Assembly: GCF_014084045.1 (NCBI RefSeq)
Contig: NZ_CP043732.1
Location: 2,418,001-2,482,000, forward strand
Direction of reading: 5' to 3'
DNA: 64,000 nt
Source of the DNA: Microbacterium esteraromaticum
Lineage (GTDB): Bacteria; Actinomycetota; Actinomycetes; Actinomycetales; Microbacteriaceae
Numbering within the stretch: the first letter of the stretch is position 1; every line of letters starts with the position of its first letter. A model generated the notes under the pieces. It was not told the DNA's origin, made no database searches, and saw only the letters and a list, made by a program, of their open reading frames with translations. The translations under genes were made by a program, and so were the position numbers. Below are positions 1 through 64,000 of the stretch, piece by piece.

Positions 1-217
1 ATGCCGACGGCGAGCCGCTGGGCGAGGCGCCGGCCGTCGGGGTCTGCGTCGAAGCGGGGTCGGCGAGCGGAGCACCCGGACGCAGGAACAGCCAGAACAC
101 CACGACGGCTATCGCCACGGCGGCGGCCGCGAGGCCGACGATGAGCCAGACCCGCCCGCGCTTGGGCTTCTCCTCGGGGTACGCCCAGACGTACTCGGGC
201 TGCTGCTCGCTCATCAT
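1..217 (-). CDS. Membrane-anchored protein, 3' part cut by window edge
   Basis: Only the first 72 residues are visible. They show a short hydrophilic cytoplasmic head rich in charged residues (MSEQQPEYVW at the start), one membrane segment at about residues 22-43, and then a Pro/Ala/Thr/Ser-rich stretch that would lie outside the membrane. The start at 217 gives an ATGA overlap with the stop of the upstream glycosyltransferase gene; a second ATG at 214 is equally possible. The overlap makes it the next gene of the polysaccharide operon. I do not recognise a family; the visible part would suit a cell-envelope protein with an extracytoplasmic domain lying beyond the window. Confidence 0.7.
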   Translation of the reverse strand, partial: MMSEQQPEYVWAYPEEKPKRGRVWLIVGLAAAAVAIAVVVFWLFLRPGAPLADPASTQTPTAGASPSGSPSA

Positions 218-1170
218 GCGTCCAGTGCCGGCATGGGCTGCCACGTGCGGTCGCGACCGATCCGACCGCCGTCGCGCAGACCGCGGAACAGGTTGCTGGT
301 CCCTCGCACCGTGCGCTCGACGAAGAAGAGCCGGATCAGTTCCTTGACGAAGGTCGCCGTGGTCCCCAGGCCGAACAGCACCGGGCTGTAGACGCCGTGC
401 TCGCGGTAGTAGTGCTTGATGTACGCGCGGTTGCGCATGATGTAGTACCGGTACGCGTTGCTCGAGGCGTTCATGTGGCGGATGCCCATGTCCCACTGCT
501 TGATCTCACGCGTGCGCCGCAGCACGAACTCGTCGACGATGACGGCCGTGGTCAGCCGCGACGCCAGCCAGCCATACATCTGGTCGTCCCAGTAGATGAA
601 GAAGCGGTGGTCGGGAAGGCCGATGCGCTTCACGATCGAGCGGTGGATGAACATCCCCTCGAAGCAGCCGCTGTTCATCTGCTTGAAGCCGGACGAGTCG
701 AACTTCGACGGCGCGAACGGGATCGGGATGCCCATGCGCTCCGCGATCCGGTACTGCCAGTAGAACTCGCTGCCGTCGTAGTCGTACCGCCGCCCCTGGA
801 TGCTCTTGAAGCGGCGTGACCACCGCCCCATCTTGGCCAGCCCGTCGGGGAGCACCTCGACGTCGTCGTCCATCATCCAGATCCACTCGGAGCCGAGCTC
901 GTACGCTGTGCGCATCCCCTCGCTGAAGCCGCCGGAGCCGCCCGTGTTCGCCTCGAGGCGGCGGTACACGATCTCGGTTCCGATGCCGTCGCGGAACGAG
1001 TCCACCACGGCGGTGGTGTCGTCGGACGAGGCGTTGTCGATGATCACGACGCGACCGGGTTTCGGGTCCATCGCGCGGATGCTGGTGAGCAGGCCGGTCA
1101 GCAGGTGCGAGCGGTTGTACGTGACGACGACGATCGTCGCGGTGCTCGGGTCGAACACGGCGCCGGTCAT
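214..1170 (-). CDS. Glycosyltransferase family 2 (GlfT1/rhamnosyltransferase-like)
   Basis: This 318-residue protein should transfer a sugar from a nucleotide donor onto a growing cell-wall or surface polysaccharide at the inner face of the membrane. It has the GT-A fold pattern: VVVTYNR near residue 14, VIIDNASSDD near 43, an NTGGSGGF loop near 75, and a metal-binding DDD at residues 101-103 in WMMDDDVEV. A later IYWDDQM motif supplies the likely catalytic acid. The layout resembles actinobacterial galactofuranosyl and rhamnosyl transferases such as GlfT1, but the acceptor cannot be told. A GGAGG box lies about six bases before the ATG. It follows two O-antigen-ligase-like genes on the same strand (gap 64 bases) and overlaps the next gene, so a shared transcript is likely. 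Confidence 0.85.
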   Translation of the reverse strand: MTGAVFDPSTATIVVVTYNRSHLLTGLLTSIRAMDPKPGRVVIIDNASSDDTTAVVDSFRDGIGTEIVYRRLEANTGGSGGFSEGMRTAYELGSEWIWMMDDDVEVLPDGLAKMGRWSRRFKSIQGRRYDYDGSEFYWQYRIAERMGIPIPFAPSKFDSSGFKQMNSGCFEGMFIHRSIVKRIGLPDHRFFIYWDDQMYGWLASRLTTAVIVDEFVLRRTREIKQWDMGIRHMNASSNAYRYYIMRNRAYIKHYYREHGVYSPVLFGLGTTATFVKELIRLFFVERTVRGTSNLFRGLRDGGRIGRDRTWQPMPALDA

Positions 1171-1234
1171 GCGCGCGCCTCCGGGACGACGGGGCGGGAG
1201 GACGATTCAGTCGCGGTGGTCACGGCATCCAAGC

Positions 1235-2566
1235 CTATCGTGACGATCCGGGGCTGCCTGGGAGGCGCGGTCCCTCCGGGCCCAGGGTCGGGATCGCCCC
1301 GGTCTGCGCGGCATCCATGCTCTCGCGCCACGAGCGGCTCTGGCCGGCGCGAAGGGCGCAGAGCACGAGCAGCAGCCAGCCGATGCCGGTGAGGGTGAAG
1401 CTCTCGAACATCGACTCGACGGCGAGCGTCACGATCACCAGCGGCGTCCAGGCGTAGACGACCGATCGTCGCGTGCTGGCGACGAGCCACGACCGCACGA
1501 CGGCGACGCCGCCGAGCACGACGAACAGTGCGAGGCCGGCCCAGCCCAGCTGCAGGAGGGTGTCGAAGTACGCGTTCAGCGCCGATTGATGGCGATCGGC
1601 CAGCTGGAAGTTGATGTACGTGAAGGGGTATTCGCCGCGCGGCCAGGGGCCGAACCAGCCGTAGCCGGTGATCGGGCGCTCGGCGATGAAGTCGAGCATC
1701 AGGTTCCACAGGTCGGCGCGCGTGGAGAAGTCCGAGCCTGCGTCGAGGAGCCGGATGATCTGATGCCGAAACGCGAATGCGACCACGAGTCCCGTGACGA
1801 CCAGTGTGCCCAGAGCCGCCTGCACGGCGCCGCGCCGATGGGTGGGGGCATGCCGGACGATCATCAGCGCGGTCGTCGCCACTCCCACCGCAGCGGCGAG
1901 GACGACGACGGTGGGCGACGCCGAGAGGAGCGCGAGGAAGCTGCCGAGGGCGACCGACAGGATGCCCGCGACGCGGCCGATCGACTGCGTGCGCCACTCG
2001 ATCACGAAGGTGATCAGTGCGACCACGGCGATGAACCCGAGCATGTTGCGGGTGCCGAACACGCCCTGGATCGGTCCGCCTGTCGCGAGTGCGCCCTGGA
2101 TGCCCAGGGCCGTGAACGGCGTGTCGAGCAGGATGCCGGAGAGGATCTCCAGCCCCAGCGAGATGGCCAGCAGCCAGCGCAGCGTGTCGCCGATGGCGCG
2201 CACCGTCTGCAGGGTGTCGCGCACATGTCCGATGGTGATGGCGATGACGGCGTAGCCGACGAGCGTCATCCATCCCGAGAGGGTGCCGCCCTTGTCAGAC
2301 GACCACAGCACGCTCAGCAGCGCGAGCGCCAGGAAGCCGATCAGGGAGGTCGGGGCGAAGCGCAGCGGCGAGAGCTCCTCCCTTCGCACGACCAGCACCG
2401 CGACGCCGAGCAGTGCGAGCACGCCGATGATGGTCGCCAGGCTCACCGGCGACATCATGCGCTCGATGAGGAAGGAGGTGAACGCGGCCGTGAGGGCGGT
2501 GAGCGTGTAGGCGCGGGCGAACACCGCCGAGCCGAGCAGCGAGACGACGTAGCGCCGCGGCGTCAT
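1235..2566 (-). CDS. O-antigen ligase family membrane protein (Wzy_C type), copy 1
   Basis: A 443-residue polytopic protein with roughly ten to twelve hydrophobic segments and a large outer loop near the C-terminal third, the arrangement of O-antigen ligases and polymerases. Such enzymes move or join undecaprenyl-linked glycans outside the membrane. The family pattern is seen in the stretch RADLWNLMLDF followed by RPITGYGWFGPW. The start at 2566 makes an ATGA overlap with the upstream paralogue; a much longer reading frame upstream is open but has the Arg-rich composition of a shadow and is rejected. With the neighbouring glycosyltransferase this indicates export and ligation of a surface polysaccharide or teichoic/teichuronic-type polymer; the substrate is unknown. 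Confidence 0.82.
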   Translation of the reverse strand: MTPRRYVVSLLGSAVFARAYTLTALTAAFTSFLIERMMSPVSLATIIGVLALLGVAVLVVRREELSPLRFAPTSLIGFLALALLSVLWSSDKGGTLSGWMTLVGYAVIAITIGHVRDTLQTVRAIGDTLRWLLAISLGLEILSGILLDTPFTALGIQGALATGGPIQGVFGTRNMLGFIAVVALITFVIEWRTQSIGRVAGILSVALGSFLALLSASPTVVVLAAAVGVATTALMIVRHAPTHRRGAVQAALGTLVVTGLVVAFAFRHQIIRLLDAGSDFSTRADLWNLMLDFIAERPITGYGWFGPWPRGEYPFTYINFQLADRHQSALNAYFDTLLQLGWAGLALFVVLGGVAVVRSWLVASTRRSVVYAWTPLVIVTLAVESMFESFTLTGIGWLLLVLCALRAGQSRSWRESMDAAQTGAIPTLGPEGPRLPGSPGSSR

Positions 2567-3978
2567 GGCACCTGCCGGGACTGCGGTCCGTGGGATATCA
2601 CGGGCGTGCGCTCGCGGACGCCGACGCCGATCAGGGGAACCGCCTTCATCTTGAATGAGAGCAGGACGAGCAGAAGCCAGCCCCACAGCATGATGGGCGC
2701 GGACTCGGCGAGACCCTCTACGAGGAGAACGGCTGCGAGCAGCACGGGCAGCAGCGACAGGGGCGAGTAGGGGCGCTGCGCATCGAGATCCCACCGCGGG
2801 CGATCGACGGCGAAGAACCATGCCCGCCAGGTGAGCGCGAGCCAGGCGATGGCCATCAGGGCGAGTCCCACGACGCCCAGCTGCAGGAACACATCCAGCC
2901 ACATGTCATGCGCGTGGAACACGCTCAGCCCGTGGTTCATGATCCAGCCGTCGAAGGCCGGGTCCCATGGCACCCAGGGGGAGGAGAAGCCGTTGCCGAA
3001 GACCGGGCGGGTGATCGCCCGCTCCCAGACGGCCTGCCAGATCTCGATGCGCCCGGTGAGATCCGACCCCTTGCCGAGCAGCGACAGGAGCCGATCGCGC
3101 AGCAGCACCGCTGTCACGACACCGCCGACGGCGACCACCGTGAACGCGAGGTACAGGACGCTGCGCCGACCGGGGGAGACCGCGCGGGCGATGAGCGCCG
3201 CAGCCAGCACCGCGACGACGACCGCGACGCTCAGATACACCGTGGCCGACCCGGCCTTGACGAGCAGCACGACAGCCAACGCCGCCCAGAAGATCAGCAT
3301 CGTCTTGCGGCGCACCTGCGTCGCATACAGCACGCCGAACACGATCAGCGCGAACAGGCACATCATCGCGAGGGTGTGCGCGTTGCCGACGACGCCCTGG
3401 ATGCGGCCCTCGTCGAAGAGGTTGCCGCGTACCCAGTAGAGGTGCGGATCGATCTTCCCCTCTGGCAGGTCGACGAAGTTCGGCAGCAGCGGATGCCTCA
3501 GCAGAAGGGCCACCCACAGCTCGACCGCGAGCGAGAGGCCGAGGATCAGCTTCAGCACGGTCGAAAGCGCGCGGGCGATCTCCTGCCAGGTGAGCATCGT
3601 GGCGACCAGCAGCGCCGTCACCGTGACGGCTGCGAGCAGCGTCCAGGTCAGAAGCGTCGCCGCGGGCCACCGCGACCACAGGGTGGAGACGAGGGCGAGC
3701 GCGGCATACCCCAGGGCTGTCCACGGCAGACGGCGCCATGGAAAGCGCGTCGGGCGCTGGGCGACGACTGCGGGGATCCAGATCGCGAGCGCGCCCGCCG
3801 TCAGCACGATCATCACGATGCCTGAGCCGATCGGGCCGACGAGGTTGTACACCGCCGTGTGGCCGAAGATGCAGAACAGCGACAGCACGCTGTACGCGCG
3901 CACCATGAGGTGCCCTGTCGTCTCCCGGGGAGGAGCAGCGGGAAGCGCGCCCACTGGATGCTTGGTGTACACGGCCAT
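2563..3978 (-). CDS. O-antigen ligase family membrane protein, copy 2
   Basis: A 471-residue polytopic protein, first gene of the envelope-polysaccharide operon. It has many hydrophobic helices and the ligase signature region GRIEIWQAVW followed by RPVFGNGFSSPW, placed as in copy 1. The two proteins are adjacent and similar in plan, so they probably arose by duplication and may act on different glycans or as a ligase/polymerase pair. The ATG at 3978 is preceded by a TAGCCT box with a 7-base spacer, so the transcript may start at the start codon. It is divergent from manA, with both promoters inside 58 bases. Confidence 0.83.
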   Translation of the reverse strand: MAVYTKHPVGALPAAPPRETTGHLMVRAYSVLSLFCIFGHTAVYNLVGPIGSGIVMIVLTAGALAIWIPAVVAQRPTRFPWRRLPWTALGYAALALVSTLWSRWPAATLLTWTLLAAVTVTALLVATMLTWQEIARALSTVLKLILGLSLAVELWVALLLRHPLLPNFVDLPEGKIDPHLYWVRGNLFDEGRIQGVVGNAHTLAMMCLFALIVFGVLYATQVRRKTMLIFWAALAVVLLVKAGSATVYLSVAVVVAVLAAALIARAVSPGRRSVLYLAFTVVAVGGVVTAVLLRDRLLSLLGKGSDLTGRIEIWQAVWERAITRPVFGNGFSSPWVPWDPAFDGWIMNHGLSVFHAHDMWLDVFLQLGVVGLALMAIAWLALTWRAWFFAVDRPRWDLDAQRPYSPLSLLPVLLAAVLLVEGLAESAPIMLWGWLLLVLLSFKMKAVPLIGVGVRERTPVISHGPQSRQVP

Positions 3979-3985
3979 CGTGTTC

Positions 3986-3991
3986 AGGCTA
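3986..3991 (-). promoter_or_regulatory. -10 box for leaderless polysaccharide operon
   Basis: TAGCCT on the minus strand, seven bases before the ATG at 3978. This spacing puts the transcription start at or next to the start codon. No clear -35 element is seen, as is common in actinobacteria. Confidence 0.5.
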
Positions 3992-4024
3992 TCGCGCCGG
4001 ACCGCAGACGCACCTGAGACGACC

Positions 4025-4030
4025 TACGCT
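4025..4030 (+). promoter_or_regulatory. -10 box for leaderless manA
   Basis: TACGCT lies six bases before the manA ATG at 4037, consistent with a leaderless transcript. There is no Shine-Dalgarno sequence between the box and the start. Confidence 0.45.
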
Positions 4031-4036
4031 GTAGGC

Positions 4037-5157
4037 ATGCTTCTCGCGATCTCGAATCAGCCCCGCGACTACGCATGGGGATCGACCACGCTCCTGGCCG
4101 AGCTGGAGGGCCGCACGCCCTCAGGCTCCCCTGAGGCGGAGGTGTGGTTCGGCGACCACGCGGGCGACCCCGCCGACGTCGGCACGGGCGGGACGCTGGA
4201 CGCGGTGACGGGCGGCTCGCTGCCCTACCTGCTCAAGCTCCTGGCCGCCGGGGCGCCGCTCTCCATCCAGGTGCACCCCACGCGGGAGCAGGCGAGAGAG
4301 GGCTTCGCCAGGGAGGCGGGGATGGATGCCGACGACCCGGCGCGCAACTACCGTGACGCGAACCACAAGCCAGAGCTCATCGTCGCGCTCAGCGACCGAT
4401 TCGAGGCGCTCGCGGGGCTGCGCCCCGTAGCCGGCACGCAGCGGCTCCTGGCATCCCTCCCGGATCTCGCAGGCGTGCGCGCCCTGCGCGAGCGGCTGGG
4501 GCGGGGCGAGCCCGCTGAGGCGCTGCGCGAGACGATCGCCTGGGTGCTCTCCGGCGACGCCTCGACGGAGGTCGGGGAGATCATCGAGGCGCTCGCGACG
4601 GCCGAGTCCGACGAGTTCGGCGATGCGCTGCGCGCTCTGCGTTCGATCGCCGAGCGCTGCCCGGGAGATCCGGGGTGGTCGTCGCGGTGCTGATGAACTT
4701 CGTCGTGCTGCGCCCTGGCGAGGCGATCTTCCTGCGCGCAGGGCTGCTGCACGCCTACGTCTCGGGCCTCGGGGTCGAGATCATGGCGGCCAGCGACAAT
4801 GTGCTGCGCGGTGGGCTCACCCCGAAGCACATCGATGTCGACGAGCTGCTCCAGATCGTCGACACCGCACCGGCGGAGGTTCCGGTGCAGCCTCACACCG
4901 GCGACACGACGGAGTATGACGTGCCCGTCGACGACTTCGCGCTGCGCAGGGTGCGCGTCGACGGCGAGTCCCGTGCACAGGTGGCTGGCCCCGCGATGGT
5001 GCTCGCCACCTCAGGCGATGTCGTCGTCGCCACTCGCGACGGCGAGGCGCTGCCGGTGCCGGTGGGCGCCGCGGTGTTCGCCACGGCCGACGAGAGCGAG
5101 TTCGTGCTTCGCGGGCGCGGCGAGGTGTTCATCGCTCAGCCAGGGGCGACCGCCTGA
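4037..5157 (+). pseudogene. manA: Mannose-6-phosphate isomerase, class I, with one frameshift
   Basis: ManA interconverts fructose-6-phosphate and mannose-6-phosphate, feeding GDP-mannose for glycolipids and polysaccharides. The first frame (4037-4693) carries the family start NQPRDYAWGS, LLKLLAAGAPLSIQVHP, and the metal-site region NHKPELIVAL. Translation then leaves frame at the GGGG run 4672-4675: after CPGDPG the expected VVVAVLMNFV continues only one frame lower, to the stop at 5157, with LRPGEAIFLRAG and LHAYVSGLGVEIMAASDN intact. Adding one G restores a normal 373-residue enzyme. Both halves look conserved and functional, and this G/C-run loss has five counterparts in the window, so a sequence error is more likely than a dead gene. 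It neighbours whiB2, as in mycobacteria. Confidence 0.9.
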
Positions 5158-5226
5158 GCACGCGCGACACGCCGGAGCGCGTTCAATGAACCTTAAACGC
5201 CCTCTTGAGGGTTTACGATCCGCGAC

Positions 5227-5255
5227 TTGACCGCGGCGAATGACACGGGTGTAAT
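5227..5255 (+). promoter_or_regulatory. Sigma-70-type promoter of whiB2
   Basis: TTGACC (5227-5232) and TGTAAT (5250-5255) are separated by 17 bases, a good housekeeping promoter. Transcription would start near 5262, about 40 bases before the whiB2 ATG. An imperfect CCCTC/GAGGG inverted repeat lies just upstream near 5200-5211. Confidence 0.5.
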
Positions 5256-5302
5256 TAGGGGTGCACGGCCCGCGGGGGCACAAGCAGGGTTGGGAGATCG
5301 AG

Positions 5303-5619
5303 ATGACGGGTTACCGGTCGGACGTTCCCGAGAATTGGTTCGTCGATCCAGTGAATCTCGGGGTGCCTGGTGTACGCCGAGCAGACGCCGATGATGACGG
5401 CGCACTCGCCTGGCAGGCTGACGCGCTCTGCGCGCAGACCGATCCCGAGGCGTTCTTCCCGAGAAGGGCGGCTCGACGCGAGACGCCAAGCGCATCTGCA
5501 CGTCCTGTGATGTCCGGGGCGAGTGCCTCGAGTACGCGCTCGCGAACGACGAGCGCTTCGGCATCTGGGGCGGTCTGAGCGAACGCGAGCGTCGCAAGCT
5601 CAAGCGTCGCGCGAGCTGA
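5303..5619 (+). pseudogene. whiB2: WhiB2/WhmD-type iron-sulfur regulator, one frameshift
   Basis: WhiB proteins bind a [4Fe-4S] cluster and the primary sigma factor to steer cell-division and redox genes. The first frame gives NWFVDPVNLGVPG and ALCAQTDPEAFFP, then goes off frame at the CCC run 5458-5460. With one C restored, the sequence continues as EKGGSTRDAKRIC with TSCDVRGECLEYAL, then FGIWGGLSERERRKLKRR to the stop at 5619. The corrected protein has 105 residues and the four cluster cysteines at about 43, 66, 69 and 75. The GIWGG turn and basic tail are typical. The position next to manA and the DUF3499 gene matches whiB2 of mycobacteria. As this class is essential where tested, the frameshift is probably a base-calling loss. 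Confidence 0.9.
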
Positions 5620-5686
5620 CGGCTTCGCGGGCGCGCCGAGTCCGATGACCGGCGCCCCGCGCAGGCCTGTCTAGGCTGGCTCTGCC

Positions 5687-8587
5687 ATGCCATCCCGAGT
5701 ACATGCCATCGTCGTCGCACGCACCGGTGACTCCGCAGCCGCTCAGCTCGGCCGGACTCTCGAAGCCATCAGTCGGCAGTCGACCCCGCCGGACGCCATC
5801 ACGGTCGTCGTGCTCGGAAGCGGAGCCCAGGTGCGCGCGGTCGACGGCATCGGCCGCAGTGTCGAGGCGATCGTGGAGGCGCGGGCCACGACCACGTTCG
5901 CCGAGGCCGTGCAACTCGCCCAGCCCCGCATAGCGGACGGCAGCTCGGTCTGGATGCTGACTCAGGACTCGGTCCCCGAGCCCGGTGCGCTGCAGCTGCT
6001 GGCCGGCTCGCTCGAGCGATCTCCCTCCGCCGCGCTCGCCGCGCCGAAGCTGGTGCGCCACGACGACGACCGCGAGATCGTCTCGATGGGCGTGAGCATG
6101 AGCCGCTTCGGCCGCACCGTCCAGCTCGCCGCGGACGAGCTCGATCAGGGGCAGCACGACGCGGTGGAGGACGCACTCGGCGCGGACGTGCGCGGCATGC
6201 TCATCCGCGGTGCCGCACCCGTCGTGCTGCGCCCCGACACAGGGCTCGGCGGCGCGGATGAGGGCCTCGACCTGGGCGTGCGCGCCCGCCTCGGCGGAGG
6301 CAGGGCGGTCCTCGTGCCGAAGGCCCGCATCGGGGTGCGCCCAGATGGAGTGGCGGCCGCGCCGCAACGTGATGCGGCTCGCGCGTGGGTGAGCCGGCGC
6401 GCCCAGCTGCACAGGCGGCTGGCCTACGCTCCCGCGTTCGTCGTTCCGCTGCACTGGCTCACCCTGCTGCCGCTCGCCCTCTGGCGATCGATCGTCCACC
6501 TCATCGCCAAGCGGCCCGGCGCGGTCGCTCCTGAATGGGGCGCGGCGCTGGCATCCATGGTCTCCATAGGGGCGATCGCGCGCTCGAGGCGCGCGATCAG
6601 CTCCTTCCGCACCGCCTCGTGGTCGAGCATCGCGCCACTCCGGATCAGTCGCACGCAGCTGCGTCATCGCCTCGACGACGGACACGGGACCGAGCGCGGC
6701 GCTGTGAGCGAGCTGCGCTTCTTCAGCGGCGGAGGAGCGTGGGCGGTGCTCGCGGCGCTCGCTGTCGGCATCGCGGCCTTCTTCCCGCTGCTCGCCTGGC
6801 CGAGCATCGGAGGCGGCGAACTGCTGCCGATGAGGCAGGAGGTCGCCGATCTCTGGGCTGACGCGGCGTGGGGGATGCGGGAGCTCGGTCTCGGCGTCGT
6901 GGGACCGGCGGATCCGTTCGCGGCGGTGCTCGCGGTGCTCGGCACGCTGTGGCCGGGCGCGCCCTCGTTCGCCGTGGTCCTGCTCTGGCTGGGGGCTCTG
7001 CCGCTCGCCGTGCTCGGCGGATGGTTCGCGGCGACCCGTGTGACCGAGCGGGCGGGCCTGCGCATCCTCGGCGGCGTGCTGTGGGCGCTGGCACCGACCT
7101 TCCTCGCCGCACTCGTGCAGGGCCGGCCGGCGGCCGTGCTGCTGCACCTGCTGCTGCCGTGGCTGTTCCACTCGGCGGCTGTCGCTCACCGCTCGTGGGG
7201 AGCCGCTGGCGCGGCCTCCCTGCTCGCAGCGGCGTCGCTCGCCTGCGCACCGTCTCTCGCCCCGGCCCTCGCGACGCTCTGGGCGCTCACGCTGATCCTG
7301 ATGCTCTCCACGGGTCGCCTGCGCGGAGCGGTGCGCGTCTTCTGGCTGCTCGTGCCGGCGGCGGCGATGTTCGCGCCCCTCGTCTTCGCGCAGGTGCACC
7401 GGGGTTCCCCCTGGGCGCTGCTGGCGGACCCCGGGGCTGTCGAACCGCTCGCACAGGCGACGGCGGACGCCATCGGGCGGCTGTCCATCGCCCAGGGGTT
7501 CCCCGCTCCGGACCAGGGCGGCTGGGACTGGCTGCTCGGCGGCTTCGCGCCGCTGGCCGCCGTGCTGCTGGCTCCCGTCGCCGTGCTCGCCCTCGTCTCC
7601 GCGCTCTCGCCGCGCTGGCGTGCGGGGTTCGCGCTGCTGATCACGACGATGACCGGTCTGATCACCGCGATGCTCGCGGTGGGGGTGGCCGTGTCGTTCG
7701 CAGACGGAGAGGCTGTGGCGATCTGGCCCGGTACGGGCATCAGCCTCGCCTGGCTCGGGGCCTCCGGCGCCGCGCTGGTCACGCTCGACACGGTGGTCGC
7801 GCGTCCCGCGCTGCGGTCGGTGACGGCGCTCGTCACGGGCGCGGGGGTGCTGGCATGCGCGCTGCCCGGCCTGCTCGCGGTGAACGTCGGGGAGGCGCAG
7901 ATCCGCAACGGCGCGACGAGCACGCTTCCTGCTCTGGTCGCCGCTCACGCGGCCGATGACATCGACAGTGGAACTCTCGTGATGACGCCGCTCGATGACG
8001 GCTCGCTCGGCACGCAGCTGGTATGGGGTCCGAGCGCCACCCTCGGGGCGCAGACCACCCTGCTCAGCACGGCGACGAGCATGCAGGGTGACGATCTGGC
8101 GACCGACGCGGTCGACCTTCTGTCGGCACGCGACTTCGACGCCGCCGCGGCGCTCGCCGATCGGGGCATCGGCTTCGTGCTGCTCTCCTCGACCCCGGGG
8201 CAGAGCGACCGGGCCAGGAGCATGGTCGACGCGGCCATCACGGCGATCGATCAGCGTGCCGGCTTCGTGAAGGCGGGTGAGACGCCGAACGGGATGCTGT
8301 GGCAGATCGACGCGCCGATCGCCGCCCGCGCCGAGCCGTCGGACGCTCAGCACACCGTGGGCCGCCTGATCGGGCTGGCTCAGATCGTCGTCGTCCTCGC
8401 CGCTCTGCTGCTCGCGATCCCGACCCGCGCATCCCGTCGCGAGGCCAGGGCCCGTTCGCGGGTCGTCGGGCGCTCCTCCGACGAGCCCATCGTGCCTGCC
8501 AGGAGAGGCGTCGAGCACGGCGACGCGACAACCGGTCCCGTGCAATCCGTCAGCCCGCCGGCACAGCCCGAGGAGGAGAGCCGATGA
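5687..8587 (+). CDS. Large glycosyltransferase family 2/multi-span membrane protein
   Basis: A 966-residue protein with an N-terminal GT2-like domain (about residues 1-250) followed by a long polytopic region of a dozen or more hydrophobic helices and an Arg-rich cytoplasmic tail. The usual acidic DxD region is present only as TQDSVPEPGA near residue 87-96, a weak metal site. The helices suggest that it hands a sugar across or within the membrane to an envelope polymer. The TAGGCT box at 5672-5677 stands nine bases before the ATG. The last bases overlap the next gene (ATGA), so the two are translationally coupled. The same large glycosyltransferase plus DUF5719 pair sits beside whiB2 in related actinobacteria; the substrate is unknown. 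Confidence 0.8.
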   Translation: MPSRVHAIVVARTGDSAAAQLGRTLEAISRQSTPPDAITVVVLGSGAQVRAVDGIGRSVEAIVEARATTTFAEAVQLAQPRIADGSSVWMLTQDSVPEPGALQLLAGSLERSPSAALAAPKLVRHDDDREIVSMGVSMSRFGRTVQLAADELDQGQHDAVEDALGADVRGMLIRGAAPVVLRPDTGLGGADEGLDLGVRARLGGGRAVLVPKARIGVRPDGVAAAPQRDAARAWVSRRAQLHRRLAYAPAFVVPLHWLTLLPLALWRSIVHLIAKRPGAVAPEWGAALASMVSIGAIARSRRAISSFRTASWSSIAPLRISRTQLRHRLDDGHGTERGAVSELRFFSGGGAWAVLAALAVGIAAFFPLLAWPSIGGGELLPMRQEVADLWADAAWGMRELGLGVVGPADPFAAVLAVLGTLWPGAPSFAVVLLWLGALPLAVLGGWFAATRVTERAGLRILGGVLWALAPTFLAALVQGRPAAVLLHLLLPWLFHSAAVAHRSWGAAGAASLLAAASLACAPSLAPALATLWALTLILMLSTGRLRGAVRVFWLLVPAAAMFAPLVFAQVHRGSPWALLADPGAVEPLAQATADAIGRLSIAQGFPAPDQGGWDWLLGGFAPLAAVLLAPVAVLALVSALSPRWRAGFALLITTMTGLITAMLAVGVAVSFADGEAVAIWPGTGISLAWLGASGAALVTLDTVVARPALRSVTALVTGAGVLACALPGLLAVNVGEAQIRNGATSTLPALVAAHAADDIDSGTLVMTPLDDGSLGTQLVWGPSATLGAQTTLLSTATSMQGDDLATDAVDLLSARDFDAAAALADRGIGFVLLSSTPGQSDRARSMVDAAITAIDQRAGFVKAGETPNGMLWQIDAPIAARAEPSDAQHTVGRLIGLAQIVVVLAALLLAIPTRASRREARARSRVVGRSSDEPIVPARRGVEHGDATTGPVQSVSPPAQPEEESR

Positions 8588-9954
8588 AGCAGCGGACCGT
8601 TCATCTCGCCGCCACAGGAGCGCGAATCGCGACCGGCGCGGCCGTCGCGACAGCCTGCGTCCTCGGCGTCGCGGCAGCGGCGGCCGCGCCGTGGCCGACG
8701 GTGCGCGGTACGGCCGCCTCGACCACCGTGACCCCTGTGCCCGGGGATTCGACCATCGTGTGCAACGGGTCGTTCCGTGCGCTCGGCCGCGACTCCAGCC
8801 GCGCGGACCTCCTGGTCTCCGCTGCGGTGCCTCTGCTGAGACTCGACGCAGGCGACCACCAGACCACCAGCGTGCCGCTCGAGATGCCGGGTGTGCTCGG
8901 AGGAGAGGGGGCGCTGAGCATCATCGGCGAGGTGAGCGAGCGCAGCGCCCCGCTGATCTCGGCATCCGAATCGGTGACGATGGCGGACGAGGACCTGAGC
9001 GGATTCGCCGCGGCTCCGTGCCGCGAGGCGACGATGCGCTCGTGGATCGTCGGCGGCGACGGATCGACCGGCTCCTCGGACGTGCTCGTGCTGTCCAACC
9101 CCGCCGACGTCGCCGCCACGGTCGTCCTCAACGTCTACGGCACGCAGCGGACGACGGCGACGCGGATCGTGCCCCCCAAGACCCAGGTCTCGCTGTCGCT
9201 CGCATCGGTCGCCGGCGCCGAGACGCGGCCTGTCGTCGAGGTCGTCGCATCGGGTGCGCCGGTGCGCGCCGCGCTCCAGTCCGCGCACGTGCGCACACTG
9301 GACGCCGTCGGCATCGACGTTCAGGACGGAAGCGGCGGGGCACAGGAGAGCGTGCGGCTGCTCGGGGTGCAGTCGCAGCCGATCGCCGAAGGAGACGACT
9401 CGACGGGCGTCCTGGTGCGCATCCTCGCACCGTCGGATGCGGCGACGGCCACCGTGCGTGTGCGCGGAGGTGGAGGCGACCTCGGGGCCGACGAGTACAC
9501 GATCGACCTCTCAGCCGGGGTCCCCGCGGAGATCTCGCTGAGCGGCATCCCGGCCGGCGCGCATGACATCGAGATCGACGCGACCGCGCCGATCGTGGCC
9601 GCGGCACGGCAGACCGCCAGAGCCGACGGCCGGGAGGACTTCAGCTGGATGCTCCCGGCGCCCCAGCTGACCGGCACCGTGCCGTTCACCGTGCCGAGCG
9701 GTGCCCCTGCTGCTCTGCATCTGCGCAACGCCGAGCAGCGCCCCGTGACCGTCACCCTGGAAGGTGCGGACCCTCAGACGATCGAGCTGCCCGCAGGCGG
9801 CTCGACGCAGGTCGACGTGCGCGCGGGAGGACACCGGATGACCACCGCAGGATCCGTGCATGCCGCCATCGGGCTGATGGGCGACGCTGCCATCGCGGGA
9901 TGGCCGCTGTGGGCGCCTCCGGCGACCCAGCAGCCGATCGTCGTGCGCCCCTGA
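8584..9954 (+). CDS. DUF5719 family secreted or membrane-anchored protein
   Basis: A 456-residue protein with an N-terminal hydrophobic segment at about residues 14-36 (a signal anchor or uncleaved signal peptide), followed by a long extracytoplasmic region rich in beta-forming Val/Thr/Ala stretches. It starts inside the last codon of the glycosyltransferase gene, so the two products are made together and the protein probably helps the same envelope-glycan process outside the membrane. A pair of well-spaced cysteines (CNGSF near residue 60 and PCREA near 140) could form a disulfide. No catalytic motif is seen. It ends four bases before the stop of the convergent zincin-like gene. Confidence 0.75.
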   Translation: MKQRTVHLAATGARIATGAAVATACVLGVAAAAAAPWPTVRGTAASTTVTPVPGDSTIVCNGSFRALGRDSSRADLLVSAAVPLLRLDAGDHQTTSVPLEMPGVLGGEGALSIIGEVSERSAPLISASESVTMADEDLSGFAAAPCREATMRSWIVGGDGSTGSSDVLVLSNPADVAATVVLNVYGTQRTTATRIVPPKTQVSLSLASVAGAETRPVVEVVASGAPVRAALQSAHVRTLDAVGIDVQDGSGGAQESVRLLGVQSQPIAEGDDSTGVLVRILAPSDAATATVRVRGGGGDLGADEYTIDLSAGVPAEISLSGIPAGAHDIEIDATAPIVAAARQTARADGREDFSWMLPAPQLTGTVPFTVPSGAPAALHLRNAEQRPVTVTLEGADPQTIELPAGGSTQVDVRAGGHRMTTAGSVHAAIGLMGDAAIAGWPLWAPPATQQPIVVRP

Positions 9955-9958
9955 GCGG

Positions 9959-10387
9959 TCAGTGGTCGCGGCCGTCCGGACCGAGCTCCCAGGGCTCGCG
10001 ACCGACGTACTCGGCTGCGGCGTGGAAGACCGCGCTCTCCACCGCCATCCGGCGGTGCGACGCATCGTCGTGACCCTTCGGAAGCAGGCGCTCGATCGGC
10101 ACCCGATAGAGCGTCACCCGCTGCGTCGTCTGGTCGGCGCGCCAGAGCGGGATGCCGTCGCCGCGATCGTGCGCCGGCATCGCGGCGATCTCGAAGCGCA
10201 CGTCGCGCAGCTCCTCCCACGTGCCGCGCAGATACTCGACGGCGCTGCCCACGGTGATCTCGAACCTGTCGAGACGACCGTCGAGGGGCGGCAGGGGAGG
10301 GCGGACGACCTCGCTGCGACCGAGGCGGCCGTGTCGTCCGTGTCGTGCACCCCGCCGCGGGGCGGGGGCGGAGCGTCGGCCGGGCAT
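9959..10387 (-). CDS. Zincin-like metallopeptidase family protein without HExxH
   Basis: This 142-residue protein matches the small metallopeptidase-family (DUF1025-like) protein kept beside whiB2 and DUF3499 in actinobacteria (Rv3259 in M. tuberculosis). It begins with a basic, disordered head (about 30 residues), followed by RFEITVGSAVEYLRG, VTLYRVPIERLL, and ESAVFHAAAEYVGREPWEL. The helix that normally carries HExxH has only a single histidine in VFHAAAEYV, so zinc protease activity is doubtful. A TAGACT box six bases before the ATG points to a leaderless transcript. It is divergent from the DUF3499 gene. Confidence 0.75.
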   Translation of the reverse strand: MPGRRSAPAPRRGARHGRHGRLGRSEVVRPPLPPLDGRLDRFEITVGSAVEYLRGTWEELRDVRFEIAAMPAHDRGDGIPLWRADQTTQRVTLYRVPIERLLPKGHDDASHRRMAVESAVFHAAAEYVGREPWELGPDGRDH

Positions 10388-10393
10388 GTCGAA

Positions 10394-10399
10394 AGTCTA
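10394..10399 (-). promoter_or_regulatory. -10 box for leaderless zincin-like gene
   Basis: TAGACT on the minus strand, with a six-base spacer to the ATG at 10387. It faces the TAGGGT box of the divergent DUF3499 gene 43 bases away, so the two genes share a compact regulatory region. Confidence 0.45.
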
Positions 10400-10441
10400 T
10401 GCGCTGCCGCGCGGCGACGGCGCAGTCGCGCCGCCCGGTCG

Positions 10442-10447
10442 TAGGGT
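10442..10447 (+). promoter_or_regulatory. -10 box for leaderless DUF3499 gene
   Basis: TAGGGT stands eight bases before the ATG at 10456, which fits a leaderless or nearly leaderless transcript. Confidence 0.45.
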
Positions 10448-10455
10448 GAGGGACG

Positions 10456-10698
10456 ATGGACGAAACACTCCGCCTCGACCCGCACCTGGAAGTCGATGAA
10501 AGGCTCTGCTCGAAGGTCGCCTGCGCGCGCGAGGCCGTCGCCACCCTCACCTTCGACTACGGCGATCAGATGGCTGCGCTCGGCCCGCTGGGGCCAGGTG
10601 GCGATCCGCACGCACACGACCTGTGCGCGCACCACGCCGAGCGACTCTCCGTCCCTGCCGGCTGGCTGGTGATCCGCCACGAGGCGATGCGCGCCTGA
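10456..10698 (+). CDS. DUF3499 family small protein, possible metal binding
   Basis: An 80-residue protein of the actinobacterial DUF3499 family (Rv3258c type). The family landmarks are all present: LCSKVACAREAVATLTFDY with two cysteines, ALGPLGPGGDPHAHDLC, and HHAERLSVPAGW. The cysteines and the paired histidines (PHAHDLCAHH) look like a small metal site, though no function is established for the family. It is divergent from the zincin-like gene and lies in the conserved whiB2 neighbourhood. Confidence 0.8.
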   Translation: MDETLRLDPHLEVDERLCSKVACAREAVATLTFDYGDQMAALGPLGPGGDPHAHDLCAHHAERLSVPAGWLVIRHEAMRA

Positions 10699-10762
10699 CG
10701 GTCGGTGGAACCCCGAGAGCGAATCGGGGACGACCCTGATGTCTGATCGGCTCATCGTCGCC

Positions 10763-10810
10763 TAGCCTGAACCTCAGGGGGAGCTAGGGGGCTGCCCCGG
10801 AGAGGCAGCC
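10763..10810 (+). promoter_or_regulatory. Promoter box and start-codon hairpin of the export operon
   Basis: A TAGCCT -10-like box (10763-10768) precedes a leader of about 40 bases. The leader ends in a perfect 7-bp hairpin: GGCTGCC (10790-10796) pairs with GGCAGCC (10804-10810), which directly abuts the ATG at 10811. The 7-base loop holds most of the Shine-Dalgarno sequence. A shorter competing stem, GGGG-CTG-CCCC at 10788-10798, shares bases with the left arm. The arrangement could control translation of the adaptor gene; this is inference. Confidence 0.4.
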
Positions 10811-11740
10811 ATGATCGTCTGGCGTCGTGTCATCGTTCCCGTTCTCTTCGTCCTGGTGCTCGGCGCGGCAGCGCTGGCGCTGATGAAGATCGCATTCCTG
10901 CCGGACACCGCGAGCGCCGAGCCCACGGGACCCTCCGCCGGCGTCGCCGAGCCGGTCGTCGCCGTCGCGCGAGGGTCGCTGGTCAATGAGCTCGAACTCG
11001 ACGGGAGCATCGCGCGCGACGACGCGTACCCCGTCCGCAGCGCGACCGATGGAGTGGTGACCGCCGTGCACGTCGCGGACGGCGACACCGTACAGCAGGG
11101 GCAGCTGCTGGTGACCGTCAAGCAGAACGACCCGGTGCGCACCGTCACGATCGTGGCCCCGGAGGCGGGGGAGATCTCCGAGCTCGCCCTGATGAAGGGG
11201 CAGGCCTCGTCGATCGGCGGTGAGGTGCTCACCCTCACCCCGGCTCGCCATCACGTGCTCGCCACCGTGGAGCCCGCCCAGCTCTATCGCCTCGTGAACA
11301 CGCCGTCAGAGGCCACCGTGACGATCAACGGAGGGCCCGCGCCCTTCGCCTGCACAGGCGTGCGCGTGCAGATCGCAGAGGACGGCACCGCGAGCGTGCG
11401 CTGCGCGGTGCCGGCTGATCAGACCGTGTTCGCCGGGCTCCCGGTGTCGCTCGCCCTCGCCCTGGGCAAGGTCGACGACGCCCTCGTCGTCCCCGTGACA
11501 GCGGTGAAGGGCGGTGCGGGCAGCGGAGTGGTCTGGGTGGAAGCCGGCGAGGGAGGAGAACCCGAGGAGCGGAAGGTGACGCTCGGCGTCAACGACGGCG
11601 AGCAGGTGGAGGTGCTCGACGGGCTGGCGGAGGGCGACTCGATCCGTCAGTTCGTGCCTGGCTTCGCCGTACCCGTGCAGGAGCAGTGCTACGACGACGG
11701 TGCGGGCGGCGAGTTCTGCGAGACGGGGACGAGCTGGTGA
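10811..11740 (+). CDS. Membrane-fusion/adaptor subunit of MacB-type exporter
   Basis: A 309-residue protein with one N-terminal membrane anchor (about residues 5-28) and an outside part with the HlyD/MacA plan: a lipoyl-like half (VRSATDGVVTAVHVADGDTVQQGQLLVTV, here cited only as residues about 75-104) and a beta-barrel-like C-terminal region. It lacks the long coiled-coil hairpin of Gram-negative MacA, as usual in monoderms. The gene overlaps the ATPase gene by GTGA and forms a three-gene operon with it and an FtsX-type permease. The complex should move a peptide, lipid or drug out of the membrane; the cargo is not evident. The C-terminus has two cysteines (QCYDDG and EFCETG) that may pair. 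Confidence 0.83.
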   Translation: MIVWRRVIVPVLFVLVLGAAALALMKIAFLPDTASAEPTGPSAGVAEPVVAVARGSLVNELELDGSIARDDAYPVRSATDGVVTAVHVADGDTVQQGQLLVTVKQNDPVRTVTIVAPEAGEISELALMKGQASSIGGEVLTLTPARHHVLATVEPAQLYRLVNTPSEATVTINGGPAPFACTGVRVQIAEDGTASVRCAVPADQTVFAGLPVSLALALGKVDDALVVPVTAVKGGAGSGVVWVEAGEGGEPEERKVTLGVNDGEQVEVLDGLAEGDSIRQFVPGFAVPVQEQCYDDGAGGEFCETGTSW

Positions 11741-12537
11741 CGCTCGTCGCGCTGAAGGACGTCGCACGCAGCGTCCTGCTTCCGGACGACACCAGACTGG
11801 AGATCCTGCGTGGTGTCAGTCTCGAGGTCGAGGCCGGTGATCACGTCTCGATCGTCGGCCGGTCGGGTTCGGGGAAATCGACCCTTCTCAACATCCTCGG
11901 GATGCTCGACGCCCCCACCACGGGTACGGTGTCGTTCGCGGGCCGGGAGGTCGGCCGCATGCGCGCCGGGCGCCTCGACCGGCTTCGCGGCGATCACGTC
12001 GGGTTCGTCTTCCAGCAGTTCAACCTGCTGCCGGGGCGCACCGCGATCGAGAACGTCATGATGCCGCTCGGGCACGCCAGGGGACGGATGTTCCGGCACC
12101 GGCACAGGATCGCAGGCGAGATGCTCGAGAGAGTGGGACTCGGCCACCGGATCGAGCAGATCGCCGATCGGCTCTCCGGCGGCGAGCAGCAGCGCGTGGC
12201 CATCGCGAGGGCGCTGGTGCGCAGACCCACCCTGATCCTCGCCGACGAGCCGACCGGCGCGCTCGACATCGACACGGGCGCGAGCGTCATGGCGCTGCTG
12301 GACGAGGTGGCCACCGAGACCGAGGCCGCCCTCGTCACGATCACGCACGACCTGCACGTCGCCGCGAGGGCTCGAAGGCACTACCGGCTGGACGGCGGCG
12401 TGCTCAGCCCCGCAGACCTGCGTCGCGCGTTCGCCGCCTCGACCCTGCAGGGCGACGACGCCGCAGCCGGACTGAGTGCGAGCGTGCCCTCGGGCGCGGT
12501 CTCCGCGTCGTCGCTCGCGGCGGAGCAGCGGGCATGA
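11737..12537 (+). CDS. ABC transporter ATP-binding protein, MacB/LolD type
   Basis: A 266-residue ATPase with the full set of ABC motifs: Walker A GRSGSGKST, Q-loop FQQFNLLPGRT, signature LSGGEQQR, Walker B ILADEPTGALD and the switch histidine in VTITHD. This is the MacB/LolD/FtsE class, which powers FtsX-type permeases rather than importers. I chose the GTG at 11737, which overlaps the adaptor stop codon; an upstream in-frame ATG would intrude into the adaptor gene. An Ala/Ser-rich tail of about 40 residues follows the ATPase core. It is coupled by ATGA to the permease gene. Confidence 0.9.
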   Translation: MTLVALKDVARSVLLPDDTRLEILRGVSLEVEAGDHVSIVGRSGSGKSTLLNILGMLDAPTTGTVSFAGREVGRMRAGRLDRLRGDHVGFVFQQFNLLPGRTAIENVMMPLGHARGRMFRHRHRIAGEMLERVGLGHRIEQIADRLSGGEQQRVAIARALVRRPTLILADEPTGALDIDTGASVMALLDEVATETEAALVTITHDLHVAARARRHYRLDGGVLSPADLRRAFAASTLQGDDAAAGLSASVPSGAVSASSLAAEQRA

Positions 12538-13745
12538 GCGCGTTCGTCGGTGCGCTCTCGGACGCCTGGTCGGAGATCCGGGTGCACAAGCTGCGCGTTC
12601 TGCTGAGCCTGATCGGCATCGCCGTCTCGGTCGCCGCGCTGACCGCCGTGGTCGCGATCTCCGATATCGCGTTGCAGGCTCAGACCGAGGAGTTCGATCG
12701 CTACGGCGGCCGGGTCGCGACGATCGTCGTGGCTCCCGCCGGCGCGACAGGACCGGTCGACGCGGATGCCTTCCACGAGCGCTTCGAGAGGGTCAGCGAG
12801 CGCTTCGACTTCAGCCACGTCTCGCGCCTCGTCGAGGGGATGATGCTGCCCGTCCAGGCGCCGGACGGGGTGCGAGACACCGCCGCGCGCCTCGTCGATC
12901 CGGCCTACGCCGTCATCCACCGGGAGAAGCTGCTGACCGGTCGCGAGTTCCGCCTCGACGACGTCGAGGCGCTGGCGCCGCCTGTGATCCTCTCCGAGCC
13001 GCTGTGGGACGTGCTCGGTCGCGTCCCGATGGAGCAGCACCCGACCCTCACCCTCACCGGCGCCGCGGGAGGCACCTACCAGGTGGTGGGCGTGCGGCCG
13101 AGGCAGGGACCGTGGGACGAGGAGAAGCGCATCGACCTGCTGTACGACTCGTTCGGCTCCCGCGTCGACGGCCTCCCGCAGGAGGCCATGCTGCGTTACG
13201 ACATCTGGGTCGGTGAGCATGAGGTCGCCGAGGTCGGCCGATCCCTGGCCGCGGATCTCCGAGCGGGCATGCCTGCGGGAGACTCGGTGGCGGTGACCAG
13301 GGCGGACTGGGCGGCTTCGACGGGGTTCCAGCAGAGCCAGCGGATGACGGAGCTCATCCTCAGCGGCATCGCCGTGCTGATCCTCGCGCTCGGCGCGCTG
13401 AGCCTGATCAACATCCAGCTGGTCGCCATGCGCCAGCGGGTGCGCGAGATCGGCGTGCGGCGTGCGTTCGGCGCCACAGCGGGACGGATCTTCACCACCG
13501 TGCTGCTGGAGAGCCTGGTGGCGACCACGGTCGCCGGCGTCATCGGGATCGCGGTCGTCGTGGCTGTGCTGCGCTCGCCGCTGCTCATCGAGTCGATCTT
13601 CCCCGCACTCGTCGACGTGCCCCCGTTCCCGATCCGCGCCGCTCTGACAGGGCTGCTGGCCGCCGTCGTGGTCGGTGCGCTCGCAGGGTTCGTCCCTGCG
13701 CTGGTCGCGCTGCGGGTGAAGGTGATCGACGCGATCCGGTTCTGA
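12534..13745 (+). CDS. FtsX-like ABC transporter permease (MacB-type)
   Basis: A 403-residue permease with the four-helix MacB layout: one helix near the N-terminus (about residues 19-41), a large extracytoplasmic MacB core domain, and three helices in the last 130 residues. The coupling-helix region MRQRVREIGVRRAFGAT is typical of FtsX-family proteins. It overlaps the ATPase gene by ATGA and closes the operon. With the adaptor and ATPase it forms a mechanotransmission-type exporter, in monoderm bacteria usually for antimicrobial peptides or lipids. No two-component system lies next to it to suggest the inducer. Confidence 0.88.
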   Translation: MSAFVGALSDAWSEIRVHKLRVLLSLIGIAVSVAALTAVVAISDIALQAQTEEFDRYGGRVATIVVAPAGATGPVDADAFHERFERVSERFDFSHVSRLVEGMMLPVQAPDGVRDTAARLVDPAYAVIHREKLLTGREFRLDDVEALAPPVILSEPLWDVLGRVPMEQHPTLTLTGAAGGTYQVVGVRPRQGPWDEEKRIDLLYDSFGSRVDGLPQEAMLRYDIWVGEHEVAEVGRSLAADLRAGMPAGDSVAVTRADWAASTGFQQSQRMTELILSGIAVLILALGALSLINIQLVAMRQRVREIGVRRAFGATAGRIFTTVLLESLVATTVAGVIGIAVVVAVLRSPLLIESIFPALVDVPPFPIRAALTGLLAAVVVGALAGFVPALVALRVKVIDAIRF

Positions 13746-13759
13746 CCTCGATCAGGGGA

Positions 13760-14569
13760 TCAGATGCGGATGCGCCGTCCGCTGAGTCGCTCGGCGCGGT
13801 CGTCGGCGATCGACAGTGCCCGCTGCTCGCGCTCGCGGCGGAGCACGGTCACGCCGAGCAGCAGCTCCTCGGGCGAGACCGCGGGGATCGGCGAGATGAA
13901 CGGCTGTGCCTCGGCCGCCAGCTCGTGGGCGACGCTGCTGCGCGCGGCGGGCGAGAGGCGCTGCGCGTTCGCGAGGAACTGCGAGATGCGCCGCGCCAGT
14001 CGATCCGGCATCCGGGCCACATCGGCGACCGTCGCCCACCCTGCGAGCGACGGCGGGAGGTGCGGCTGGTGCGCCGGCAGCGCGGGCGTGCGCACCCGCT
14101 GCGAGTAGGTCCCGGCGACCAGGTCGCCGAGCCGCTGCGAGCGCGCGGTGAGCGCTCCGGTGATGACCGCGGCCCCGCCGAAGGTCATGTACACCTCGAG
14201 CACGCCGATGAGAGCGCGGATGAACGTGTGCCGGAACGTGATCGCCCCGCCGTCGGTGCGCACGATCCGCCCGCCGACCGCGAGCTTTCCTACGCTGCGG
14301 CCCCGCATCGCCACCTCGACGGTGATCGGGAGCACGAGGAAGCTCAGCACGGCCGCGCAGATCGTGAGGATGCGCATCGTGTGCTCCGTCAAGAGCCCCT
14401 CGGACATCAGCCAGACCTGCAGCACGACGACGGCGATGAACAGCGCGAACCCGATCGCCATGTCGATCAGCGCGCCGGCGGCGCGCAGCACGAAGCCCAC
14501 AGGCTGCACGTCGATGGCGACGGCTTCTCCGGACAGGATCTCCTGCTCGTCGGTGATCGTGGCGGACAT
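13760..14569 (-). CDS. RDD family membrane protein
   Basis: A 269-residue protein with an RDD domain in the first 150 residues: VQPVGFVLRAAGALIDM, two to three further hydrophobic helices, and MRGRSVGKLAVGGRIVR, the usual RDD core. The C-terminal 110 residues are hydrophilic and predicted to be in the cytoplasm. RDD proteins are small transport- or membrane-related proteins without a settled role. In mycobacteria the family sits beside the SpoIIM, DUF58 and MoxR genes (Rv3695-Rv3692 region); the same set is present here but separated by aquaporin, fur and katG genes. The start overlaps or nearly overlaps the divergent spoIIM-like gene. Confidence 0.85.
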   Translation of the reverse strand: MSATITDEQEILSGEAVAIDVQPVGFVLRAAGALIDMAIGFALFIAVVVLQVWLMSEGLLTEHTMRILTICAAVLSFLVLPITVEVAMRGRSVGKLAVGGRIVRTDGGAITFRHTFIRALIGVLEVYMTFGGAAVITGALTARSQRLGDLVAGTYSQRVRTPALPAHQPHLPPSLAGWATVADVARMPDRLARRISQFLANAQRLSPAARSSVAHELAAEAQPFISPIPAVSPEELLLGVTVLRREREQRALSIADDRAERLSGRRIRI

Positions 14570-14572
14570 GAG

Positions 14573-14578
14573 TACAGT
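14573..14578 (+). promoter_or_regulatory. -10 box for SpoIIM-like gene, supports GTG start
   Basis: TACAGT is followed by a 7-base spacer and a GTG at 14586. The geometry matches the other leaderless starts in the window and argues for GTG 14586 over the in-frame ATG at 14568, which would overlap the divergent RDD start codon. Confidence 0.45.
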
Positions 14579-14585
14579 AAATCAG

Positions 14586-15575
14586 GTGGATGCCGATGCC
14601 CTCACCGACGCACGCCGCCCGGAGTGGGAGCGGCTGGACGCTCTGAGCCGCCGACGTCGGCTCAGCGGAGCCGAAGTGGACGAGCTGATCGTCCGATACC
14701 GGGCGGCATCCGCCGATCTCGCCGAGCTGAAGACCTCGGTGGGCGATTCGCCGCAGGGCGCCTACCTGTCGACCGTCCTCGCTGCCGCGCGTCTCAGATT
14801 CACCGGTGCGAACGACAACGTGCTCGCGCAGGCGCGCCGCTTCTTCTCCTTGCAGCTGCCGGCGGCGCTCTATCGGATCCGCTGGACGACCGGCATCGTC
14901 GCCGTGGCGTTCGTTCTCGTCGTGCTGATCAGCGGGGCGTGGATCGCGTCCGACCCTGCGAGGATCGCCGCGCTCGGTCCGCCCGAGGTGCTGAAGCAGT
15001 ATGCCGAGGAGGACTTCGTCGACTACTACGGCCCGATGGCCTCGTTCGCCGGCATGGTCTGGCTCAACAACGCCTGGATCGCGATGCAGTGCGTGCTCTT
15101 CGGCGTGACCGGCGCCTGGCCGGTGTGGATGCTCATCCAGAACGCACTGGGCCTCGGCGTCGCCGCCGCCGTGATGTCGGCATACGGTCACCTGGACACG
15201 ATGGTGCTGCACATCCTGCCGCATGGGCTGCTCGAGCTCACCGCGATCTTCGTCGCGTCGGCGGCCGGTCTGCACGTCTTCTGGGCATGGGCGGCGCCGG
15301 GGCGGCGCACGAGGGCGGAGTCGCTCGCGGCCGGAGGCCGCTCACTCGCCACCGTCGCGATCGGGCTGGTGTTCGTGCTGCTGCTGTCGGGGCTGGTGGA
15401 GGGCTTCGTGACCGGCTCGAACCTGGCGTGGCCGGTGAAGATCGGGATCGGGGCCGTCGCGCTCGGGGCGTTCCTCTTCTACATGCTCGTCATCGGGCGC
15501 CGCGCGGCCAGGCGCGGGGAGAGCGGCGACCTGGTCGAGTACGAGGCGGGGACGCCGACGCTCACCGCCGGCTGA
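14586..15575 (+). CDS. Stage II sporulation protein M (SpoIIM/DUF95) family membrane protein
   Basis: A 329-residue protein with an N-terminal cytoplasmic helical part (about 100 residues, with PEWERLDAL and RRLSGAEVDELI) and about five to six membrane helices. The first helix is followed by an outer loop with EEDFVDYYGPMASF, and later come LNNAWIAMQCVLFG and HGLLELTAIF, the DUF95 hallmarks. Members occur widely in non-sporulating actinobacteria beside MoxR and DUF58 genes, where they are thought to work in membrane assembly or stress. The start is uncertain: GTG 14586 fits family length and a leaderless promoter; ATG 14568 adds six residues. The 3' end overlaps the convergent aquaporin gene by 14 bases. 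Confidence 0.85.
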   Translation: MDADALTDARRPEWERLDALSRRRRLSGAEVDELIVRYRAASADLAELKTSVGDSPQGAYLSTVLAAARLRFTGANDNVLAQARRFFSLQLPAALYRIRWTTGIVAVAFVLVVLISGAWIASDPARIAALGPPEVLKQYAEEDFVDYYGPMASFAGMVWLNNAWIAMQCVLFGVTGAWPVWMLIQNALGLGVAAAVMSAYGHLDTMVLHILPHGLLELTAIFVASAAGLHVFWAWAAPGRRTRAESLAAGGRSLATVAIGLVFVLLLSGLVEGFVTGSNLAWPVKIGIGAVALGAFLFYMLVIGRRAARRGESGDLVEYEAGTPTLTAG

Positions 15576-16350
15576 GAGGGAGGGCCTCTGAGCCGTCCGA
15601 CCCGGCGACGCCGTCGAAGAGCGCCCGGTACGCGATCCCGATGACGGCCGCACCCAGTGCGGGGAACACGAGGAAGACCCACAGCTGAGCCAGCGGCTCG
15701 ACGCCGCCGTAGATCGCAGTGGCGATCGAGCGCGCCGGGTTGGCCGAGCCCCCTGAGATCGGGATGGCGACGAACTGGACGGCCGCGAAGGCGAGACCGA
15801 CCGCGACGCCGCCCTGCGCAGTGCCGCGTTCGGGGTGAGTGACGCCGAGGAAGACGAGCACGAGCAGGATGCTCAGGATGACCTCGAGGACGATCGCCGC
15901 CGGCATCCCGAACCCGCCGGGGGAGAGCGCGCCCCAGCCCGTGCTTGCGAATCCGGCGTCCTGAGCGCTCTCCAGCCACGCATCGGGGCCGAAGAGCCCG
16001 ACGACGATGAGCGCCGTCGAGGCGATGACGCCTCCGACCACCTGCGCGATCACATAGGGCAGCGCATCGCGCCACGGGATGCGGCCTGCTGCGGCTGCCC
16101 CGATCGTCAGTGCGGGGGTGAAATGGCCTCCGGAGATCGGGGCGAGTGAGGCGAAGGCGGCCAGCATCGCCATCCCGAAGGCGAGAGCGACGGCCAGGTA
16201 CACGCCCGAGCCCGCGCCGGGGTCCGCGAGCAGATCCACCGTGAACAGGGCCGTGCCCACCCCGACGAACACGATGAGGAACGAGCCGAAGCCCTCAGCG
16301 GTGAGCCGAGCGCTCAGCGATGGCGTCGACGGGGGCGGGGTCACAGTCAT
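15562..16350 (-). CDS. Aquaporin/MIP family channel with atypical first pore motif
   Basis: A 262-residue protein with six hydrophobic helices and the internal repeat of aquaporins. The second pore motif is standard (GSANPARS), but the first, normally NPA, reads TPA in GGHFTPALT. That change sits at the pore constriction and could alter selectivity; a sequence error cannot be excluded. The start is taken at ATG 16350, with GGAGAG six bases upstream; a TTG at 16362 is less likely. The gene diverges from a second, more standard aquaporin gene 192 bases away, so water or small-solute flux appears to be handled by the pair. It lies between blocks that are contiguous in other actinobacteria. Confidence 0.85.
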   Translation of the reverse strand: MTVTPPPSTPSLSARLTAEGFGSFLIVFVGVGTALFTVDLLADPGAGSGVYLAVALAFGMAMLAAFASLAPISGGHFTPALTIGAAAAGRIPWRDALPYVIAQVVGGVIASTALIVVGLFGPDAWLESAQDAGFASTGWGALSPGGFGMPAAIVLEVILSILLVLVFLGVTHPERGTAQGGVAVGLAFAAVQFVAIPISGGSANPARSIATAIYGGVEPLAQLWVFLVFPALGAAVIGIAYRALFDGVAGSDGSEALPLSRR

Positions 16351-16542
16351 CGCACTCTCCAAATCACACAGCGGTGCGCTTCATGATCCCTCCAAACCAT
16401 GCGCGCCGCAGGAAGGCTCGCCGCGTCAACGGCGGCCGGCGCGCCGGGCTGGCGGTAGATTGTGGTCGCGCGGCTCGTGCCGTGCGGACGACGGGCGCTC
16501 TCGCACCGTCCTCCTCGGTCTGACACAAGAACGGATCCACTC

Positions 16543-17181
16543 ATGAACGGCACCGCCCGCAAGGCAGTGGCGGAAGCACTCGCCACCTTCCTGTTCGTCC
16601 TGAGCATCATCGCCGCCGTCAACAGCGGCAGCGTCCTCACTCCTCTCGCCATCGGGTTCGCCCTCGCCGTGCTGGTGTACGCCACCGGGCACATCTCGGG
16701 AGCCCACCTGAACCCCGCGGTCTCGGTCGCCGTGTTCATCCGCGGCGGTCTCACCGTGGTCGACCTCATCGCGTACATCGTGGCGCAGCTCGTCGGTGCC
16801 GTGCTGGCGGCCCTGGTCAGCTTCGCCGTGTGGCCGGCGGCAGCGAAGGCGGTCGAGATCGACCTCGGCAAGGCCTTCGTCGTCGAGCTCGTCTTCACGC
16901 TCATCCTCGCCTATGTAGTGCTCAACGTCGCGACCTCGAAGGACACCGATGGCAACTCCTTCTACGGCCTCGCGATCGGTGGTGTGGTCTTCGTCGGCGC
17001 TGCAGCCGTGGGCTCCATCTCCGGCGGCGGCTTCAACCCGGCCGTCGCTCTCGGCCTGTCGGTCAGCGGCCAGTTCGACTGGGCCAACCTGTGGCTCTAC
17101 GTCGTCGCCCCGATCGTCGGCGGCGCCATCGCGGCCGTGCTGTTCCGTGTGCTGAACGCGGACGACAAGGTCGCGGCCTGA
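16543..17181 (+). CDS. Aquaporin/MIP family channel
   Basis: A short (212-residue) aquaporin-family protein with six helices and both pore motifs intact: AHLNPAVS in the first half and GGFNPAVAL in the second. The length is near the lower limit for the family because the loops are short. It should pass water or small neutral solutes across the cytoplasmic membrane. It is divergent from the other aquaporin gene, and is followed by a strong hairpin terminator. The next gene downstream encodes a Fur-family regulator with katG; peroxide can pass through some aquaporins, so a link to peroxide handling is possible but is inference. Confidence 0.88.
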   Translation: MNGTARKAVAEALATFLFVLSIIAAVNSGSVLTPLAIGFALAVLVYATGHISGAHLNPAVSVAVFIRGGLTVVDLIAYIVAQLVGAVLAALVSFAVWPAAAKAVEIDLGKAFVVELVFTLILAYVVLNVATSKDTDGNSFYGLAIGGVVFVGAAAVGSISGGGFNPAVALGLSVSGQFDWANLWLYVVAPIVGGAIAAVLFRVLNADDKVAA

Positions 17182-17202
17182 CGGAGCCGGATCAGGATGA
17201 AG

Positions 17203-17232
17203 AGGGCCCTCGCTCGATGGAGCGAGGGCCCT
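17203..17232 (+). terminator. Hairpin terminator after aquaporin gene
   Basis: A perfect 13-bp stem (17203-17215 with 17220-17232) closes a GATG loop, 21 bases past the stop codon. There is no T-run afterwards, as usual in high-GC actinobacteria. Confidence 0.75.
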
Positions 17233-17266
17233 CCTGCATTCCGACACACCGCCGATCCGCGTCTCT

Positions 17267-17286
17267 TTTGAATTGATCAAATCAAA
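17267..17286 (+). promoter_or_regulatory. Fur-type palindromic operator of the fur-katG operon
   Basis: A 20-bp AT-rich palindrome with one mismatched pair (TTTGAATTGA then TCAAATCAAA) stands out in GC-rich surroundings. Its centre is about 13 bases upstream of the -10 box TAGAGT at 17289, so a bound repressor would cover the -35 region. Mycobacterial FurA binds a similar site before furA-katG and represses both genes, releasing them on oxidation. Confidence 0.65.
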
Positions 17287-17288
17287 GT

Positions 17289-17294
17289 TAGAGT
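17289..17294 (+). promoter_or_regulatory. -10 box for leaderless fur
   Basis: TAGAGT is separated by seven bases from the ATG at 17302. The furA-katG transcript of mycobacteria is also leaderless, and there is no Shine-Dalgarno sequence here. Confidence 0.5.
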
Positions 17295-17301
17295 GGTGCA
17301 C

Positions 17302-17733
17302 ATGTCCGCACAGCAGCTCATCCCCGCCGAGGTCGCGATCCGCGCCCGCGGACTGCGGGTGACCGATTCGCGTCGTGCGGTCTACGACGCGCTCGCCGGC
17401 CACGCTCACGCGAGCGCCGACGAGGTGTTCGAGCGCGTCCGATCGCAGCTCGAATCCACCAGCCGCCAGTCCGTGTACAACGCGCTGGGCGATTTCACGA
17501 CGGCCGGCATCGTGCGCCGCATCGAGCCCGCGGGCCATCCGATGCTCTTCGAACTGCGCGTCGACGACAACCACCACCATCTCGTGTGCACCGGCTGCGG
17601 TGCGGTGAAGGACGTCGACTGCGCCGTCGGCCCCTCACCGTGCCTCGTCCCGGCAGACACCCACGGCTTCGCGGTCTCCACGGCGGAGGTGACCTACTGG
17701 GGACTGTGCCCCGCCTGCGCCGCGAAGAACTGA
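17302..17733 (+). CDS. furA: Fur family peroxide-responsive repressor (FurA/CatR type)
   Basis: A 143-residue metal-dependent repressor. The N-terminal winged helix has [16 protein letters not shown] and [13 protein letters not shown] as recognition region; the C-terminal dimer domain has the HHHLVC metal-site segment and two CxxC pairs (CTGCGAV near residue 97 and CPACAAKN at the end) that would hold structural zinc. It lies 22 bases upstream of katG in the same direction, which marks it as the FurA/CatR branch that controls catalase-peroxidase rather than iron uptake. GTG codons at 17293 and 17296 are possible starts, but the leaderless geometry favours ATG 17302. A matching palindromic operator lies just upstream. 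Confidence 0.88.
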
Positions 17734-17755
17734 CCATCCACGAAGAAGGAGACCG

Positions 17756-19978
<2,223 letters not shown>

Positions 19979-19984
19979 CCTCCC

Positions 19985-20031
19985 GAGAACGCGTCGGCCC
20001 CGTCCGCGAGGACGGGGGCCGACGCCTTCTC
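19985..20031. terminator. Bidirectional hairpin between katG and DUF58 operon
   Basis: A long imperfect stem starts GAGAA at 19985 and ends TTCTC at 20031. Its core, CGTCGGCCCCGTCC against GGACGGGGGCCGACG, is perfect but for one bulged G, with a GCGA loop. It can end transcription from katG and from the convergent minus-strand operon. Confidence 0.7.
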
Positions 20032-20039
20032 GGTCGACC

Positions 20040-21347
20040 TCAGAGGCGCCCGGCGGCCTTGAGCTCGAGGTAGCGGTCGGCGATCCGGGGAGGCAGCTGT
20101 TCGGGGTCGGACGCGATCGCCTCGCCGCCGGCGCGTCGGATCGCGTCGGCGACGACCTGGGCATCCGCCATGGTCTGCTCCGCAGCGGCGGCGAGGTAGA
20201 CGTCCGCGCGGGAGTCTCTCCGGCGCGCGAGCGCTCCTATCGCGTCATCGGTCACCGACCCGACCAGCACCGTCGTCGCCCTGGAGGCGTTCGGGAACGC
20301 GCCGAGGAACCCGCGAGCCGTCTCGGCTGCATCCTGTGCGGTCAGCACGACGATGAGCGAGGGCCTGGTGGTGAGCGTGCGGATGGCTGCGAAGGCGCCC
20401 GCCCAGTCGGTGTCGACCAGGCGCGCGTGCACGGGCGCCATCGCATCTGTCAGGGCGGGCAGCAGCGCGGCGCCGTCGACGCCCGTGACCCTCGCTCTGG
20501 CGACCCTGTCGTACATGAGCAGGTTGATGTGATCGCCGGCGCGGGCGGCCAGGGCGGCGAGCAGCAGAGCCGCCTCGAGCGATGCGTCGAGGCGGGTGCT
20601 GTCTCCCACGCGCGCTGCCGCCGTGCGCCCGGTGTCGATCAGGATGACCACCTGGCGATCGCGCTCTGGTCGCCAGGTGCGCAGCATCGTCGTGCCGGCC
20701 CGGGCTGTCGCCCGCCAGTCGATCGAGCGGATGTCGTCGCCGCGTACGTACTCCCGCAGCGAGTCGAACTCCGTGCCCTGGCCGCGGACCTGGATCGAGG
20801 TGTTCCCGTCGAGCTCTCGCAGCCGCGCGAGCCGTGAGGGCAGGTGCTTGCGCGAACTGAACGCCGGCAGCACCCGCAGTGTCCCGCGCACGTCGTGCCG
20901 AGCCTGACGGCCGGCGAGGCCCATCGGCCCGCGTGAGCGCACCACGACGAACTCGCTGACCAGCTCGCCGCGACGACGGGGGAGGAGGGGAACCTCGACA
21001 CGGCGACGCTCACCCGGAGGGATGCTGATCCGCTCTCGCTCCTGCGGAGCGCCGGCAGTCGGCTGCCAGGCGTCGCGCAGCTGCCCGCGCAGCGTCCTCG
21101 AGCCGATGTTCTGCACGGCGACACTCGTCTGCGCGGGCTCGCCCAGGCGGCCTCGCGCAGGGATGGACCTGGTCACGATGAGAGAGCGCGGGCTGGGTGC
21201 CGCGAGGACGTCGGCCGCCACGAGCACGACGCACAGCAGCACCCACGCCCCGAGGACCGCCCACGGCGGCGCGCCGGCGGCACCGAGCAGCACCGTCGGC
21301 ACGACGCCCAGCGCGACCAGCGGGGCGAGAAGCGCAGTGACGAACAT
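20040..21347 (-). CDS. DUF58 domain protein (MoxR partner, vWA-like)
   Basis: A 435-residue protein with two N-terminal membrane helices (about residues 3-45), a beta-rich region and a DUF58 domain whose signature is RGDDIRSIDWRATAR near residue 215, followed by a von Willebrand A-like half with VVILIDTGR. DUF58 proteins act with MoxR ATPases, probably in chaperoning or inserting cofactors or envelope proteins. It starts one base after the MoxR stop codon (TGA-C-ATG); an upstream in-frame ATG inside moxR is unlikely to be used. It is the last gene of a five-gene operon. Confidence 0.87.
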   Translation of the reverse strand: MFVTALLAPLVALGVVPTVLLGAAGAPPWAVLGAWVLLCVVLVAADVLAAPSPRSLIVTRSIPARGRLGEPAQTSVAVQNIGSRTLRGQLRDAWQPTAGAPQERERISIPPGERRRVEVPLLPRRRGELVSEFVVVRSRGPMGLAGRQARHDVRGTLRVLPAFSSRKHLPSRLARLRELDGNTSIQVRGQGTEFDSLREYVRGDDIRSIDWRATARAGTTMLRTWRPERDRQVVILIDTGRTAAARVGDSTRLDASLEAALLLAALAARAGDHINLLMYDRVARARVTGVDGAALLPALTDAMAPVHARLVDTDWAGAFAAIRTLTTRPSLIVVLTAQDAAETARGFLGAFPNASRATTVLVGSVTDDAIGALARRRDSRADVYLAAAAEQTMADAQVVADAIRRAGGEAIASDPEQLPPRIADRYLELKAAGRL

Positions 21348-21348
21348 G

Positions 21349-22332
21349 TCAGATCGGCACTCGAGTCTGCTGCACGACCGACTGCAGGACGGCATCGGCC
21401 GAGACGCCCTCCATCTGGGCATCCGGGCGCAGCTGCAGCCGATGGCGCCACACGGGCATGAGCATGGTCTGCACGTGGTCGGGGGTGACGGCGCTCGATG
21501 CGTTCAGCCACGCCCAGGCCTTCGACGCGGCCAGCAGAGCGGTCGAGGCGCGAGGACTGGCGCCGAGCTCTACCGAGGGCGACTGGCGCGTCGCGCGAGC
21601 GAGGTCGACGACATATCCGAGCACGTCATCGGTCACCTGCACGCGAGCCGCGGCATCCTGTGCGGCTCGGATCTCATCGGCGGACACGGCGGCCTCGACG
21701 CCCGTGAGCAGGCGGGGCGAGAAGCCGCTCGCGTGCAGCCGCAGCACCGAGACCTCGGCGTCGCGCTCCGGCATGCCGACGACGAGCTTCATCAGGAAGC
21801 GGTCGAGCTGCGCCTCCGGCAGGGTGTACGTGCCCTCGTGCTCGACGGGGTTCTGTGTCGCGGCGACCAGGAACGGGTCGGGCAGTGGCCGGCTGAGCCC
21901 GTCGGCGGAGACCTGCCGCTCCTCCATGGCCTCGAGCAGCGCCGCCTGCGTCTTGGGGGGAGTCCTGTTGATCTCGTCGGCGAGCAGGATGTTGGTGAAC
22001 ACCGGCCCAGCGCGGAACTCGAACTCTCCGGTGCGGGCGTCGTACACCAGCGATCCGGTGACGTCTCCCGGCATCAGGTCAGGGGTGAACTGCACGCGCT
22101 TGGTGTCGAGCCCGACGGCCCTCGCGAAGCTGCGCACGACGAGCGTCTTCGCGACGCCCGGCACGCCCTCCAGCAGCACGTGGCCGCGGGCGAGCAGGGC
22201 CACGAGCAGGCCGGTCACGGTACCGGCCTGGCCGACCACGGCCTTGTCGACCTCAGTGCGGACGCGGTGCATCGCCTGGCGCAGCGCGTCATCGGACGGC
22301 GGCGCGGCGGGGGTGGTGCTCTCGTCGCTCAC
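21349..22332 (-). CDS. moxR: MoxR-type AAA+ ATPase
   Basis: A 327-residue AAA+ protein of the MoxR family, a chaperone-like ATPase. It shows Walker A GVPGVAKT, Walker B ILLADEINRTPP, sensor region VAATQNPVEHEGTYTLPEAQLDRF, cited here only as the stretch around residue 160, and the C-terminal lid domain. The GTG at 22332 overlaps the stop of the DUF4350 gene (GTGA) and gives the usual family length. Genes for its standard partners, a DUF58 protein and DUF4350/DUF4129 membrane proteins, surround it in one operon. In mycobacteria the equivalent is moxR2 (Rv3692). Confidence 0.92.
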   Translation of the reverse strand: MSDESTTPAAPPSDDALRQAMHRVRTEVDKAVVGQAGTVTGLLVALLARGHVLLEGVPGVAKTLVVRSFARAVGLDTKRVQFTPDLMPGDVTGSLVYDARTGEFEFRAGPVFTNILLADEINRTPPKTQAALLEAMEERQVSADGLSRPLPDPFLVAATQNPVEHEGTYTLPEAQLDRFLMKLVVGMPERDAEVSVLRLHASGFSPRLLTGVEAAVSADEIRAAQDAAARVQVTDDVLGYVVDLARATRQSPSVELGASPRASTALLAASKAWAWLNASSAVTPDHVQTMLMPVWRHRLQLRPDAQMEGVSADAVLQSVVQQTRVPI

Positions 22333-23522
22333 GGGCGGTTCCTTTCGGTATGGGCGGCGTCGACCGCCGTCTCGAGTTCGGCGAGTCGTCTGGCGAGATC
22401 GACCAGCTCGCGATCGTCTGCGGGCGGGGCGCCGTCGAGCAGGTCGTGCAGGGACCCGCGCGGGATGCCGAGTCGGTCGGATGCCGCATCCGCGACCTCG
22501 ACGGCTGTCGCGCGCGCGCTGAGAGCCAGGCGCTGAGCGAGCCTCGCGCGGGTTCCCGCCCTGATCGCGGCTGCGGCGTGCGGGGCATCCGCCGCCTTCG
22601 CCGTGAGTCTGGCGCGACCGTGCATGGTCTCGGATGCGCGGACGGTGACGGGCAGCGACTCCGACACCAGCGGGCCGAACCGCGCTCCGCGCCACCAGAT
22701 CGCGGCGATGCCGGCGAGGATCAGCAGGACGATGGCGGGAGTCACCCAGCCCGGCGTCAGGTCGCCGAGCGTCGCAGGCTCGTCGGCGACGCGGTCACCG
22801 TCCTCGAAGGAGCCCGCGTACCACACCACATGATCTGTCTGGGCGAGCAGGGCGAGTCCCAGAGCGGCATTGCCGTCTTCGGCGAGATGGCGGTTGGAGA
22901 GCATCCGGGATGCCTCGATGAACGAGATCCGCGCTCCGTCGCGTTCGGCGATGAGCAGCGCTGCGCCACCGGCGTCGTCGCGGAAGCACCCCTCGACGCC
23001 GTCGCCTGGCTCGAACATCCGCTCGGCCTCGATCCGGCCGGTCCTGGCGAACGCGGGCAGGTCGCACTCCGCATCGACCGCCCCGAGCCCTCCTGCGCTC
23101 CTGCCCAGATCGAGGAGGTCGAGGATCCGCGCGCTCGTGCTGAGAAGCACGACTCGGTCCGCCTCGCCGATCAGGGTGAGCACCGCGTCGTCGCTGAGCG
23201 CGACGGGGTCGGTGAGCACCAGCGTGCTGCCCGGCTCGAGCTCGGCGGCCACGGCCATGCGGCTGCGCACCACGTCGATCTCGGTGCCCTGCTGGCGTAC
23301 CAGCTCGGCCATCGCCTTGGCGCCGCCGGGCGCGGGGGAGTCGGGATTGAGCGCTCCTGCGAGCGACGGGGCTGTGGTGACCAGTCGCAGCGATAGCAGG
23401 GCGATGCCGACGAGCAGCACGATGACGAACAGCCACCCGAGCACCCCGGCCCTACGGCCGGGGCGGCGCGGCGCGGCGGTGCTGCCGACGGCGTCGCCGA
23501 CCAGGGAGATGACGGCGCTCAT
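22329..23522 (-). CDS. DUF4350 domain membrane protein
   Basis: A 397-residue protein with a helix near the N-terminus (about residues 28-48), an extracytoplasmic DUF4350 region with GGAKAMAELVRQQG and TLVLTDP, a second helix near residue 258, and a cytoplasmic tail. The first part resembles substrate-binding folds but has no known ligand. It overlaps both neighbours by four bases, so the operon from the GPDPase-type protein to DUF58 is tightly coupled. Role: probable envelope partner of the MoxR system (inference from conserved context). Confidence 0.82.
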   Translation of the reverse strand: MSAVISLVGDAVGSTAAPRRPGRRAGVLGWLFVIVLLVGIALLSLRLVTTAPSLAGALNPDSPAPGGAKAMAELVRQQGTEIDVVRSRMAVAAELEPGSTLVLTDPVALSDDAVLTLIGEADRVVLLSTSARILDLLDLGRSAGGLGAVDAECDLPAFARTGRIEAERMFEPGDGVEGCFRDDAGGAALLIAERDGARISFIEASRMLSNRHLAEDGNAALGLALLAQTDHVVWYAGSFEDGDRVADEPATLGDLTPGWVTPAIVLLILAGIAAIWWRGARFGPLVSESLPVTVRASETMHGRARLTAKAADAPHAAAAIRAGTRARLAQRLALSARATAVEVADAASDRLGIPRGSLHDLLDGAPPADDRELVDLARRLAELETAVDAAHTERNRP

Positions 23523-24187
23523 GCGGGAACCCGCCCGGCCCCGGCGACAGCGGTGAGGCGAGGCGCAGTCGCCTGCACCTCGTCGTCGGTCGCGACGATC
23601 GCACGGTAGTCGGCCTCGTTCGCGGACGAGCCGAGGTAGCGGACGGAGTCGAAGAGCGTCGCCGCGTCGTGCAGCGCGCCGCCGGCCGAGGGGAGGGCCG
23701 GCGCGGCCTCGCGGGCGATGCCCTGCGCTGTGGCGCCAGGGGCCGGATCGATGAGATCCCGTTCGAGGAGTCCGCGAGCGAGTGCCCGGAAGCGCAGCAC
23801 CACTGCGGCATCCCAGTCGCCGTCGCGGGCGCGGCGCTCGGCATCCGCTCGCAGCTGCGCCGCGGTGCGATCATCCCTCTCGCCGAGCAGGTCGGCGCGT
23901 CGACGTACGACGCGCGACGCGCGCGGCCTGCCCCAGACGATCAGGGCGACGACGATCGCGGCGATGACGACGATGGCGATCATGGTCAGTGCGAGCGGAG
24001 CGACGGCGCCGGCGCCGTCGCCGTTGAAGAGGCCGAAGAACCACTCCGCGATGTCTGCGGCGAGCTGGTCGAACCAGTTCGGCTTCGCGGCCTGGTACTC
24101 GCCCTTCGACAGCTCCTCCTGCGCCCGGCGACGTGCGTCGTCGCCATCCGGCACGAAGACGTCGGCGGCCGCGAGCAGTGCGATCAT
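23519..24187 (-). CDS. DUF4129 domain membrane protein
   Basis: A 222-residue protein with an N-terminal signal-like start, a short outside region (KGEYQAAKPNWFDQLAADI), one membrane helix at about residues 66-86 and a cytoplasmic DUF4129 domain with LRFRALARGLLERDLIDP and TLFDSVRYLGSSANEADY. DUF4129 domains accompany MoxR, DUF58 and transglutaminase-like genes. The gene is joined by ATGA to the upstream gene and to DUF4350 downstream. Confidence 0.83.
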   Translation of the reverse strand: MIALLAAADVFVPDGDDARRRAQEELSKGEYQAAKPNWFDQLAADIAEWFFGLFNGDGAGAVAPLALTMIAIVVIAAIVVALIVWGRPRASRVVRRRADLLGERDDRTAAQLRADAERRARDGDWDAAVVLRFRALARGLLERDLIDPAPGATAQGIAREAAPALPSAGGALHDAATLFDSVRYLGSSANEADYRAIVATDDEVQATAPRLTAVAGAGRVPA

Positions 24188-25581
24188 TCGGCTCCGCCCG
24201 GTGCCGCCCAGCTGTCGTGAGACGACGGGGGAGGTGCCGCCGGCGGCGCGGATTCACCCGTCGACGGCGGCTGCGCAGCGGCCTGGCCGGGGTGCGGCTG
24301 GCCGGGGTACGCCTGGCCGGGATACGGCTGAGCCGGGTACGCCTGGCCGGGGTATGGCGGAGCCGGGTACGGCGACGGCGCCTGTGGCTGAGTACCGCCT
24401 GTCTGGGGCTGCTGGGGGTAGGCCTGGGGGTAGCCGTTCGACGGCGCGTAGTATCCGGTCGACGGGCCGGCCGGATACGGAGCGTATCCGGCGGGCTGCT
24501 TCGGTGGGGGCGTCTTGGACACGGCGCGGGCGGGATCCACCGCATACGGGTCGCCGAGCTCGTCATCCGTCGCCCCGAGCGAACTGCGCTCGACGTGACG
24601 GATCAGTGTCTGGTCGAGGCCCTCGTAGCGCATCCGGCTGTCGAGATAGATGAGCGTCGCCCCGGTTCCCTGCACGACGAGGGTGATCGCCTGGACGGCG
24701 AGCACGAGGATCTGAGGCAGCACGGTCGCGGCGATGAGAGCGACGATCTCGCTCTCATCCGGCGATCCGGTCGGGGCCAGCACGCCCCCCACCACGCCGG
24801 AGATGATGGAGCCGGGCACGCTCACCACCTGGGCTGCGAGCCCCATGATCGCTCCGATGAGGAACATGACGCCGAGGGCGGGCCAGAAGCGTCCGCGGAT
24901 GAGGCGCCAGGAGCGCACCAGGGCCGAGCCGAGGGTCGCGTGCTCCAGCACCAGCGCCGCGGGCACGACGAGCAGCTTCGTGGTCAGCCACACCGCCAGC
25001 GGGATGCTGGCGAGCACGAGCAGGACGATGAGGCCGACGGCGATGCCTATCGAGCCGTCTGCGAAGCCGCTGCCGGCCATGATGGCGATCGCCGCGCCGC
25101 CGACGGCGAGGATCCAGAGCAGCGCCGCAAGTCCCTGCAGCAGAGCGAAGCCGAAGAGCCGCCAGAACGCGGGGCGGACCCGCGACCACAGTGCGCGCAG
25201 CGGGGCCTTGCGGCCGAGGGCTGCGAACGAGACGTCAGCGGCGACCAGTCCCTGCACGATCGAGGTGAACGCCACGCTGGCGAGCGTGAGCACGACGCCG
25301 ACGAGGATGCTGACGGCGATCGTGCCGGCGAGGATCGGTCCCTGATCGGGGGATCCGGGCGGGACACTCGCGATCCGCGCGGCCGCGAAGCCGGCGACGA
25401 GCACGATCACGACGACGGCGATCGCTGTGATGGCGAACTGAACGGCCACCGCGAAGCCGAACAGCACCTTCGGGTTGTGCCGGAGCGCGCTGAAGGATCG
25501 TCCCAGAATCATCCCGAACGTCATCGGGTGCAACGGGATCGCACTCTTCCTCGGCGCGGGGGTCCAGGTCTGACCGCTCAT
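24184..25581 (-). CDS. GPDPase-type membrane domain protein with PGQ-repeat tail
   Basis: A 465-residue protein. It has a family start PLHPMTFGMILGRSFSAL, then about six membrane helices in the arrangement of the glycerophosphodiester phosphodiesterase membrane domain, without the catalytic phosphodiesterase part. The last 120 residues are Pro/Gly/Tyr/Gln-rich, with short units like YPGQA and YPAQP repeated five or six times; the DNA underneath (about 24280-24370) is also repetitive. The tail probably lies in the cytoplasm and is disordered. First gene of the five-gene MoxR operon; start at ATG 25581 after GGAGGGAG. A perfect TTGACA is found on the minus strand at 25665-25670. Function unknown. 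Confidence 0.78.
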   Translation of the reverse strand: MSGQTWTPAPRKSAIPLHPMTFGMILGRSFSALRHNPKVLFGFAVAVQFAITAIAVVVIVLVAGFAAARIASVPPGSPDQGPILAGTIAVSILVGVVLTLASVAFTSIVQGLVAADVSFAALGRKAPLRALWSRVRPAFWRLFGFALLQGLAALLWILAVGGAAIAIMAGSGFADGSIGIAVGLIVLLVLASIPLAVWLTTKLLVVPAALVLEHATLGSALVRSWRLIRGRFWPALGVMFLIGAIMGLAAQVVSVPGSIISGVVGGVLAPTGSPDESEIVALIAATVLPQILVLAVQAITLVVQGTGATLIYLDSRMRYEGLDQTLIRHVERSSLGATDDELGDPYAVDPARAVSKTPPPKQPAGYAPYPAGPSTGYYAPSNGYPQAYPQQPQTGGTQPQAPSPYPAPPYPGQAYPAQPYPGQAYPGQPHPGQAAAQPPSTGESAPPAAPPPSSHDSWAAPGGAE

Positions 25582-25664
25582 TCGCACTCCCTCCCTGTGC
25601 CCTCCCATCGTGGCACACCGTCCGGGCGAGACGGAGCGCGCATGCCTCCGCGCTCACGGGGCAA

Positions 25665-25677
25665 TGTCAAGTAGGCT
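25665..25677. promoter_or_regulatory. Back-to-back promoter elements of mtrA and MoxR operon
   Basis: On the minus strand 25670-25665 reads TTGACA, a perfect -35 for the MoxR operon, though its -10 is not clear. On the plus strand 25672-25677 reads TAGGCT, a plausible -10 for mtrA, leaving a leader of about 60 bases. Confidence 0.4.
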
Positions 25678-25743
25678 GATCCGAGTCGCCCGGCTTGGGG
25701 CTGCCGGTGACGCACAGGAGAGAAAGCTGAGGCTGAGCGGACC

Positions 25744-26424
25744 ATGACCTCTCGTATCCTCGTGGTCGACGACGACACGGCGCTCGCCGAGATGATCGGC
25801 ATCGTGCTGCGCACGGAGGGCTTCGAGGCGCTGTTCTGCGCCGACGGCGCGCAGGCCGTCGAGGAGTGGCGCGCGGCCCGGCCCGACCTGGTGCTGCTGG
25901 ACCTCATGCTGCCCGGGATGGACGGCATCGAGATCTGCACCCGCATCCGCGCGGAGTCCGGTGTGCCCATCATCATGCTCACCGCCCGCAGCGACACCGC
26001 TGACGTCGTGCGCGGCCTCGAGGTCGGCGCCGACGACTACATCGTCAAGCCGTTCAACCCCAAAGAGCTCGTCGCCCGCATCCGCACTCGTCTGCGGCCG
26101 GCGCCGCAGACGGCGACCGAGGTGCTGCGGGTCGGCGACCTGACGATCGACGTCGATGCACACGAGGTGCGTCGCGGCACGGCGCCCATCGCCCTGACGC
26201 CGCTCGAGTTCCAGCTGCTCGTCGCCCTGGCGTCGAAGCCGCAGCAGGTCTTCTCCCGCGAGATGCTGCTCGAGCAGGTGTGGGGCTACCACTACAAGGC
26301 CGACACGCGACTGGTGAACGTGCACGTGCAGAGGCTGCGTGCGAAGGTCGAGCTCGACCCCGACAATCCGCGCATCGTGATGACCGTGCGGGGCGTGGGC
26401 TACCGCGCCGGCAGCGTCAGCTAG
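25744..26424 (+). CDS. mtrA: DNA-binding response regulator MtrA
   Basis: A 226-residue OmpR-type regulator of the MtrAB system, which controls cell-wall hydrolases, division and osmotic response in actinobacteria. The receiver domain has the acidic pocket D9-D11, phosphoacceptor D53 in LLDLMLPG and K103 in IVKPF; the winged helix (about residues 128-224) ends with TRLVNVHVQRLRAKVE and VRGVGYRAG. Length and motifs match M. tuberculosis MtrA. It is followed after six bases by mtrB and then lpqB, the canonical order. Confidence 0.97.
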   Translation: MTSRILVVDDDTALAEMIGIVLRTEGFEALFCADGAQAVEEWRAARPDLVLLDLMLPGMDGIEICTRIRAESGVPIIMLTARSDTADVVRGLEVGADDYIVKPFNPKELVARIRTRLRPAPQTATEVLRVGDLTIDVDAHEVRRGTAPIALTPLEFQLLVALASKPQQVFSREMLLEQVWGYHYKADTRLVNVHVQRLRAKVELDPDNPRIVMTVRGVGYRAGSVS

Positions 26425-26430
26425 GCGTCG

Positions 26431-28167
26431 ATGGTGGCCGCGAACCCTCCGACGCGGGTCATCGCCGCCCTCTGGGGTGGTCCCCGCAAGTGGCCGGAGG
26501 TCGTCTCAGCGCTGTGGCGCACCTCGATGCGCTTCCGCGCGACGGCGATCACGCTGATGCTGACCTCGCTCGCCATCTTCATCATCTGCGTGGTGATCGC
26601 CCTCGTCATCCGCGGTGATCTGTTCGAGTCGCGCAAGGACGAGGCGCTGCACAACGCCAGGGCGGCCGTGTCAGCGGCCCAGAAGCAGCTCGACTCCGGG
26701 CAGACCGGAGATGACCGCGCGACCATCGCGGCGGTGTGGGGCGAGGCGCAGCGGGTGCTCGGGCGCACCGCGTCATCGAGCCGCATCGTCGGTTTCATCG
26801 CCGAGACGCAGGGCGACGGCTACACTCCGACCGGATTCCGCAGCCTCGAGTACTCGTCCGGGCAGCTGACGCTGAGCGACGAGCTGCGCACCCGTGTCAC
26901 GCAGGTGCCCACCCGGCAGGCATGGCAGTCGATCGCGCTTCCTCAGCCCGACGGATCGCGCGCTGCCGGGATCGTGGTCGGGCAGCTGCTCGAGTTCCGC
27001 GGGGTCGGCACCTACGAGGTGTACATCGCCTACGACCTGGTGGATGCCGACGAGACGCTGCTCTTCGTGCAGCGCACGCTGTGGTTCGCCGGGATAACGC
27101 TGGTCGCCCTCATCGCCGCCATCTCGTGGCTGGTGCTCAGGTCGGTCTCGGTGCCGATCATCGAGGCGGCCGAGACCAGTGAGCGCCTCGCCGCGGGCGA
27201 TCTCGAAGTGCGCCTGCCCGTCCACGGCGATGACGAGCTCGCGAGCCTCGGTCGCTCGTTCAACGCGATGGCGGACAGCATCGAGAGCCAGATCAAGGAA
27301 CTCGCGGAGCTCTCGCTCGTGCAGCAGCGCTTCGTGTCGGACGTCTCGCACGAGCTGCGCACGCCGCTGACGACGATCCGCCTGGCCGCCGAGATGATCA
27401 ACGACACCCGCAACGAGTTCGACCCCGTCACCGCCCGCACGGCCGAGCTGCTGCACACGCAGGTGCAGCGCTTCGAGACCCTGCTCGCCGATCTGCTCGA
27501 GATCAGCCGCTACGACGCAGGGTCCGTGCAGCTCGAGGTCGAGGCGACGAGCCTCGCGCAGCTGGCCGAGGAAATGGTCGATCAGCTGCGGCCGCTGGCA
27601 TCCGCCCACGACACCGAGCTGCGGCTGGTGGCGCCGGGCGGCTACTCGCCCGTCGACATGGATCCGCGCCGCGTGCGCCGCGTGCTGCGCAACCTCATCG
27701 GCAACGCGATCGAGCACGGCGAGGGCGAGCCGATCGTCGTCACGGTCGACAGCGATCAGCACGCGGTCGCCGTCGGCGTGCGCGATTTCGGACTCGGCAT
27801 GCGCCCCGAAGACGCCGAGCACGTCTTCGACCGGTTCTGGCGTGCTGACCCCTCGCGCAAGCGCACGATCGGCGGGACGGGCCTCGGGCTCTCGATCGCC
27901 TTGGGCGATGCCAAGCTGCACCGCGGCACCCTCGAGGTGTGGTCGGAGCTCGGCGTCGGCACGAACTTCGTGCTGACCATCCCGCGCGGCCCTGAGATGG
28001 AGATCGGTCGCGGACCGGTGCCGCTCGAGCCGGAGGACACCGTCGTCGACCTCGTCGATGTCACCGAGCCGATCACGCTGCGCGGTGTGCGCGACCTGTC
28101 CGATCAGCCGGAGCCGCTCGAGGCCGGCGGCGGGGATGACGACGTGAAGGGGGAGCAGAGCCCATGA
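26431..28167 (+). CDS. mtrB: Sensor histidine kinase MtrB
   Basis: A 578-residue membrane kinase: helix one at about residues 37-61, an outside sensor domain of about 150 residues, helix two at 216-237, HAMP linker with RLAAGDLEVRLPVHGDDE, HisKA with the phospho-acceptor H307 in SDVSHELRTPLTT, and an ATPase domain with NLIGNAIEHG, DFGLGM and GGTGLGLSIA. A long acidic tail (about residues 520-578) lacks known domains. It phosphorylates MtrA, and LpqB is thought to modulate its sensing. The GTG-free start ATG at 26431 lies six bases after mtrA; the end overlaps lpqB by ATGA. Confidence 0.96.
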   Translation: MVAANPPTRVIAALWGGPRKWPEVVSALWRTSMRFRATAITLMLTSLAIFIICVVIALVIRGDLFESRKDEALHNARAAVSAAQKQLDSGQTGDDRATIAAVWGEAQRVLGRTASSSRIVGFIAETQGDGYTPTGFRSLEYSSGQLTLSDELRTRVTQVPTRQAWQSIALPQPDGSRAAGIVVGQLLEFRGVGTYEVYIAYDLVDADETLLFVQRTLWFAGITLVALIAAISWLVLRSVSVPIIEAAETSERLAAGDLEVRLPVHGDDELASLGRSFNAMADSIESQIKELAELSLVQQRFVSDVSHELRTPLTTIRLAAEMINDTRNEFDPVTARTAELLHTQVQRFETLLADLLEISRYDAGSVQLEVEATSLAQLAEEMVDQLRPLASAHDTELRLVAPGGYSPVDMDPRRVRRVLRNLIGNAIEHGEGEPIVVTVDSDQHAVAVGVRDFGLGMRPEDAEHVFDRFWRADPSRKRTIGGTGLGLSIALGDAKLHRGTLEVWSELGVGTNFVLTIPRGPEMEIGRGPVPLEPEDTVVDLVDVTEPITLRGVRDLSDQPEPLEAGGGDDDVKGEQSP

Positions 28168-29879
28168 CCTCGCGCAAGAGCATCCGGGCTCTCTCCGGGA
28201 TCGCCGCCCTCCTCGCCTCCGCGCTGCTTCTCGCGGGATGCACCGGCCTGCCCACCGAGGGACCGCCGAACGCGGGCCTCGTCGTCGGCGACGAGGTCGA
28301 CGAGCCTCCGTTCTCGTTCATCGCCGAAGGGCCGGAGCCCGGCGCGAGCCCGGCGAGGATCGTCGAGGGATTCCTCGATGCGTCGATGTCTCCGACGGAC
28401 TCGTGGGAGACCGCACGCACCTTCCTCACCGAGGACTTCCGAGGTGCGTGGAAGCCGGAGGCTGCGGTCACCATCGACTCGTCGGTCGACAAGCGCGACT
28501 ACGACTCGTCGGTGCAGCCGGATGACGAGGATGCGACCTCCGCCGAGGTCAGCGTCACTCTCGACCAGGTCGCCAGCGTCGACGCCGACGGCGTCTACAG
28601 CGCCGAGACGGGAACGGGCAACGCGGTGTACCGGCTCGTGCGCGAGGAGGGCGGGGAGTGGCGCATCGCGGAGGCCCTCGACGGCATCACCCTCGATGTC
28701 GAGACGTTCGGGCAGGTCTACGAGAAGTTCTCGCTCAAGTTCTTCGACCCCACGTGGACCCATCTCGTCCCCGACGTGCGCTGGTTCCCCCGGCGCGCGG
28801 CCATGGCCACGACCGTGGTGCGGGCGCTGATCTCAGGCGGACCGAGCGAGTGGCTCGCCCCGGCCGTACGGCCCTTCTCGTCGGATGTCGAGATGGTCGG
28901 CGACTCGGTGACGGTCGACGCCTCGCAGGTGGCGTCGGTGCCCCTGACCAGGGCGGCGCTGTCGGCGTCTCCGACCGACCTCGCCAGGATGCGCACGCAG
29001 CTCGAGGCGAGCCTGGAGGGCTCCGGCGTCACCCAGGTCCGGCTGCTCGTCGACGGCGTGCCGTTGGAGGCGGGCAGGGTCCAGGTCGAGGATCCGATCG
29101 TCGATCCGGGCGTGCTCGTGCTCGATGACGAGACCTTCGGCACCGCCACCTCCGGCGGGAAGATCGCACCGGTGGCCGGGCTGACCGCACAGATCGCGAA
29201 GATCGTCGAGCCGATCGCGGCCGTCGACGTCTCCGCCGACGCACAGCTCGCCTCCGTGCAGCTGCGCGACGGCCGCGTTTTCGCCGTGAGCGACGGCGAC
29301 ACCAACGAGATCGACGGGAGGTCGGGGCTGATCGCGCCGTCGCTCGACCCCTTCGGACTGCTGTGGACGGTGCCGACAGGCAACCCGTCGCAGCTGCAGG
29401 TGTCGACCGCGCAGACCGACCCCTCGATGGTGGCGGATGCATGGCCTGCCGCCGACTCGATCAGTCAGCTCAGAGTGTCGGCCGACGGTGCGCGCGTCGC
29501 GGCGATCGTCGGCACGGGAGCCGACCGACGGCTGGTGGTGTCAGCGGTCATCCGCGACGACGACCAGCGGCCGGTCAGCCTCGGCCCGCCTTTCGAGGTG
29601 GGCAGGCTCACCGGCGCGACTCAGGGGCTCTCGTGGGTCGGCGCCGACGCCGTCGCCGTGCTCGGCACCGTGCCGGACCCGACGCTCACCACCCGCATCA
29701 TCGGCGGACCCTCGACGGTGTCCTCTGCCCCCGCGGGGGCGATCGCACTCGCCGGGGCGAAGACGGTCACCGGACTGCGGGTGCTGTCGTCCGACGAGTC
29801 GGTGTACGCGCAGCGCGGGTCGTTCTGGCAGGAGTCGGTCGCCGACGTGCTCGTGCTCGGCACGAGGGCCGGGTACTGA
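28164..29879 (+). CDS. lpqB: Lipoprotein LpqB, MtrB-associated
   Basis: A 571-residue lipoprotein with a signal peptide and lipobox LLAGC (lipidated C26), so it is anchored on the outer face of the membrane. The middle holds a GerMN domain (roughly residues 230-330, with LLVDGVPLEAG) and the C-terminal half a beta-propeller-like LpqB domain (SQLRVSADGARVAAI, TQGLSWVGADAVAVLG). LpqB binds the outside part of MtrB and affects MtrA phosphorylation. The overlap with mtrB makes the three genes one unit. Confidence 0.95.
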   Translation: MTSRKSIRALSGIAALLASALLLAGCTGLPTEGPPNAGLVVGDEVDEPPFSFIAEGPEPGASPARIVEGFLDASMSPTDSWETARTFLTEDFRGAWKPEAAVTIDSSVDKRDYDSSVQPDDEDATSAEVSVTLDQVASVDADGVYSAETGTGNAVYRLVREEGGEWRIAEALDGITLDVETFGQVYEKFSLKFFDPTWTHLVPDVRWFPRRAAMATTVVRALISGGPSEWLAPAVRPFSSDVEMVGDSVTVDASQVASVPLTRAALSASPTDLARMRTQLEASLEGSGVTQVRLLVDGVPLEAGRVQVEDPIVDPGVLVLDDETFGTATSGGKIAPVAGLTAQIAKIVEPIAAVDVSADAQLASVQLRDGRVFAVSDGDTNEIDGRSGLIAPSLDPFGLLWTVPTGNPSQLQVSTAQTDPSMVADAWPAADSISQLRVSADGARVAAIVGTGADRRLVVSAVIRDDDQRPVSLGPPFEVGRLTGATQGLSWVGADAVAVLGTVPDPTLTTRIIGGPSTVSSAPAGAIALAGAKTVTGLRVLSSDESVYAQRGSFWQESVADVLVLGTRAGY

Positions 29880-29970
29880 CTCGTCCTGCACAGGGCGAAG
29901 GGACGGTCGCTTCTCCCCAGATCCGACTCCACGTCCACTCGCAGGCACGGCCGTGCGGCACAGTCGGGGG

Positions 29971-30651
29971 ATGGATGCGGATCACTGGCGGCGGATCGCG
30001 AGCGACGCGCTCGCCCTGCTGCTCGCGGCGAGCTGTCCCGGCTGCGACCGCGGCGGCACGCTGCTGTGCGACCGATGCCGGATGCAGCTGCGCGCCGACC
30101 CGCATGAGGTGCGCACTCCGCACGGGCTGGCCGTGCACGCGGCTCTGCGATACGAGGGGGTTCCCGCCCGCGCGATCCGGCGCCTGAAGGAGGACGGCGC
30201 GACGCTGCTCGCGCGTCCGCTCGGGGCTGCCCTGGGCGCCGTCCTTCGCCCGCGGGCGGGCGATGCCCTGATCGTCCCCGTGCCGACGAGCCGGGCGTCG
30301 TTCCGTCGCAGGGGATACCGCGTGCCCGACCTGCTCGTGCGGCGGGCGGGACTCGAGGCGCACCGCAACCTGGCATCCGCTCGCCTCACCGATGACCAGC
30401 GCGGCCTCGGCCGCGCTGGTCGAGCGCGCAACGTGGCCGGCAGCATGCGGGCCACAGCGCACGGGCGAGGAGGGGTCGTGATCGTCGACGATGTGGTGAC
30501 GACGGGGGCGACGCTGGACGAGGCGGCGAGGGCGCTGAGCGCCGCTGGATTCACGCCCGTCTGCGCAGTCGCACTGGCATCCACCCCGCGTATCCGCGAC
30601 ACGGTGAATTCATCATTAACGGATAGTGACATGGCGGTGCGCGGCGACTAG
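29971..30651 (+). CDS. comF: ComF family phosphoribosyltransferase-like protein
   Basis: A 226-residue protein of the ComF/GntX family. The N-terminus has a four-cysteine zinc site (CPGCDRGGTLLCDRC near residues 22-36), and the C-terminal half the PRPP-binding loop VVIVDDVVTTGATLDEA. ComF serves DNA uptake in competent bacteria; in actinobacteria the role is unproven, and the protein may be a nucleotide-salvage or DNA-processing factor. The frame stays open upstream inside lpqB, but the ATG at 29971, preceded by GGGGG, gives the normal family length. It lies between lpqB and hpf as in mycobacteria (Rv3242c). Confidence 0.85.
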   Translation: MDADHWRRIASDALALLLAASCPGCDRGGTLLCDRCRMQLRADPHEVRTPHGLAVHAALRYEGVPARAIRRLKEDGATLLARPLGAALGAVLRPRAGDALIVPVPTSRASFRRRGYRVPDLLVRRAGLEAHRNLASARLTDDQRGLGRAGRARNVAGSMRATAHGRGGVVIVDDVVTTGATLDEAARALSAAGFTPVCAVALASTPRIRDTVNSSLTDSDMAVRGD

Positions 30652-30709
30652 CGTAGGGGGTCACAAGGCGACCACGGTCCGCCCTTGGCCGGGCGGACCG
30701 GGACAAGGA
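30649..30709 (+). promoter_or_regulatory. hpf leader with perfect 9-bp hairpin before the RBS
   Basis: A TAGCGT box overlaps the comF stop codon (30649-30654). Downstream, GGTCCGCCC (30676-30684) pairs perfectly with GGGCGGACC (30691-30699) around a 6-base loop, four bases before the AAGGAG ribosome site at 30704-30709. It may be a leader structure that tunes hpf translation or stability; a comF terminator is the alternative, but no gene boundary requires one here. Confidence 0.4.
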
Positions 30710-30716
30710 GACAGTG

Positions 30717-31379
30717 ATGGAAACGAGCATCGTCGGCGTCGGAGTGAGCATCTCCGATCGATTCCGCACCGTTGTCGAAGAGAAGACAGCCCGTATCCAG
30801 ACGCTCGCCCCGCGAGCGCAGCGACTCGAGATCAAGGTCACCCATCGCGCGTATCGCAACGGCCGGCTTCCTGATGAGACCGTCGAGCTGACGCTGCTCG
30901 GCAAAGGGCCGGTGATCCGCGCGGAGGCGGTCGATCCCGACAAGTTCGCCGCGCTCGACATGGCGCTCGACAAGCTCGCCGAGCAGCTGCGCCGTGCCAA
31001 GGAGAAGCGGATCGACGGACGCCACCACCCGCGAGGCGCCCATTACGAGAAGGGCAGCGGCGCGCTGGCGGGCATCGACGTGCAGCCCGCCTCGGTCGAC
31101 GTGCTGCACGCCGTCGCCACCGGTGCCATCCCCGTCCAGGAGGACGAGGAGGAGGCGTACTCGCCCGTGGTCATCCGCACGAAGAACTTCGATCCTGAAT
31201 GGATGACCGTCGAGGAGGCCGTCGACCGCATGGAGCTGGTCGGCCATGACTTCTTCCTCTTCGTCGATGCCCGCACCGACCACCCCAGCGTCGTCTACCG
31301 CCGCAAGGGCTGGGACTACGGCGTCATCGCTCTGACCACCGCCGCGGCGCCGCCGGCCGAGGAGGAGCTGGCATCCTGA
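30717..31379 (+). CDS. hpf: Ribosome hibernation-promoting factor, long form
   Basis: A 220-residue long HPF. The N-terminal domain (about 1-105) has the S30AE fold and binds in the ribosomal decoding channel; the C-terminal domain (about 160-215), with IVRTKNFDPEWMTVEEA-like sequence VIRTKNFDPEWMTVEEAV and FVDARTDHPSVVYRR, dimerises two ribosomes into inactive 100S particles. Start at ATG 30717 after AAGGAG; a GTG one codon upstream is also possible. The gene follows comF and precedes secA after two other genes, as in the mycobacterial order comF-hpf-secA1. Confidence 0.95.
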   Translation: METSIVGVGVSISDRFRTVVEEKTARIQTLAPRAQRLEIKVTHRAYRNGRLPDETVELTLLGKGPVIRAEAVDPDKFAALDMALDKLAEQLRRAKEKRIDGRHHPRGAHYEKGSGALAGIDVQPASVDVLHAVATGAIPVQEDEEEAYSPVVIRTKNFDPEWMTVEEAVDRMELVGHDFFLFVDARTDHPSVVYRRKGWDYGVIALTTAAAPPAEEELAS

Positions 31380-31381
31380 CC

Positions 31382-31436
31382 CGCGCATGAGAGAGGCGCC
31401 CTTCCCCATCGGGGGAGGGCGCCTCTCTCATGCGCG
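31382..31436. terminator. Very strong bidirectional terminator after hpf
   Basis: A 26-bp stem with a single G-T-type mismatch (31382-31407 with 31411-31436) closes a 3-base ATC loop three bases past the hpf stop codon. It also lies 23 bases beyond the stop of the convergent coiled-coil gene, so it likely serves both. Confidence 0.85.
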
Positions 31437-31458
31437 AGCCGTGCGATCGCGGAGCGGA

Positions 31459-32784
31459 TCAGTCGAAGATGCCATCCAGGATGCTGCCGATCACGAGGCC
31501 GCCGAGCACACCGCCCATGACATCGCCGCCGCCCATGCCGCCACGGCGCCCTCCGCCGCCCCAGCCGTCATTGCCCCAGTCCTGGTTCTGCGGCCGAGAC
31601 GAGTCGATGTCTCGCTGGGCGAGCTGCAGCGCCTCGGATGCCAGCTGCGCCACGCGCCGCGCGGACGACAGCGCCTGCTCGCGGGTGTCCTCGGCCGGCA
31701 GCATCGCGGGAAGGTCGACGCGGAGGCGCTCCGCCTCTGCGAGACGCGTGCGTGCATCGGCGCCGATCCAGCCGCGATGCCCGGCGATGAGGCCACGGGC
31801 GACACCCAGCTGGCGATCGGCGTCGTCGACCGCGTGCTGCACGTGCTCGAGCGAGGGGAGTGGGTTCTGCGCGCGGTACTGCGCCTTGGCGATCGCCTCG
31901 TCGAGCGCGGTGTTGGCACCGCGCAGCTGCGTGAGCTCGGTGAACGGGTCGTTGCGGCTCCCCGACGGTGCGAGCGCGAGAAGCGCAGCTTCGAGGTCGG
32001 CGGTCGCCCTGGCCACCTCAGGGGTCTGCGGGGCGTTGCGAGCGGCGACGATGTCGCCCCTGGAGTCGGCGACCACATCCGCAAGAGTGGACTCGGCGCG
32101 CAGCGCCTGGATCTCGAAGTCCTCGACGGCATCCAGCAGCGCGCCGGCTCGGCGCACGGCCTCGGTGGCGGTCTCGAGGGCGAGGTTCGCCTCCTCGTTC
32201 TGACGGGCGGCGCGGCGGCGCTCCGACACGTCTGCGCCGTGGGTGGCGAAGTCGAGCAGCTGCTGTGCCTCGTCGCCCGACGAGGCGATGCGGCGCATCG
32301 CGGTCTCCGAATAGCGCGACGAGAGGCGCTCGATGCTCGATCGCGCCTGGGGGATGCGGGAGGCGAGGGCCTCGGCATCCTGTCGCACCTGCGCGATGAT
32401 CTCGGGAGCGCGTCGCACCTTCGCGACCGTCTCGGCGAGGTCTCCTGTCTTCTCGTCGAGCAGGTTCTCCGCCCACTCGCACAGCTGAATGATCCGGGCA
32501 TTGCGGGTGCGCAGCTCTTCGACGGTGTCGGGGATCTCGTCGTGGTTCAGCTGGTGCAGCTGGAACGCCTCGCCCAGGTGCGTGCGCACCGACGTGAGGG
32601 CATTGGCGAGATCCGCCGTCAGCGACTCGCCGAGCTCGGCCTGCGCGAACGCGAGTTCGTCCGACGTGGTGCGGATGCGCTCGTCCGCCGCCACCAGCGC
32701 CTGCTCTGCGCGGCGCGCGAGGTCTGCGTCCTGCGCTGCGAGCGCCTCTTCTTCACGTCTGCGTCTGCCCCAGAATCCGGCCAT
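31459..32784 (-). CDS. Coiled-coil protein with TPM-protein-like C-terminus
   Basis: A 441-residue protein, mostly charged alpha-helix with heptad-like Ala/Leu/Glu patterns from residue 10 to about 390, so long coiled coils are likely. The end is Gly-rich (WGGGGRRGGMGGGDVM) followed by a short hydrophobic segment GGVLGGLVIGSIL. This tail is typical of actinobacterial TPM-domain (Psb32/YgcG-like) membrane proteins, but the TPM domain, signal peptide and first helix are missing. It may be the stand-alone C-terminal half of such a protein. A TAGGAT box six bases before the ATG suggests a leaderless transcript. Function unknown; the neighbour upstream is a PadR regulator. Confidence 0.7.
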   Translation of the reverse strand: MAGFWGRRRREEEALAAQDADLARRAEQALVAADERIRTTSDELAFAQAELGESLTADLANALTSVRTHLGEAFQLHQLNHDEIPDTVEELRTRNARIIQLCEWAENLLDEKTGDLAETVAKVRRAPEIIAQVRQDAEALASRIPQARSSIERLSSRYSETAMRRIASSGDEAQQLLDFATHGADVSERRRAARQNEEANLALETATEAVRRAGALLDAVEDFEIQALRAESTLADVVADSRGDIVAARNAPQTPEVARATADLEAALLALAPSGSRNDPFTELTQLRGANTALDEAIAKAQYRAQNPLPSLEHVQHAVDDADRQLGVARGLIAGHRGWIGADARTRLAEAERLRVDLPAMLPAEDTREQALSSARRVAQLASEALQLAQRDIDSSRPQNQDWGNDGWGGGGRRGGMGGGDVMGGVLGGLVIGSILDGIFD

Positions 32785-32790
32785 GTCTCG

Positions 32791-32796
32791 ATCCTA
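32791..32796 (-). promoter_or_regulatory. -10 box for leaderless coiled-coil gene
   Basis: TAGGAT on the minus strand with a six-base spacer to the ATG at 32784. Confidence 0.45.
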
Positions 32797-32856
32797 CGGT
32801 CGCCGGACCATGCGCGCGCTGTGCATCCGATGCGCCCGTCGCGAACACCCGGCCGG

Positions 32857-33450
32857 TCAGGCGGGCGCCTTCGCGGGGCGGCCGCGCTTGGGGCGCTCGG
32901 TCGACAGCTCGAGCCGGAGCGCGTGCTGAGGATGCGCGTCAAGGCGGTGCTCGACGCGATCGAGCCAGCGCAGCGCGGCTTCCGCGGCGAAGATCATCGA
33001 GTCCACCACCAGCGACCACGCGAGGTGCTCAGGGCCGTCGGGATCCGCGCCGGTGTATCTCGCGCTGGTCAGCTCCTCCAGCTGCGCGAGCGATGCGCTG
33101 CGCTGCCTGCGGATCACCGCCGAGACGTCGACACCGGGAAGCGTCGCGGCGACGGCGAGCTTGATGGCGAGCTCATCGCGCGTGCCCTGCGCCCGTGCGA
33201 CGGGGGACTGCAGCCAGGCGCTCACATCGGCGCGGCCGGCCGCGGTGATCTGCCAGTACACGTGACCCTGCTCGTCGACGTCCCCCTTCTCGACGAGGCC
33301 GTCGCGCTCGAGGCGTTCGAGCGTGTTGTAGATCTGGCCGACGTTGAGAGGCCAGGTCGACCCGGTGCGTCGGTCGAACTCCGCGCGCAGCTGGTAGCCG
33401 TAGCAGGGCCCCTGGTCGAGGATGGCGAGCAGGCTCTGACGGACGGACAT
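32857..33450 (-). CDS. PadR family transcriptional regulator
   Basis: A 197-residue regulator. Residues 1-85 form the PadR winged helix with SVRQSLLAILDQGPCYGYQL, QIYNTLERLERDGLV and GHVYWQITAAGR; the C-terminal half is the helical Vir_act_alpha_C-type dimer domain. PadR proteins repress nearby genes until a ligand binds. The reading frame extends upstream, but ATG 33450, preceded by GAGGAGTCGCC, gives the conserved N-terminus. A palindromic site 30 bases upstream, between this gene and secA, is a candidate for its own operator. The C-terminus (KRGRPAKAP) has an AT-hook-like basic patch. Confidence 0.85.
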   Translation of the reverse strand: MSVRQSLLAILDQGPCYGYQLRAEFDRRTGSTWPLNVGQIYNTLERLERDGLVEKGDVDEQGHVYWQITAAGRADVSAWLQSPVARAQGTRDELAIKLAVAATLPGVDVSAVIRRQRSASLAQLEELTSARYTGADPDGPEHLAWSLVVDSMIFAAEAALRWLDRVEHRLDAHPQHALRLELSTERPKRGRPAKAPA

Positions 33451-33479
33451 GGCGACTCCTCGATCCGGTCGGATATCAC

Positions 33480-33507
33480 GTTTCTGGGTATATGCATATC
33501 CGGAAAC
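33480..33507. promoter_or_regulatory. Candidate PadR operator, nested dyad
   Basis: GTTTC (33480-33484) and GAAAC (33503-33507) frame an AT-rich core GGGTATATGCATATCC. A wider pair, ATCAC before and GTGAT after, continues the symmetry. PadR proteins favour AT-rich dyads of this size. The site lies upstream of padR and about 150 bases before secA, so autoregulation is the simplest role. Confidence 0.45.
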
Positions 33508-33560
33508 ATGGTGTGATGACGGACGCGCCGCGGCGTGTCCGTTCGCGCTGAGCGAGCGCC

Positions 33561-33604
33561 GACCTGCTCGCGCACAGCGTGCGCAGGTCACGCGCCGGTA
33601 ACAT
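33561..33604 (+). promoter_or_regulatory. Hairpin and -10-like box upstream of secA
   Basis: GACCT...AGGTC with an inner GCGCAC-AGC-GTGCGC stem (33561-33589) lies just before a TAACAT box (33599-33604), which could be the secA -10, leaving a leader of about 50 bases. The assignment rests on position only. Confidence 0.3.
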
Positions 33605-33662
33605 GGCAAAGCATGTCCTGTGCAGACCCCTGCGCCGGGCCGTATACCCAAGGGAGACATCC

Positions 33663-36419
<2,757 letters not shown>

Positions 36420-36434
36420 GGCCGTACGCAACGA

Positions 36435-36470
36435 GGAAGGGGCCGGATCCATGCGGATCCGGCTCCTTCC
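36435..36470 (+). terminator. Terminator after secA
   Basis: A 16-bp stem with one G-T pair (36435-36450 with 36455-36470) closes an ATGC loop, 16 bases past the secA stop codon. The following stretch 36471-36597 shows no gene that I can support. Confidence 0.75.
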
Positions 36471-36597
36471 GTCTTCCGGGTCAGGAATTGAGCGGGTCCT
36501 GCGTGCGGCGAGGGCCAGGAGGACGCAGCTCCCGAAGCCGATGGTCGGCCCCGAGAGGCGGCGAGGTCGTCGACCTGCGCCAGGGACTCGACGAAGA

Positions 36598-36620
36598 CCC
36601 GGGAGCGGTGCTCTCCCGGG
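36598..36620 (-). terminator. Terminator of the carbamoyltransferase operon
   Basis: An 8-bp stem CCCGGGAG/CTCCCGGG with a 7-base loop lies 14 bases beyond the stop codon of the minus-strand permease gene. A short TCTTCG stretch follows on the transcribed side. Confidence 0.55.
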
Positions 36621-36633
36621 CCCGCCGGAGGGG

Positions 36634-38262
36634 TCAGTCCTTGGAGGACTGGATCAGCGACGGCGCGACGGCGCTGCTCAGCGTGAGCTCGTCGTTCGCC
36701 CCGAAGGTCACTGTCTCGCCGGTGATGCGATCCTGCAGCCACTTGGCCAGGAACAGCACACCCACCATCAGGTAGGAGACGAGGAACAGCACGTGCGTGT
36801 CGCTCAGCGCGAACGCGTCAGGCAGACCGGGCACGCTGTCGTGGATCACGCCGAAGAGTGACAGGATCCCGGCGAGGGCGCTGATGATCGCGCCCTGAAG
36901 GGGCAGGTTGCGGATCGCGAAGATCGCGATCATGCCCCACAGCAGCGACGACAGCGGTGCGCCGTTGCCCAGCGCGGCGATGCCGGTGAAGTAGGTGCCT
37001 GCGCCGTTGAGCGCCTCGGCCCCGACTTCGGCCGCATTGGTGCCGACCGACTTCAGCGTGTTGTTGATCAGGCTGTTCGCCCAGTTCGCGATCCACGGGA
37101 AGAGCGCGACGAAGATGACGGGCAGCTCCACCTTCGGCGTCTCGCGCACCGACTGCGCGGCGGTGACGATGCCGATGTAGATGAGGATCGGCGCGATCGC
37201 GGCCATCGGCACGATCGACAGCAGCAGCGCGCTCATGCCGAACAGACCGACGGCGAACATCGTGATGCCGTTGAGCATCGTGTAGCCGATGCCCGCGCCC
37301 ATCTCCTTGTATGCGGTGTGTCCGATGTACACCGTCACGGGGTACGGGTTTCCCATCAGCGCGCCGACCATGGTCGCTCCGCCGTTCACCAGCATGACCG
37401 GACGAGCGCTGTAGTGGTCGCCCGCCGCCTCTGCGGCCTCGATGTTCTCGAGGTCGAAGACGTAGTTGGCGAGAGCCAGCGGTACAGCCGAGGCCAGGAA
37501 CGGAGCCGAGTGCGCGATCCCGTCGAAGAAGCTGCCGATCGACACCTGCGGCGGGTGCCAGCCCGCGTGCACGAGTGCGGCCTGGACGGCTTCGGGCGTC
37601 TGCAGCCCGAACGCCCATGCGGCCGCCGTGCCGACGATGAGCAGCAGCAGCCCGGTGGGGACCTTGCCGAGGAACGGCGCGCGGCCGAACCAGTTCATGA
37701 AGACGATCACCAGCACGAGGAAGGCGACCACGGGGAACTGGAAGCTCTGCAGCATCGGGTTCATCGCCAGCAGCAGCAGGCCGAGACCGGCGAGGCAGGC
37801 GAGCAGCACGGAGCGAGGCACGGCGCGGCGCAGAAGGTCTCCGAAGAACGAGCCGACCACGAGGATCAGTCCTTCGAGGAAGCCCCAGACCAGACCGATG
37901 CCGACAGCCAGCTCGGCGTCCTGCGTCGTCGAGTACACGGGCAGGATGACGAGGAACGTCACCGTGAAGATCGACGGCGCGCTCGGTCCCGACGGGAGCG
38001 CCACGACGTCGCCGCGGCCCTCCTTCGCCGCGAGCCGTCGGGCGAACCAGACGTACATCGACGATGTGATCAGGATCGCGAGACCGAACGCGGGCGCGAT
38101 GCGCCCGACGACCATGTCCACGGGCAGACCGGCCATGGTGAGCAGCGCCGTGAAGGTGATGATGTTCGTGAGGTTGTTGGTGAACAGAGCGAAGAAGGCG
38201 GCGATGTCGCCCTTCTTCCACCACTTCAGCTGGGTGCCCGCTGCGGGGGCGGCGGCGGTCAC
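36634..38262 (-). CDS. NCS2/AzgA-like purine-type permease in oxalurate/oxamate cassette
   Basis: A 542-residue protein with 12-14 hydrophobic helices and the nucleobase-cation-symporter-2 look: FALFTNNLTNI, ALPSGPSAPSIFTV, NYVFDLENIEAAEAAGD and NGGATMVGALMGNPYPVTVYIGH, cited as the region around residues 290-315. Such proteins import purines, xanthine or related ureides. Its GTG start overlaps the stop of the DUF1116 gene (GTGA), so it is co-made with the FdrA set and probably brings in the compound they break down, for example allantoin, oxalurate or oxamate (inference). It is the last gene of the operon and is followed by a hairpin. Confidence 0.82.
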   Translation of the reverse strand: MTAAAPAAGTQLKWWKKGDIAAFFALFTNNLTNIITFTALLTMAGLPVDMVVGRIAPAFGLAILITSSMYVWFARRLAAKEGRGDVVALPSGPSAPSIFTVTFLVILPVYSTTQDAELAVGIGLVWGFLEGLILVVGSFFGDLLRRAVPRSVLLACLAGLGLLLLAMNPMLQSFQFPVVAFLVLVIVFMNWFGRAPFLGKVPTGLLLLIVGTAAAWAFGLQTPEAVQAALVHAGWHPPQVSIGSFFDGIAHSAPFLASAVPLALANYVFDLENIEAAEAAGDHYSARPVMLVNGGATMVGALMGNPYPVTVYIGHTAYKEMGAGIGYTMLNGITMFAVGLFGMSALLLSIVPMAAIAPILIYIGIVTAAQSVRETPKVELPVIFVALFPWIANWANSLINNTLKSVGTNAAEVGAEALNGAGTYFTGIAALGNGAPLSSLLWGMIAIFAIRNLPLQGAIISALAGILSLFGVIHDSVPGLPDAFALSDTHVLFLVSYLMVGVLFLAKWLQDRITGETVTFGANDELTLSSAVAPSLIQSSKD

Positions 38263-39683
38263 GGCTTCACCGTGTCTGCAAGGGCGCGCAGCGCCTTCTG
38301 GAACGCCTCCACCGGCGGGTGGGTGATGCCTGCGCCGATCATGCCTATGCCGGGCTCTTTATGAGCGATGGCGGTGTTGATGACGGGCAGGATCCCGGTC
38401 TCCATCACCTTGCGCACGTCGATGCCGGAGGGGACGCCCATGAAGTCGAGCGCAGGGATCGTGATGTTCGGGTTGTTGCCCGTCGTGATCGCGTTCATCG
38501 TGCGCGAGTATCCCATCGCCTCGTCGACTGTTCCGCCGACGAGCGCGACGATCGCGGGGGCTGCGGCCATGGCGAAGCCGCCGATGCCGAACGTCTCGGT
38601 GATGGCCGAGTCGCCCATGTCGAGCCCTGAGTCGTCGCGGGTGTATCCGGCGAACATCGGGCCGATCACCTCCTGGGCCGGTCCAGTGAACCACTGTCCG
38701 CCCGTGCCCGCGACGCGGATGCCGAACTCGACCCCGTTGCGCGCCATCGTCGTGACGATGGTCGAGTTCTCGACGCCGTTCGCCGCATCCATGGATGCCT
38801 TGGCGGCGACCATCCAGGTCGGGCCTGAGAAGTAGTCGGATGAGGCGACGAAGTCGAAGACCTCGCGCTTCTCCTTCGTCGTGAAGTCGGTCTCCAGGAT
38901 GTACGGGGCGAGCGCCTGGATCAGCAGCGTCGTGCCGGCGACATTGCGGTTGTGCGCCTCGTCGCCCATGTGCAGCGCCTGCGAGAGCATCAGCCGGAGG
39001 TCGAGACCGTCCTCGTTCAGTGCCATTGCGGCCGACAGGATCGGGCCGAACACGTCGCGCATCCAGTTGAGCCGGTCGATCACCGACTGGTCGTTGGCGC
39101 CGAAGCGCAGGATCTTCGACAGCTGCTCAGACAGGTTGGTGAAGGCGGTGTTGCCGTGCGTGCGGTTGGTGACCTTGTGCACCCACATGCTCGCGCTGGT
39201 CACTCCGGCCATCGAGCCGACGGACTGGTGCTCGTGGCACGGCGAGAAGGTGATCTCACCCGACGCCGCGAGCTCGAACGCCTCGTCGATGTCCTTCGCG
39301 AGGCCCTCGAAGACCAGTGCGCCGGTGACGGCGCCCTTCATGGGGCCGGACATCCGGGTGAACTCGATGGGGGGTCCGGCGTGCAGGATCGTCTTGGCCG
39401 TCATGCCCGGCACGGTGTCGATCGCCTGACCGAAGCCCTCGAGGAACGGCTGAGCCGACAGGATGCGATCGAGAGCCACCTGGTTCGCGGCGTCGATGCG
39501 CTCGGCGACTGCGGGGTCCTCGAGACGGCTCAGCGCGGCGATCACGTCGGGGTCGCCGCCGCCGGGCGGGGTCCAGTCCATCAGGACCGGGTCGACGCCC
39601 TGCTTCTTCAGGTCGTCGGCGAACATGTCGAGGCCGAGGTTGACCGGCTTCAGGTTCGCGGAGAACAGGTCGTTGACGCTCAT
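38259..39683 (-). CDS. DUF1116 protein, AllG/YlbE-like carbamoyltransferase subunit
   Basis: A 474-residue DUF1116 protein, similar in plan to E. coli YlbE (AllG). In E. coli, AllG, AllF (FdrA) and AllH form oxamate carbamoyltransferase, which turns oxalurate and phosphate into oxamate and carbamoyl phosphate. Visible landmarks are DWTPPGGGDPDVIAAL near the N-terminus, HAGPPIEFTRMSGPMKGAV, a CHEHQSVGSMAGVTS motif with Cys and two His, and NPNITIPALDFMGVP-like NNPNITIPALDFMGVP near the C-terminus. It is joined by ATGA to fdrA upstream and by GTGA to the permease downstream. Substrate here is inferred from context, not shown. Confidence 0.83.
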   Translation of the reverse strand: MSVNDLFSANLKPVNLGLDMFADDLKKQGVDPVLMDWTPPGGGDPDVIAALSRLEDPAVAERIDAANQVALDRILSAQPFLEGFGQAIDTVPGMTAKTILHAGPPIEFTRMSGPMKGAVTGALVFEGLAKDIDEAFELAASGEITFSPCHEHQSVGSMAGVTSASMWVHKVTNRTHGNTAFTNLSEQLSKILRFGANDQSVIDRLNWMRDVFGPILSAAMALNEDGLDLRLMLSQALHMGDEAHNRNVAGTTLLIQALAPYILETDFTTKEKREVFDFVASSDYFSGPTWMVAAKASMDAANGVENSTIVTTMARNGVEFGIRVAGTGGQWFTGPAQEVIGPMFAGYTRDDSGLDMGDSAITETFGIGGFAMAAAPAIVALVGGTVDEAMGYSRTMNAITTGNNPNITIPALDFMGVPSGIDVRKVMETGILPVINTAIAHKEPGIGMIGAGITHPPVEAFQKALRALADTVKP

Positions 39684-41233
39684 CAGTTGTCACCCTTCGC
39701 GACGAATTCGCGGGCCAGCAGCCCGAGGTTGGTTGAGGAGGAGGCGATCGTGACCCCGGCCGCCTCGAGCTGGGCGATCTGCTCGCCGATCGCAGGGGTG
39801 TCGAGGTCGGTGCCGAGCACGTAACCGAGGATCTCGAGGTGGTGACCGCGTTCGGCGGCGATAGCCTTCGCCTCGGTGATCGCGGGGATCGTGACGCCGA
39901 CCGGGTCGGCGTGTGCGCCGAAGCCGAGTACGAAGTCCATCGCGATGACGCCGACCGACGGGTCCTTGGCCTCTTCCACGATCCGCTGCAGGCGCAGCGA
40001 CGGGTCGATCATCGGGTGCGGGCGGCCGTTGGTGAAGTCGTCGTCGCCCATGTCGAGGAACGTGTGCTCGCGCGAGTCGTCCATGGCCCCGATCCGGTAC
40101 GCCGGGTCCTTCTGGATGTTCGAGTACACGTTGTCGTACTTCGCCAGCGCGGCGAACATCGACTCGTCGCACAGGGTTCCGCCGCAGAACAGGCCGCGCA
40201 CGTACTTCTGCTCCGGGGCCAGCTTGGCTCGCACCTCTTCGATGAGCGGGATGTTCAGCGGGTGCTTGTCGAGGGTCGACTCGTCGATGCCAGAGGCGAC
40301 GACCGCGGCGATCGCGAGCGGCTTCGTGCCTGCGGTGACCATCGTGACGTTGTCGTACCCCGACTCGGTGCGGTCGGAGCCGAGGAAGGTCACGAAGACG
40401 GGCTTGGACGCCTGCCCCGCCACCTCGAGCACCTTCGCGGCGACGTCCTCCGCCGGTGGCTTGGAGATGACGACGATGACGGAGGTCTCGGGATCGGCGT
40501 CGAGGGCGCGGATGCCGTCGATCATCGAGATGCCGCCGATCTCGGTGCTCAGGTCGCGCCCGCCGGTGCCGATCAGCTGCGAGACGCCGCCGCCGAAGTC
40601 GTGGATGCGGACGGAGACCTCCTGGCTGCCGGTGCCCGAGGCGCCCACGATGCCGATGCTGCCGCGACGCACGGCGTTGGCGAAGGCCAGGCCGGTGCCG
40701 TTGATGATCGCGGTGCCGCAGTCCGGGCCCATCACGATAAGGCCCTTCTCGTGCGCGAGGGTCTTGAGCGCGAGCTCATCCTCGACCGAGACGTTGTCCG
40801 AGAAGATCATCACGTTCTTGCCGGCGTTCAGCGCCTTGCGCGCCTCGCGGGCGGCGAATGCGCCGTTGACCGAGATGATCACGAGGTTCGTGTCCGGTGC
40901 CTCGTGGAAGGCGCCGTCGAGGGTGCGGTAGCGCACCTCCTGGGCATCCGCGGCCTCCCTGTCCTTGCGGGCGAGGATGTCGTCGACGGCGGCGATCGCC
41001 GCTTCGAGCGCGTCGTCCGCGGCGTCGATGACGATCATGAGGTCGCTGGGGCGGGCCTCGTCGATCGCGGGATCGTCGACGCCGACGCCAGCGAGCACCT
41101 CCTTGTTCATCGGGGTCGCCATGCCGAGCAGGGCCTGGGTGACGCCGTCGACGGCGTTCGCCTTGGTGCTCATGGACATGAGCGAGACCGAGTCGAGGTA
41201 CGTGTTCTTCCTGATTTCGATGTGTCTGGTCAT
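39683..41233 (-). CDS. fdrA: FdrA/AllF-like acyl-CoA-synthetase-fold carbamoyltransferase subunit
   Basis: A 516-residue FdrA-family protein with two domains related to succinyl-CoA synthetase. The first has IRKNTYLDSVSLM and a DPAIDEARPSDLMIVIDA segment; the second has the nucleotide-type loop GIVGASGTGSQEVSV, then LIGTGGRDLSTEIGG, and a region FCGGTLCDESMF. In E. coli the homologue (AllF) belongs to the oxalurate-to-oxamate carbamoyltransferase. It overlaps the DUF1116 gene by ATGA and follows the ankyrin gene with a 19-base gap. AAAGGAC stands before the ATG. Confidence in family is high, in the precise reaction moderate. Confidence 0.86.
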   Translation of the reverse strand: MTRHIEIRKNTYLDSVSLMSMSTKANAVDGVTQALLGMATPMNKEVLAGVGVDDPAIDEARPSDLMIVIDAADDALEAAIAAVDDILARKDREAADAQEVRYRTLDGAFHEAPDTNLVIISVNGAFAAREARKALNAGKNVMIFSDNVSVEDELALKTLAHEKGLIVMGPDCGTAIINGTGLAFANAVRRGSIGIVGASGTGSQEVSVRIHDFGGGVSQLIGTGGRDLSTEIGGISMIDGIRALDADPETSVIVVISKPPAEDVAAKVLEVAGQASKPVFVTFLGSDRTESGYDNVTMVTAGTKPLAIAAVVASGIDESTLDKHPLNIPLIEEVRAKLAPEQKYVRGLFCGGTLCDESMFAALAKYDNVYSNIQKDPAYRIGAMDDSREHTFLDMGDDDFTNGRPHPMIDPSLRLQRIVEEAKDPSVGVIAMDFVLGFGAHADPVGVTIPAITEAKAIAAERGHHLEILGYVLGTDLDTPAIGEQIAQLEAAGVTIASSSTNLGLLAREFVAKGDN

Positions 41234-41252
41234 CGTCGTCCTTTCGGGTCTG

Positions 41253-41861
41253 TCAGGCCTGGTGGTTCTCGAGGATCGCGACGATCTCGTCGTAGCCGCG
41301 CTCGCGGGCGAGGTCGGCGGGGGAGGTGCCCCACGGGTCGGGCATGCCGGGCTTGGCGCCGTGTGCGAGCAGGAGCTCGACGATCTGCTGCCGCACGGGT
41401 CCGCCGTCGCCGAGGATGATCGTCTCGATGAGCGCGGTCCAGCCGAGGTTGTTGGTGAGGTTCACGTTGATGCGGGTGTTCTCGAGCAGGTAGCGCACGA
41501 CCTCGAGGTGACCCTTCTCGGCCGCGGGGGTCAGGCCGTTGCCGCCCATGCGGGTCAGGCGCTTGAGGTCGGCACCCGCCTCGGCCATCATCTTCACGAG
41601 CTCGAGCTGGTCGTTGATGCAGCCGAACAGGAACGGGTTCGAGCAGGTCTGATCCTGGGCATCGATGTCCACGCCCTCGGCGATGAGCGCGCGCACGACA
41701 TCGAGGTGTCCGCCGCGTGCGGCCAGGAGGATGGCCGTGGCCTCCTCGCGGTCGACCGCGTCCTTGTCGGCGCCCTCGGCGAGGGCGGCCCTGACGCCTT
41801 CGAGGTCTCCTGCGGCGGCGCTGTCGAGGTAGCGCTCGTCGATCGTGCGTGCAGTGCTCAT
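41253..41861 (-). CDS. Ankyrin-repeat protein inside the FdrA operon
   Basis: A 202-residue protein made of about five ankyrin repeats, seen as AAAGDLEGVRAALAEGADKDA, then REEATAILLAARGGHLDVVRALI, NGLTPAAEKGHLEVVRYLL and WGTSPADLARERG. No signal peptide or membrane helix is present, so it acts in the cytoplasm, most likely as a protein-binding part. Its start overlaps the stop of the DUF2877 gene (ATGA) and it precedes fdrA by 19 bases, so it is made with the carbamoyltransferase subunits. A role as assembly or regulatory factor of that complex is inference. E. coli has no such gene in its version. Confidence 0.85.
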   Translation of the reverse strand: MSTARTIDERYLDSAAAGDLEGVRAALAEGADKDAVDREEATAILLAARGGHLDVVRALIAEGVDIDAQDQTCSNPFLFGCINDQLELVKMMAEAGADLKRLTRMGGNGLTPAAEKGHLEVVRYLLENTRINVNLTNNLGWTALIETIILGDGGPVRQQIVELLLAHGAKPGMPDPWGTSPADLARERGYDEIVAILENHQA

Positions 41862-42796
41862 CGATGATCTCCTTGATCGGATGGGATTGGTCGGATGTGG
41901 GATGCGGCGAGCACGACGCCCAGGCGGATGCCGGTGAGGATGTCGTGCCCGGAAGTGTGGCCGATCTCGGCGGTGCCGGCGACGGCGGTGCGCAGAGCGG
42001 CAGCATCGCCCGAGATGACAGCGTCCATCAGGTCGTGCATGCGCCGGCGCGCCCTTCCGCCGAGCGCTGCGCGCAGCGTGACCTCGCTCAGCTGGGTCGT
42101 GCGGCGGTGGGCGGTCGCGGCGGCGGCGCGCAGAGGAGCGAGCAGCGTGCTCAGCCCGAATCCGGGATGCGCGGCGACGAATGCGAGACCGGTGAGCACG
42201 TCGTCGCCTGACGGCGTCAGCCCCTCGCCCAGCCCGAGAAGCCGCTCGGCGGCCGCGGCGGTCGCGTCGGCGGCGTCGGGTGCATCCGTCGCGATCAGTT
42301 CTCGGGCCGAGGCCTGCAGTCGGTGGATGCCTGCCGCGAGGGCGTCGGCCGCGAGAGCGCCGAATGGCGTCGTGGCGGCGGGGGAGGGCACGGCGTCCAG
42401 CACGGCGCAGGCGCCGCGGAGCGAGTCGGTCGAGGGGATGCCCGTGGTGGCGCCGAGCACGCGGCGGTCGCGAGGGTCGAGGACGATGCGAACCTCGTCG
42501 TCCGCGGGACGCAGCACGACGGCATCGTCGGCGAGGAGCACATCGTCGCCTGCCCGTGCGGATGCGACGGCCGGCCAGTCCCGCTCGGAGATGCGGACGG
42601 TCCAGGGCGCGTCGTCCAGGCGCTCATGAGCGAGTGCGATGAGCGCGGCCCCTCGACGGATGTTGACCACGCTCCGGTGCACGGAGTGCACGGCGACGCC
42701 GACGGCGGGGGCATCGCTGCCGCCTGAGAGCGTCTCCTCAAGCGCAGCATCCCAGGTGTGCGCGCGAAGCGCGACAGGGGTGGCGACGGGGGTCAT
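41858..42796 (-). CDS. DUF2877 protein, AllH/YlbF-like carbamoyltransferase subunit
   Basis: A 312-residue DUF2877 protein, counterpart of E. coli YlbF (AllH), third subunit of the oxalurate/oxamate carbamoyltransferase. The family core LLGLGEGLTPSGDDVLTGL is at about residues 200-218 and is well kept; a weaker GHTSGHDILTGIRLG repeats the idea near the C-terminus. It is the first gene of the five-gene minus-strand operon. I chose ATG 42796, which has GGAGAGAAG just upstream; an open frame before it runs into the operator region. It diverges from the carbamate kinase gene across a 146-base region with a palindromic operator. Confidence 0.82.
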   Translation of the reverse strand: MTPVATPVALRAHTWDAALEETLSGGSDAPAVGVAVHSVHRSVVNIRRGAALIALAHERLDDAPWTVRISERDWPAVASARAGDDVLLADDAVVLRPADDEVRIVLDPRDRRVLGATTGIPSTDSLRGACAVLDAVPSPAATTPFGALAADALAAGIHRLQASARELIATDAPDAADATAAAAERLLGLGEGLTPSGDDVLTGLAFVAAHPGFGLSTLLAPLRAAAATAHRRTTQLSEVTLRAALGGRARRRMHDLMDAVISGDAAALRTAVAGTAEIGHTSGHDILTGIRLGVVLAASHIRPIPSDQGDHR

Positions 42797-42868
42797 CGTC
42801 TTCTCTCCGAGGCATCCGGGCCGCCCGTGGTGACAGTCGGACGGATGCTGTGAAATGTCTTCGGTATA

Positions 42869-42896
42869 GGTATACCATTTGTGCAAATGGAATACC
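42869..42896. promoter_or_regulatory. 28-bp palindromic operator between the two cassette arms
   Basis: GGTATACCATTTG and CAAATGGAATACC flank a TG centre with only one mismatched pair, in an otherwise GC-rich region. A related half GGTATA lies just before it at 42863. It sits midway between the divergent DUF2877 and carbamate kinase starts, so one regulator could control both arms. The GntR protein encoded at 43932 is the natural candidate. Confidence 0.65.
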
Positions 42897-42942
42897 ATCC
42901 ATGAATCTGGAGTACCAGCTCAGCCTCAACAAGGGAGACAGA

Positions 42943-43896
42943 ATGCGCATCGTGGTGGCACTGGGTGGAAACGCCCTCGCACGTCGTGGCGAGCCGATGA
43001 CCGCCGAATACCTGCGGGCCAACGTCCGCTCCACCTGCGAGGCCCTCGCCGCCCTGGCGAGCGAGAACGAGATGGTCATCACGCACGGCAACGGCCCCCA
43101 GGTCGGTCTGCTGGCGCTGCAGAACCTCGCCTACCAGGACGTGGCCGCCTACCCGCTCGACATCCTCGGCGCAGAGACCCAGGGCATGATCGGATACGTC
43201 GTGCAGCAGGAGCTCTCCAACGCGCTGAACGGCGCACGCGAAGTGGCCGGCATCATCACCACCACGGTGGTCGACGAGTCCGATCCCGCGTTCGAGCGCC
43301 CCACCAAGCTCATCGGCCCGCAGTACTCGGCGCACGACGCCGCCGAGGCGGCTGCCGAGTACCGCTGGACCATCGCCAAGGACGGCAACGCGTTCCGGCG
43401 CGTCGTCCCGTCGCCCGATCCGCTGTCGATCGTCCAGGCGCCGCTGATCCGCCGACTGCTCGAGGCCGGCAGTCTCGCCGTCTGCGTCGGCGGTGGCGGT
43501 GTCCCCGTTCGCATCGACTCGAAGGGGCGTCATGTGGGCGTGCAGGCCGTGGTCGACAAGGACCTCGCGTCGGCAGCGCTCGCGGCCGACATCGGCGCGG
43601 ACGTCCTCATCATGCTCACCGACGGCGACTACGTCAGCGAGAACTGGGGCACACCCGAGCAGCGTGACATCCACACCGCGTCGGCAGACGCTGTCGCCGC
43701 GATGACGTTTGCCGAGGGGTCCATGCAGCCCAAGATCGACGCAGCCATCCGCGTCGCTCGTGCGGGCGGTCGCGCCCTGATCGGGCCGCTCGACCGTCTC
43801 GACGACCTGCTGGCGCGTCGCATCGGCACCGAGATCGTGCCGACCCTCAAGGAGGGGATCCGCTGGGTCGAGAGCGCCCCGACGAAGTCCGCCTGA
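42943..43896 (+). CDS. arcC: Carbamate kinase (ArcC/AllK type)
   Basis: A 317-residue carbamate kinase, which makes ATP from carbamoyl phosphate and ADP, releasing ammonia and CO2. Typical segments are VVALGGNALARRGEP at the start, ITHGNGPQVGLLALQ, AVVDKDLASAALAADIGAD and LTDGDYVSENWGTPEQ. The upstream frame is open, but ATG 42943 after AAGGGAGAC gives the standard N-terminus. No arginine deiminase or ornithine carbamoyltransferase gene is nearby; the partner appears to be the divergent FdrA/DUF1116/DUF2877 set, as for E. coli YbcF (AllK). This suggests energy gain from a carbamoylated substrate. Confidence 0.93.
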   Translation: MRIVVALGGNALARRGEPMTAEYLRANVRSTCEALAALASENEMVITHGNGPQVGLLALQNLAYQDVAAYPLDILGAETQGMIGYVVQQELSNALNGAREVAGIITTTVVDESDPAFERPTKLIGPQYSAHDAAEAAAEYRWTIAKDGNAFRRVVPSPDPLSIVQAPLIRRLLEAGSLAVCVGGGGVPVRIDSKGRHVGVQAVVDKDLASAALAADIGADVLIMLTDGDYVSENWGTPEQRDIHTASADAVAAMTFAEGSMQPKIDAAIRVARAGGRALIGPLDRLDDLLARRIGTEIVPTLKEGIRWVESAPTKSA

Positions 43897-43931
43897 CCCG
43901 ATCCGAGCACGTGAGGTGCGAGGATGAACCT

Positions 43932-44618
43932 GTGAGCAGAGCAGACGACCGCGGACTGGAATCCGGCAGGGTCGCGTCGTGGCTGCGCGACGCCATCCTC
44001 GACGGGGTCCGCGAACCCGGCAGCAAGCTGATCGAACGCGATCTCGCCAGCGAGTTCGGCGTGAGCCGTGTCCCGGTGCGCGACGCGCTCAAGGTGCTCG
44101 AGGCCGAGGGGCTCGTCGAGCTGCGTCCTCGCACCTGGGCGATCGTCCGGGAGTTCACGGCTGCAGACCTCGCCGATCTCGACGAGGTGCGCCAGGTGCT
44201 GGAGCCGATGGCCTTCCGGCTCGCGGCGGAGCGCCATCGGCGAGACGGTCTGGACAGGCTTCAGCTGGCTCTGCACGAGGAGCAGGACAGCGCGGCGCAG
44301 GACGACCCGATCGTCTCCCGCCGTGCCGCCGCGGACTTCCATGAGATCGTCGTCGAGCTGGCGGACAACAGACTGCTCATGGCGCTCATGCAGAGCATCC
44401 GCAGCAGGCTGCGCTGGTCGCTCGTGCAGCACGACGACCTGGTGCACATCGCCGACGAGCATGTCGCCCTGTTCGAGGCGATCCGCGACAGGGACGGCGA
44501 CAGGGCGAGCGAACTCGCCTACGCTCACGTCGACAGCAGCCGCCGCGAGCGGCTGTCGCATGCGGCATCGCTGCACGCCGCCCCGGTATCCTTGCGAGAT
44601 GACCCGCCGCACCCTTGA
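43932..44618 (+). CDS. GntR family (FadR/FCD subfamily) transcriptional regulator
   Basis: A 228-residue regulator with an N-terminal winged helix (GSKLIERDLASEFGVSRVPVRDAL, cited as residues 27-50, and LEAEGLVELRPRTWAIV) and a C-terminal helical FCD ligand domain with metal-type His/Asp positions (ADFHEIVVELADN, DEHVALFEAI, YAHVDSS). FCD proteins often answer to small carboxylates, which suits oxalurate, oxamate or glyoxylate as effectors (inference). GTG 43932 with GAGGA upstream is preferred over GTG 43911. It follows carbamate kinase by 35 bases and overlaps the aminotransferase start by 20 bases, so it probably belongs to the plus-strand arm of the cassette and binds the 28-bp palindrome. 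Confidence 0.85.
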   Translation: MSRADDRGLESGRVASWLRDAILDGVREPGSKLIERDLASEFGVSRVPVRDALKVLEAEGLVELRPRTWAIVREFTAADLADLDEVRQVLEPMAFRLAAERHRRDGLDRLQLALHEEQDSAAQDDPIVSRRAAADFHEIVVELADNRLLMALMQSIRSRLRWSLVQHDDLVHIADEHVALFEAIRDRDGDRASELAYAHVDSSRRERLSHAASLHAAPVSLRDDPPHP

Positions 44619-45820
44619 CCAGTCGTCGAAGCTGAGGAACGTCCTCTACGAGATCCGGGGCAAGGCTCTTCTCGAGGCGGCCCGTCTCGAGGCCGAGGGC
44701 CACCAAATCCTCAAGCTGAACACGGGCAACCCCGCCACCTTCGGCTTCGAGGCCCCGCACCAGATCGTGCGCGACATGCTGGCCGCCCTGCCGACGGCCC
44801 ACGGGTACAGCGACAGCAAGGGTGTGATCACGGCCCGACGCGCAGTCGTCAGCCGCTACGAGGAGGTCGAGGGCTTCCCGCGCTTCGACCCCGACGACGT
44901 CTTCCTCGGCAACGGCGTCTCCGAGCTGATCACGATGGTCATGCAGGCCCTGCTCGATGAGGGCGACGAGGTGCTGATCCCTGCGCCGGACTACCCGCTG
45001 TGGACGGCGATGACCTCGCTCGCGGGCGGAACGCCCGTGCACTACATCTGCGACGAGGAGAACGGCTGGCAGCCTGACCTCGAGGACGTGCGCTCGAAGG
45101 TGACGCCGCGCACCAAGGCGATCGTCATCATCAACCCGAACAACCCCACCGGCGCGGTGTACTCGCGGGAGGTGCTCGAGGGACTCGTGCAGATCGCCCG
45201 CGAGAACGAGCTGCTGCTGCTCTCTGACGAGATCTACGATCGCATCCTGTTCGACGACGCGCAGCACATCCCGACCGCCACTCTCGCGCCCGATCTGCTC
45301 TGCCTCACCTTCAACGGGCTGTCCAAGACCTACCGGGTCGCCGGCTACCGCTCCGGATGGCTGGTCGTCACCGGCCCGAAGTCGCACGCACGAGGATTCC
45401 TCGAGGGCATCACGCTGCTGGCGTCCACTCGCCTGTGCCCGAACGTCCCCGCGCAGTACGCCGTGCAGGCGGCTCTGGGGGAGTGCAGTCGATCGATGCG
45501 CTGATCGCGCCGACCGGGCGCCTTCACGAGCAGCGCGACATCGCCTGGACCGGGCTCGAGGCCATCCCCGGAGTGAGCTGCGTGAAGCCGGAGGGTGCGC
45601 TCTACGCGTTCCCTCGGCTCGACCCGAGGTGCACGAGATCCGCGACGACGAGAAGCTGGTGTACGACCTCCTCGTGTCCGAGAAGATCCTGCTCGTGCAG
45701 GGCACCGGGTTCAACTGGGCGACGCCGGACCACCTCCGGGTGGTCACGCTGCCCGAGGCGCGTGTGCTCAGCGAGGCCGTCGAGCGACTCGGGAACTTCC
45801 TCTCGAGCTACCGGCAGTGA
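44599..45820 (+). pseudogene. alaA: Alanine aminotransferase AlaA-type, two frameshifts
   Basis: The encoded PLP enzyme closely follows E. coli AlaA: SSKLRNVLYEIRGKALLEA, LNTGNPATFGFEAP, IINPNNPTGAVYS and the PLP lysine in NGLSKTYRVAGYRSGW. Two single-base losses break it. At the G run 45477-45481 the frame shifts after AVQAALG, and the sequence continues one frame lower as GVQSIDALIAPTGRLHEQR. At the C run 45624-45626 a second shift follows FPRLDP, then EVHEIRDDEKLVYDLL leads to the stop at 45820. With both bases restored the protein has 407 residues and no missing part. Two losses in one conserved gene, both in homopolymers, suggest sequencing error. The last 53 bases overlap the convergent MinD-like gene. 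Confidence 0.88.
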
Positions 45821-46997
45821 CTGTCGAGCTGCCGGCGGTGACCTCGGCTCGGGCGCCGAGGCCCGCGGCCACCCGCCGCACCGCGCCCACGAGCTGAGAG
45901 CGCGGCGAGACGTCGGCGATCGCTCTCGCGTGCAGCGCAGCGGCATCGGCGGAGCGCTGATCATGCGGCACGAAGGCGACATCCTCGATGCCGGCGAAGC
46001 GACTCAGGGTGCGTCGGATCTGGCCTCTGGCGTCTATGCCGAGCGGGCCGGGCCTCACTCGGTTGGCCACGACCGTCACGGGGGCGTCCCCCACGAGGTG
46101 GCGCAGCTCTGCGTACCCCCGGAGGAAGCGGCTGACCCCCAGCGGGTCGGCGCTGAGCACGGCGATCACGGCGTCGGCCTCTCGCAGCGCTGCGGACGTG
46201 GCGGCGTGGCGCTGCGGGGCATCCGGGCCCAGCTGGTCGTCGTCCTCATCGAACGCCGCCGCGACGTCGACGACGATCTCGTCCTGCCATCCGCGCGCGA
46301 CGGCGAGAACGGTGCGCAGCCGAGCAGGCGCCAGCTCGGGCCACCGGTTCGGCCGGTTGAGTCCGACGAGCACGTCGAGCGGTCCCGCCGACGTCTCCAC
46401 CGGCACCGCGAGCCGCGCCAGCTCCGCCGCGTCGAGGCTTCCGAGCTGCGCTCGCCGGCACGCGGCGGCGAGCCCGGGCGACTCGTCGCCCAGCCCCAGC
46501 TGCAGCGCCACAGACGGCGCGACGCTGTCGGCATCCACCAGTGCGGTCCTGCGCCCTGCCCTGGTCAGCTCCACGGCCAGCTCGATGGCGAGTGTGGTGC
46601 GGCCGGGCGCACCCTCCGGACCCCACACGGCGAGAACGCGGGGCGGGCGGTCGGATCCGGTGGATGCCGCGACGCCTCCCACCGCGGCGATCGCGGCCAG
46701 CACCTGCGAGGCGGGGGTGTCGAGTGGGATCGGCTCGGGCAGGCCGAAGCGAGAGGTGATGCGGGAGCCGTCCGAGCCGATCGGCACGAGGCGCACCCCG
46801 GCTCGATCGCAGGCGCTGACCAGCGCGGCTGTGAGGAGCGAGCGAGTCGGCGGGACGAGCAGCGCATCCACGCCGTCGAGCGCGAGGTCGGGCAGGGCCG
46901 TCGGCGCCACGATCGTCACCCGCGCCCCCTCGAGTTCGAGGTCGGTCGCCAGCATGCCGACGGCGCCGCCGACGTCGACGATGATCAGATCGGTCAT
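45768..46997 (-). CDS. MinD/CpaE-like P-loop ATPase with altered P-loop
   Basis: A 409-residue protein. Residues about 1-115 form a receiver-like or divergent domain; the rest is a ParA/MinD fold with ALVDADSVAPSVALQLGL, EIVVDVAAAF and VTVVANRVRPG. The deviant Walker A, normally KGGxGKT, reads GPEGAPGRTT, so both the signature lysine and the P-loop lysine are replaced; ATP hydrolysis may be weak or absent. It overlaps the SAF-domain gene by ATGA. In other actinobacteria this trio (HTH, SAF/CpaB-like, CpaE-like) is linked to Flp/Tad pili, but no secretion ATPase or pilin gene lies here. The C-terminus carries a short Thr/Ala/Gly/Ser repeat. Confidence 0.78.
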   Translation of the reverse strand: MTDLIIVDVGGAVGMLATDLELEGARVTIVAPTALPDLALDGVDALLVPPTRSLLTAALVSACDRAGVRLVPIGSDGSRITSRFGLPEPIPLDTPASQVLAAIAAVGGVAASTGSDRPPRVLAVWGPEGAPGRTTLAIELAVELTRAGRRTALVDADSVAPSVALQLGLGDESPGLAAACRRAQLGSLDAAELARLAVPVETSAGPLDVLVGLNRPNRWPELAPARLRTVLAVARGWQDEIVVDVAAAFDEDDDQLGPDAPQRHAATSAALREADAVIAVLSADPLGVSRFLRGYAELRHLVGDAPVTVVANRVRPGPLGIDARGQIRRTLSRFAGIEDVAFVPHDQRSADAAALHARAIADVSPRSQLVGAVRRVAAGLGARAEVTAGSSTVTAGSSRGSSRVARRPR

Positions 46998-47608
46998 GAG
47001 CCCGCCAGGGTGGGAACGAGCGAGATGGCATCCCCGCCGGTGATCGCCGCGAGCACGTCCGCCACGTCGGCCCTGTCGACGACGACCTCGACGTCGATGC
47101 GTGCGCCCGCGAGCATCCCCTCCTCCTCGGCCACGTCGGCCACCACCGCGTCGCCCACGAGGATCCGCGGCTCCTCGAACGCGCGTCCGTCCTCGAGCGG
47201 CGGGGCGTGCCACACCTCGACGGCCGTACCGGGGGCGACGTCGGCCGGGAGTGCGGTGCTGCTGATCACGACGGACGTGGTTCGCAGATCCTCCGCATCG
47301 CCGACGGCGGCGAGGGGCACCAGCTCGCCGGCCGCGAGGGCGCGGACGGCGACGGCCCCCGATTCCAGGCTCTGCGGGGCGAGGTAGGCGTCGGCGAGCG
47401 GCCCCAGCCCCACGTCCACGACCTGAAGCTCAGCCGAGCTGATCCGCTCACCCGGCAGCACCGTCCGCGTCGCCTGAAGAACCGGGACGGTCTGACGCGA
47501 CGACGACACCAGGAGCCACACGCCGGCGATGGAGGCGAGCACGAGCACGACGCCGATCACGAATCGCAGGTCGCCGAACAGCGGGCGGTGGGCACGGAAG
47601 CGCGTCAT
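46994..47608 (-). CDS. SAF domain protein, CpaB/RcpC-like
   Basis: A 204-residue protein with an N-terminal cytoplasmic start MTRFRAHRPLFGD, one membrane helix (about residues 16-36) and an outside SAF domain (about 45-110) with TVLPGERISSAELQVVDVG and ALAAGELVPLAAVG. CpaB/RcpC proteins use the SAF domain in pilus-assembly channels or bind wall sugars. Start ATG 47608 leaves a 97-base gap to the divergent HTH gene; the longer open frame is not supported. It is coupled to the MinD-like gene by ATGA. Confidence 0.78.
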   Translation of the reverse strand: MTRFRAHRPLFGDLRFVIGVVLVLASIAGVWLLVSSSRQTVPVLQATRTVLPGERISSAELQVVDVGLGPLADAYLAPQSLESGAVAVRALAAGELVPLAAVGDAEDLRTTSVVISSTALPADVAPGTAVEVWHAPPLEDGRAFEEPRILVGDAVVADVAEEEGMLAGARIDVEVVVDRADVADVLAAITGGDAISLVPTLAGS

Positions 47609-47646
47609 GCACACATCGTCACAGAAGACGGCGGTCCTCGCCGGAG

Positions 47647-47655
47647 TTTTCCACA
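47647..47655 (+). promoter_or_regulatory. DnaA-box-like site
   Basis: TTTTCCACA differs by one base from the DnaA consensus and lies in the divergent region between the SAF and HTH genes. Weak on its own. Confidence 0.2.
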
Positions 47656-47705
47656 GCCGCCGTTTCGGCCGTGCTTTTGCGCCGCAGACAGAGGAGAATG
47701 CTGGC

Positions 47706-47984
47706 ATGCCAGATGCATCCGGAGCCGAACCGCGCTTCCTCTCTCCCGCGCAGGTCGCGGAGCTGCTCGGCATCGAGGTCGACGAGGTCATCGCCCTCGT
47801 CCACGATGGTCGCCTGCGCGGATCCCAGCTGGGATCGCCGCCGCGCTGGCGGGTCGAGTACTCGAGCCTCGCCGAGTATCTCGATGCTCAGTCCGAGGAG
47901 TCGCGGCGGATGGCCCTGTGGCGGCAGTCCAACGAGGCGAGCTTCCCCGAGGTCTGGGGCACGACGCCGCTGAGGCGCGACTGA
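47706..47984 (+). CDS. Small helix-turn-helix protein (excisionase/MerR-like)
   Basis: A 92-residue protein with one HTH_17-type helix-turn-helix: FLSPAQVAELLGIEVDEVIALVHDGRL, cited as residues 11-37, then a wing with SPPRWRVEYSSLAEYL. Actinobacterial proteins of this size (e.g. the BldC class) bind DNA as small regulators. It is divergent from the SAF and MinD-like genes and is kept with them in relatives, so it may regulate them. ATG 47706 follows GAGGAGAATGC. Confidence 0.8.
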   Translation: MPDASGAEPRFLSPAQVAELLGIEVDEVIALVHDGRLRGSQLGSPPRWRVEYSSLAEYLDAQSEESRRMALWRQSNEASFPEVWGTTPLRRD

Positions 47985-47992
47985 CCCGCCCT

Positions 47993-48580
47993 TCATAGTG
48001 CAGCCGAGGCGTCTTCGACCCTCACCCAGCTGAGCGCGGCGAACGGGATGCTGCGGAATCCGCGCACCGATCGGAGCCTGCGCGCCTCATTCGGATCGTG
48101 CAGCGCGAGGTCGAGATGATCGGCGCCGGCGCGGTCGATCGTGCCGTGGCGGGGGTCTCCGGAGCGCGTGCCGACGGTCACGGGAACGCGGCGTCGCGCG
48201 AGGTCGCGCATGACGAAGCCGAGAGTCATCCGCGCAGTCAGGCCGTCATCGGGTGCGTCGGGGGCGAGGCTGTCGAGCAGCGTTCCGTGGTCGACGGCGA
48301 GCGACTCGATCGCGGTCAGCGGCGCGATGCGCAGCCGGGGGTCGTCGCCGGCGCTGGCGCCGACCCAGTCCGCCCCCGTGACACGCAGCACGGCGTCCCA
48401 CCGCTCGCCTCCGTGCAGCTCCAGCACGGCCCTGGCGCCGCTCATCGCGCGCAGGCGATCCCGCAGGGTCAGCTTCGCGATGCGCAGTCGCTCGGACTCG
48501 GCATCGAGTGCCGCGCGCTCCGATTCCCATTCGGCCGCGAGCTGACCCTCGAGGTCGTCGAAGAGATGCTCCCATTCCAC
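47993..48580 (-). CDS. Conserved hypothetical protein (Microbacteriaceae type)
   Basis: A 195-residue soluble protein I do not recognise. The first 45 residues form a charged helix likely to be a coiled coil (LAAEWESERAALDAESERLR); the remainder is beta-rich with VLELHGGERWDAVLRVTGADWVG and GTIDRAGADHLDLALHD, which resembles an SH3- or Sm-like barrel repeated twice. No signal or membrane segment. It is convergent with the HTH gene, eight bases apart. The codon pattern looks like its neighbours, so it is probably a real native gene. Confidence 0.65.
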   Translation of the reverse strand: MEWEHLFDDLEGQLAAEWESERAALDAESERLRIAKLTLRDRLRAMSGARAVLELHGGERWDAVLRVTGADWVGASAGDDPRLRIAPLTAIESLAVDHGTLLDSLAPDAPDDGLTARMTLGFVMRDLARRRVPVTVGTRSGDPRHGTIDRAGADHLDLALHDPNEARRLRSVRGFRSIPFAALSWVRVEDASAAL

Positions 48581-48619
48581 GCCTCGACAGTAGAGGAGGA
48601 GGATGCGCGCCCGCGCCGG

Positions 48620-48628
48620 TTATCCACA
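48620..48628 (+). promoter_or_regulatory. Consensus DnaA box
   Basis: TTATCCACA, a perfect DnaA box, lies in the 147-base divergent gap before the Rv3235-like gene. A TACTTT box at 48669-48674 may be that gene's -10. A single box is not an origin. Confidence 0.3.
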
Positions 48629-48727
48629 GGCCGGCGGATGGTCTTCGAGCGGGTTCGGCGCCGTGTGCTACTTTCGTGGGGTTCGCCGCGAAGAAGGGCG
48701 GGCACCACGAGCCGGGGGGATCGGGGA

Positions 48728-49123
48728 ATGACGACGACCACGTTGAACGAGTACTTCGCTCCGCAACCGACGTCCGCTGCGGAGCTGCCCGATCCGGTGC
48801 CGCTGCTGCGCAGCCTCACGCATGGCGCACTGGAGGTCCTCGCCGGTGTGCGCGAGGTCGACCAGCTGGCCCGCTGGTTCAGCGAAGACGCGTTCCGCGC
48901 GCTCGTGACCAGGGCGAATCTGTCGGCGCGCGCCAGGAGCGCACGCAATCAGGCACCCACGCGGCCGAGCTTCCAGATCCTCTCGATTCGTGAGAGCGCC
49001 CCGGTCGACAACGTCATCGAAGCGGTGGTCGTCGTGGCGGGACCGGGACGGACACGTGCCGTCGCGATCCGCCTCGAGGGCTTCGACAGCCGATGGCGCG
49101 CGAGCTCACTCGCCATCCTCTGA
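48728..49123 (+). CDS. Rv3235-like small protein
   Basis: A 131-residue protein that matches in size and plan the Rv3235-type proteins found downstream of secA in actinobacteria (assignment tentative). After a short disordered start, residues about 25-60 are helical (LTHGALEVLAGVREVDQLARWFSEDAFRAL in part), and the C-terminal half forms beta strands with VIEAVVVVAGPGRTRAVAIRLEGFDSRWRASSL, cited as residues 95-127. Function unknown. In relatives secA lies close by; here the carbamoyltransferase cassette and the MinD trio stand between them. Confidence 0.7.
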   Translation: MTTTTLNEYFAPQPTSAAELPDPVPLLRSLTHGALEVLAGVREVDQLARWFSEDAFRALVTRANLSARARSARNQAPTRPSFQILSIRESAPVDNVIEAVVVVAGPGRTRAVAIRLEGFDSRWRASSLAIL

Positions 49124-49164
49124 GTGCACCCCGTCGCTGCGGAAGCCCGTGGCTACCGCCCCAG

Positions 49165-49170
49165 TAGGCT
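49165..49170 (+). promoter_or_regulatory. -10 box for leaderless pdtaS
   Basis: TAGGCT is six bases before the GTG at 49177, the same geometry as the other leaderless starts. Confidence 0.45.
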
Positions 49171-49176
49171 GAATCC

Positions 49177-50655
49177 GTGTCAACACTCAGCGACCTCGTC
49201 CACGCCCAGGGGCTCCTCACCGACGCCGACGTCGAATGGCTTCATCGTCTGGCCGGCGACGGCCAGCTGCTGGCGGATCTCTCATCCGCCGACATGGTGA
49301 TCTGGATCAAGACATCCGACGGGTCGTTCATCGCGGTCACCCACTCACGGCCGAGCGGAGCCGCGACGCTCTTCTACCGGGACCTGGTCGGAGAGAAGGT
49401 GCGCCCGCAGTGGCGCACCCAGGTGCAGTCCGCGTTCGAGTCGGGCGCTATCGTCGACTCCTCCTCTCCCGACTGGTTCGAGGAGACCCCCACACGGGTG
49501 CGCGCGGTCCCTATCCGCCGACGGGAGGGCAAGGACGAGGGCCGCGTCATCGGCGTCCTCACACGGCACACGAACCTCGGCGAGGTCCGGATGCCGTCTC
49601 GCCAGCAGATCAGCTTCGACGAATGCGCGAACGACCTGTTCCAGATGATCACCTCGGGTGAGTTCCCCGACCTCGCTGCTCCCACCGCCCCGCGCCGGGG
49701 TGCGCCCCGCGCGTCCGACGGGCTGATCCGCCTCGACGTCGACGGCATCACCACCTTCGCGAGCCCGAACGCGCTCTCCGCCTTCAACCGGATGGGGTTC
49801 GACGACGAGCTCGAGGGGGAGTCGCTCGCCGAGGTCACCACCCGGCTGGTGCCGCCGTCACGTCAGGTCGACGAATCGCTGCCCGTGGTCGTCACCGGGC
49901 GAGCGCCGTGGCGCACCGACATGGAGGCCAGGGGCGTCACCGTGTCGCTTCGGGCCATCCCCCTGAAGGATCACGGCACCAGGATCGGCGCCATCGTGCT
50001 GTGCCGCGACGTGTCGGAGCTGCGTCATCAGGAGCAGGAGCTGATCACCAAGGACGCCACGATCCGCGAGATCCACCACCGGGTGAAGAACAACCTGCAG
50101 ACCGTCGCCTCGCTGCTGCGCATCCAGGCGCGTCGCACGCACTCCGACGAAGCACGTGACGCGCTGACCCAGGCGATGCGCCGGGTCGAGTCGATCGCCG
50201 TCGTGCACGACACGCTCGCGAGCGGGCTCGCGCAGACGGTCGACTTCGACGAGGTCTTCGACCGGGTTCTCAAGCTGGTGGCCGAGGTCGCCGCCGCGCC
50301 CAACACCCGCGCGAGGACGCAGCTCGAAGGACGCTTCGGCGTGCTGCCGAGCGAGTACGCGACACCACTGGCGCTGGCTCTCACAGAGGTGGTCACGAAC
50401 GCGGTCGAGCACGGCCTCGCCGGCCAGGAGGGGATCGTCCGCATCGAGGCGACTCGAACCTCCGAGCTGCTGCGGGTGACGGTCGCCGACAGCGGCCACG
50501 GGCTCCCGGAGGGTCGGGTCGGTCAGGGCCTCGGCACGCAGATCGTGCGCACCCTGATCCAGGGCGAGCTGAGCGGCAGCATCGAGTGGAAGGGCGCTGA
50601 AGGGGAGGGGACCGAGGTCGTGATAGAGATCCCCATGCGGTGGATCTCCATCTGA
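49177..50655 (+). CDS. pdtaS: Sensor histidine kinase PdtaS
   Basis: A 492-residue soluble kinase. The N-terminal GAF-type PdtaS sensor domain (about residues 10-150) is followed by a PAS domain (about 180-285, with GITTFASPNALSAF) and a HisKA_2 domain whose acceptor histidine is in IREIHHRVKNNLQTVASLLRIQ, cited as the region near residue 305. The ATPase lobe has ALTEVVTNAVEHGL and DSGHGLPEG. In mycobacteria PdtaS phosphorylates the RNA-binding antiterminator PdtaR, and its gene neighbours whiB1, exactly as here. No membrane segment is seen. Confidence 0.93.
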   Translation: MSTLSDLVHAQGLLTDADVEWLHRLAGDGQLLADLSSADMVIWIKTSDGSFIAVTHSRPSGAATLFYRDLVGEKVRPQWRTQVQSAFESGAIVDSSSPDWFEETPTRVRAVPIRRREGKDEGRVIGVLTRHTNLGEVRMPSRQQISFDECANDLFQMITSGEFPDLAAPTAPRRGAPRASDGLIRLDVDGITTFASPNALSAFNRMGFDDELEGESLAEVTTRLVPPSRQVDESLPVVVTGRAPWRTDMEARGVTVSLRAIPLKDHGTRIGAIVLCRDVSELRHQEQELITKDATIREIHHRVKNNLQTVASLLRIQARRTHSDEARDALTQAMRRVESIAVVHDTLASGLAQTVDFDEVFDRVLKLVAEVAAAPNTRARTQLEGRFGVLPSEYATPLALALTEVVTNAVEHGLAGQEGIVRIEATRTSELLRVTVADSGHGLPEGRVGQGLGTQIVRTLIQGELSGSIEWKGAEGEGTEVVIEIPMRWISI

Positions 50656-50677
50656 GGCCCGCACGCGCAGATGCACG

Positions 50678-50711
50678 AAGCGCCGGTCGCCCCCGAGGGG
50701 GACCGGCGCTT
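50678..50711. terminator. Bidirectional terminator between pdtaS and whiB1
   Basis: An 11-bp perfect stem AAGCGCCGGTC/GACCGGCGCTT with an inner CCCC-CGA-GGGG stem lies 23 bases past pdtaS and 35 beyond the convergent whiB1 stop. Confidence 0.75.
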
Positions 50712-50745
50712 CTCGTTCGTGCGCGAGCGCGAGCTCGTGCGCGCG

Positions 50746-50994
50746 TCAGCCTGCGCGACGGGCACGAGCGGCGCGGCGCTTGAGCGCGCGACGCTCGTCT
50801 TCGGAGAGCCCGCCCCACACGCCCGAATCCTGACCGGACTCGAGGGCGTACTGCAGGCAGATCTCGGTGACGGTGCAGGTGGCGCACACGGCCTTGGCCT
50901 TCTCGATCTGGTCGACGGCCGGTCCGGTGTTCCCGACGGGGAAGAACAGCTCGGGGTCGACGGTCAGGCAGGCTGCTTTGTCGCGCCAGTCCAT
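50746..50994 (-). CDS. whiB1: WhiB1-type iron-sulfur regulator
   Basis: An 82-residue WhiB protein with the four cluster cysteines at positions 9, 37, 40 and 46 (KAACL; AVCATCTVTEICL), the GVWGGLSEDERR turn and a basic ALKRRAARARR tail. WhiB1 binds sigma A and reacts with nitric oxide; it is essential in mycobacteria. The GAGGAG ribosome site is 8 bases before ATG 50994. Position beside pdtaS agrees with WhiB1. Unlike whiB2, its frame is intact. Confidence 0.95.
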   Translation of the reverse strand: MDWRDKAACLTVDPELFFPVGNTGPAVDQIEKAKAVCATCTVTEICLQYALESGQDSGVWGGLSEDERRALKRRAARARRAG

Positions 50995-51127
50995 ACAGGG
51001 GCTCCTCAGAAATTGGTGTTTCGGTGCGGGGCGCCGTCGATGCGGCGCGCAGATCGGGTAGCGGATCGGGGTCGGCTACCCTGGTGATACGGGCTCTCGC
51101 CCGCCCCACTCCGATGTGGGAGCACAT

Positions 51128-51180
51128 GGCTTTGACTATTGTGTTACAGAAATAAACTGAAATCAAGGGTTTTCTGACAG
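51128..51180. promoter_or_regulatory. AT-rich divergent promoter region of whiB1 and membrane gene
   Basis: This is one of the most AT-rich stretches in the window. On the minus strand a TTGATT (near 51163) could be a -35 for whiB1; on the plus strand TTGACT (near 51132) with TAAACT 15 bases later could serve the membrane gene. No strong operator symmetry was found. Confidence 0.35.
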
Positions 51181-51198
51181 CTCTTGAGAGGAGCCCGA

Positions 51199-51614
51199 GT
51201 GCGCCCGTCCGGTCCGACCTTCGCCGCAGCCATCGTCCTGGCCCTCGAGGCCGTCGCGCTCGGGGTGGTGGGTCTCATCGAGATCTCCGCGCTCGGGGCG
51301 GGTCAGACGTCGTCGGACATCGGCGGCATAGCGCTCATCGTGCTCACCCTGCTCGCCGCAGCGGCACTCGGCGCGTTCTCGTGGGGCACCCTGCGACGTG
51401 CCTCATGGGCGCGCTCGGGGGAGTGGTGTTCCAGGTGCTCGGCGTCGCGCTCGGGCTGGCGTCCCTGAGCATCGAGCCCAAGGTGTGGCTGTTCACGCTG
51501 GGCGTCGGCGGCACCGCGCTGATCGGGCTGGTGCTGCTGATCAGCGCGACGCGGCGCGACGGCGCATCCGACCCGCGGCTGCGCCGCGAAGACGATCCTC
51601 GCGACGGCGTCTGA
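51199..51614 (+). pseudogene. Small four-helix membrane protein, one frameshift
   Basis: The first frame gives two hydrophobic segments (TFAAAIVLALEAVALGVVGL in part, and IVLTLLAAAALGAFSWG). After WARSG it leaves frame at the five-G run 51417-51421; one frame lower the sequence continues naturally as GVVFQVLGVALGLASL and WLFTLGVGGTALIGLVLLI, then a basic/acidic tail to the stop at 51614. With one G added it is a 138-residue protein with four membrane helices, a type common next to whiB1 and bcp in this family of organisms. Start GTG 51199 follows GAGGAG. Function unknown. Confidence 0.75.
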
Positions 51615-51617
51615 CGT

Positions 51618-52091
51618 TCAGGCGTCGACGCCGAGCGCCTTGCGCAGGCGGGCGACATGCCCGGTCGCCTTCACGTTGTACTGCGCGAGCGAGACCGCGC
51701 CGTGCTCGTCGATGACGAAAGTCGAGCGGATGACGCCCTCGATGACCTTGCCGTAGTTCATCTTCTCGCCCCATACGCCGTACGCCGAGTGCACGGCGTG
51801 TTCCGGGTCGCTGAGCAGGGTGAAGGTGAGTCCGTCGCGTTCGCGGAAGGCCTTGAGCTTCTCGGGCTCGTCACGGGAGACGCCGACGACGGTGTATCCG
51901 GCTCCCTGCAGGGACGCGATGCTGTCGCGGAAGTCGCACGCCTGCGTCGTGCACCCGGGAGTCATCGCCGCCGGGTAGAAGTAGAGGATGACCTTCTGCC
52001 CGCGCAGATCTGCGAGGGAGACGGATCGTCCGTCCTGATCGAGCAGCGAGAAGTCGGGGGCGGAGGTACCGGGTTCCAGGCGTGTCGTCAC
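51618..52091 (-). CDS. bcp: Thioredoxin-dependent thiol peroxidase (Bcp/PrxQ)
   Basis: A 157-residue peroxiredoxin Q that reduces hydroperoxides with electrons from thioredoxin. The peroxidatic cysteine C47 and resolving C52 are in MTPGCTTQACDFRD, the CxxxxC layout of this class; FYPAAMTPG and the later SRDEPEKLKAFRE are also typical. It ends four bases from the stop of the convergent membrane gene and starts nine bases after rsgA, so the pair may be co-transcribed with aroA. Confidence 0.93.
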   Translation of the reverse strand: MTTRLEPGTSAPDFSLLDQDGRSVSLADLRGQKVILYFYPAAMTPGCTTQACDFRDSIASLQGAGYTVVGVSRDEPEKLKAFRERDGLTFTLLSDPEHAVHSAYGVWGEKMNYGKVIEGVIRSTFVIDEHGAVSLAQYNVKATGHVARLRKALGVDA

Positions 52092-52100
52092 CCCTCCAGC

Positions 52101-53144
52101 CTATCCGGCGAAGGTGGCCAGCAGCCTCTGCAGCGATTCGAGACGCCCCCTGCCGGTCTCGCTGAGCGTGCCGTCGGCGGCTGCCTCGTTCAGCGCGCAG
52201 TCCTCGGCATCGGGCAGATGCGTGCATCCACGAGGGCAGTCCGCGGCGATCTCGGCGAGCTCCGTGTAGGCCGTCAGGATGTTGGCCGGATCGACGTGAC
52301 CGAGTCCGAACGAGCGGACGCCGGGGGTGTCGATCACCCATCCGCCGCCGTCCTGCCCCGTGTAGCGCAGCGACACGGTCGACGAGGAGGTGTGCCGGCC
52401 GCGGCCGGTGACTTCGTTGACGTGCCCGGTCGCGCGCCGAGCGTCGGGCACCAGTGCGTTGACGAGCGTCGACTTCCCCACGCCGGAGTGGCCGACGAAC
52501 ACCGTCGAGTGGCCCACCAGCGCCTCGCCGATCTCGTCGACCGGCATCCTTCCCCGCGCGCTGGTGAAGACCGTCAGCTCGAGCCCGTCGAAGTGCGAGA
52601 GGAACTCGGCCGGATCGGCGAGGTCGGTCTTCGTCACGACGAGCAGCGGACGGATGCCCGCATCGAGCGCGGCCACGAGATAACGGTCGACAAGACGAGC
52701 GCGAGGCTCGGGGTCGGCTGCGGCGACGACGATGAGCATCTGATCCGCGTTCGCGACGATGACCCGCTCGACCTGGTCGGTGTCATCGGCGCTGCGGCGC
52801 AGCAGCGAGGTGCGCTCGACGATGCCGACGATGCGAGCGAGGGTGCCCTCGTCGCCCGAGCGGTCGCCGACGACGCGCGCGAGGTCGCCGGTGACGATCG
52901 GGGTGCGGCGCAGCTCGCGGGCCCTGGCCGCAGTCACCATGCGCTCGTCGGGGGTGTCCTCGCCCAGCAGCACGCTGTACCTGCCGCGATCGACGCCGAG
53001 GATGCGGCCGATCTCAGCATCGTCGTGGGCGGGCCTGCGCTTCGTGCGCGGCCGGTTGGCCTTCGGGTTCGGGCGGGTGCGGATGCGGCTCTCGTCGAAC
53101 TCCTCGAGTTCGTCGAGGTCGTCGTCGTCGCCGAGCCAGCTCAC
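52101..53144 (-). CDS. rsgA: Ribosome small-subunit-dependent GTPase A
   Basis: A 347-residue circularly permuted GTPase that helps mature the 30S subunit. Its motifs come in the permuted order: G4 VVTKTDL, G1 GHSGVGKSTL, G3 DTPGVRSFG. A C-terminal zinc site follows (CPRGCTHLPDAEDC). The N-terminus has an acidic head and an OB-fold region with GVDRGRYSVLLG. GTG 53144 overlaps the aroA stop (GTGA), so the two are coupled; longer upstream frames are shadows of aroA. Confidence 0.94.
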   Translation of the reverse strand: MSWLGDDDDLDELEEFDESRIRTRPNPKANRPRTKRRPAHDDAEIGRILGVDRGRYSVLLGEDTPDERMVTAARARELRRTPIVTGDLARVVGDRSGDEGTLARIVGIVERTSLLRRSADDTDQVERVIVANADQMLIVVAAADPEPRARLVDRYLVAALDAGIRPLLVVTKTDLADPAEFLSHFDGLELTVFTSARGRMPVDEIGEALVGHSTVFVGHSGVGKSTLVNALVPDARRATGHVNEVTGRGRHTSSSTVSLRYTGQDGGGWVIDTPGVRSFGLGHVDPANILTAYTELAEIAADCPRGCTHLPDAEDCALNEAAADGTLSETGRGRLESLQRLLATFAG

Positions 53145-54466
53145 GCGATGGCGCCCTTCAGCATCCGCTCCCACAGCATCGTGAACTCGGGCAAGGTCTT
53201 CGCCGTGGTGCCGATGTCGTCGATCTCCACACCGGGCACGCGCAAGCCGATCAGGGCGCCCGTGGTGGCCATCCGGTGGTCGTGATGCGCGGGCCACACG
53301 CCACCGTGAAGCGGACGGGGCGTGATCCTCAGGCCGTCCGAGAGCTCCTCGGCATCTCCGCCGAGCGCGCGCAGGTTGTTCACCAGGGCCGAGATGCGAT
53401 CTGTCTCGTGCATGCGGATGTGTCCGACTCCGCGGATGGTGGTCGGACCATCGGCGAAGGCGGCCAGCCCGACGATCGTCGGCGTCAGCTCGCTCGCCGC
53501 CGACAGGTCGATGTCGAGCCCGCGGATGCCGTCCCCGGCCCGCACGGTGAGTGCGCCGCCGTGGCGGCTGGTGTGCCCGCCGAGTGCGTGCAGGATATCG
53601 GGCAGCAGGGCGCCGGGCTGGGTGGAGTGCAGCGGCCAGCCCGTGATGGTGACCTCGCCGCCGGTCACCAGTGCTGCGGCGAGGAAGGGGGCGGCGTTGG
53701 AGAGGTCGGGTTCGATCGCGACGTCCTTGGCCCGCGGGACGCCCGCCTCGACCAGCCACTCGCCGGTGGCGGGTCGTTCGATGCGGATGCCGCGACGGCT
53801 GAGCGACTCGATGGTCATGTCGATGTGCGGCAGGCTCGGCAGCCGATCGCCGGTGTGCACGAGGTGAAGACCCACGTCGAAACGGGGTGCTGCGAGAAGC
53901 AGCCCCGACACGAACTGGCTGGAGCCTGAGGCGTCGATCTCGACGCGTCCCCCGCGGATGCGCCCGTGCCCGCGCACGGTGAACGGAAGCGACCAGGTGC
54001 CCTCGTCGTCGATGTCGACGCCGAGGTCGCGCAGCCCGGTGATCAGTGCGCCCATCGGGCGATGCAGCGCGCTCTCGTGCGCGGTGAGGTGGATCTCGTC
54101 GTCGGCGAGACCGGCGAGCGGAGCGATGAAGCGCATCACGGTGCCCGCCTGGCCGCAGTCGATGGTCACTCCGCCGCGCAGGTGCGCCGGCGTGACCACG
54201 AGGTCGGGTCCGAACTCGCCGTCGGAGGGTGCCTCCTCGATGCCGACGCCCAGCAGGCGAAGCGCGTCGACCATGCGCCGCGAGTCGTCGGAGTGCAGCG
54301 GACGGATGAGGCGACCTGGACCGTCGGCGATCGCCGCTATCACCAGTTCGCGGTTGGTGAGCGACTTCGAGCCGGGGATCGTGACGGACGCGTGCACAGC
54401 ATGGTCGACGTCCGGCGCGAGGTAGCTGCCTCGAGCGGGGGCGGGGGAATACCGTTCAGTGCTCAT
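53141..54466 (-). CDS. aroA: 3-phosphoshikimate 1-carboxyvinyltransferase (EPSP synthase)
   Basis: A 441-residue enzyme of the shikimate pathway joining shikimate-3-phosphate and PEP. Substrate-binding segments seen: PGSKSLTNRELV at the N-terminus, CGQAGTVMRFIAPLAG, ASGSSQFVSGLLLAAP, EPDLSNAAPFLAAAL and HDHRMATTGAL at the C-terminus. Length is normal. The start codon lies inside the divergent sigR promoter region, only 48 bases from the sigR ATG. Order aroA-rsgA is as in mycobacteria. Confidence 0.96.
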   Translation of the reverse strand: MSTERYSPAPARGSYLAPDVDHAVHASVTIPGSKSLTNRELVIAAIADGPGRLIRPLHSDDSRRMVDALRLLGVGIEEAPSDGEFGPDLVVTPAHLRGGVTIDCGQAGTVMRFIAPLAGLADDEIHLTAHESALHRPMGALITGLRDLGVDIDDEGTWSLPFTVRGHGRIRGGRVEIDASGSSQFVSGLLLAAPRFDVGLHLVHTGDRLPSLPHIDMTIESLSRRGIRIERPATGEWLVEAGVPRAKDVAIEPDLSNAAPFLAAALVTGGEVTITGWPLHSTQPGALLPDILHALGGHTSRHGGALTVRAGDGIRGLDIDLSAASELTPTIVGLAAFADGPTTIRGVGHIRMHETDRISALVNNLRALGGDAEELSDGLRITPRPLHGGVWPAHHDHRMATTGALIGLRVPGVEIDDIGTTAKTLPEFTMLWERMLKGAIA

Positions 54467-54471
54467 CGGTT
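54446..54471 (+). promoter_or_regulatory. SigR/SigH-type promoter of sigR
   Basis: GGAAT (54446-54450) and GTT (54469-54471) are exactly 18 bases apart, the consensus recognised by thiol-stress sigma factors SigR of Streptomyces and SigH of mycobacteria. It lies 44 bases before the sigR ATG, so sigR is probably autoregulated. The element overlaps the aroA start codon region on the other strand. Confidence 0.75.
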
Positions 54472-54514
54472 CTAAGCCTAGTGAAGCCCGCGACAGACGG
54501 AGAGGAGAAGACGC

Positions 54515-55183
54515 ATGACGTCGACCGCCCTGATCGACCGCATCGACGACACCGATGTCGACATGCTCTCCCGCCTAGACTGGCCCGTGATGGACGAGAC
54601 AGCTTCCAGCGATCCTCGACGCGACTTCGAGGAGCAGGCGATCCCCTTCATGGACCAGCTCTACGCGGCGGCCATGCGCATGACGCGCAACCCCGCGGAT
54701 GCCGCTGACCTCGTGCAGGAGACATTCGTGAAGGCCTACGGAGCGTGGTCGACCTTCTCCCAGGGCACCAACCTGAAGGCCTGGCTGTACCGCATCCTCA
54801 CCAACACGTACATCAACATCTACCGCAAGCGGCAGCGCGAGCCGTTCCAGGGCACGATCGATGAGCTCGAGGACTGGCAGCTGGGCGGGGCCGAGTCGAC
54901 CACCGCATCGCACAGCCGCTCCGCGGAGGCGGAGGCGATCGACCGGATGCCCGCATCGGTCGTGAAGGACGCGCTGCAGGAGGTGCCCGAGGACTTCCGT
55001 CTCGCGGTCTACCTCGCCGATGTCGAGGGATTCTCCTATCAGGAGATCGCCGACATCATGAAGACCCCCATCGGCACCGTGATGAGCCGCCTGCACCGTG
55101 GCAGGCGAATGCTCCGCGAGCTGCTGGCCGACTACGCCGCTGAACGGGGAATCCGGGCGGCCGAACCGAGGAGCAGGAAATGA
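54515..55183 (+). CDS. sigR: ECF sigma factor SigR/SigH (thiol-oxidative stress)
   Basis: A 222-residue group-IV sigma factor. Region 2 has [17 protein letters not shown] and [18 protein letters not shown]; region 4 has [20 protein letters not shown]. It turns on thioredoxin, chaperone and protease genes when disulfide stress frees it from RsrA. The downstream gene is the anti-sigma factor, overlapped by four bases, and the promoter upstream matches its own consensus. An N-terminal tail of about 30 residues precedes region 2; internal ATGs at 54561 and 54590 could give a shorter form. GGAGAGGAGAAG is the ribosome site. Confidence 0.94.
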
Positions 55184-55422
55184 GCGACTGCGGCTGCGAG
55201 AAGGCGCGCCGGGATCTGGAGGAGTATCTCCGCAACGAGGTGTGCCGCACCGGCCACACCGAGATCCGCGAGCACCTCGAGAACTGCGAATCGTGCAAGG
55301 ATGAGGCGCTGGTCGCGAAGACCCTCACCGAGGTCGTCGCGCGCGCCTGCAAGGAGACCGCTCCCGAGGAGCTGCGCGATCAGGTGATGGCGCGGCTGCG
55401 CGCCGCTCAGGCCGCACACTGA
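55180..55422 (+). CDS. rsrA: Zinc-binding anti-sigma factor RsrA/RshA
   Basis: An 80-residue redox switch that holds SigR inactive. The ZAS motif H-x3-C-x2-C is formed by H32, C36 and C39 in EHLENCESC, and further cysteines lie at 4, 6 and 22. Oxidation of the zinc cysteines releases SigR. It overlaps sigR by ATGA, so the pair is made in balance. The N-terminal [14 protein letters not shown] helix is typical of the actinobacterial mycothiol-system anti-sigma factors. Confidence 0.92.
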
Positions 55423-55454
55423 GCCGCAGACCGCCCGGTGCCCGACCCGGCGCA

Positions 55455-55460
55455 TAGGGT
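55455..55460 (+). promoter_or_regulatory. -10 box for leaderless eis-like gene
   Basis: TAGGGT followed by a six-base spacer and ATG 55467. Its presence suggests separate transcription from sigR-rsrA. Confidence 0.45.
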
Positions 55461-55466
55461 GGGTTC

Positions 55467-56762
55467 ATGACCGCCGTGAATCAGAATGCGGTGCCCGTCG
55501 ATCCTCTATCGGAGCAGCGTCTGAGCGAGAGCGGGCTGCGTTACCGCATCGTCGACATGGATGACGCCGCCGATGGCGAGGCCTTCCTCCGTGCAGACGC
55601 GCGCGGATTCCTCGACGAGGAGCCGACCGGGGCTCAGCTGACGCAGATGCGAGAGACGATGCGTACGCGTCGCAACATCGGGGTGTTCGACGAGGCGGCT
55701 GGCGACTGGCCGGTCGCGACCGTGAACAGCTGGATCGCGCCCCTCACCCTGCCGGGCGGCGAGGTCGACATGTGGGCGATCAGCTCGGTCACCGTCGCCG
55801 GCACCCATCGCCGTCGCGGCATCGCGCGCAACCTTCTCGAAGGCGAGCTGCGCGCGGCCGCGACCGCAGGGGTGCCGGTCGCGGGACTCACTGTGACCGA
55901 GGCGACGATCTACGGCCGCTACGGCTTCGGGCCTGCAGTGCCGGTAGTGCGCTTCACGATCGACACGGCGCGCGCCGGCTGGTCGGGACGACCGGTGACG
56001 GCCGGTCGGATCGCCTACGTCGACAAGCAGACCCTGACCGACGATCTGGAGCGCCTGCACGAGGCGACCAGGGGGACGCGATCCGGGCAGATCTCCGGCT
56101 GGCGCGGACGATGGATGCGGATGTCGGGGCTGTCGGAGGGAGACAAGGAGGCGGCCGCCGTGCGCGGCGTTCGCTTCACCGACGCAGACGGCGTCGTGCA
56201 GGGGGCGATGGCCTACACCCTCGCCGAGCAGCCCGGGGCATTCCGCTCCGAGATGCGCATCCGCACCATCATCACGACCTCGGACGAGGCGCTGCGCGCC
56301 ATCTGGCAGTTCGTCGTCCAGCATGATCTCGTCACCAGCGCGGTCGTCGATCTGCGCCCGATCGACGACCCGCTGCCCTGGCTGGTCGCCGATCCGCGCG
56401 CCGTGAAGACCGAGGTGCACGACCACGGCTGGCTGCGCGTGCTCGACGTTCCGGCCGCGTTGACGGCGCGCACATACAGTGGGCCGCTCGACCTCGTGCT
56501 CCGCGTCACCGACCAGCTCGGATTCGCCCATGGCACCTGGCGGGTGCGCGTCGACGCCGCGGGACGATGCTCGGTCGAGTCGACCGACGCCGACCACGAC
56601 ATCAGCCTCGGCGTGGCCGAGCTCTCGGCCGTGTACGCCGGTGGAGTGCCTGCGGCCCAGCTCGCCGCAGCAGGACGCATCGACGGCGACGCCGCGGCCG
56701 CAGCCGCGCTGTCGGCTGCGTTCAGCACGCAGCCCGCGCCCCATCTCGGAATCTGGTACTGA
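55467..56762 (+). CDS. Eis-like GNAT N-acetyltransferase
   Basis: A 431-residue acetyltransferase of the Eis family: two fused GNAT domains and a C-terminal sterol-carrier-like domain. The acetyl-CoA loop is VTVAGTHRRRGIARNLL near residues 110-126; ATIYGRYGFG follows; the C-terminus ends with aromatic LGIWY, whose carboxylate serves as catalytic base in mycobacterial Eis. Mycobacterial Eis acetylates aminoglycosides at several amines as well as host proteins; whether this enzyme takes drugs is unknown. The gene is monocistronic by appearance and lies next to sigR-rsrA. Confidence 0.85.
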   Translation: MTAVNQNAVPVDPLSEQRLSESGLRYRIVDMDDAADGEAFLRADARGFLDEEPTGAQLTQMRETMRTRRNIGVFDEAAGDWPVATVNSWIAPLTLPGGEVDMWAISSVTVAGTHRRRGIARNLLEGELRAAATAGVPVAGLTVTEATIYGRYGFGPAVPVVRFTIDTARAGWSGRPVTAGRIAYVDKQTLTDDLERLHEATRGTRSGQISGWRGRWMRMSGLSEGDKEAAAVRGVRFTDADGVVQGAMAYTLAEQPGAFRSEMRIRTIITTSDEALRAIWQFVVQHDLVTSAVVDLRPIDDPLPWLVADPRAVKTEVHDHGWLRVLDVPAALTARTYSGPLDLVLRVTDQLGFAHGTWRVRVDAAGRCSVESTDADHDISLGVAELSAVYAGGVPAAQLAAAGRIDGDAAAAAALSAAFSTQPAPHLGIWY

Positions 56763-56895
56763 ACGCGGCGCCGCGCTCGGGATATGTTCCGCGCGAACGA
56801 CGGGATCCGGTCGATCTGCGGAGCATTACCGCCAATCCGGCCAGGCGCCCCGCCACGCCGCAGCCGAGAGCTGCGCCGGGCTCTAGCGTGATCGG

Positions 56896-58187
56896 GTGAG
56901 CTCCAGGGAATCCGCGCTGTTCCGCCCCCATCGCGACGAGCAGCCAGGTGGCGGGCTCGGGCTCCTGCCGGGGATGGCGCTGTACCTCGCGTCGGTGCTC
57001 GGCACGGGTCTGCTCGTCCTGCCTGGACTCGCCGCGCGCACGGCGGGCCCGGCCAGCATCGTGTCGGTCCTCGCGGTCACGCTGCTGGCGATCCCGCTCG
57101 CGGGGCCTTCGCGGCGCTGGCCGCCAGGCATCCCGACCCCGGCGGCGTCGCCGCCTATGCGAGACGCGCACTCGGGCCGATCGCGGCCCGTGCCGCGGGA
57201 TACTGGTTCCTCTTCGGCGTCGCCGCCGGGGGAGCCGTGGTGGCCCTCCTCGGTGCGCGGTACATCTCGATCGTGGTCGGCATCGACGATGCCGCGGTCC
57301 CGGTGATCGCGCTGGGATTCCTGACGCTGCCCTTCATCTCGAACCTCTTCGGCGTCCGGACCGCCGGCTGGCTCCAGCTCGGGCTCACCGCGCTGCTCAT
57401 GGCGGTCGTCGTGACGGTGACAGCCCTCGCCGCGCCGGCGGTCGAGCCCGCGAACTTCCAGCCGTTCCTGCCTCACGGCTGGGGAGGTGTCGGCACCGCC
57501 ATCGTCATGTTCGTCTGGGCGTTCGCCGGCTGGGAGGTCGGGACGCACATCTCGGGCGAGTTCCGCAGGCCGGATCGCACCATCCCGATCGCGACCGCGG
57601 TGACCCTTGTGGTCTCGGGCGCCGCATACCTCGTGCTGCAGGTCGTCACCGTCGGAGCGCTGGGCGACCGCGCGGGGGAGGGAGACGTGGTCCTCCTCGA
57701 GCTGGCCAGAACGGGTGATCTGCCTGCCGCGCCGGCACTGATCGGAGGCGCTGCCGGCATCGTCGCCCTCGGAGTGATGAACGTCTATCTCGCCGCATTC
57801 GCGAAGCTGGGCGCATCCCTCGCCGCCGCGGGTGATCTGCCCGCCTTCTTCGCCAAGGGCGTCGAGAACGGCCGGGTTCCTCGCCGAGCCCTGCTGCTGA
57901 CCGGCGGCGTGGTGGCGCTCTACTTCGGAGCCGCCCTGGCGACGGGCGGGGATCTGCAGCCGTTCATCCTCGTGCACACCGCGAGCATGGTCGCGATCTA
58001 CGTGGTCGGGATGATCGCGGCCGTGCGCCTGCTGCCTCGGGGCACGGCGGGTCACCGCTTCGCGTCGATCGCCGTCGTGCTGACCGTGGCGCTCCTGCCC
58101 CTCGCGGGGATCGCCCTCATCGTGCCCGCCGCCCTGGCCCTCACGGCCTGGACCGTGCAGCTGCTGCGACGGCGCAGTACGAGCTGA
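56896..58187 (+). pseudogene. APC family amino-acid permease, one frameshift
   Basis: The first frame begins GTG at 56896 and has helices GLLPGMALYLASVLGTGLL in part and ASIVSVLAVTLLAIPLAG. It then leaves frame at the four-G run 57102-57105; one frame lower it continues as AFAALAARHPDPGGVAAYARRALG and GYWFLFGVAAGGAVVALLG through ten further helices to the stop at 58187. With one G restored it is a 430-residue, 11-12-helix APC transporter of the YjeH/YfnA type, with the conserved WAFAGWEVGTHISGEF segment. Substrate is unknown. All later parts are free of stops, so a sequence error is the likely cause. Confidence 0.85.
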
Positions 58188-58264
58188 CTTCCCGGAGGAC
58201 GTCCCGCCCCCGGGAACGCGTCCGGGGAGCCCAGACGGCGAGCCTCTCCGGCCCGAGACACCGA

Positions 58265-58295
58265 ACCGCCGCCCCTCACGAGGAGGAGCGGCGGT
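58265..58295. terminator. Bidirectional terminator between permease and kgd
   Basis: A 13-bp stem with one mismatch (58265-58277 with 58283-58295) closes an ACGAG loop. It lies 78 bases past the permease stop and 15 bases beyond the kgd stop. Confidence 0.65.
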
Positions 58296-58309
58296 CGAGC
58301 GGTGTCCGG

Positions 58310-61300
58310 TCAGCCGACGGTCAGTGCCGTCTTCAGCAGGGCCACCTGCTCGGCGGCGTGAACCTTCGACGAGCCGGTCGCGGGAGAGGCGGCGGCAGGA
58401 CGCGTCACGGCGTGGAACTGGCGGTCGCCGGGAACATCGGCGAACTGCAGCGCCAGGAAGGGCCATGCACCCTGGTTCTCGGGCTCGTCCTGCACCCATA
58501 CCAGCTCGGCGTTCGGGTAGGAGTCGGTGATCGCCTTCAGCTCGTCGATCGGCGTCGGGTACAGCTGCTCCAGCCGCACCAGCGCGATCTCGGGGTTCGG
58601 GTTCTTCTCGAGCTCGCTGCGCAGATCCCAGTGGATCTTGCCTGAGTGCACGAGGACGCGCTTGACGGCGCCGCGGTCGAGGCCGCGGTCGTCGTCGATG
58701 ACCGGCTCGAAGCGACCCCGCGTGAACTCCTCCACCTCGCTCGTCGCGCCGCGCAGACGCAGCATCGCCTTGGGCGTGAAGACGATCAGCGGCTTGCGCG
58801 GGCGGGCGTAGGCCTGGCGACGTAGCAGGTGGAAGTGGGAAGCAGGGGTCGACGGACGCGCGACGATCATGTTCTCCTGCGCGCACAGCTGCAGGAATCG
58901 CTCCATGCGCGCCGACGAGTGGTCGGGGCCCTGGCCTTCGTAGCCGTGCGGCAGCAGCATGACCACGCTGGACTGCTGGCCCCACTTCTGCTCGGCGGCG
59001 GAGATGTACTCGTCGATGACCGACTGGGCGCCATTGGCGAAGTCGCCGAACTGGGCCTCCCACAGCACGAGCGCCTCGGGGTTCTCGACCGAGTAGCCGT
59101 ACTCGAACCCGAGCGCGGCGTACTCGCTGAGCAGCGAGTCGTACACGAAGAAGCGGCCCTGGCTGTCGGAGAGGTTGGCCAGCGGCAGCCACTCCTGACC
59201 GTTCAGGCGGTCGTGCAGCACGGCGTGACGCTGCACGAAGGTGCCGCGACGCGAGTCCTGTCCTGCCAGGCGCACCGGGGTCCCCTCGACGAGCAGCGAC
59301 CCGAAGGCCAGCAGCTCGCCGAAGCCCCAGTCGATGCCGCCTTCGCGGCTCATCGACACGCGCTTGTCGAGCTGCTGCTGCAGCTTGGAGTGCACGGTGA
59401 AGCCGTCTGGCTTGTTCGCATGGGCGTCGCCGACGAGGTGGATCACCTCGAGGGGAACCCCGGTGACCTCGGGGGAGCCCACCTGCTCGTCGACGGGCGC
59501 GAGCTCGGGTGCGATGGGCGTCGCTCCGGTCTCGGCCGCGTGCGTCTCGGCGAACGCGATCTCGAGGCGGTTCTGGAAGTCCGCCTTGGCCTGGTCGTAC
59601 TCCTCCTCGGTGATGTCGCCGCGACCGACGAGGCCGTCGGTGTACAGCTTGCGCACCGAGCGCTTCGCCTGGATGAGGTCGGTCATCAGCGGCTGGGTCA
59701 TCGAGGGGTCGTCGCCCTCGTTGTGGCCGCGGCGCCGGTAGCAGACCAGGTCGATGACCACATCGCGGTGGAACCGCTCGCGGTACTCGAAAGCGAGCTG
59801 CGCCACGTGGATGACGGACTCGGGGTCGTCGCCGTTCACATGGAACACCGGAGCCTGGATCGTCTTCGCGACGTCGGTGGCGTAGACCGAGGTGCGCGAG
59901 TCCGTCGGCAGGGTGGTGAAGCCGACCTGGTTGTTGACCACGATGTGCACGGTGCCGCCGGTGCGGTATCCGCGCAGCTGAGACATCTGCAGGGTCTCGA
60001 CCACGACGCCCTGACCGGCGAAGGCCGCGTCGCCGTGCACGAGGATCGGAAGCCAGGCGAAGGTGCCGATCGGCTTGCGGTCCTGCTTGGCGCGCACGAT
60101 GCCCTCGAGCACGCCGTCGACGGTCTCGAGGTGCGAGGGGTTCGCCGCGAGGTAGACGGGCAGCTCGGCGCCGTCCTCGGCGACGAAGGTGCCCTCGGTG
60201 CCGAGGTGGTACTTGACATCGCCCGAACCGCGCTGGTTGCCGGGGGTCAGAGACCCCTCGAACTCGCGGAAGACCTGACCATACGTCTTGCCTGCGATGT
60301 TGGTCAGCACGTTGAGGCGGCCGCGGTGCGCCATGCCGATCGCCGCTCCGTCGAGCCCCGCCGTCGCCGCGCCCTGCAGGATCTCGTCGAGCAGCGGGAT
60401 CAGCGACTCGCCGCCCTCGAGCGAGAATCGCTTCTGCCCGACGAACTTGGTCTGCAGGAACGTCTCGAACGCCTCGGCCTCATTCAGCTTGCGGAGCACC
60501 CGCAGCTGCTCGTCGTGGCCGGGCTTGACGTACTTGACCTCGAGCTTCTCCTGGAACCACCGGCGCTGCTCGGGATCCTGGATGTGCATGTACTCGATGC
60601 CGAGCGTGCGGCAGTACGAGTCGCGCAGCACGCCGAGGATGTCACGCAGTTTCATCACGCGCCGGCCGCCGAAGCCGCCGGTCACGAACTCGCGGTCGAG
60701 ATCCCAGAAGGTGAGGCCGTGGCTCTCGATCTCGAGGTCGGGGTGCGAGCGCTGCACGTACTCGAGCGGGTCGATGTCGGCCATCAGATGGCCGCGCACG
60801 CGGTAGGAGTTGATGAGCTCCTGCACACGGGACTGCTTGTCGACGCGCTCGGCGAGGTCCACCGCGATGTCGGCGTTCCAGCGGATCGGCTGGTACGGGA
60901 TGCGCAGTGACGCGAAGATGTCCTCGTAGAAGTGGCGCTCGCCGATCAGCAGCTCGTGCACCTTCTTGAGGAACTCGCCGGAGCCGGCGCCCTGGATCAC
61001 GCGGTGATCGTAGGTGCTGGTCAGCGTGATCGTCTTGCCGATGCCGAGCTCGGTGAGCGTCTTCGTGCTCGATCCCTGGAACTCGGCCGGGTAGTCGAGC
61101 GCTCCCGCGCCGATGATGCAGCCCTGGCCCTTCATCAGGCGGGGCACGGAGTGCACGGTGCCGATGCCGCCGGGGTTGGTCAGCGAGACCGTCGTGCCTG
61201 CGAAGTCGGCGGCGGTGAGCTTGTTGCCGCGGGCGCGTGCGATGAGGTCCTCGTACGCGGCGAGGTACTCGCCGAAGGTCATCGTGTCGGCGCGCTTGAT

Positions 61301-61981
61301 GCTCGGCACGAGCAGCGCCCTGGTTCCGTCCGGCTTGGGGATGTCGACGGCGATGCCGAGGTTGACGTGCGCGGGCGCGACGACCGACGGCTTGCCGTCG
61401 ATCTCGGCGTAGAACACGTTCTGGCTCGGGAACTCCTTGAGCGTGCGGATCAGCGCCCAGCCGATGAGGTGAGTGAAGCTCACCTTGCCGCCGCGAGTGC
61501 GCGACATGTGGTTGTTGATGACGATGCGGTTGTCGATCATCAGCTTCGCCGGCACGGTGCGCACGCTGGTGGCGGTCGGGACCGACAGCGACTGGTCCAT
61601 GTTCGCCGCGAGGGTCTTCGGCATGCCGCGCAGCGGTGTGACCGTCTCCTCCTCGGCGGGCGCATCGTCCTTCGCCTCGCGCTTGGGCGCCTGGGCGGGG
61701 ATCGGGGCCTGCGCGGCCGGCTTCGCCGTCGTGCGGGCGACGGGCTGAGCACCGATGACCGGGATCGGCGCAGTCACGGGGTGAGCGGTCTGCGCGGGAG
61801 CAGCGGGTGCGGTTCCGGCGGGCTGGGCCGCCGTATCCGGCGTGTACTGCTCGAGGATCGGCCACCATTCCTTGTCGACCGAGTTGCGGTCCTTCTTGAA
61901 CTGCTCGTAAAGCTCGTCCACGAGCCAAGAGTTGGCTCCGAACCCCCCGTCGCCACCGACGCCGGTCACCTGGTTCGACAC
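58310..61981 (-). CDS. kgd: Multifunctional 2-oxoglutarate metabolism enzyme (Kgd, fused E2/E1)
   Basis: A 1223-residue actinobacterial fusion that handles 2-oxoglutarate in the TCA cycle. A short E1 N-terminal segment (SWLVDELYEQFKKD) is followed by a Pro/Ala-rich linker, an E2-like acyltransferase domain without lipoyl domain (about residues 115-355; catalytic region STYDHRVIQGAGSGEFL) and the ThDP-dependent E1 domain (about 360-1223) with GMAHRGRLNVLTN, VHGDAAFAGQG, NNQVGFTT and LLPHGYEGQGPDHSSAR. It needs DlaT and Lpd for dehydrogenase activity and is held by GarA-type FHA proteins in relatives. GTG 61981 is the start; AGAGGG lies upstream. Complete and in frame. Confidence 0.96.
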   Translation of the reverse strand: MSNQVTGVGGDGGFGANSWLVDELYEQFKKDRNSVDKEWWPILEQYTPDTAAQPAGTAPAAPAQTAHPVTAPIPVIGAQPVARTTAKPAAQAPIPAQAPKREAKDDAPAEEETVTPLRGMPKTLAANMDQSLSVPTATSVRTVPAKLMIDNRIVINNHMSRTRGGKVSFTHLIGWALIRTLKEFPSQNVFYAEIDGKPSVVAPAHVNLGIAVDIPKPDGTRALLVPSIKRADTMTFGEYLAAYEDLIARARGNKLTAADFAGTTVSLTNPGGIGTVHSVPRLMKGQGCIIGAGALDYPAEFQGSSTKTLTELGIGKTITLTSTYDHRVIQGAGSGEFLKKVHELLIGERHFYEDIFASLRIPYQPIRWNADIAVDLAERVDKQSRVQELINSYRVRGHLMADIDPLEYVQRSHPDLEIESHGLTFWDLDREFVTGGFGGRRVMKLRDILGVLRDSYCRTLGIEYMHIQDPEQRRWFQEKLEVKYVKPGHDEQLRVLRKLNEAEAFETFLQTKFVGQKRFSLEGGESLIPLLDEILQGAATAGLDGAAIGMAHRGRLNVLTNIAGKTYGQVFREFEGSLTPGNQRGSGDVKYHLGTEGTFVAEDGAELPVYLAANPSHLETVDGVLEGIVRAKQDRKPIGTFAWLPILVHGDAAFAGQGVVVETLQMSQLRGYRTGGTVHIVVNNQVGFTTLPTDSRTSVYATDVAKTIQAPVFHVNGDDPESVIHVAQLAFEYRERFHRDVVIDLVCYRRRGHNEGDDPSMTQPLMTDLIQAKRSVRKLYTDGLVGRGDITEEEYDQAKADFQNRLEIAFAETHAAETGATPIAPELAPVDEQVGSPEVTGVPLEVIHLVGDAHANKPDGFTVHSKLQQQLDKRVSMSREGGIDWGFGELLAFGSLLVEGTPVRLAGQDSRRGTFVQRHAVLHDRLNGQEWLPLANLSDSQGRFFVYDSLLSEYAALGFEYGYSVENPEALVLWEAQFGDFANGAQSVIDEYISAAEQKWGQQSSVVMLLPHGYEGQGPDHSSARMERFLQLCAQENMIVARPSTPASHFHLLRRQAYARPRKPLIVFTPKAMLRLRGATSEVEEFTRGRFEPVIDDDRGLDRGAVKRVLVHSGKIHWDLRSELEKNPNPEIALVRLEQLYPTPIDELKAITDSYPNAELVWVQDEPENQGAWPFLALQFADVPGDRQFHAVTRPAAASPATGSSKVHAAEQVALLKTALTVG

Positions 61982-62158
61982 GCTCTATCGCCCTCTTTCG
62001 TCGCTGAAGCTCACATGCGCCCCGACGCCGACTGCAGCGCCCGGGTCGCACTTGCGTAACAGTCATCAAGCCTAATGCCAAACGGATTCCGAAACGTCTG
62101 CGTCGGGCGCCGTTTCGCATCCGGCGATCACGCAGTGCGCGGGCACAGCAGCATTCTG

Positions 62159-62164
62159 TAAGAT
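62159..62164 (+). promoter_or_regulatory. -10 box for leader peptide and CNNM operon
   Basis: TAAGAT lies ten bases before the ATG of a small upstream reading frame (62175). Transcription would start about 62171, so the leader ORF would be nearly leaderless. The surrounding 62041-62100 stretch also holds promoter-like sequence for the divergent kgd, without a clear pair of boxes. Confidence 0.4.
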
Positions 62165-62174
62165 CATGCCCACC

Positions 62175-62246
62175 ATGGACGACCCTCCTTCTTGTAGTAC
62201 ATCGCCCCACCGCCCGCTCCTCGAGGAAATCGAGGGTCACAGCTGA
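62175..62246 (+). CDS. Possible 23-residue leader peptide upstream of CNNM gene
   Basis: A small frame, ATG 62175 to TGA 62246, encodes MDDPPSCSTS and then HRPLLEEIEGHS at the end. Its stop overlaps the start of the CNNM gene (TGATG), so translation of the two would be coupled. An in-frame ATG at 62166 adds three residues. The acid-acid-Pro-Pro beginning recalls leader peptides of magnesium-transport genes, in which Asp/Glu and Pro runs destabilise ribosomes at low magnesium. The main gene has only a weak GAGGG ribosome site, lying inside this frame. The size makes chance possible; treated as candidate only. Confidence 0.4.
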   Translation: MDDPPSCSTSPHRPLLEEIEGHS

Positions 62247-63562
62247 TGGAATTCCTGCTGTTGGGCGTGGGGCTGCTGCTCATCGTGGGGACGGGGCTCT
62301 TCGTCGCCAGCGAGTTCGCTCTGGTCAATCTCGACCGTGCGGAACTCGAAGCCCGTCAGGCCAGGGGGGAGTCCCGCCTCAGCCTGACGATCCGGGCACT
62401 GAAGATCACCTCCACGCACCTGTCGTCGGCCCAGCTGGGTATCACGCTGACGACCCTGCTCACCGGTTACACGATGGAGCCGGCGATCTCGAAGCTGCTC
62501 GCTCCGCTTCTCGAGGCCTGGGGTGTTCCGGATGCGGCTGCGACGCCGATCTCGGTGACCGTGGCGATGCTCATCGCGACCTTCCTCTCGATGATCCTCG
62601 GAGAGCTCGTGCCGAAGAACTTCGCGCTCGCGCTGCCCCGGGCCACGGCGAAGCTCGTGATCCCGTTCCAGACGGTGTTCACCGCCGTGTTCAAGCCGGC
62701 CATCGTGGTGCTCAACGGCAGCGCCAACGGCGTGCTGCGCAGCATGGGCATCGAGCCCAAGGAGGAGCTCTCCGGCTCGCGCAGCGCCGAGGAGCTGTCG
62801 TCGCTGGTGCGGCGATCGGCGAGCCAGGGCGTGCTCGAGAAGGACACCGCGACGCTGCTCGATCGCAGTCTGAACTTCGCCAGGCTGACGGCCGACGACA
62901 TCATGACCCCACGGCCGAGCATGCACGCGATCGCGGTCGGCAACTCCGCCGATGACGTCATCCGGCTCGCGCGCCGCACCGGCCACAGCCGGTTCCCGGT
63001 GTACGACGACGACCTCGACGACATCACCGGCGTGGTGCATGTGAAGGCCGCCGTCTCCGTGCCGCGCGAGAAGCGGGCCGAGGTGCCCGTCGGCGCCCTG
63101 AGCACCGAGCCGCTGCGAGTGCCGGAGACCGTGCACCTCGACGTGCTCGTCGCGGAGCTGCGCAGCAAGGGGTATCAGCTGGCCGTCGTGGTCGACGAGT
63201 ACGGCGGAACCGCCGGCATCGTGACCCTCGAGGACCTCATCGAGGAGATCGTCGGCGAGGTGTCGGACGAACACGACCGCAGCCGCGCCGGCATCGTGCG
63301 ACGCGTCGACTCGATCACCTTTCCCGGCGAGCTGCGACCCGACGAGCTGCTCGCTCGCACCGGCATCGAGGTGCCGGTCGGCGACGTGTACGACACGGTC
63401 GCCGGATTCATGATGAGCCGCCTCGAGCGGCTGCCCGTGATCGATGACGAGGTGCGCATCGAGACCGGCGTGCTGCGCGTCGTGCGCATGGATGGGCGGC
63501 GCATCGATCGCGTCAGGTACACGGCCGACCCGGTCGATGACGCGACGGAGGTCGAGCGATGA
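62246..63562 (+). CDS. CNNM/CorC family transport protein (hemolysin-type), copy 1
   Basis: A 438-residue membrane protein: DUF21/CNNM domain with three to four helices (about residues 1-195, with ASEFALVNLDRAELEARQ and SSAQLGITLTTLLTGY), two CBS domains (about 215-340, with DIMTPRPSMHAIAV and VVDEYGGTAGIVTLEDLIEEIVGEV, cited as the region near 315-338) and a C-terminal CorC/HlyC domain. Homologues export magnesium or cobalt, for example MpfA of Staphylococcus. The old name hemolysin is not meaningful. It overlaps the next, paralogous gene by ATGA. Confidence 0.9.
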   Translation: MEFLLLGVGLLLIVGTGLFVASEFALVNLDRAELEARQARGESRLSLTIRALKITSTHLSSAQLGITLTTLLTGYTMEPAISKLLAPLLEAWGVPDAAATPISVTVAMLIATFLSMILGELVPKNFALALPRATAKLVIPFQTVFTAVFKPAIVVLNGSANGVLRSMGIEPKEELSGSRSAEELSSLVRRSASQGVLEKDTATLLDRSLNFARLTADDIMTPRPSMHAIAVGNSADDVIRLARRTGHSRFPVYDDDLDDITGVVHVKAAVSVPREKRAEVPVGALSTEPLRVPETVHLDVLVAELRSKGYQLAVVVDEYGGTAGIVTLEDLIEEIVGEVSDEHDRSRAGIVRRVDSITFPGELRPDELLARTGIEVPVGDVYDTVAGFMMSRLERLPVIDDEVRIETGVLRVVRMDGRRIDRVRYTADPVDDATEVER

Positions 63563-64000
63563 GCGACTGGGCAGGACTCGTATGGCTCGTCGTGCTGCTG
63601 GCGGCGAACGCGTTCTTCGTCGGCGGCGAGTTCGCCGTCATCTCGGCGCGCCGCTCGCAGATCGAGCCGCTCGCCGAACGCGGCTCCCGCGCGGCGAAGA
63701 CCGCGCTGTACGCGATGGAGCACGCCACGCTGATGCTGGCCACCTCGCAGCTGGGCATCACGATCTGCTCGCTGCTGATCCTGAACGTCTCGGAGCCCGC
63801 CATCCATCACCTGCTCGAGGTGCCGATGCACGCGCTCGGCTGGGACCCGGCGGTCATCACCGTGAGCGCGTTCGTGATCACCCTCGCGCTCGTGTCGTTC
63901 CTGCACGTGGTGTTCGGCGAGATGGTTCCGAAGAACCTCGCATTCTCGATCCCCGATCGCGCCGTGCTGGTGCTCGCGCCGCCCCTGGTGTGGGTCTCGC
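63559..64000 (+). CDS. CNNM/CorC family transport protein, copy 2, cut by window edge
   Basis: The first 147 residues of a paralogue of the preceding gene. They contain the DUF21 start with AANAFFVGGEFAVISARRSQIE, the SQLGITICSLLILNV helix and VVFGEMVPKNLAFS. The CBS and CorC domains would lie beyond 64000. The paired arrangement is common in actinobacteria and may form a heterodimeric divalent-cation exporter. Confidence 0.88.
   Translation, partial: MSDWAGLVWLVVLLAANAFFVGGEFAVISARRSQIEPLAERGSRAAKTALYAMEHATLMLATSQLGITICSLLILNVSEPAIHHLLEVPMHALGWDPAVITVSAFVITLALVSFLHVVFGEMVPKNLAFSIPDRAVLVLAPPLVWVS

Follow-up and report, generated by a model that had tools for sequence, protein, structure and literature searches.

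The genes at positions 36634–44618 of the window (the whole 64,000-nucleotide stretch of the Microbacterium esteraromaticum genome that was analysed) form one compact divergent unit, which comprises the following features:

36634–38262, minus strand: permease (542 aa), the last gene of the operon, called so after its named homologues
38259–39683, minus strand: DUF1116/AllG-family subunit, YahG orthologue (474 aa; PF06545, 297 bits)
39683–41233, minus strand: FdrA/AllF-family subunit, YahF orthologue (516 aa; NF004760, 476 bits)
41253–41861, minus strand: ankyrin-repeat protein, YahD orthologue (202 aa; PF12796, 112 bits)
41858–42796, minus strand: DUF2877/AllH-family subunit, YahE-like (312 aa; PF11392, 84 bits)
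42867–42898, no strand: predicted GntR operator with two imperfect copies of TGGTATACCA, arranged as an inverted repeat in the gap that separates the divergent genes
42943–43896, plus strand: carbamate kinase (317 aa; PF00696, 84 bits; PDB 8crv, 312 bits)
43911–44618, plus strand: GntR-family regulator with an FCD domain (235 aa; PF00392, 60 bits; PF07729, 80 bits)

The DUF2877, FdrA and DUF1116 set proposed in the initial annotation was borne out by matches to PF11392, NF004760 (whose cut-off for FdrA is 433 bits) and PF06545, all from minus-strand genes, and the GntR regulator was likewise confirmed, on the plus strand, by PF00392 and the FCD family PF07729. Since the core enzyme components, the ankyrin protein and the regulator all exceed curated cut-offs, chance similarity is of no concern for the enzymes; the permease is the sole cassette protein without such a score. 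The AllG-like protein also matches PDB entry 3clq (669 bits) and the FdrA-like protein entry 3dmy (283 bits). FdrA carries CoA-binding and CoA-ligase domains, and the glycine-rich GLTP..DD motif of the DUF2877 protein is found in Escherichia coli AllH as well. The start of the DUF2877 gene (42796) was selected using a codon model and an alignment, the longest open reading frame reaching 42898, while the kinase start (42943) was derived from the alignment with PDB 8crv, which begins at residue 31 of the long reading frame (alternative starts are 42850 for the longest reading frame and 42901 for the codon model).

Comparison with the E. coli proteins indicates that the cassette is orthologous to yahD-yahE-yahF-yahG of strain K-12 and not to allFGH. 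The AllG-like protein is 70% identical to YahG (670 bits) versus 46% to AllG (362 bits), the FdrA-like protein is 61% identical to YahF versus 38% to AllF, and the DUF2877 protein aligns with YahE at 70 bits (only 27% identity, a weak point of the assignment) versus 42 bits for AllH. A tree built from 82 DUF1116 proteins, from which two short sequences (L059 and L083) were left out, places the window protein and YahG inside a clade of 58 rows with a support of 100/100, referred to below as the Yah clade; the exact place of E. coli AllG is unsure because of its very long branch. A search with the window's own AllG-like protein as the query gave 113 confirmed genome loci, of which the best 80 were used for this comparison, so that they lean towards its close relatives. 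On the strength of these identities and of the separate clade, we rejected the equation of the subunits with E. coli AllH, AllF and AllG made in the initial annotation: the orthologues are YahE, YahF and YahG, together with YahD, which is absent from the all operon.

Most of the residues conserved in both groups are nevertheless also found in the E. coli allantoin enzymes: E. coli AllG is identical at 98 of 114 such positions and AllF at 87 of 93. As a result, carbamoyl phosphorolysis feeding the carbamate kinase is the best-supported chemistry for the cassette. Seventeen AllG positions are diagnostic of the clades, and E. coli AllG carries the residue of the other clade at 13 of them; Gln256 of the Yah clade, for example, is replaced by Arg in E. 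coli AllG. These 17 positions could change the chemistry and not just the substrate.

The carbamate kinase belongs to family PF00696 and closely matches solved carbamate kinases (312 bits for 8crv, 229 bits for 1e19), so that the view of it as an unusual sequence was rejected. It had been described as a divergent carbamate kinase, which holds for its direction of transcription but not for its sequence, an ordinary one with 49% identity to AllK versus 38% to YahI. As the nearest kinase reference varies within the Yah clade, a YahI-type kinase was not taken as a defining member of the Yah set.

The ankyrin gene, which was missing from the initial annotation, lies between the AllH-like and FdrA genes on the same strand, and its product is 49% identical to YahD. 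A gene of this kind was found within 5.2 kb of DUF1116 in 45 of the 58 Yah-clade rows versus none of the 24 outside rows, the latter count being softened by short contigs (among the 23 outside loci, the contig extends 4.4 kb or more upstream of DUF1116 in 17 and 5.2 kb on both sides in nine). It was not detected within 5.2 kb in the remaining 13 Yah-clade rows, some of which are cut by contig ends (L024 and L050). Seven actinobacterial rows (L041, L044, L047, L052, L055, L056 and L058) form a clade that lacks an ankyrin gene within 5.2 kb, which indicates that the ankyrin protein is not strictly required. Genes in the surveyed loci were called by a home-made codon-usage caller and do not represent curated annotation. 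Where present, the ankyrin gene is tightly coupled to the set: it shares the strand of DUF1116 in 39 of 42 loci, and in 38 of the 42 no more than 60 nt separate it from a neighbour on its own strand. Its mean conservation (83.9%) nearly equals that of the catalytic subunits AllF (86.1%) and AllG (90.7%), with AllH at 43.6%, as calculated for those of the 27 nearest loci, 19 in number, where a match was obtained for each of the five core genes. In Bacillota and Pseudomonadota the ankyrin protein is fused with TPR repeats; the TPR scan covered 11 of the 12 long ankyrin proteins (all except L035). No paper in the open literature searched mentions 'ankyrin' and 'DUF1116' together.

Searches with the permease gave nothing in Pfam up to E = 10, nothing in NCBIfam at E <= 0.001 and E <= 0.0001, and nothing among PDB sequences up to E = 1. 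Its description as NCS2-like comes from the names given to homologues (those with a name are mostly called hypothetical protein, xanthine permease or adenine/guanine/hypoxanthine permease), from the presence of PF00860 in one of the 120 homologues listed out of 270 found, and from a weak profile match: hhalign with shallow profiles gave a probability of 14.8% for NCS2 (six sequences) versus 0.5% for NCS1 (seven sequences). Of 57 Yah-clade loci, 24 have the permease gene at a distance of no more than 8.5 kb from DUF1116.

The inverted repeat at 42867–42898 has 13-nt arms that are 92% complementary, and its two TGGTATACCA-like boxes are the motif's only sites in the window at up to two mismatches. 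The box is conserved: with no more than one mismatch, the motif is found in 28 of 32 relatives that have a divergent kinase. We infer that the GntR protein binds the TGGTATACCA box of this divergent promoter; its effector is likely to be the substrate of the cassette.

We carried out part of the neighbourhood survey suggested in the initial annotation (selected neighbours at 57 Yah-clade loci). The neighbours comprise transporters of nucleobase or ureide type, deaminases, isochorismatase-like hydrolases and PucR regulators, which fits ureide metabolism without naming the substrate; in many Yah-clade loci, including that of the window, no upstream enzyme was seen. The initial annotation also reported a lack of allantoinase, ureidoglycolate dehydrogenase and urease. 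This is true near the cassette, as none was found among the Pfam-scanned reading frames of the window at 26.4–56.8 kb (some of them in a wrong frame), but not genome-wide: uricase, allantoinase and AllE are encoded ∼ 1.47 Mb away on the same contig, and the genome also has HIU hydrolase and OHCU decarboxylase. The AllD family PF02615 had no match in the genome, in a search whose controls included the E. coli ring, and neither AllA (PF04115), nor a convincing urease alpha subunit, nor an M20 match above the cut-off was found there. With AllD-, AllA- and convincing urease-family matches all lacking, an internal source of oxalurate is not evident.

The genes thus described would work together as follows. 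The compound imported by the permease would be a small acylurea (R-CO-NH-CO-NH2) or a near precursor of such a molecule; the FdrA-, DUF1116- and DUF2877-type proteins, as a complex with the ankyrin protein as a partner or assembly factor, would cleave the acylurea phosphorolytically, yielding an amide and carbamoyl phosphate; the kinase would use carbamoyl phosphate to make ATP from ADP, releasing ammonia and CO2; and the GntR protein would switch both divergent transcripts at the TGGTATACCA operator. Such a self-contained combination of transporter, carbamoyltransferase and carbamate kinase next to one regulator, possibly with a substrate other than that of E. coli, was already proposed in the initial annotation and is backed by the protein families, the operon structure and the conserved positions. 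We regard this explanation in its entirety as rather likely. The sequence itself establishes the gene content, the coupling of the genes, their orthology to yahDEFG, the conserved positions in common and the conserved box of the divergent promoter; phosphorolysis as the direction of the reaction, import through the permease and a physical association of the ankyrin protein with the complex are inferred, and the substrate is probably an acylurea. Oxamate carbamoyltransferase activity was measured for the E. coli AllF-AllG-AllH complex, as described in PMC11326118. The literature searched yielded no biochemistry on a Yah-type complex.

The cassette may instead encode a plain oxamate carbamoyltransferase, with oxalurate imported or made internally; the Yah clade would then be a branch that has diverged but acts on this substrate too. 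The three subunit families and the carbamate kinase are indeed those of E. coli, the conserved positions of AllF and AllG are mostly common to both groups, and the genome has the uricase, HIU hydrolase, OHCU decarboxylase, allantoinase and AllE genes. However, E. coli K-12 maintains both sets, which is hard to explain if their functions are equal; AllD, which acts ahead of the oxalurate step in E. coli, has no PF02615 representative here, although an unrelated dehydrogenase could take its place; the operon partners differ; and the 17 diagnostic AllG positions, Gln256 versus Arg among them, divide the clades. We consider this explanation unlikely. The same uricase-to-AllE genes, together with the lack of AllA, AllD, a convincing urease alpha subunit and M20 proteins above the cut-off, would suit a cassette that serves the bacterium's own urate/allantoin pathway, taking the carbamoyl group from ureidoglycolate or another intermediate and recovering nitrogen without urease. 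Ureidoglycolate is not an acylurea, however, the cassette lies 1.47 Mb away and has its own permease and regulator, and DUF1116 is present in just four of 59 genomes of the genus, all of which make such a role quite improbable.

We judged it highly improbable that the complex runs in the making direction on carbamoyl phosphate provided by the kinase, or that it uses a non-carbamoyl substrate, as an acyl-CoA synthetase would. The CoA-binding and CoA-ligase domains of FdrA and its annotation as an acyl-CoA synthetase point that way, and the E. coli enzyme assay described in PMC11326118 was run from oxamate and carbamoyl phosphate; yet the same article shows E. coli FdrA to be part of a carbamoyltransferase, and the co-occurrence of importers and PucR/GntR regulators across lineages points to breakdown. 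Returning to acylurea phosphorolysis, a broader proposal, which we put forward only tentatively, is that the Yah clade is a second, four-component kind of carbamoyl-phosphorolysing enzyme with a dedicated ankyrin protein, which acts on an acylurea other than oxalurate and allows bacteria that range from Actinomycetota as far as E. coli K-12 to gain ATP from an unrecognised environmental ureide. Given Gln256 in place of the AllG-side Arg, the substrate of the clade is perhaps uncharged, such as biuret. A comparable gene set is known from nitrifiers, where allFGHK stand beside a biuret hydrolase gene, with no upstream purine genes; the genes shown include one for a GntR protein and one for a cytosine permease (mSystems 2025, PMC12625717). 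As presented there, the carbamoyltransferase and kinase are like those of the window, whereas the biuret hydrolase belongs to the nitrifier set; the word 'ankyrin' does not occur in the main text of that article.

These results tie the actinobacterial cassette to yahDEFG of E. coli K-12, for which no functional study was found in the open literature searched. Combined with the 2024 work on AllFGH, the orthology provides yahDEFG with a testable candidate chemistry, phosphate-dependent carbamoyl transfer; a conserved ankyrin component is added to the carbamoyltransferase gene set, and from the gene partners seen in different phyla a small number of ureides can be proposed for assay. The label 'oxamate carbamoyltransferase subunit' spans clades that may differ in substrate.

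The yahD-yahE-yahF-yahG-yahH-yahI-yahJ region of E. coli K-12 resembles the window in having ankyrin, DUF2877, FdrA-type and DUF1116 genes and a carbamate-kinase-type gene, but has a LysR-type gene (yahB) nearby, the amidohydrolase YahJ and no permease annotated from yahD to yahJ, whereas the window has a permease, a GntR regulator and a kinase nearer to AllK. The gene order also differs (AllH-ankyrin-AllF-AllG in the window versus ankyrin-AllH-AllF-AllG in E. coli K-12). E. coli allFGHK, encoding oxamic transcarbamylase and the catabolic carbamate kinase, has the same subunit families and kinase but belongs to a separate clade, lacks an ankyrin gene and adjoins the allantoin genes allC, allD and allE. 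Klebsiella and Citrobacter plasmids carry FdrA-DUF1116-kinase sets with the same core genes, but their DUF1116 proteins are 51% and 49% identical to that of the window, and the sets include a ring-opening amidohydrolase (PF09663 in Klebsiella); their listed annotation shows no ankyrin gene. On the E. coli plasmid p1540-4, genes for ankyrin, DUF2877, FdrA and DUF1116 proteins, a permease 56% identical to that of the window (encoded between DUF1116 and carbamate kinase) and carbamate kinase stand in a row, although on a single strand, in another order and with no GntR gene among the 11 features listed in an incomplete gene table. Similar yah-like sets were matched on other plasmids.

The cassette consists of a minus-strand run and two divergent plus-strand genes in a 3.37 Mb host genome assembled as one contig:

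41858-42796, minus strand, DUF2877/AllH-type gene (family match), first in transcription order
41253-41861, minus strand, ankyrin-repeat gene (family match), second
39683-41233, minus strand, FdrA/AllF-type gene (family match), third
38259-39683, minus strand, DUF1116/AllG-type gene (family match), fourth
36634-38262, minus strand, permease gene, fifth
42943-43896, plus strand, carbamate kinase gene (family match), divergent from the minus-strand genes
43911-44618, plus strand, GntR/FCD regulator gene (family match), likewise divergent

The genes listed in the initial annotation proved to be real, but the list missed the ankyrin gene. On the minus strand, the AllH-type and ankyrin genes overlap by 4 nt, the AllF- and AllG-type genes by 1 nt and the AllG-type and permease genes by 4 nt, with 19 nt between the ankyrin and AllF-type genes.

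In Escherichia coli K-12, the all set (fdrA/allF, ylbE/allG, ylbF/allH and ybcF/allK) adjoins allE-allC-allD, and its product was reported in 2024 as a demonstrated oxamic transcarbamylase (PMC11326118); the all genes had been proposed as candidates in the CanOE paper (PMC3364942). The yah set, located elsewhere, comprises yahD (ankyrin), yahE (DUF2877), yahF (FdrA-like), yahG (DUF1116), yahI (carbamate-kinase-like) and yahJ (amidohydrolase). The AllG-like protein of the window is 69.9% identical to YahG vs 46.1% to AllG, the AllF-like protein 60.9% to YahF vs 38.4% to AllF, and the ankyrin protein 49.2% to YahD. The AllH-like protein matches YahE at 26.7% over 270 residues (70 bits) and AllH at 35.7% over 112 (42 bits), whereas the kinase is closer to AllK (49.2%) than to YahI (37.9%). 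These identities mark the core and the ankyrin protein as Yah-type by sequence, and the kinase as not specially so.

The same division appeared in a tree of 82 DUF1116 proteins (78 genome loci, the window, YahG, a plasmid homologue and E. coli AllG), for which the best 80 of 113 relatives were taken and two left out as short. One clade of 58 rows with 100/100 support, hereafter the Yah clade, contains both the window and YahG, and pairwise identities match the split; the exact place of E. coli AllG is unsure because of its very long branch. A YahD-type ankyrin gene lies at most 5.2 kb from DUF1116 in 45 of the 58 rows inside the clade vs none of the 24 outside, a contrast softened by short contigs: at least 4.4 kb is available upstream in 53/57 Yah-clade loci and 17/23 loci outside, and 5.2 kb on both sides in 49 and 9, respectively. 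The presence or absence of the ankyrin gene requires 8 changes on the tree, which implies several losses or gains; an actinobacterial subclade of seven has none near DUF1116. The earlier interpretation was half right: a self-contained set of transporter, carbamoyltransferase and carbamate kinase is supported, but identities and tree place the core closer to yahD-G than to AllF/AllG. In the open-access literature we found no functional study of yahD-G and no paper combining 'ankyrin' with 'DUF1116'; the main interest of the cassette is that the unexplained E. coli yah genes become testable.

The ankyrin gene is on the DUF1116 strand in 39 of the 42 loci having it and has a same-strand neighbour within 60 nt in 38. 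Its product has at most 230 aa in 30 loci and is longer in 12; TPR repeats follow the ankyrin repeats in all 11 of the long proteins scanned (the one in locus L035 was not). Of the 27 nearest loci, 19 had matches to all five core genes; their mean identities to the window are 91.2% for the kinase, 90.7% for AllG, 86.1% for AllF, 83.9% for the ankyrin protein and 43.6% for AllH, so the ankyrin protein is almost as strongly conserved as the catalytic subunits. In the full set of 23 loci with a long ankyrin match, the median identity is 83.2% (minimum 46.1%), and at least 93% of 45 rows conserve 32 positions, including W141, E146 and G153-G154. The ankyrin protein is a putative subunit. The DUF2877 subunit (41858-42796, minus strand) evolves far faster than its partners in those 19 loci (43.6% vs 84-91%).

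Of the positions conserved both in the Yah clade and outside it, E. coli AllG shares 98 of 114 in DUF1116 and AllF 87 of 93 in FdrA. DUF2877 proteins, E. coli AllH included, have a G-x-G-x-GLTP-x-x-DD core and a later G-x-x-SG-x-D motif (26 sequences). These shared positions and motifs support AllFGH-type chemistry for the cassette. In a confident AllH model (pLDDT 92.5) both motifs go from loop to helix start and might form an anion site. The two groups differ at 17 diagnostic DUF1116 positions, 13 of which carry in E. coli AllG the residue seen outside the Yah clade, for example Arg where the Yah clade has Gln256; these diagnostic positions are candidate sites of substrate change. YgeW has been shown to be another phosphorolytic carbamoyltransferase (Life Metab 2025, PMC12507026).

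Elsewhere the genome encodes uricase, HIU hydrolase, OHCU decarboxylase, allantoinase and an AllE/UGLYAH2-type gene. The absence of allantoinase noted initially therefore does not extend to the genome, in which no convincing urease alpha match turned up. The AllD and AllA families had no genomic match, and two M20 hydantoinase/carbamoylase-type matches were both under cut-off; an internal oxalurate source is thus not evident from the gene content.

Partners were counted in 57 Yah-clade loci (match over half of the query, within 8.5 kb), using families from scans of representatives. The window-type permease occurs in 24 loci, allantoin-permease-like and cytosine-permease-like NCS1 proteins in 13 and 15, a small PF00383 deaminase in 12 (11 with the allantoin-permease-like protein), a PucR regulator in 9, and a RutB/BiuH-like isochorismatase and a YahJ-like amidohydrolase in 4 each (one of the latter at 28% identity); a ring-opening amidohydrolase was found in none within 8.5 kb. 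The NCBIfam names allantoin permease, cytosine permease, RutB and BiuH were all under cut-off and denote kinship only. In some Microbacterium relatives (L007:6523-15147), all three transporter types and the deaminase stand beside the core genes in one run. In an Arachnia (Propionibacteriaceae) cassette, a heliorhodopsin gene (PF18761, 317 bits; L048:4902-5747, minus strand) adjoins the carbamate kinase.

Related sets lie on plasmids. Those of Klebsiella and Citrobacter (DUF1116 about 49-51% identical; L104:4735-15125 and L106:2451-11381) have a ring-opening amidohydrolase (PF09663 in Klebsiella) alongside FdrA-DUF1116-carbamate kinase, which suggests carbamoyl phosphorolysis of biuret or ureidomalonate. 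In an E. coli plasmid set the neighbours are an isochorismatase and a cytosine permease; on a Peptoclostridium plasmid (L112:4817-15420), a single run comprises PucR, two xanthine-permease-named genes, isochorismatase, DUF2877, FdrA, DUF1116 and carbamate kinase. DUF1116/FdrA-type genes with isochorismatase are also reported from regions of pathogenic E. coli (BMC Microbiol 2012, PMC3349570; PLoS One 2026, PMC12928451), and allFGHK beside biuret hydrolase, without upstream purine genes, from nitrifiers (mSystems 2025, PMC12625717). The common theme of partners in the Yah clade and plasmid sets is acylurea-yielding nucleobase or triazine breakdown, and the substrate is probably an acylurea because of this theme, which does not single out one compound. 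The proposed imported-ureide route thus gained fitting neighbours but no named compound. Two further plasmids, pADP-1 (atrazine) and one from Agrobacterium (L105:8001-10554, L110:8001-10848), have a DUF1116 remnant and a carbamate kinase followed by atzC, in yahG-yahI-yahJ order. An operon of this kind may be the source from which atzC was recruited; the DUF1116 remnant itself is more similar to family members that fall outside the Yah clade.

The divergent gap of the window contains an inverted repeat of two TGGTATACCA-like boxes, which the GntR protein would bind. The 11-nt motif, allowing up to 2 mismatches, matches the 64 kb window 4 times, at the same two boxes on both strands; 5/100 shuffles gave as many. 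Among 32 relatives with a divergent window-type kinase, 28 have the 10-nt box with at most 1 mismatch (9 exact), and the remaining four have 2, 2, 2 and 5 mismatches, the 5 being in a gap of 25 nt; gap shuffles were as good as the real box in at most 4/100 cases in 31 loci, in 81/100 in the 25-nt gap and in 2/200 for the window.

DUF1116 is patchy, occurring in 4/59 genus, 5/150 family and 49/396 phylum genomes (own genome included each time). Among the best 80 of 113 relatives, the same aminotransferase and SecA-like genes flank the cassette in the window and 14 of 17 Microbacterium loci; two of the others are contigs under 5 kb and L044 (Microbacterium sp. SYP-A9085) lacks both. The flanks (SecA-like, 33684-36416, and aminotransferase, 44599-45817, both plus strand) mark a fixed chromosomal site despite the presence of DUF1116 in so few genus genomes. 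At a distance of about 9 kb from the main set, L044 has a second GntR-ankyrin-FdrA stretch (18416-20902); its FdrA ORF is short (343 aa), and the stretch may be a second cassette in decay. The window's aminotransferase, after the GntR gene, is frameshifted, a pseudogene or assembly error: its alignment to the 407-aa relative in L005 breaks into three segments that lie in different frames, and those of the other 13 Microbacterium loci each align in one piece over 402-407 residues.
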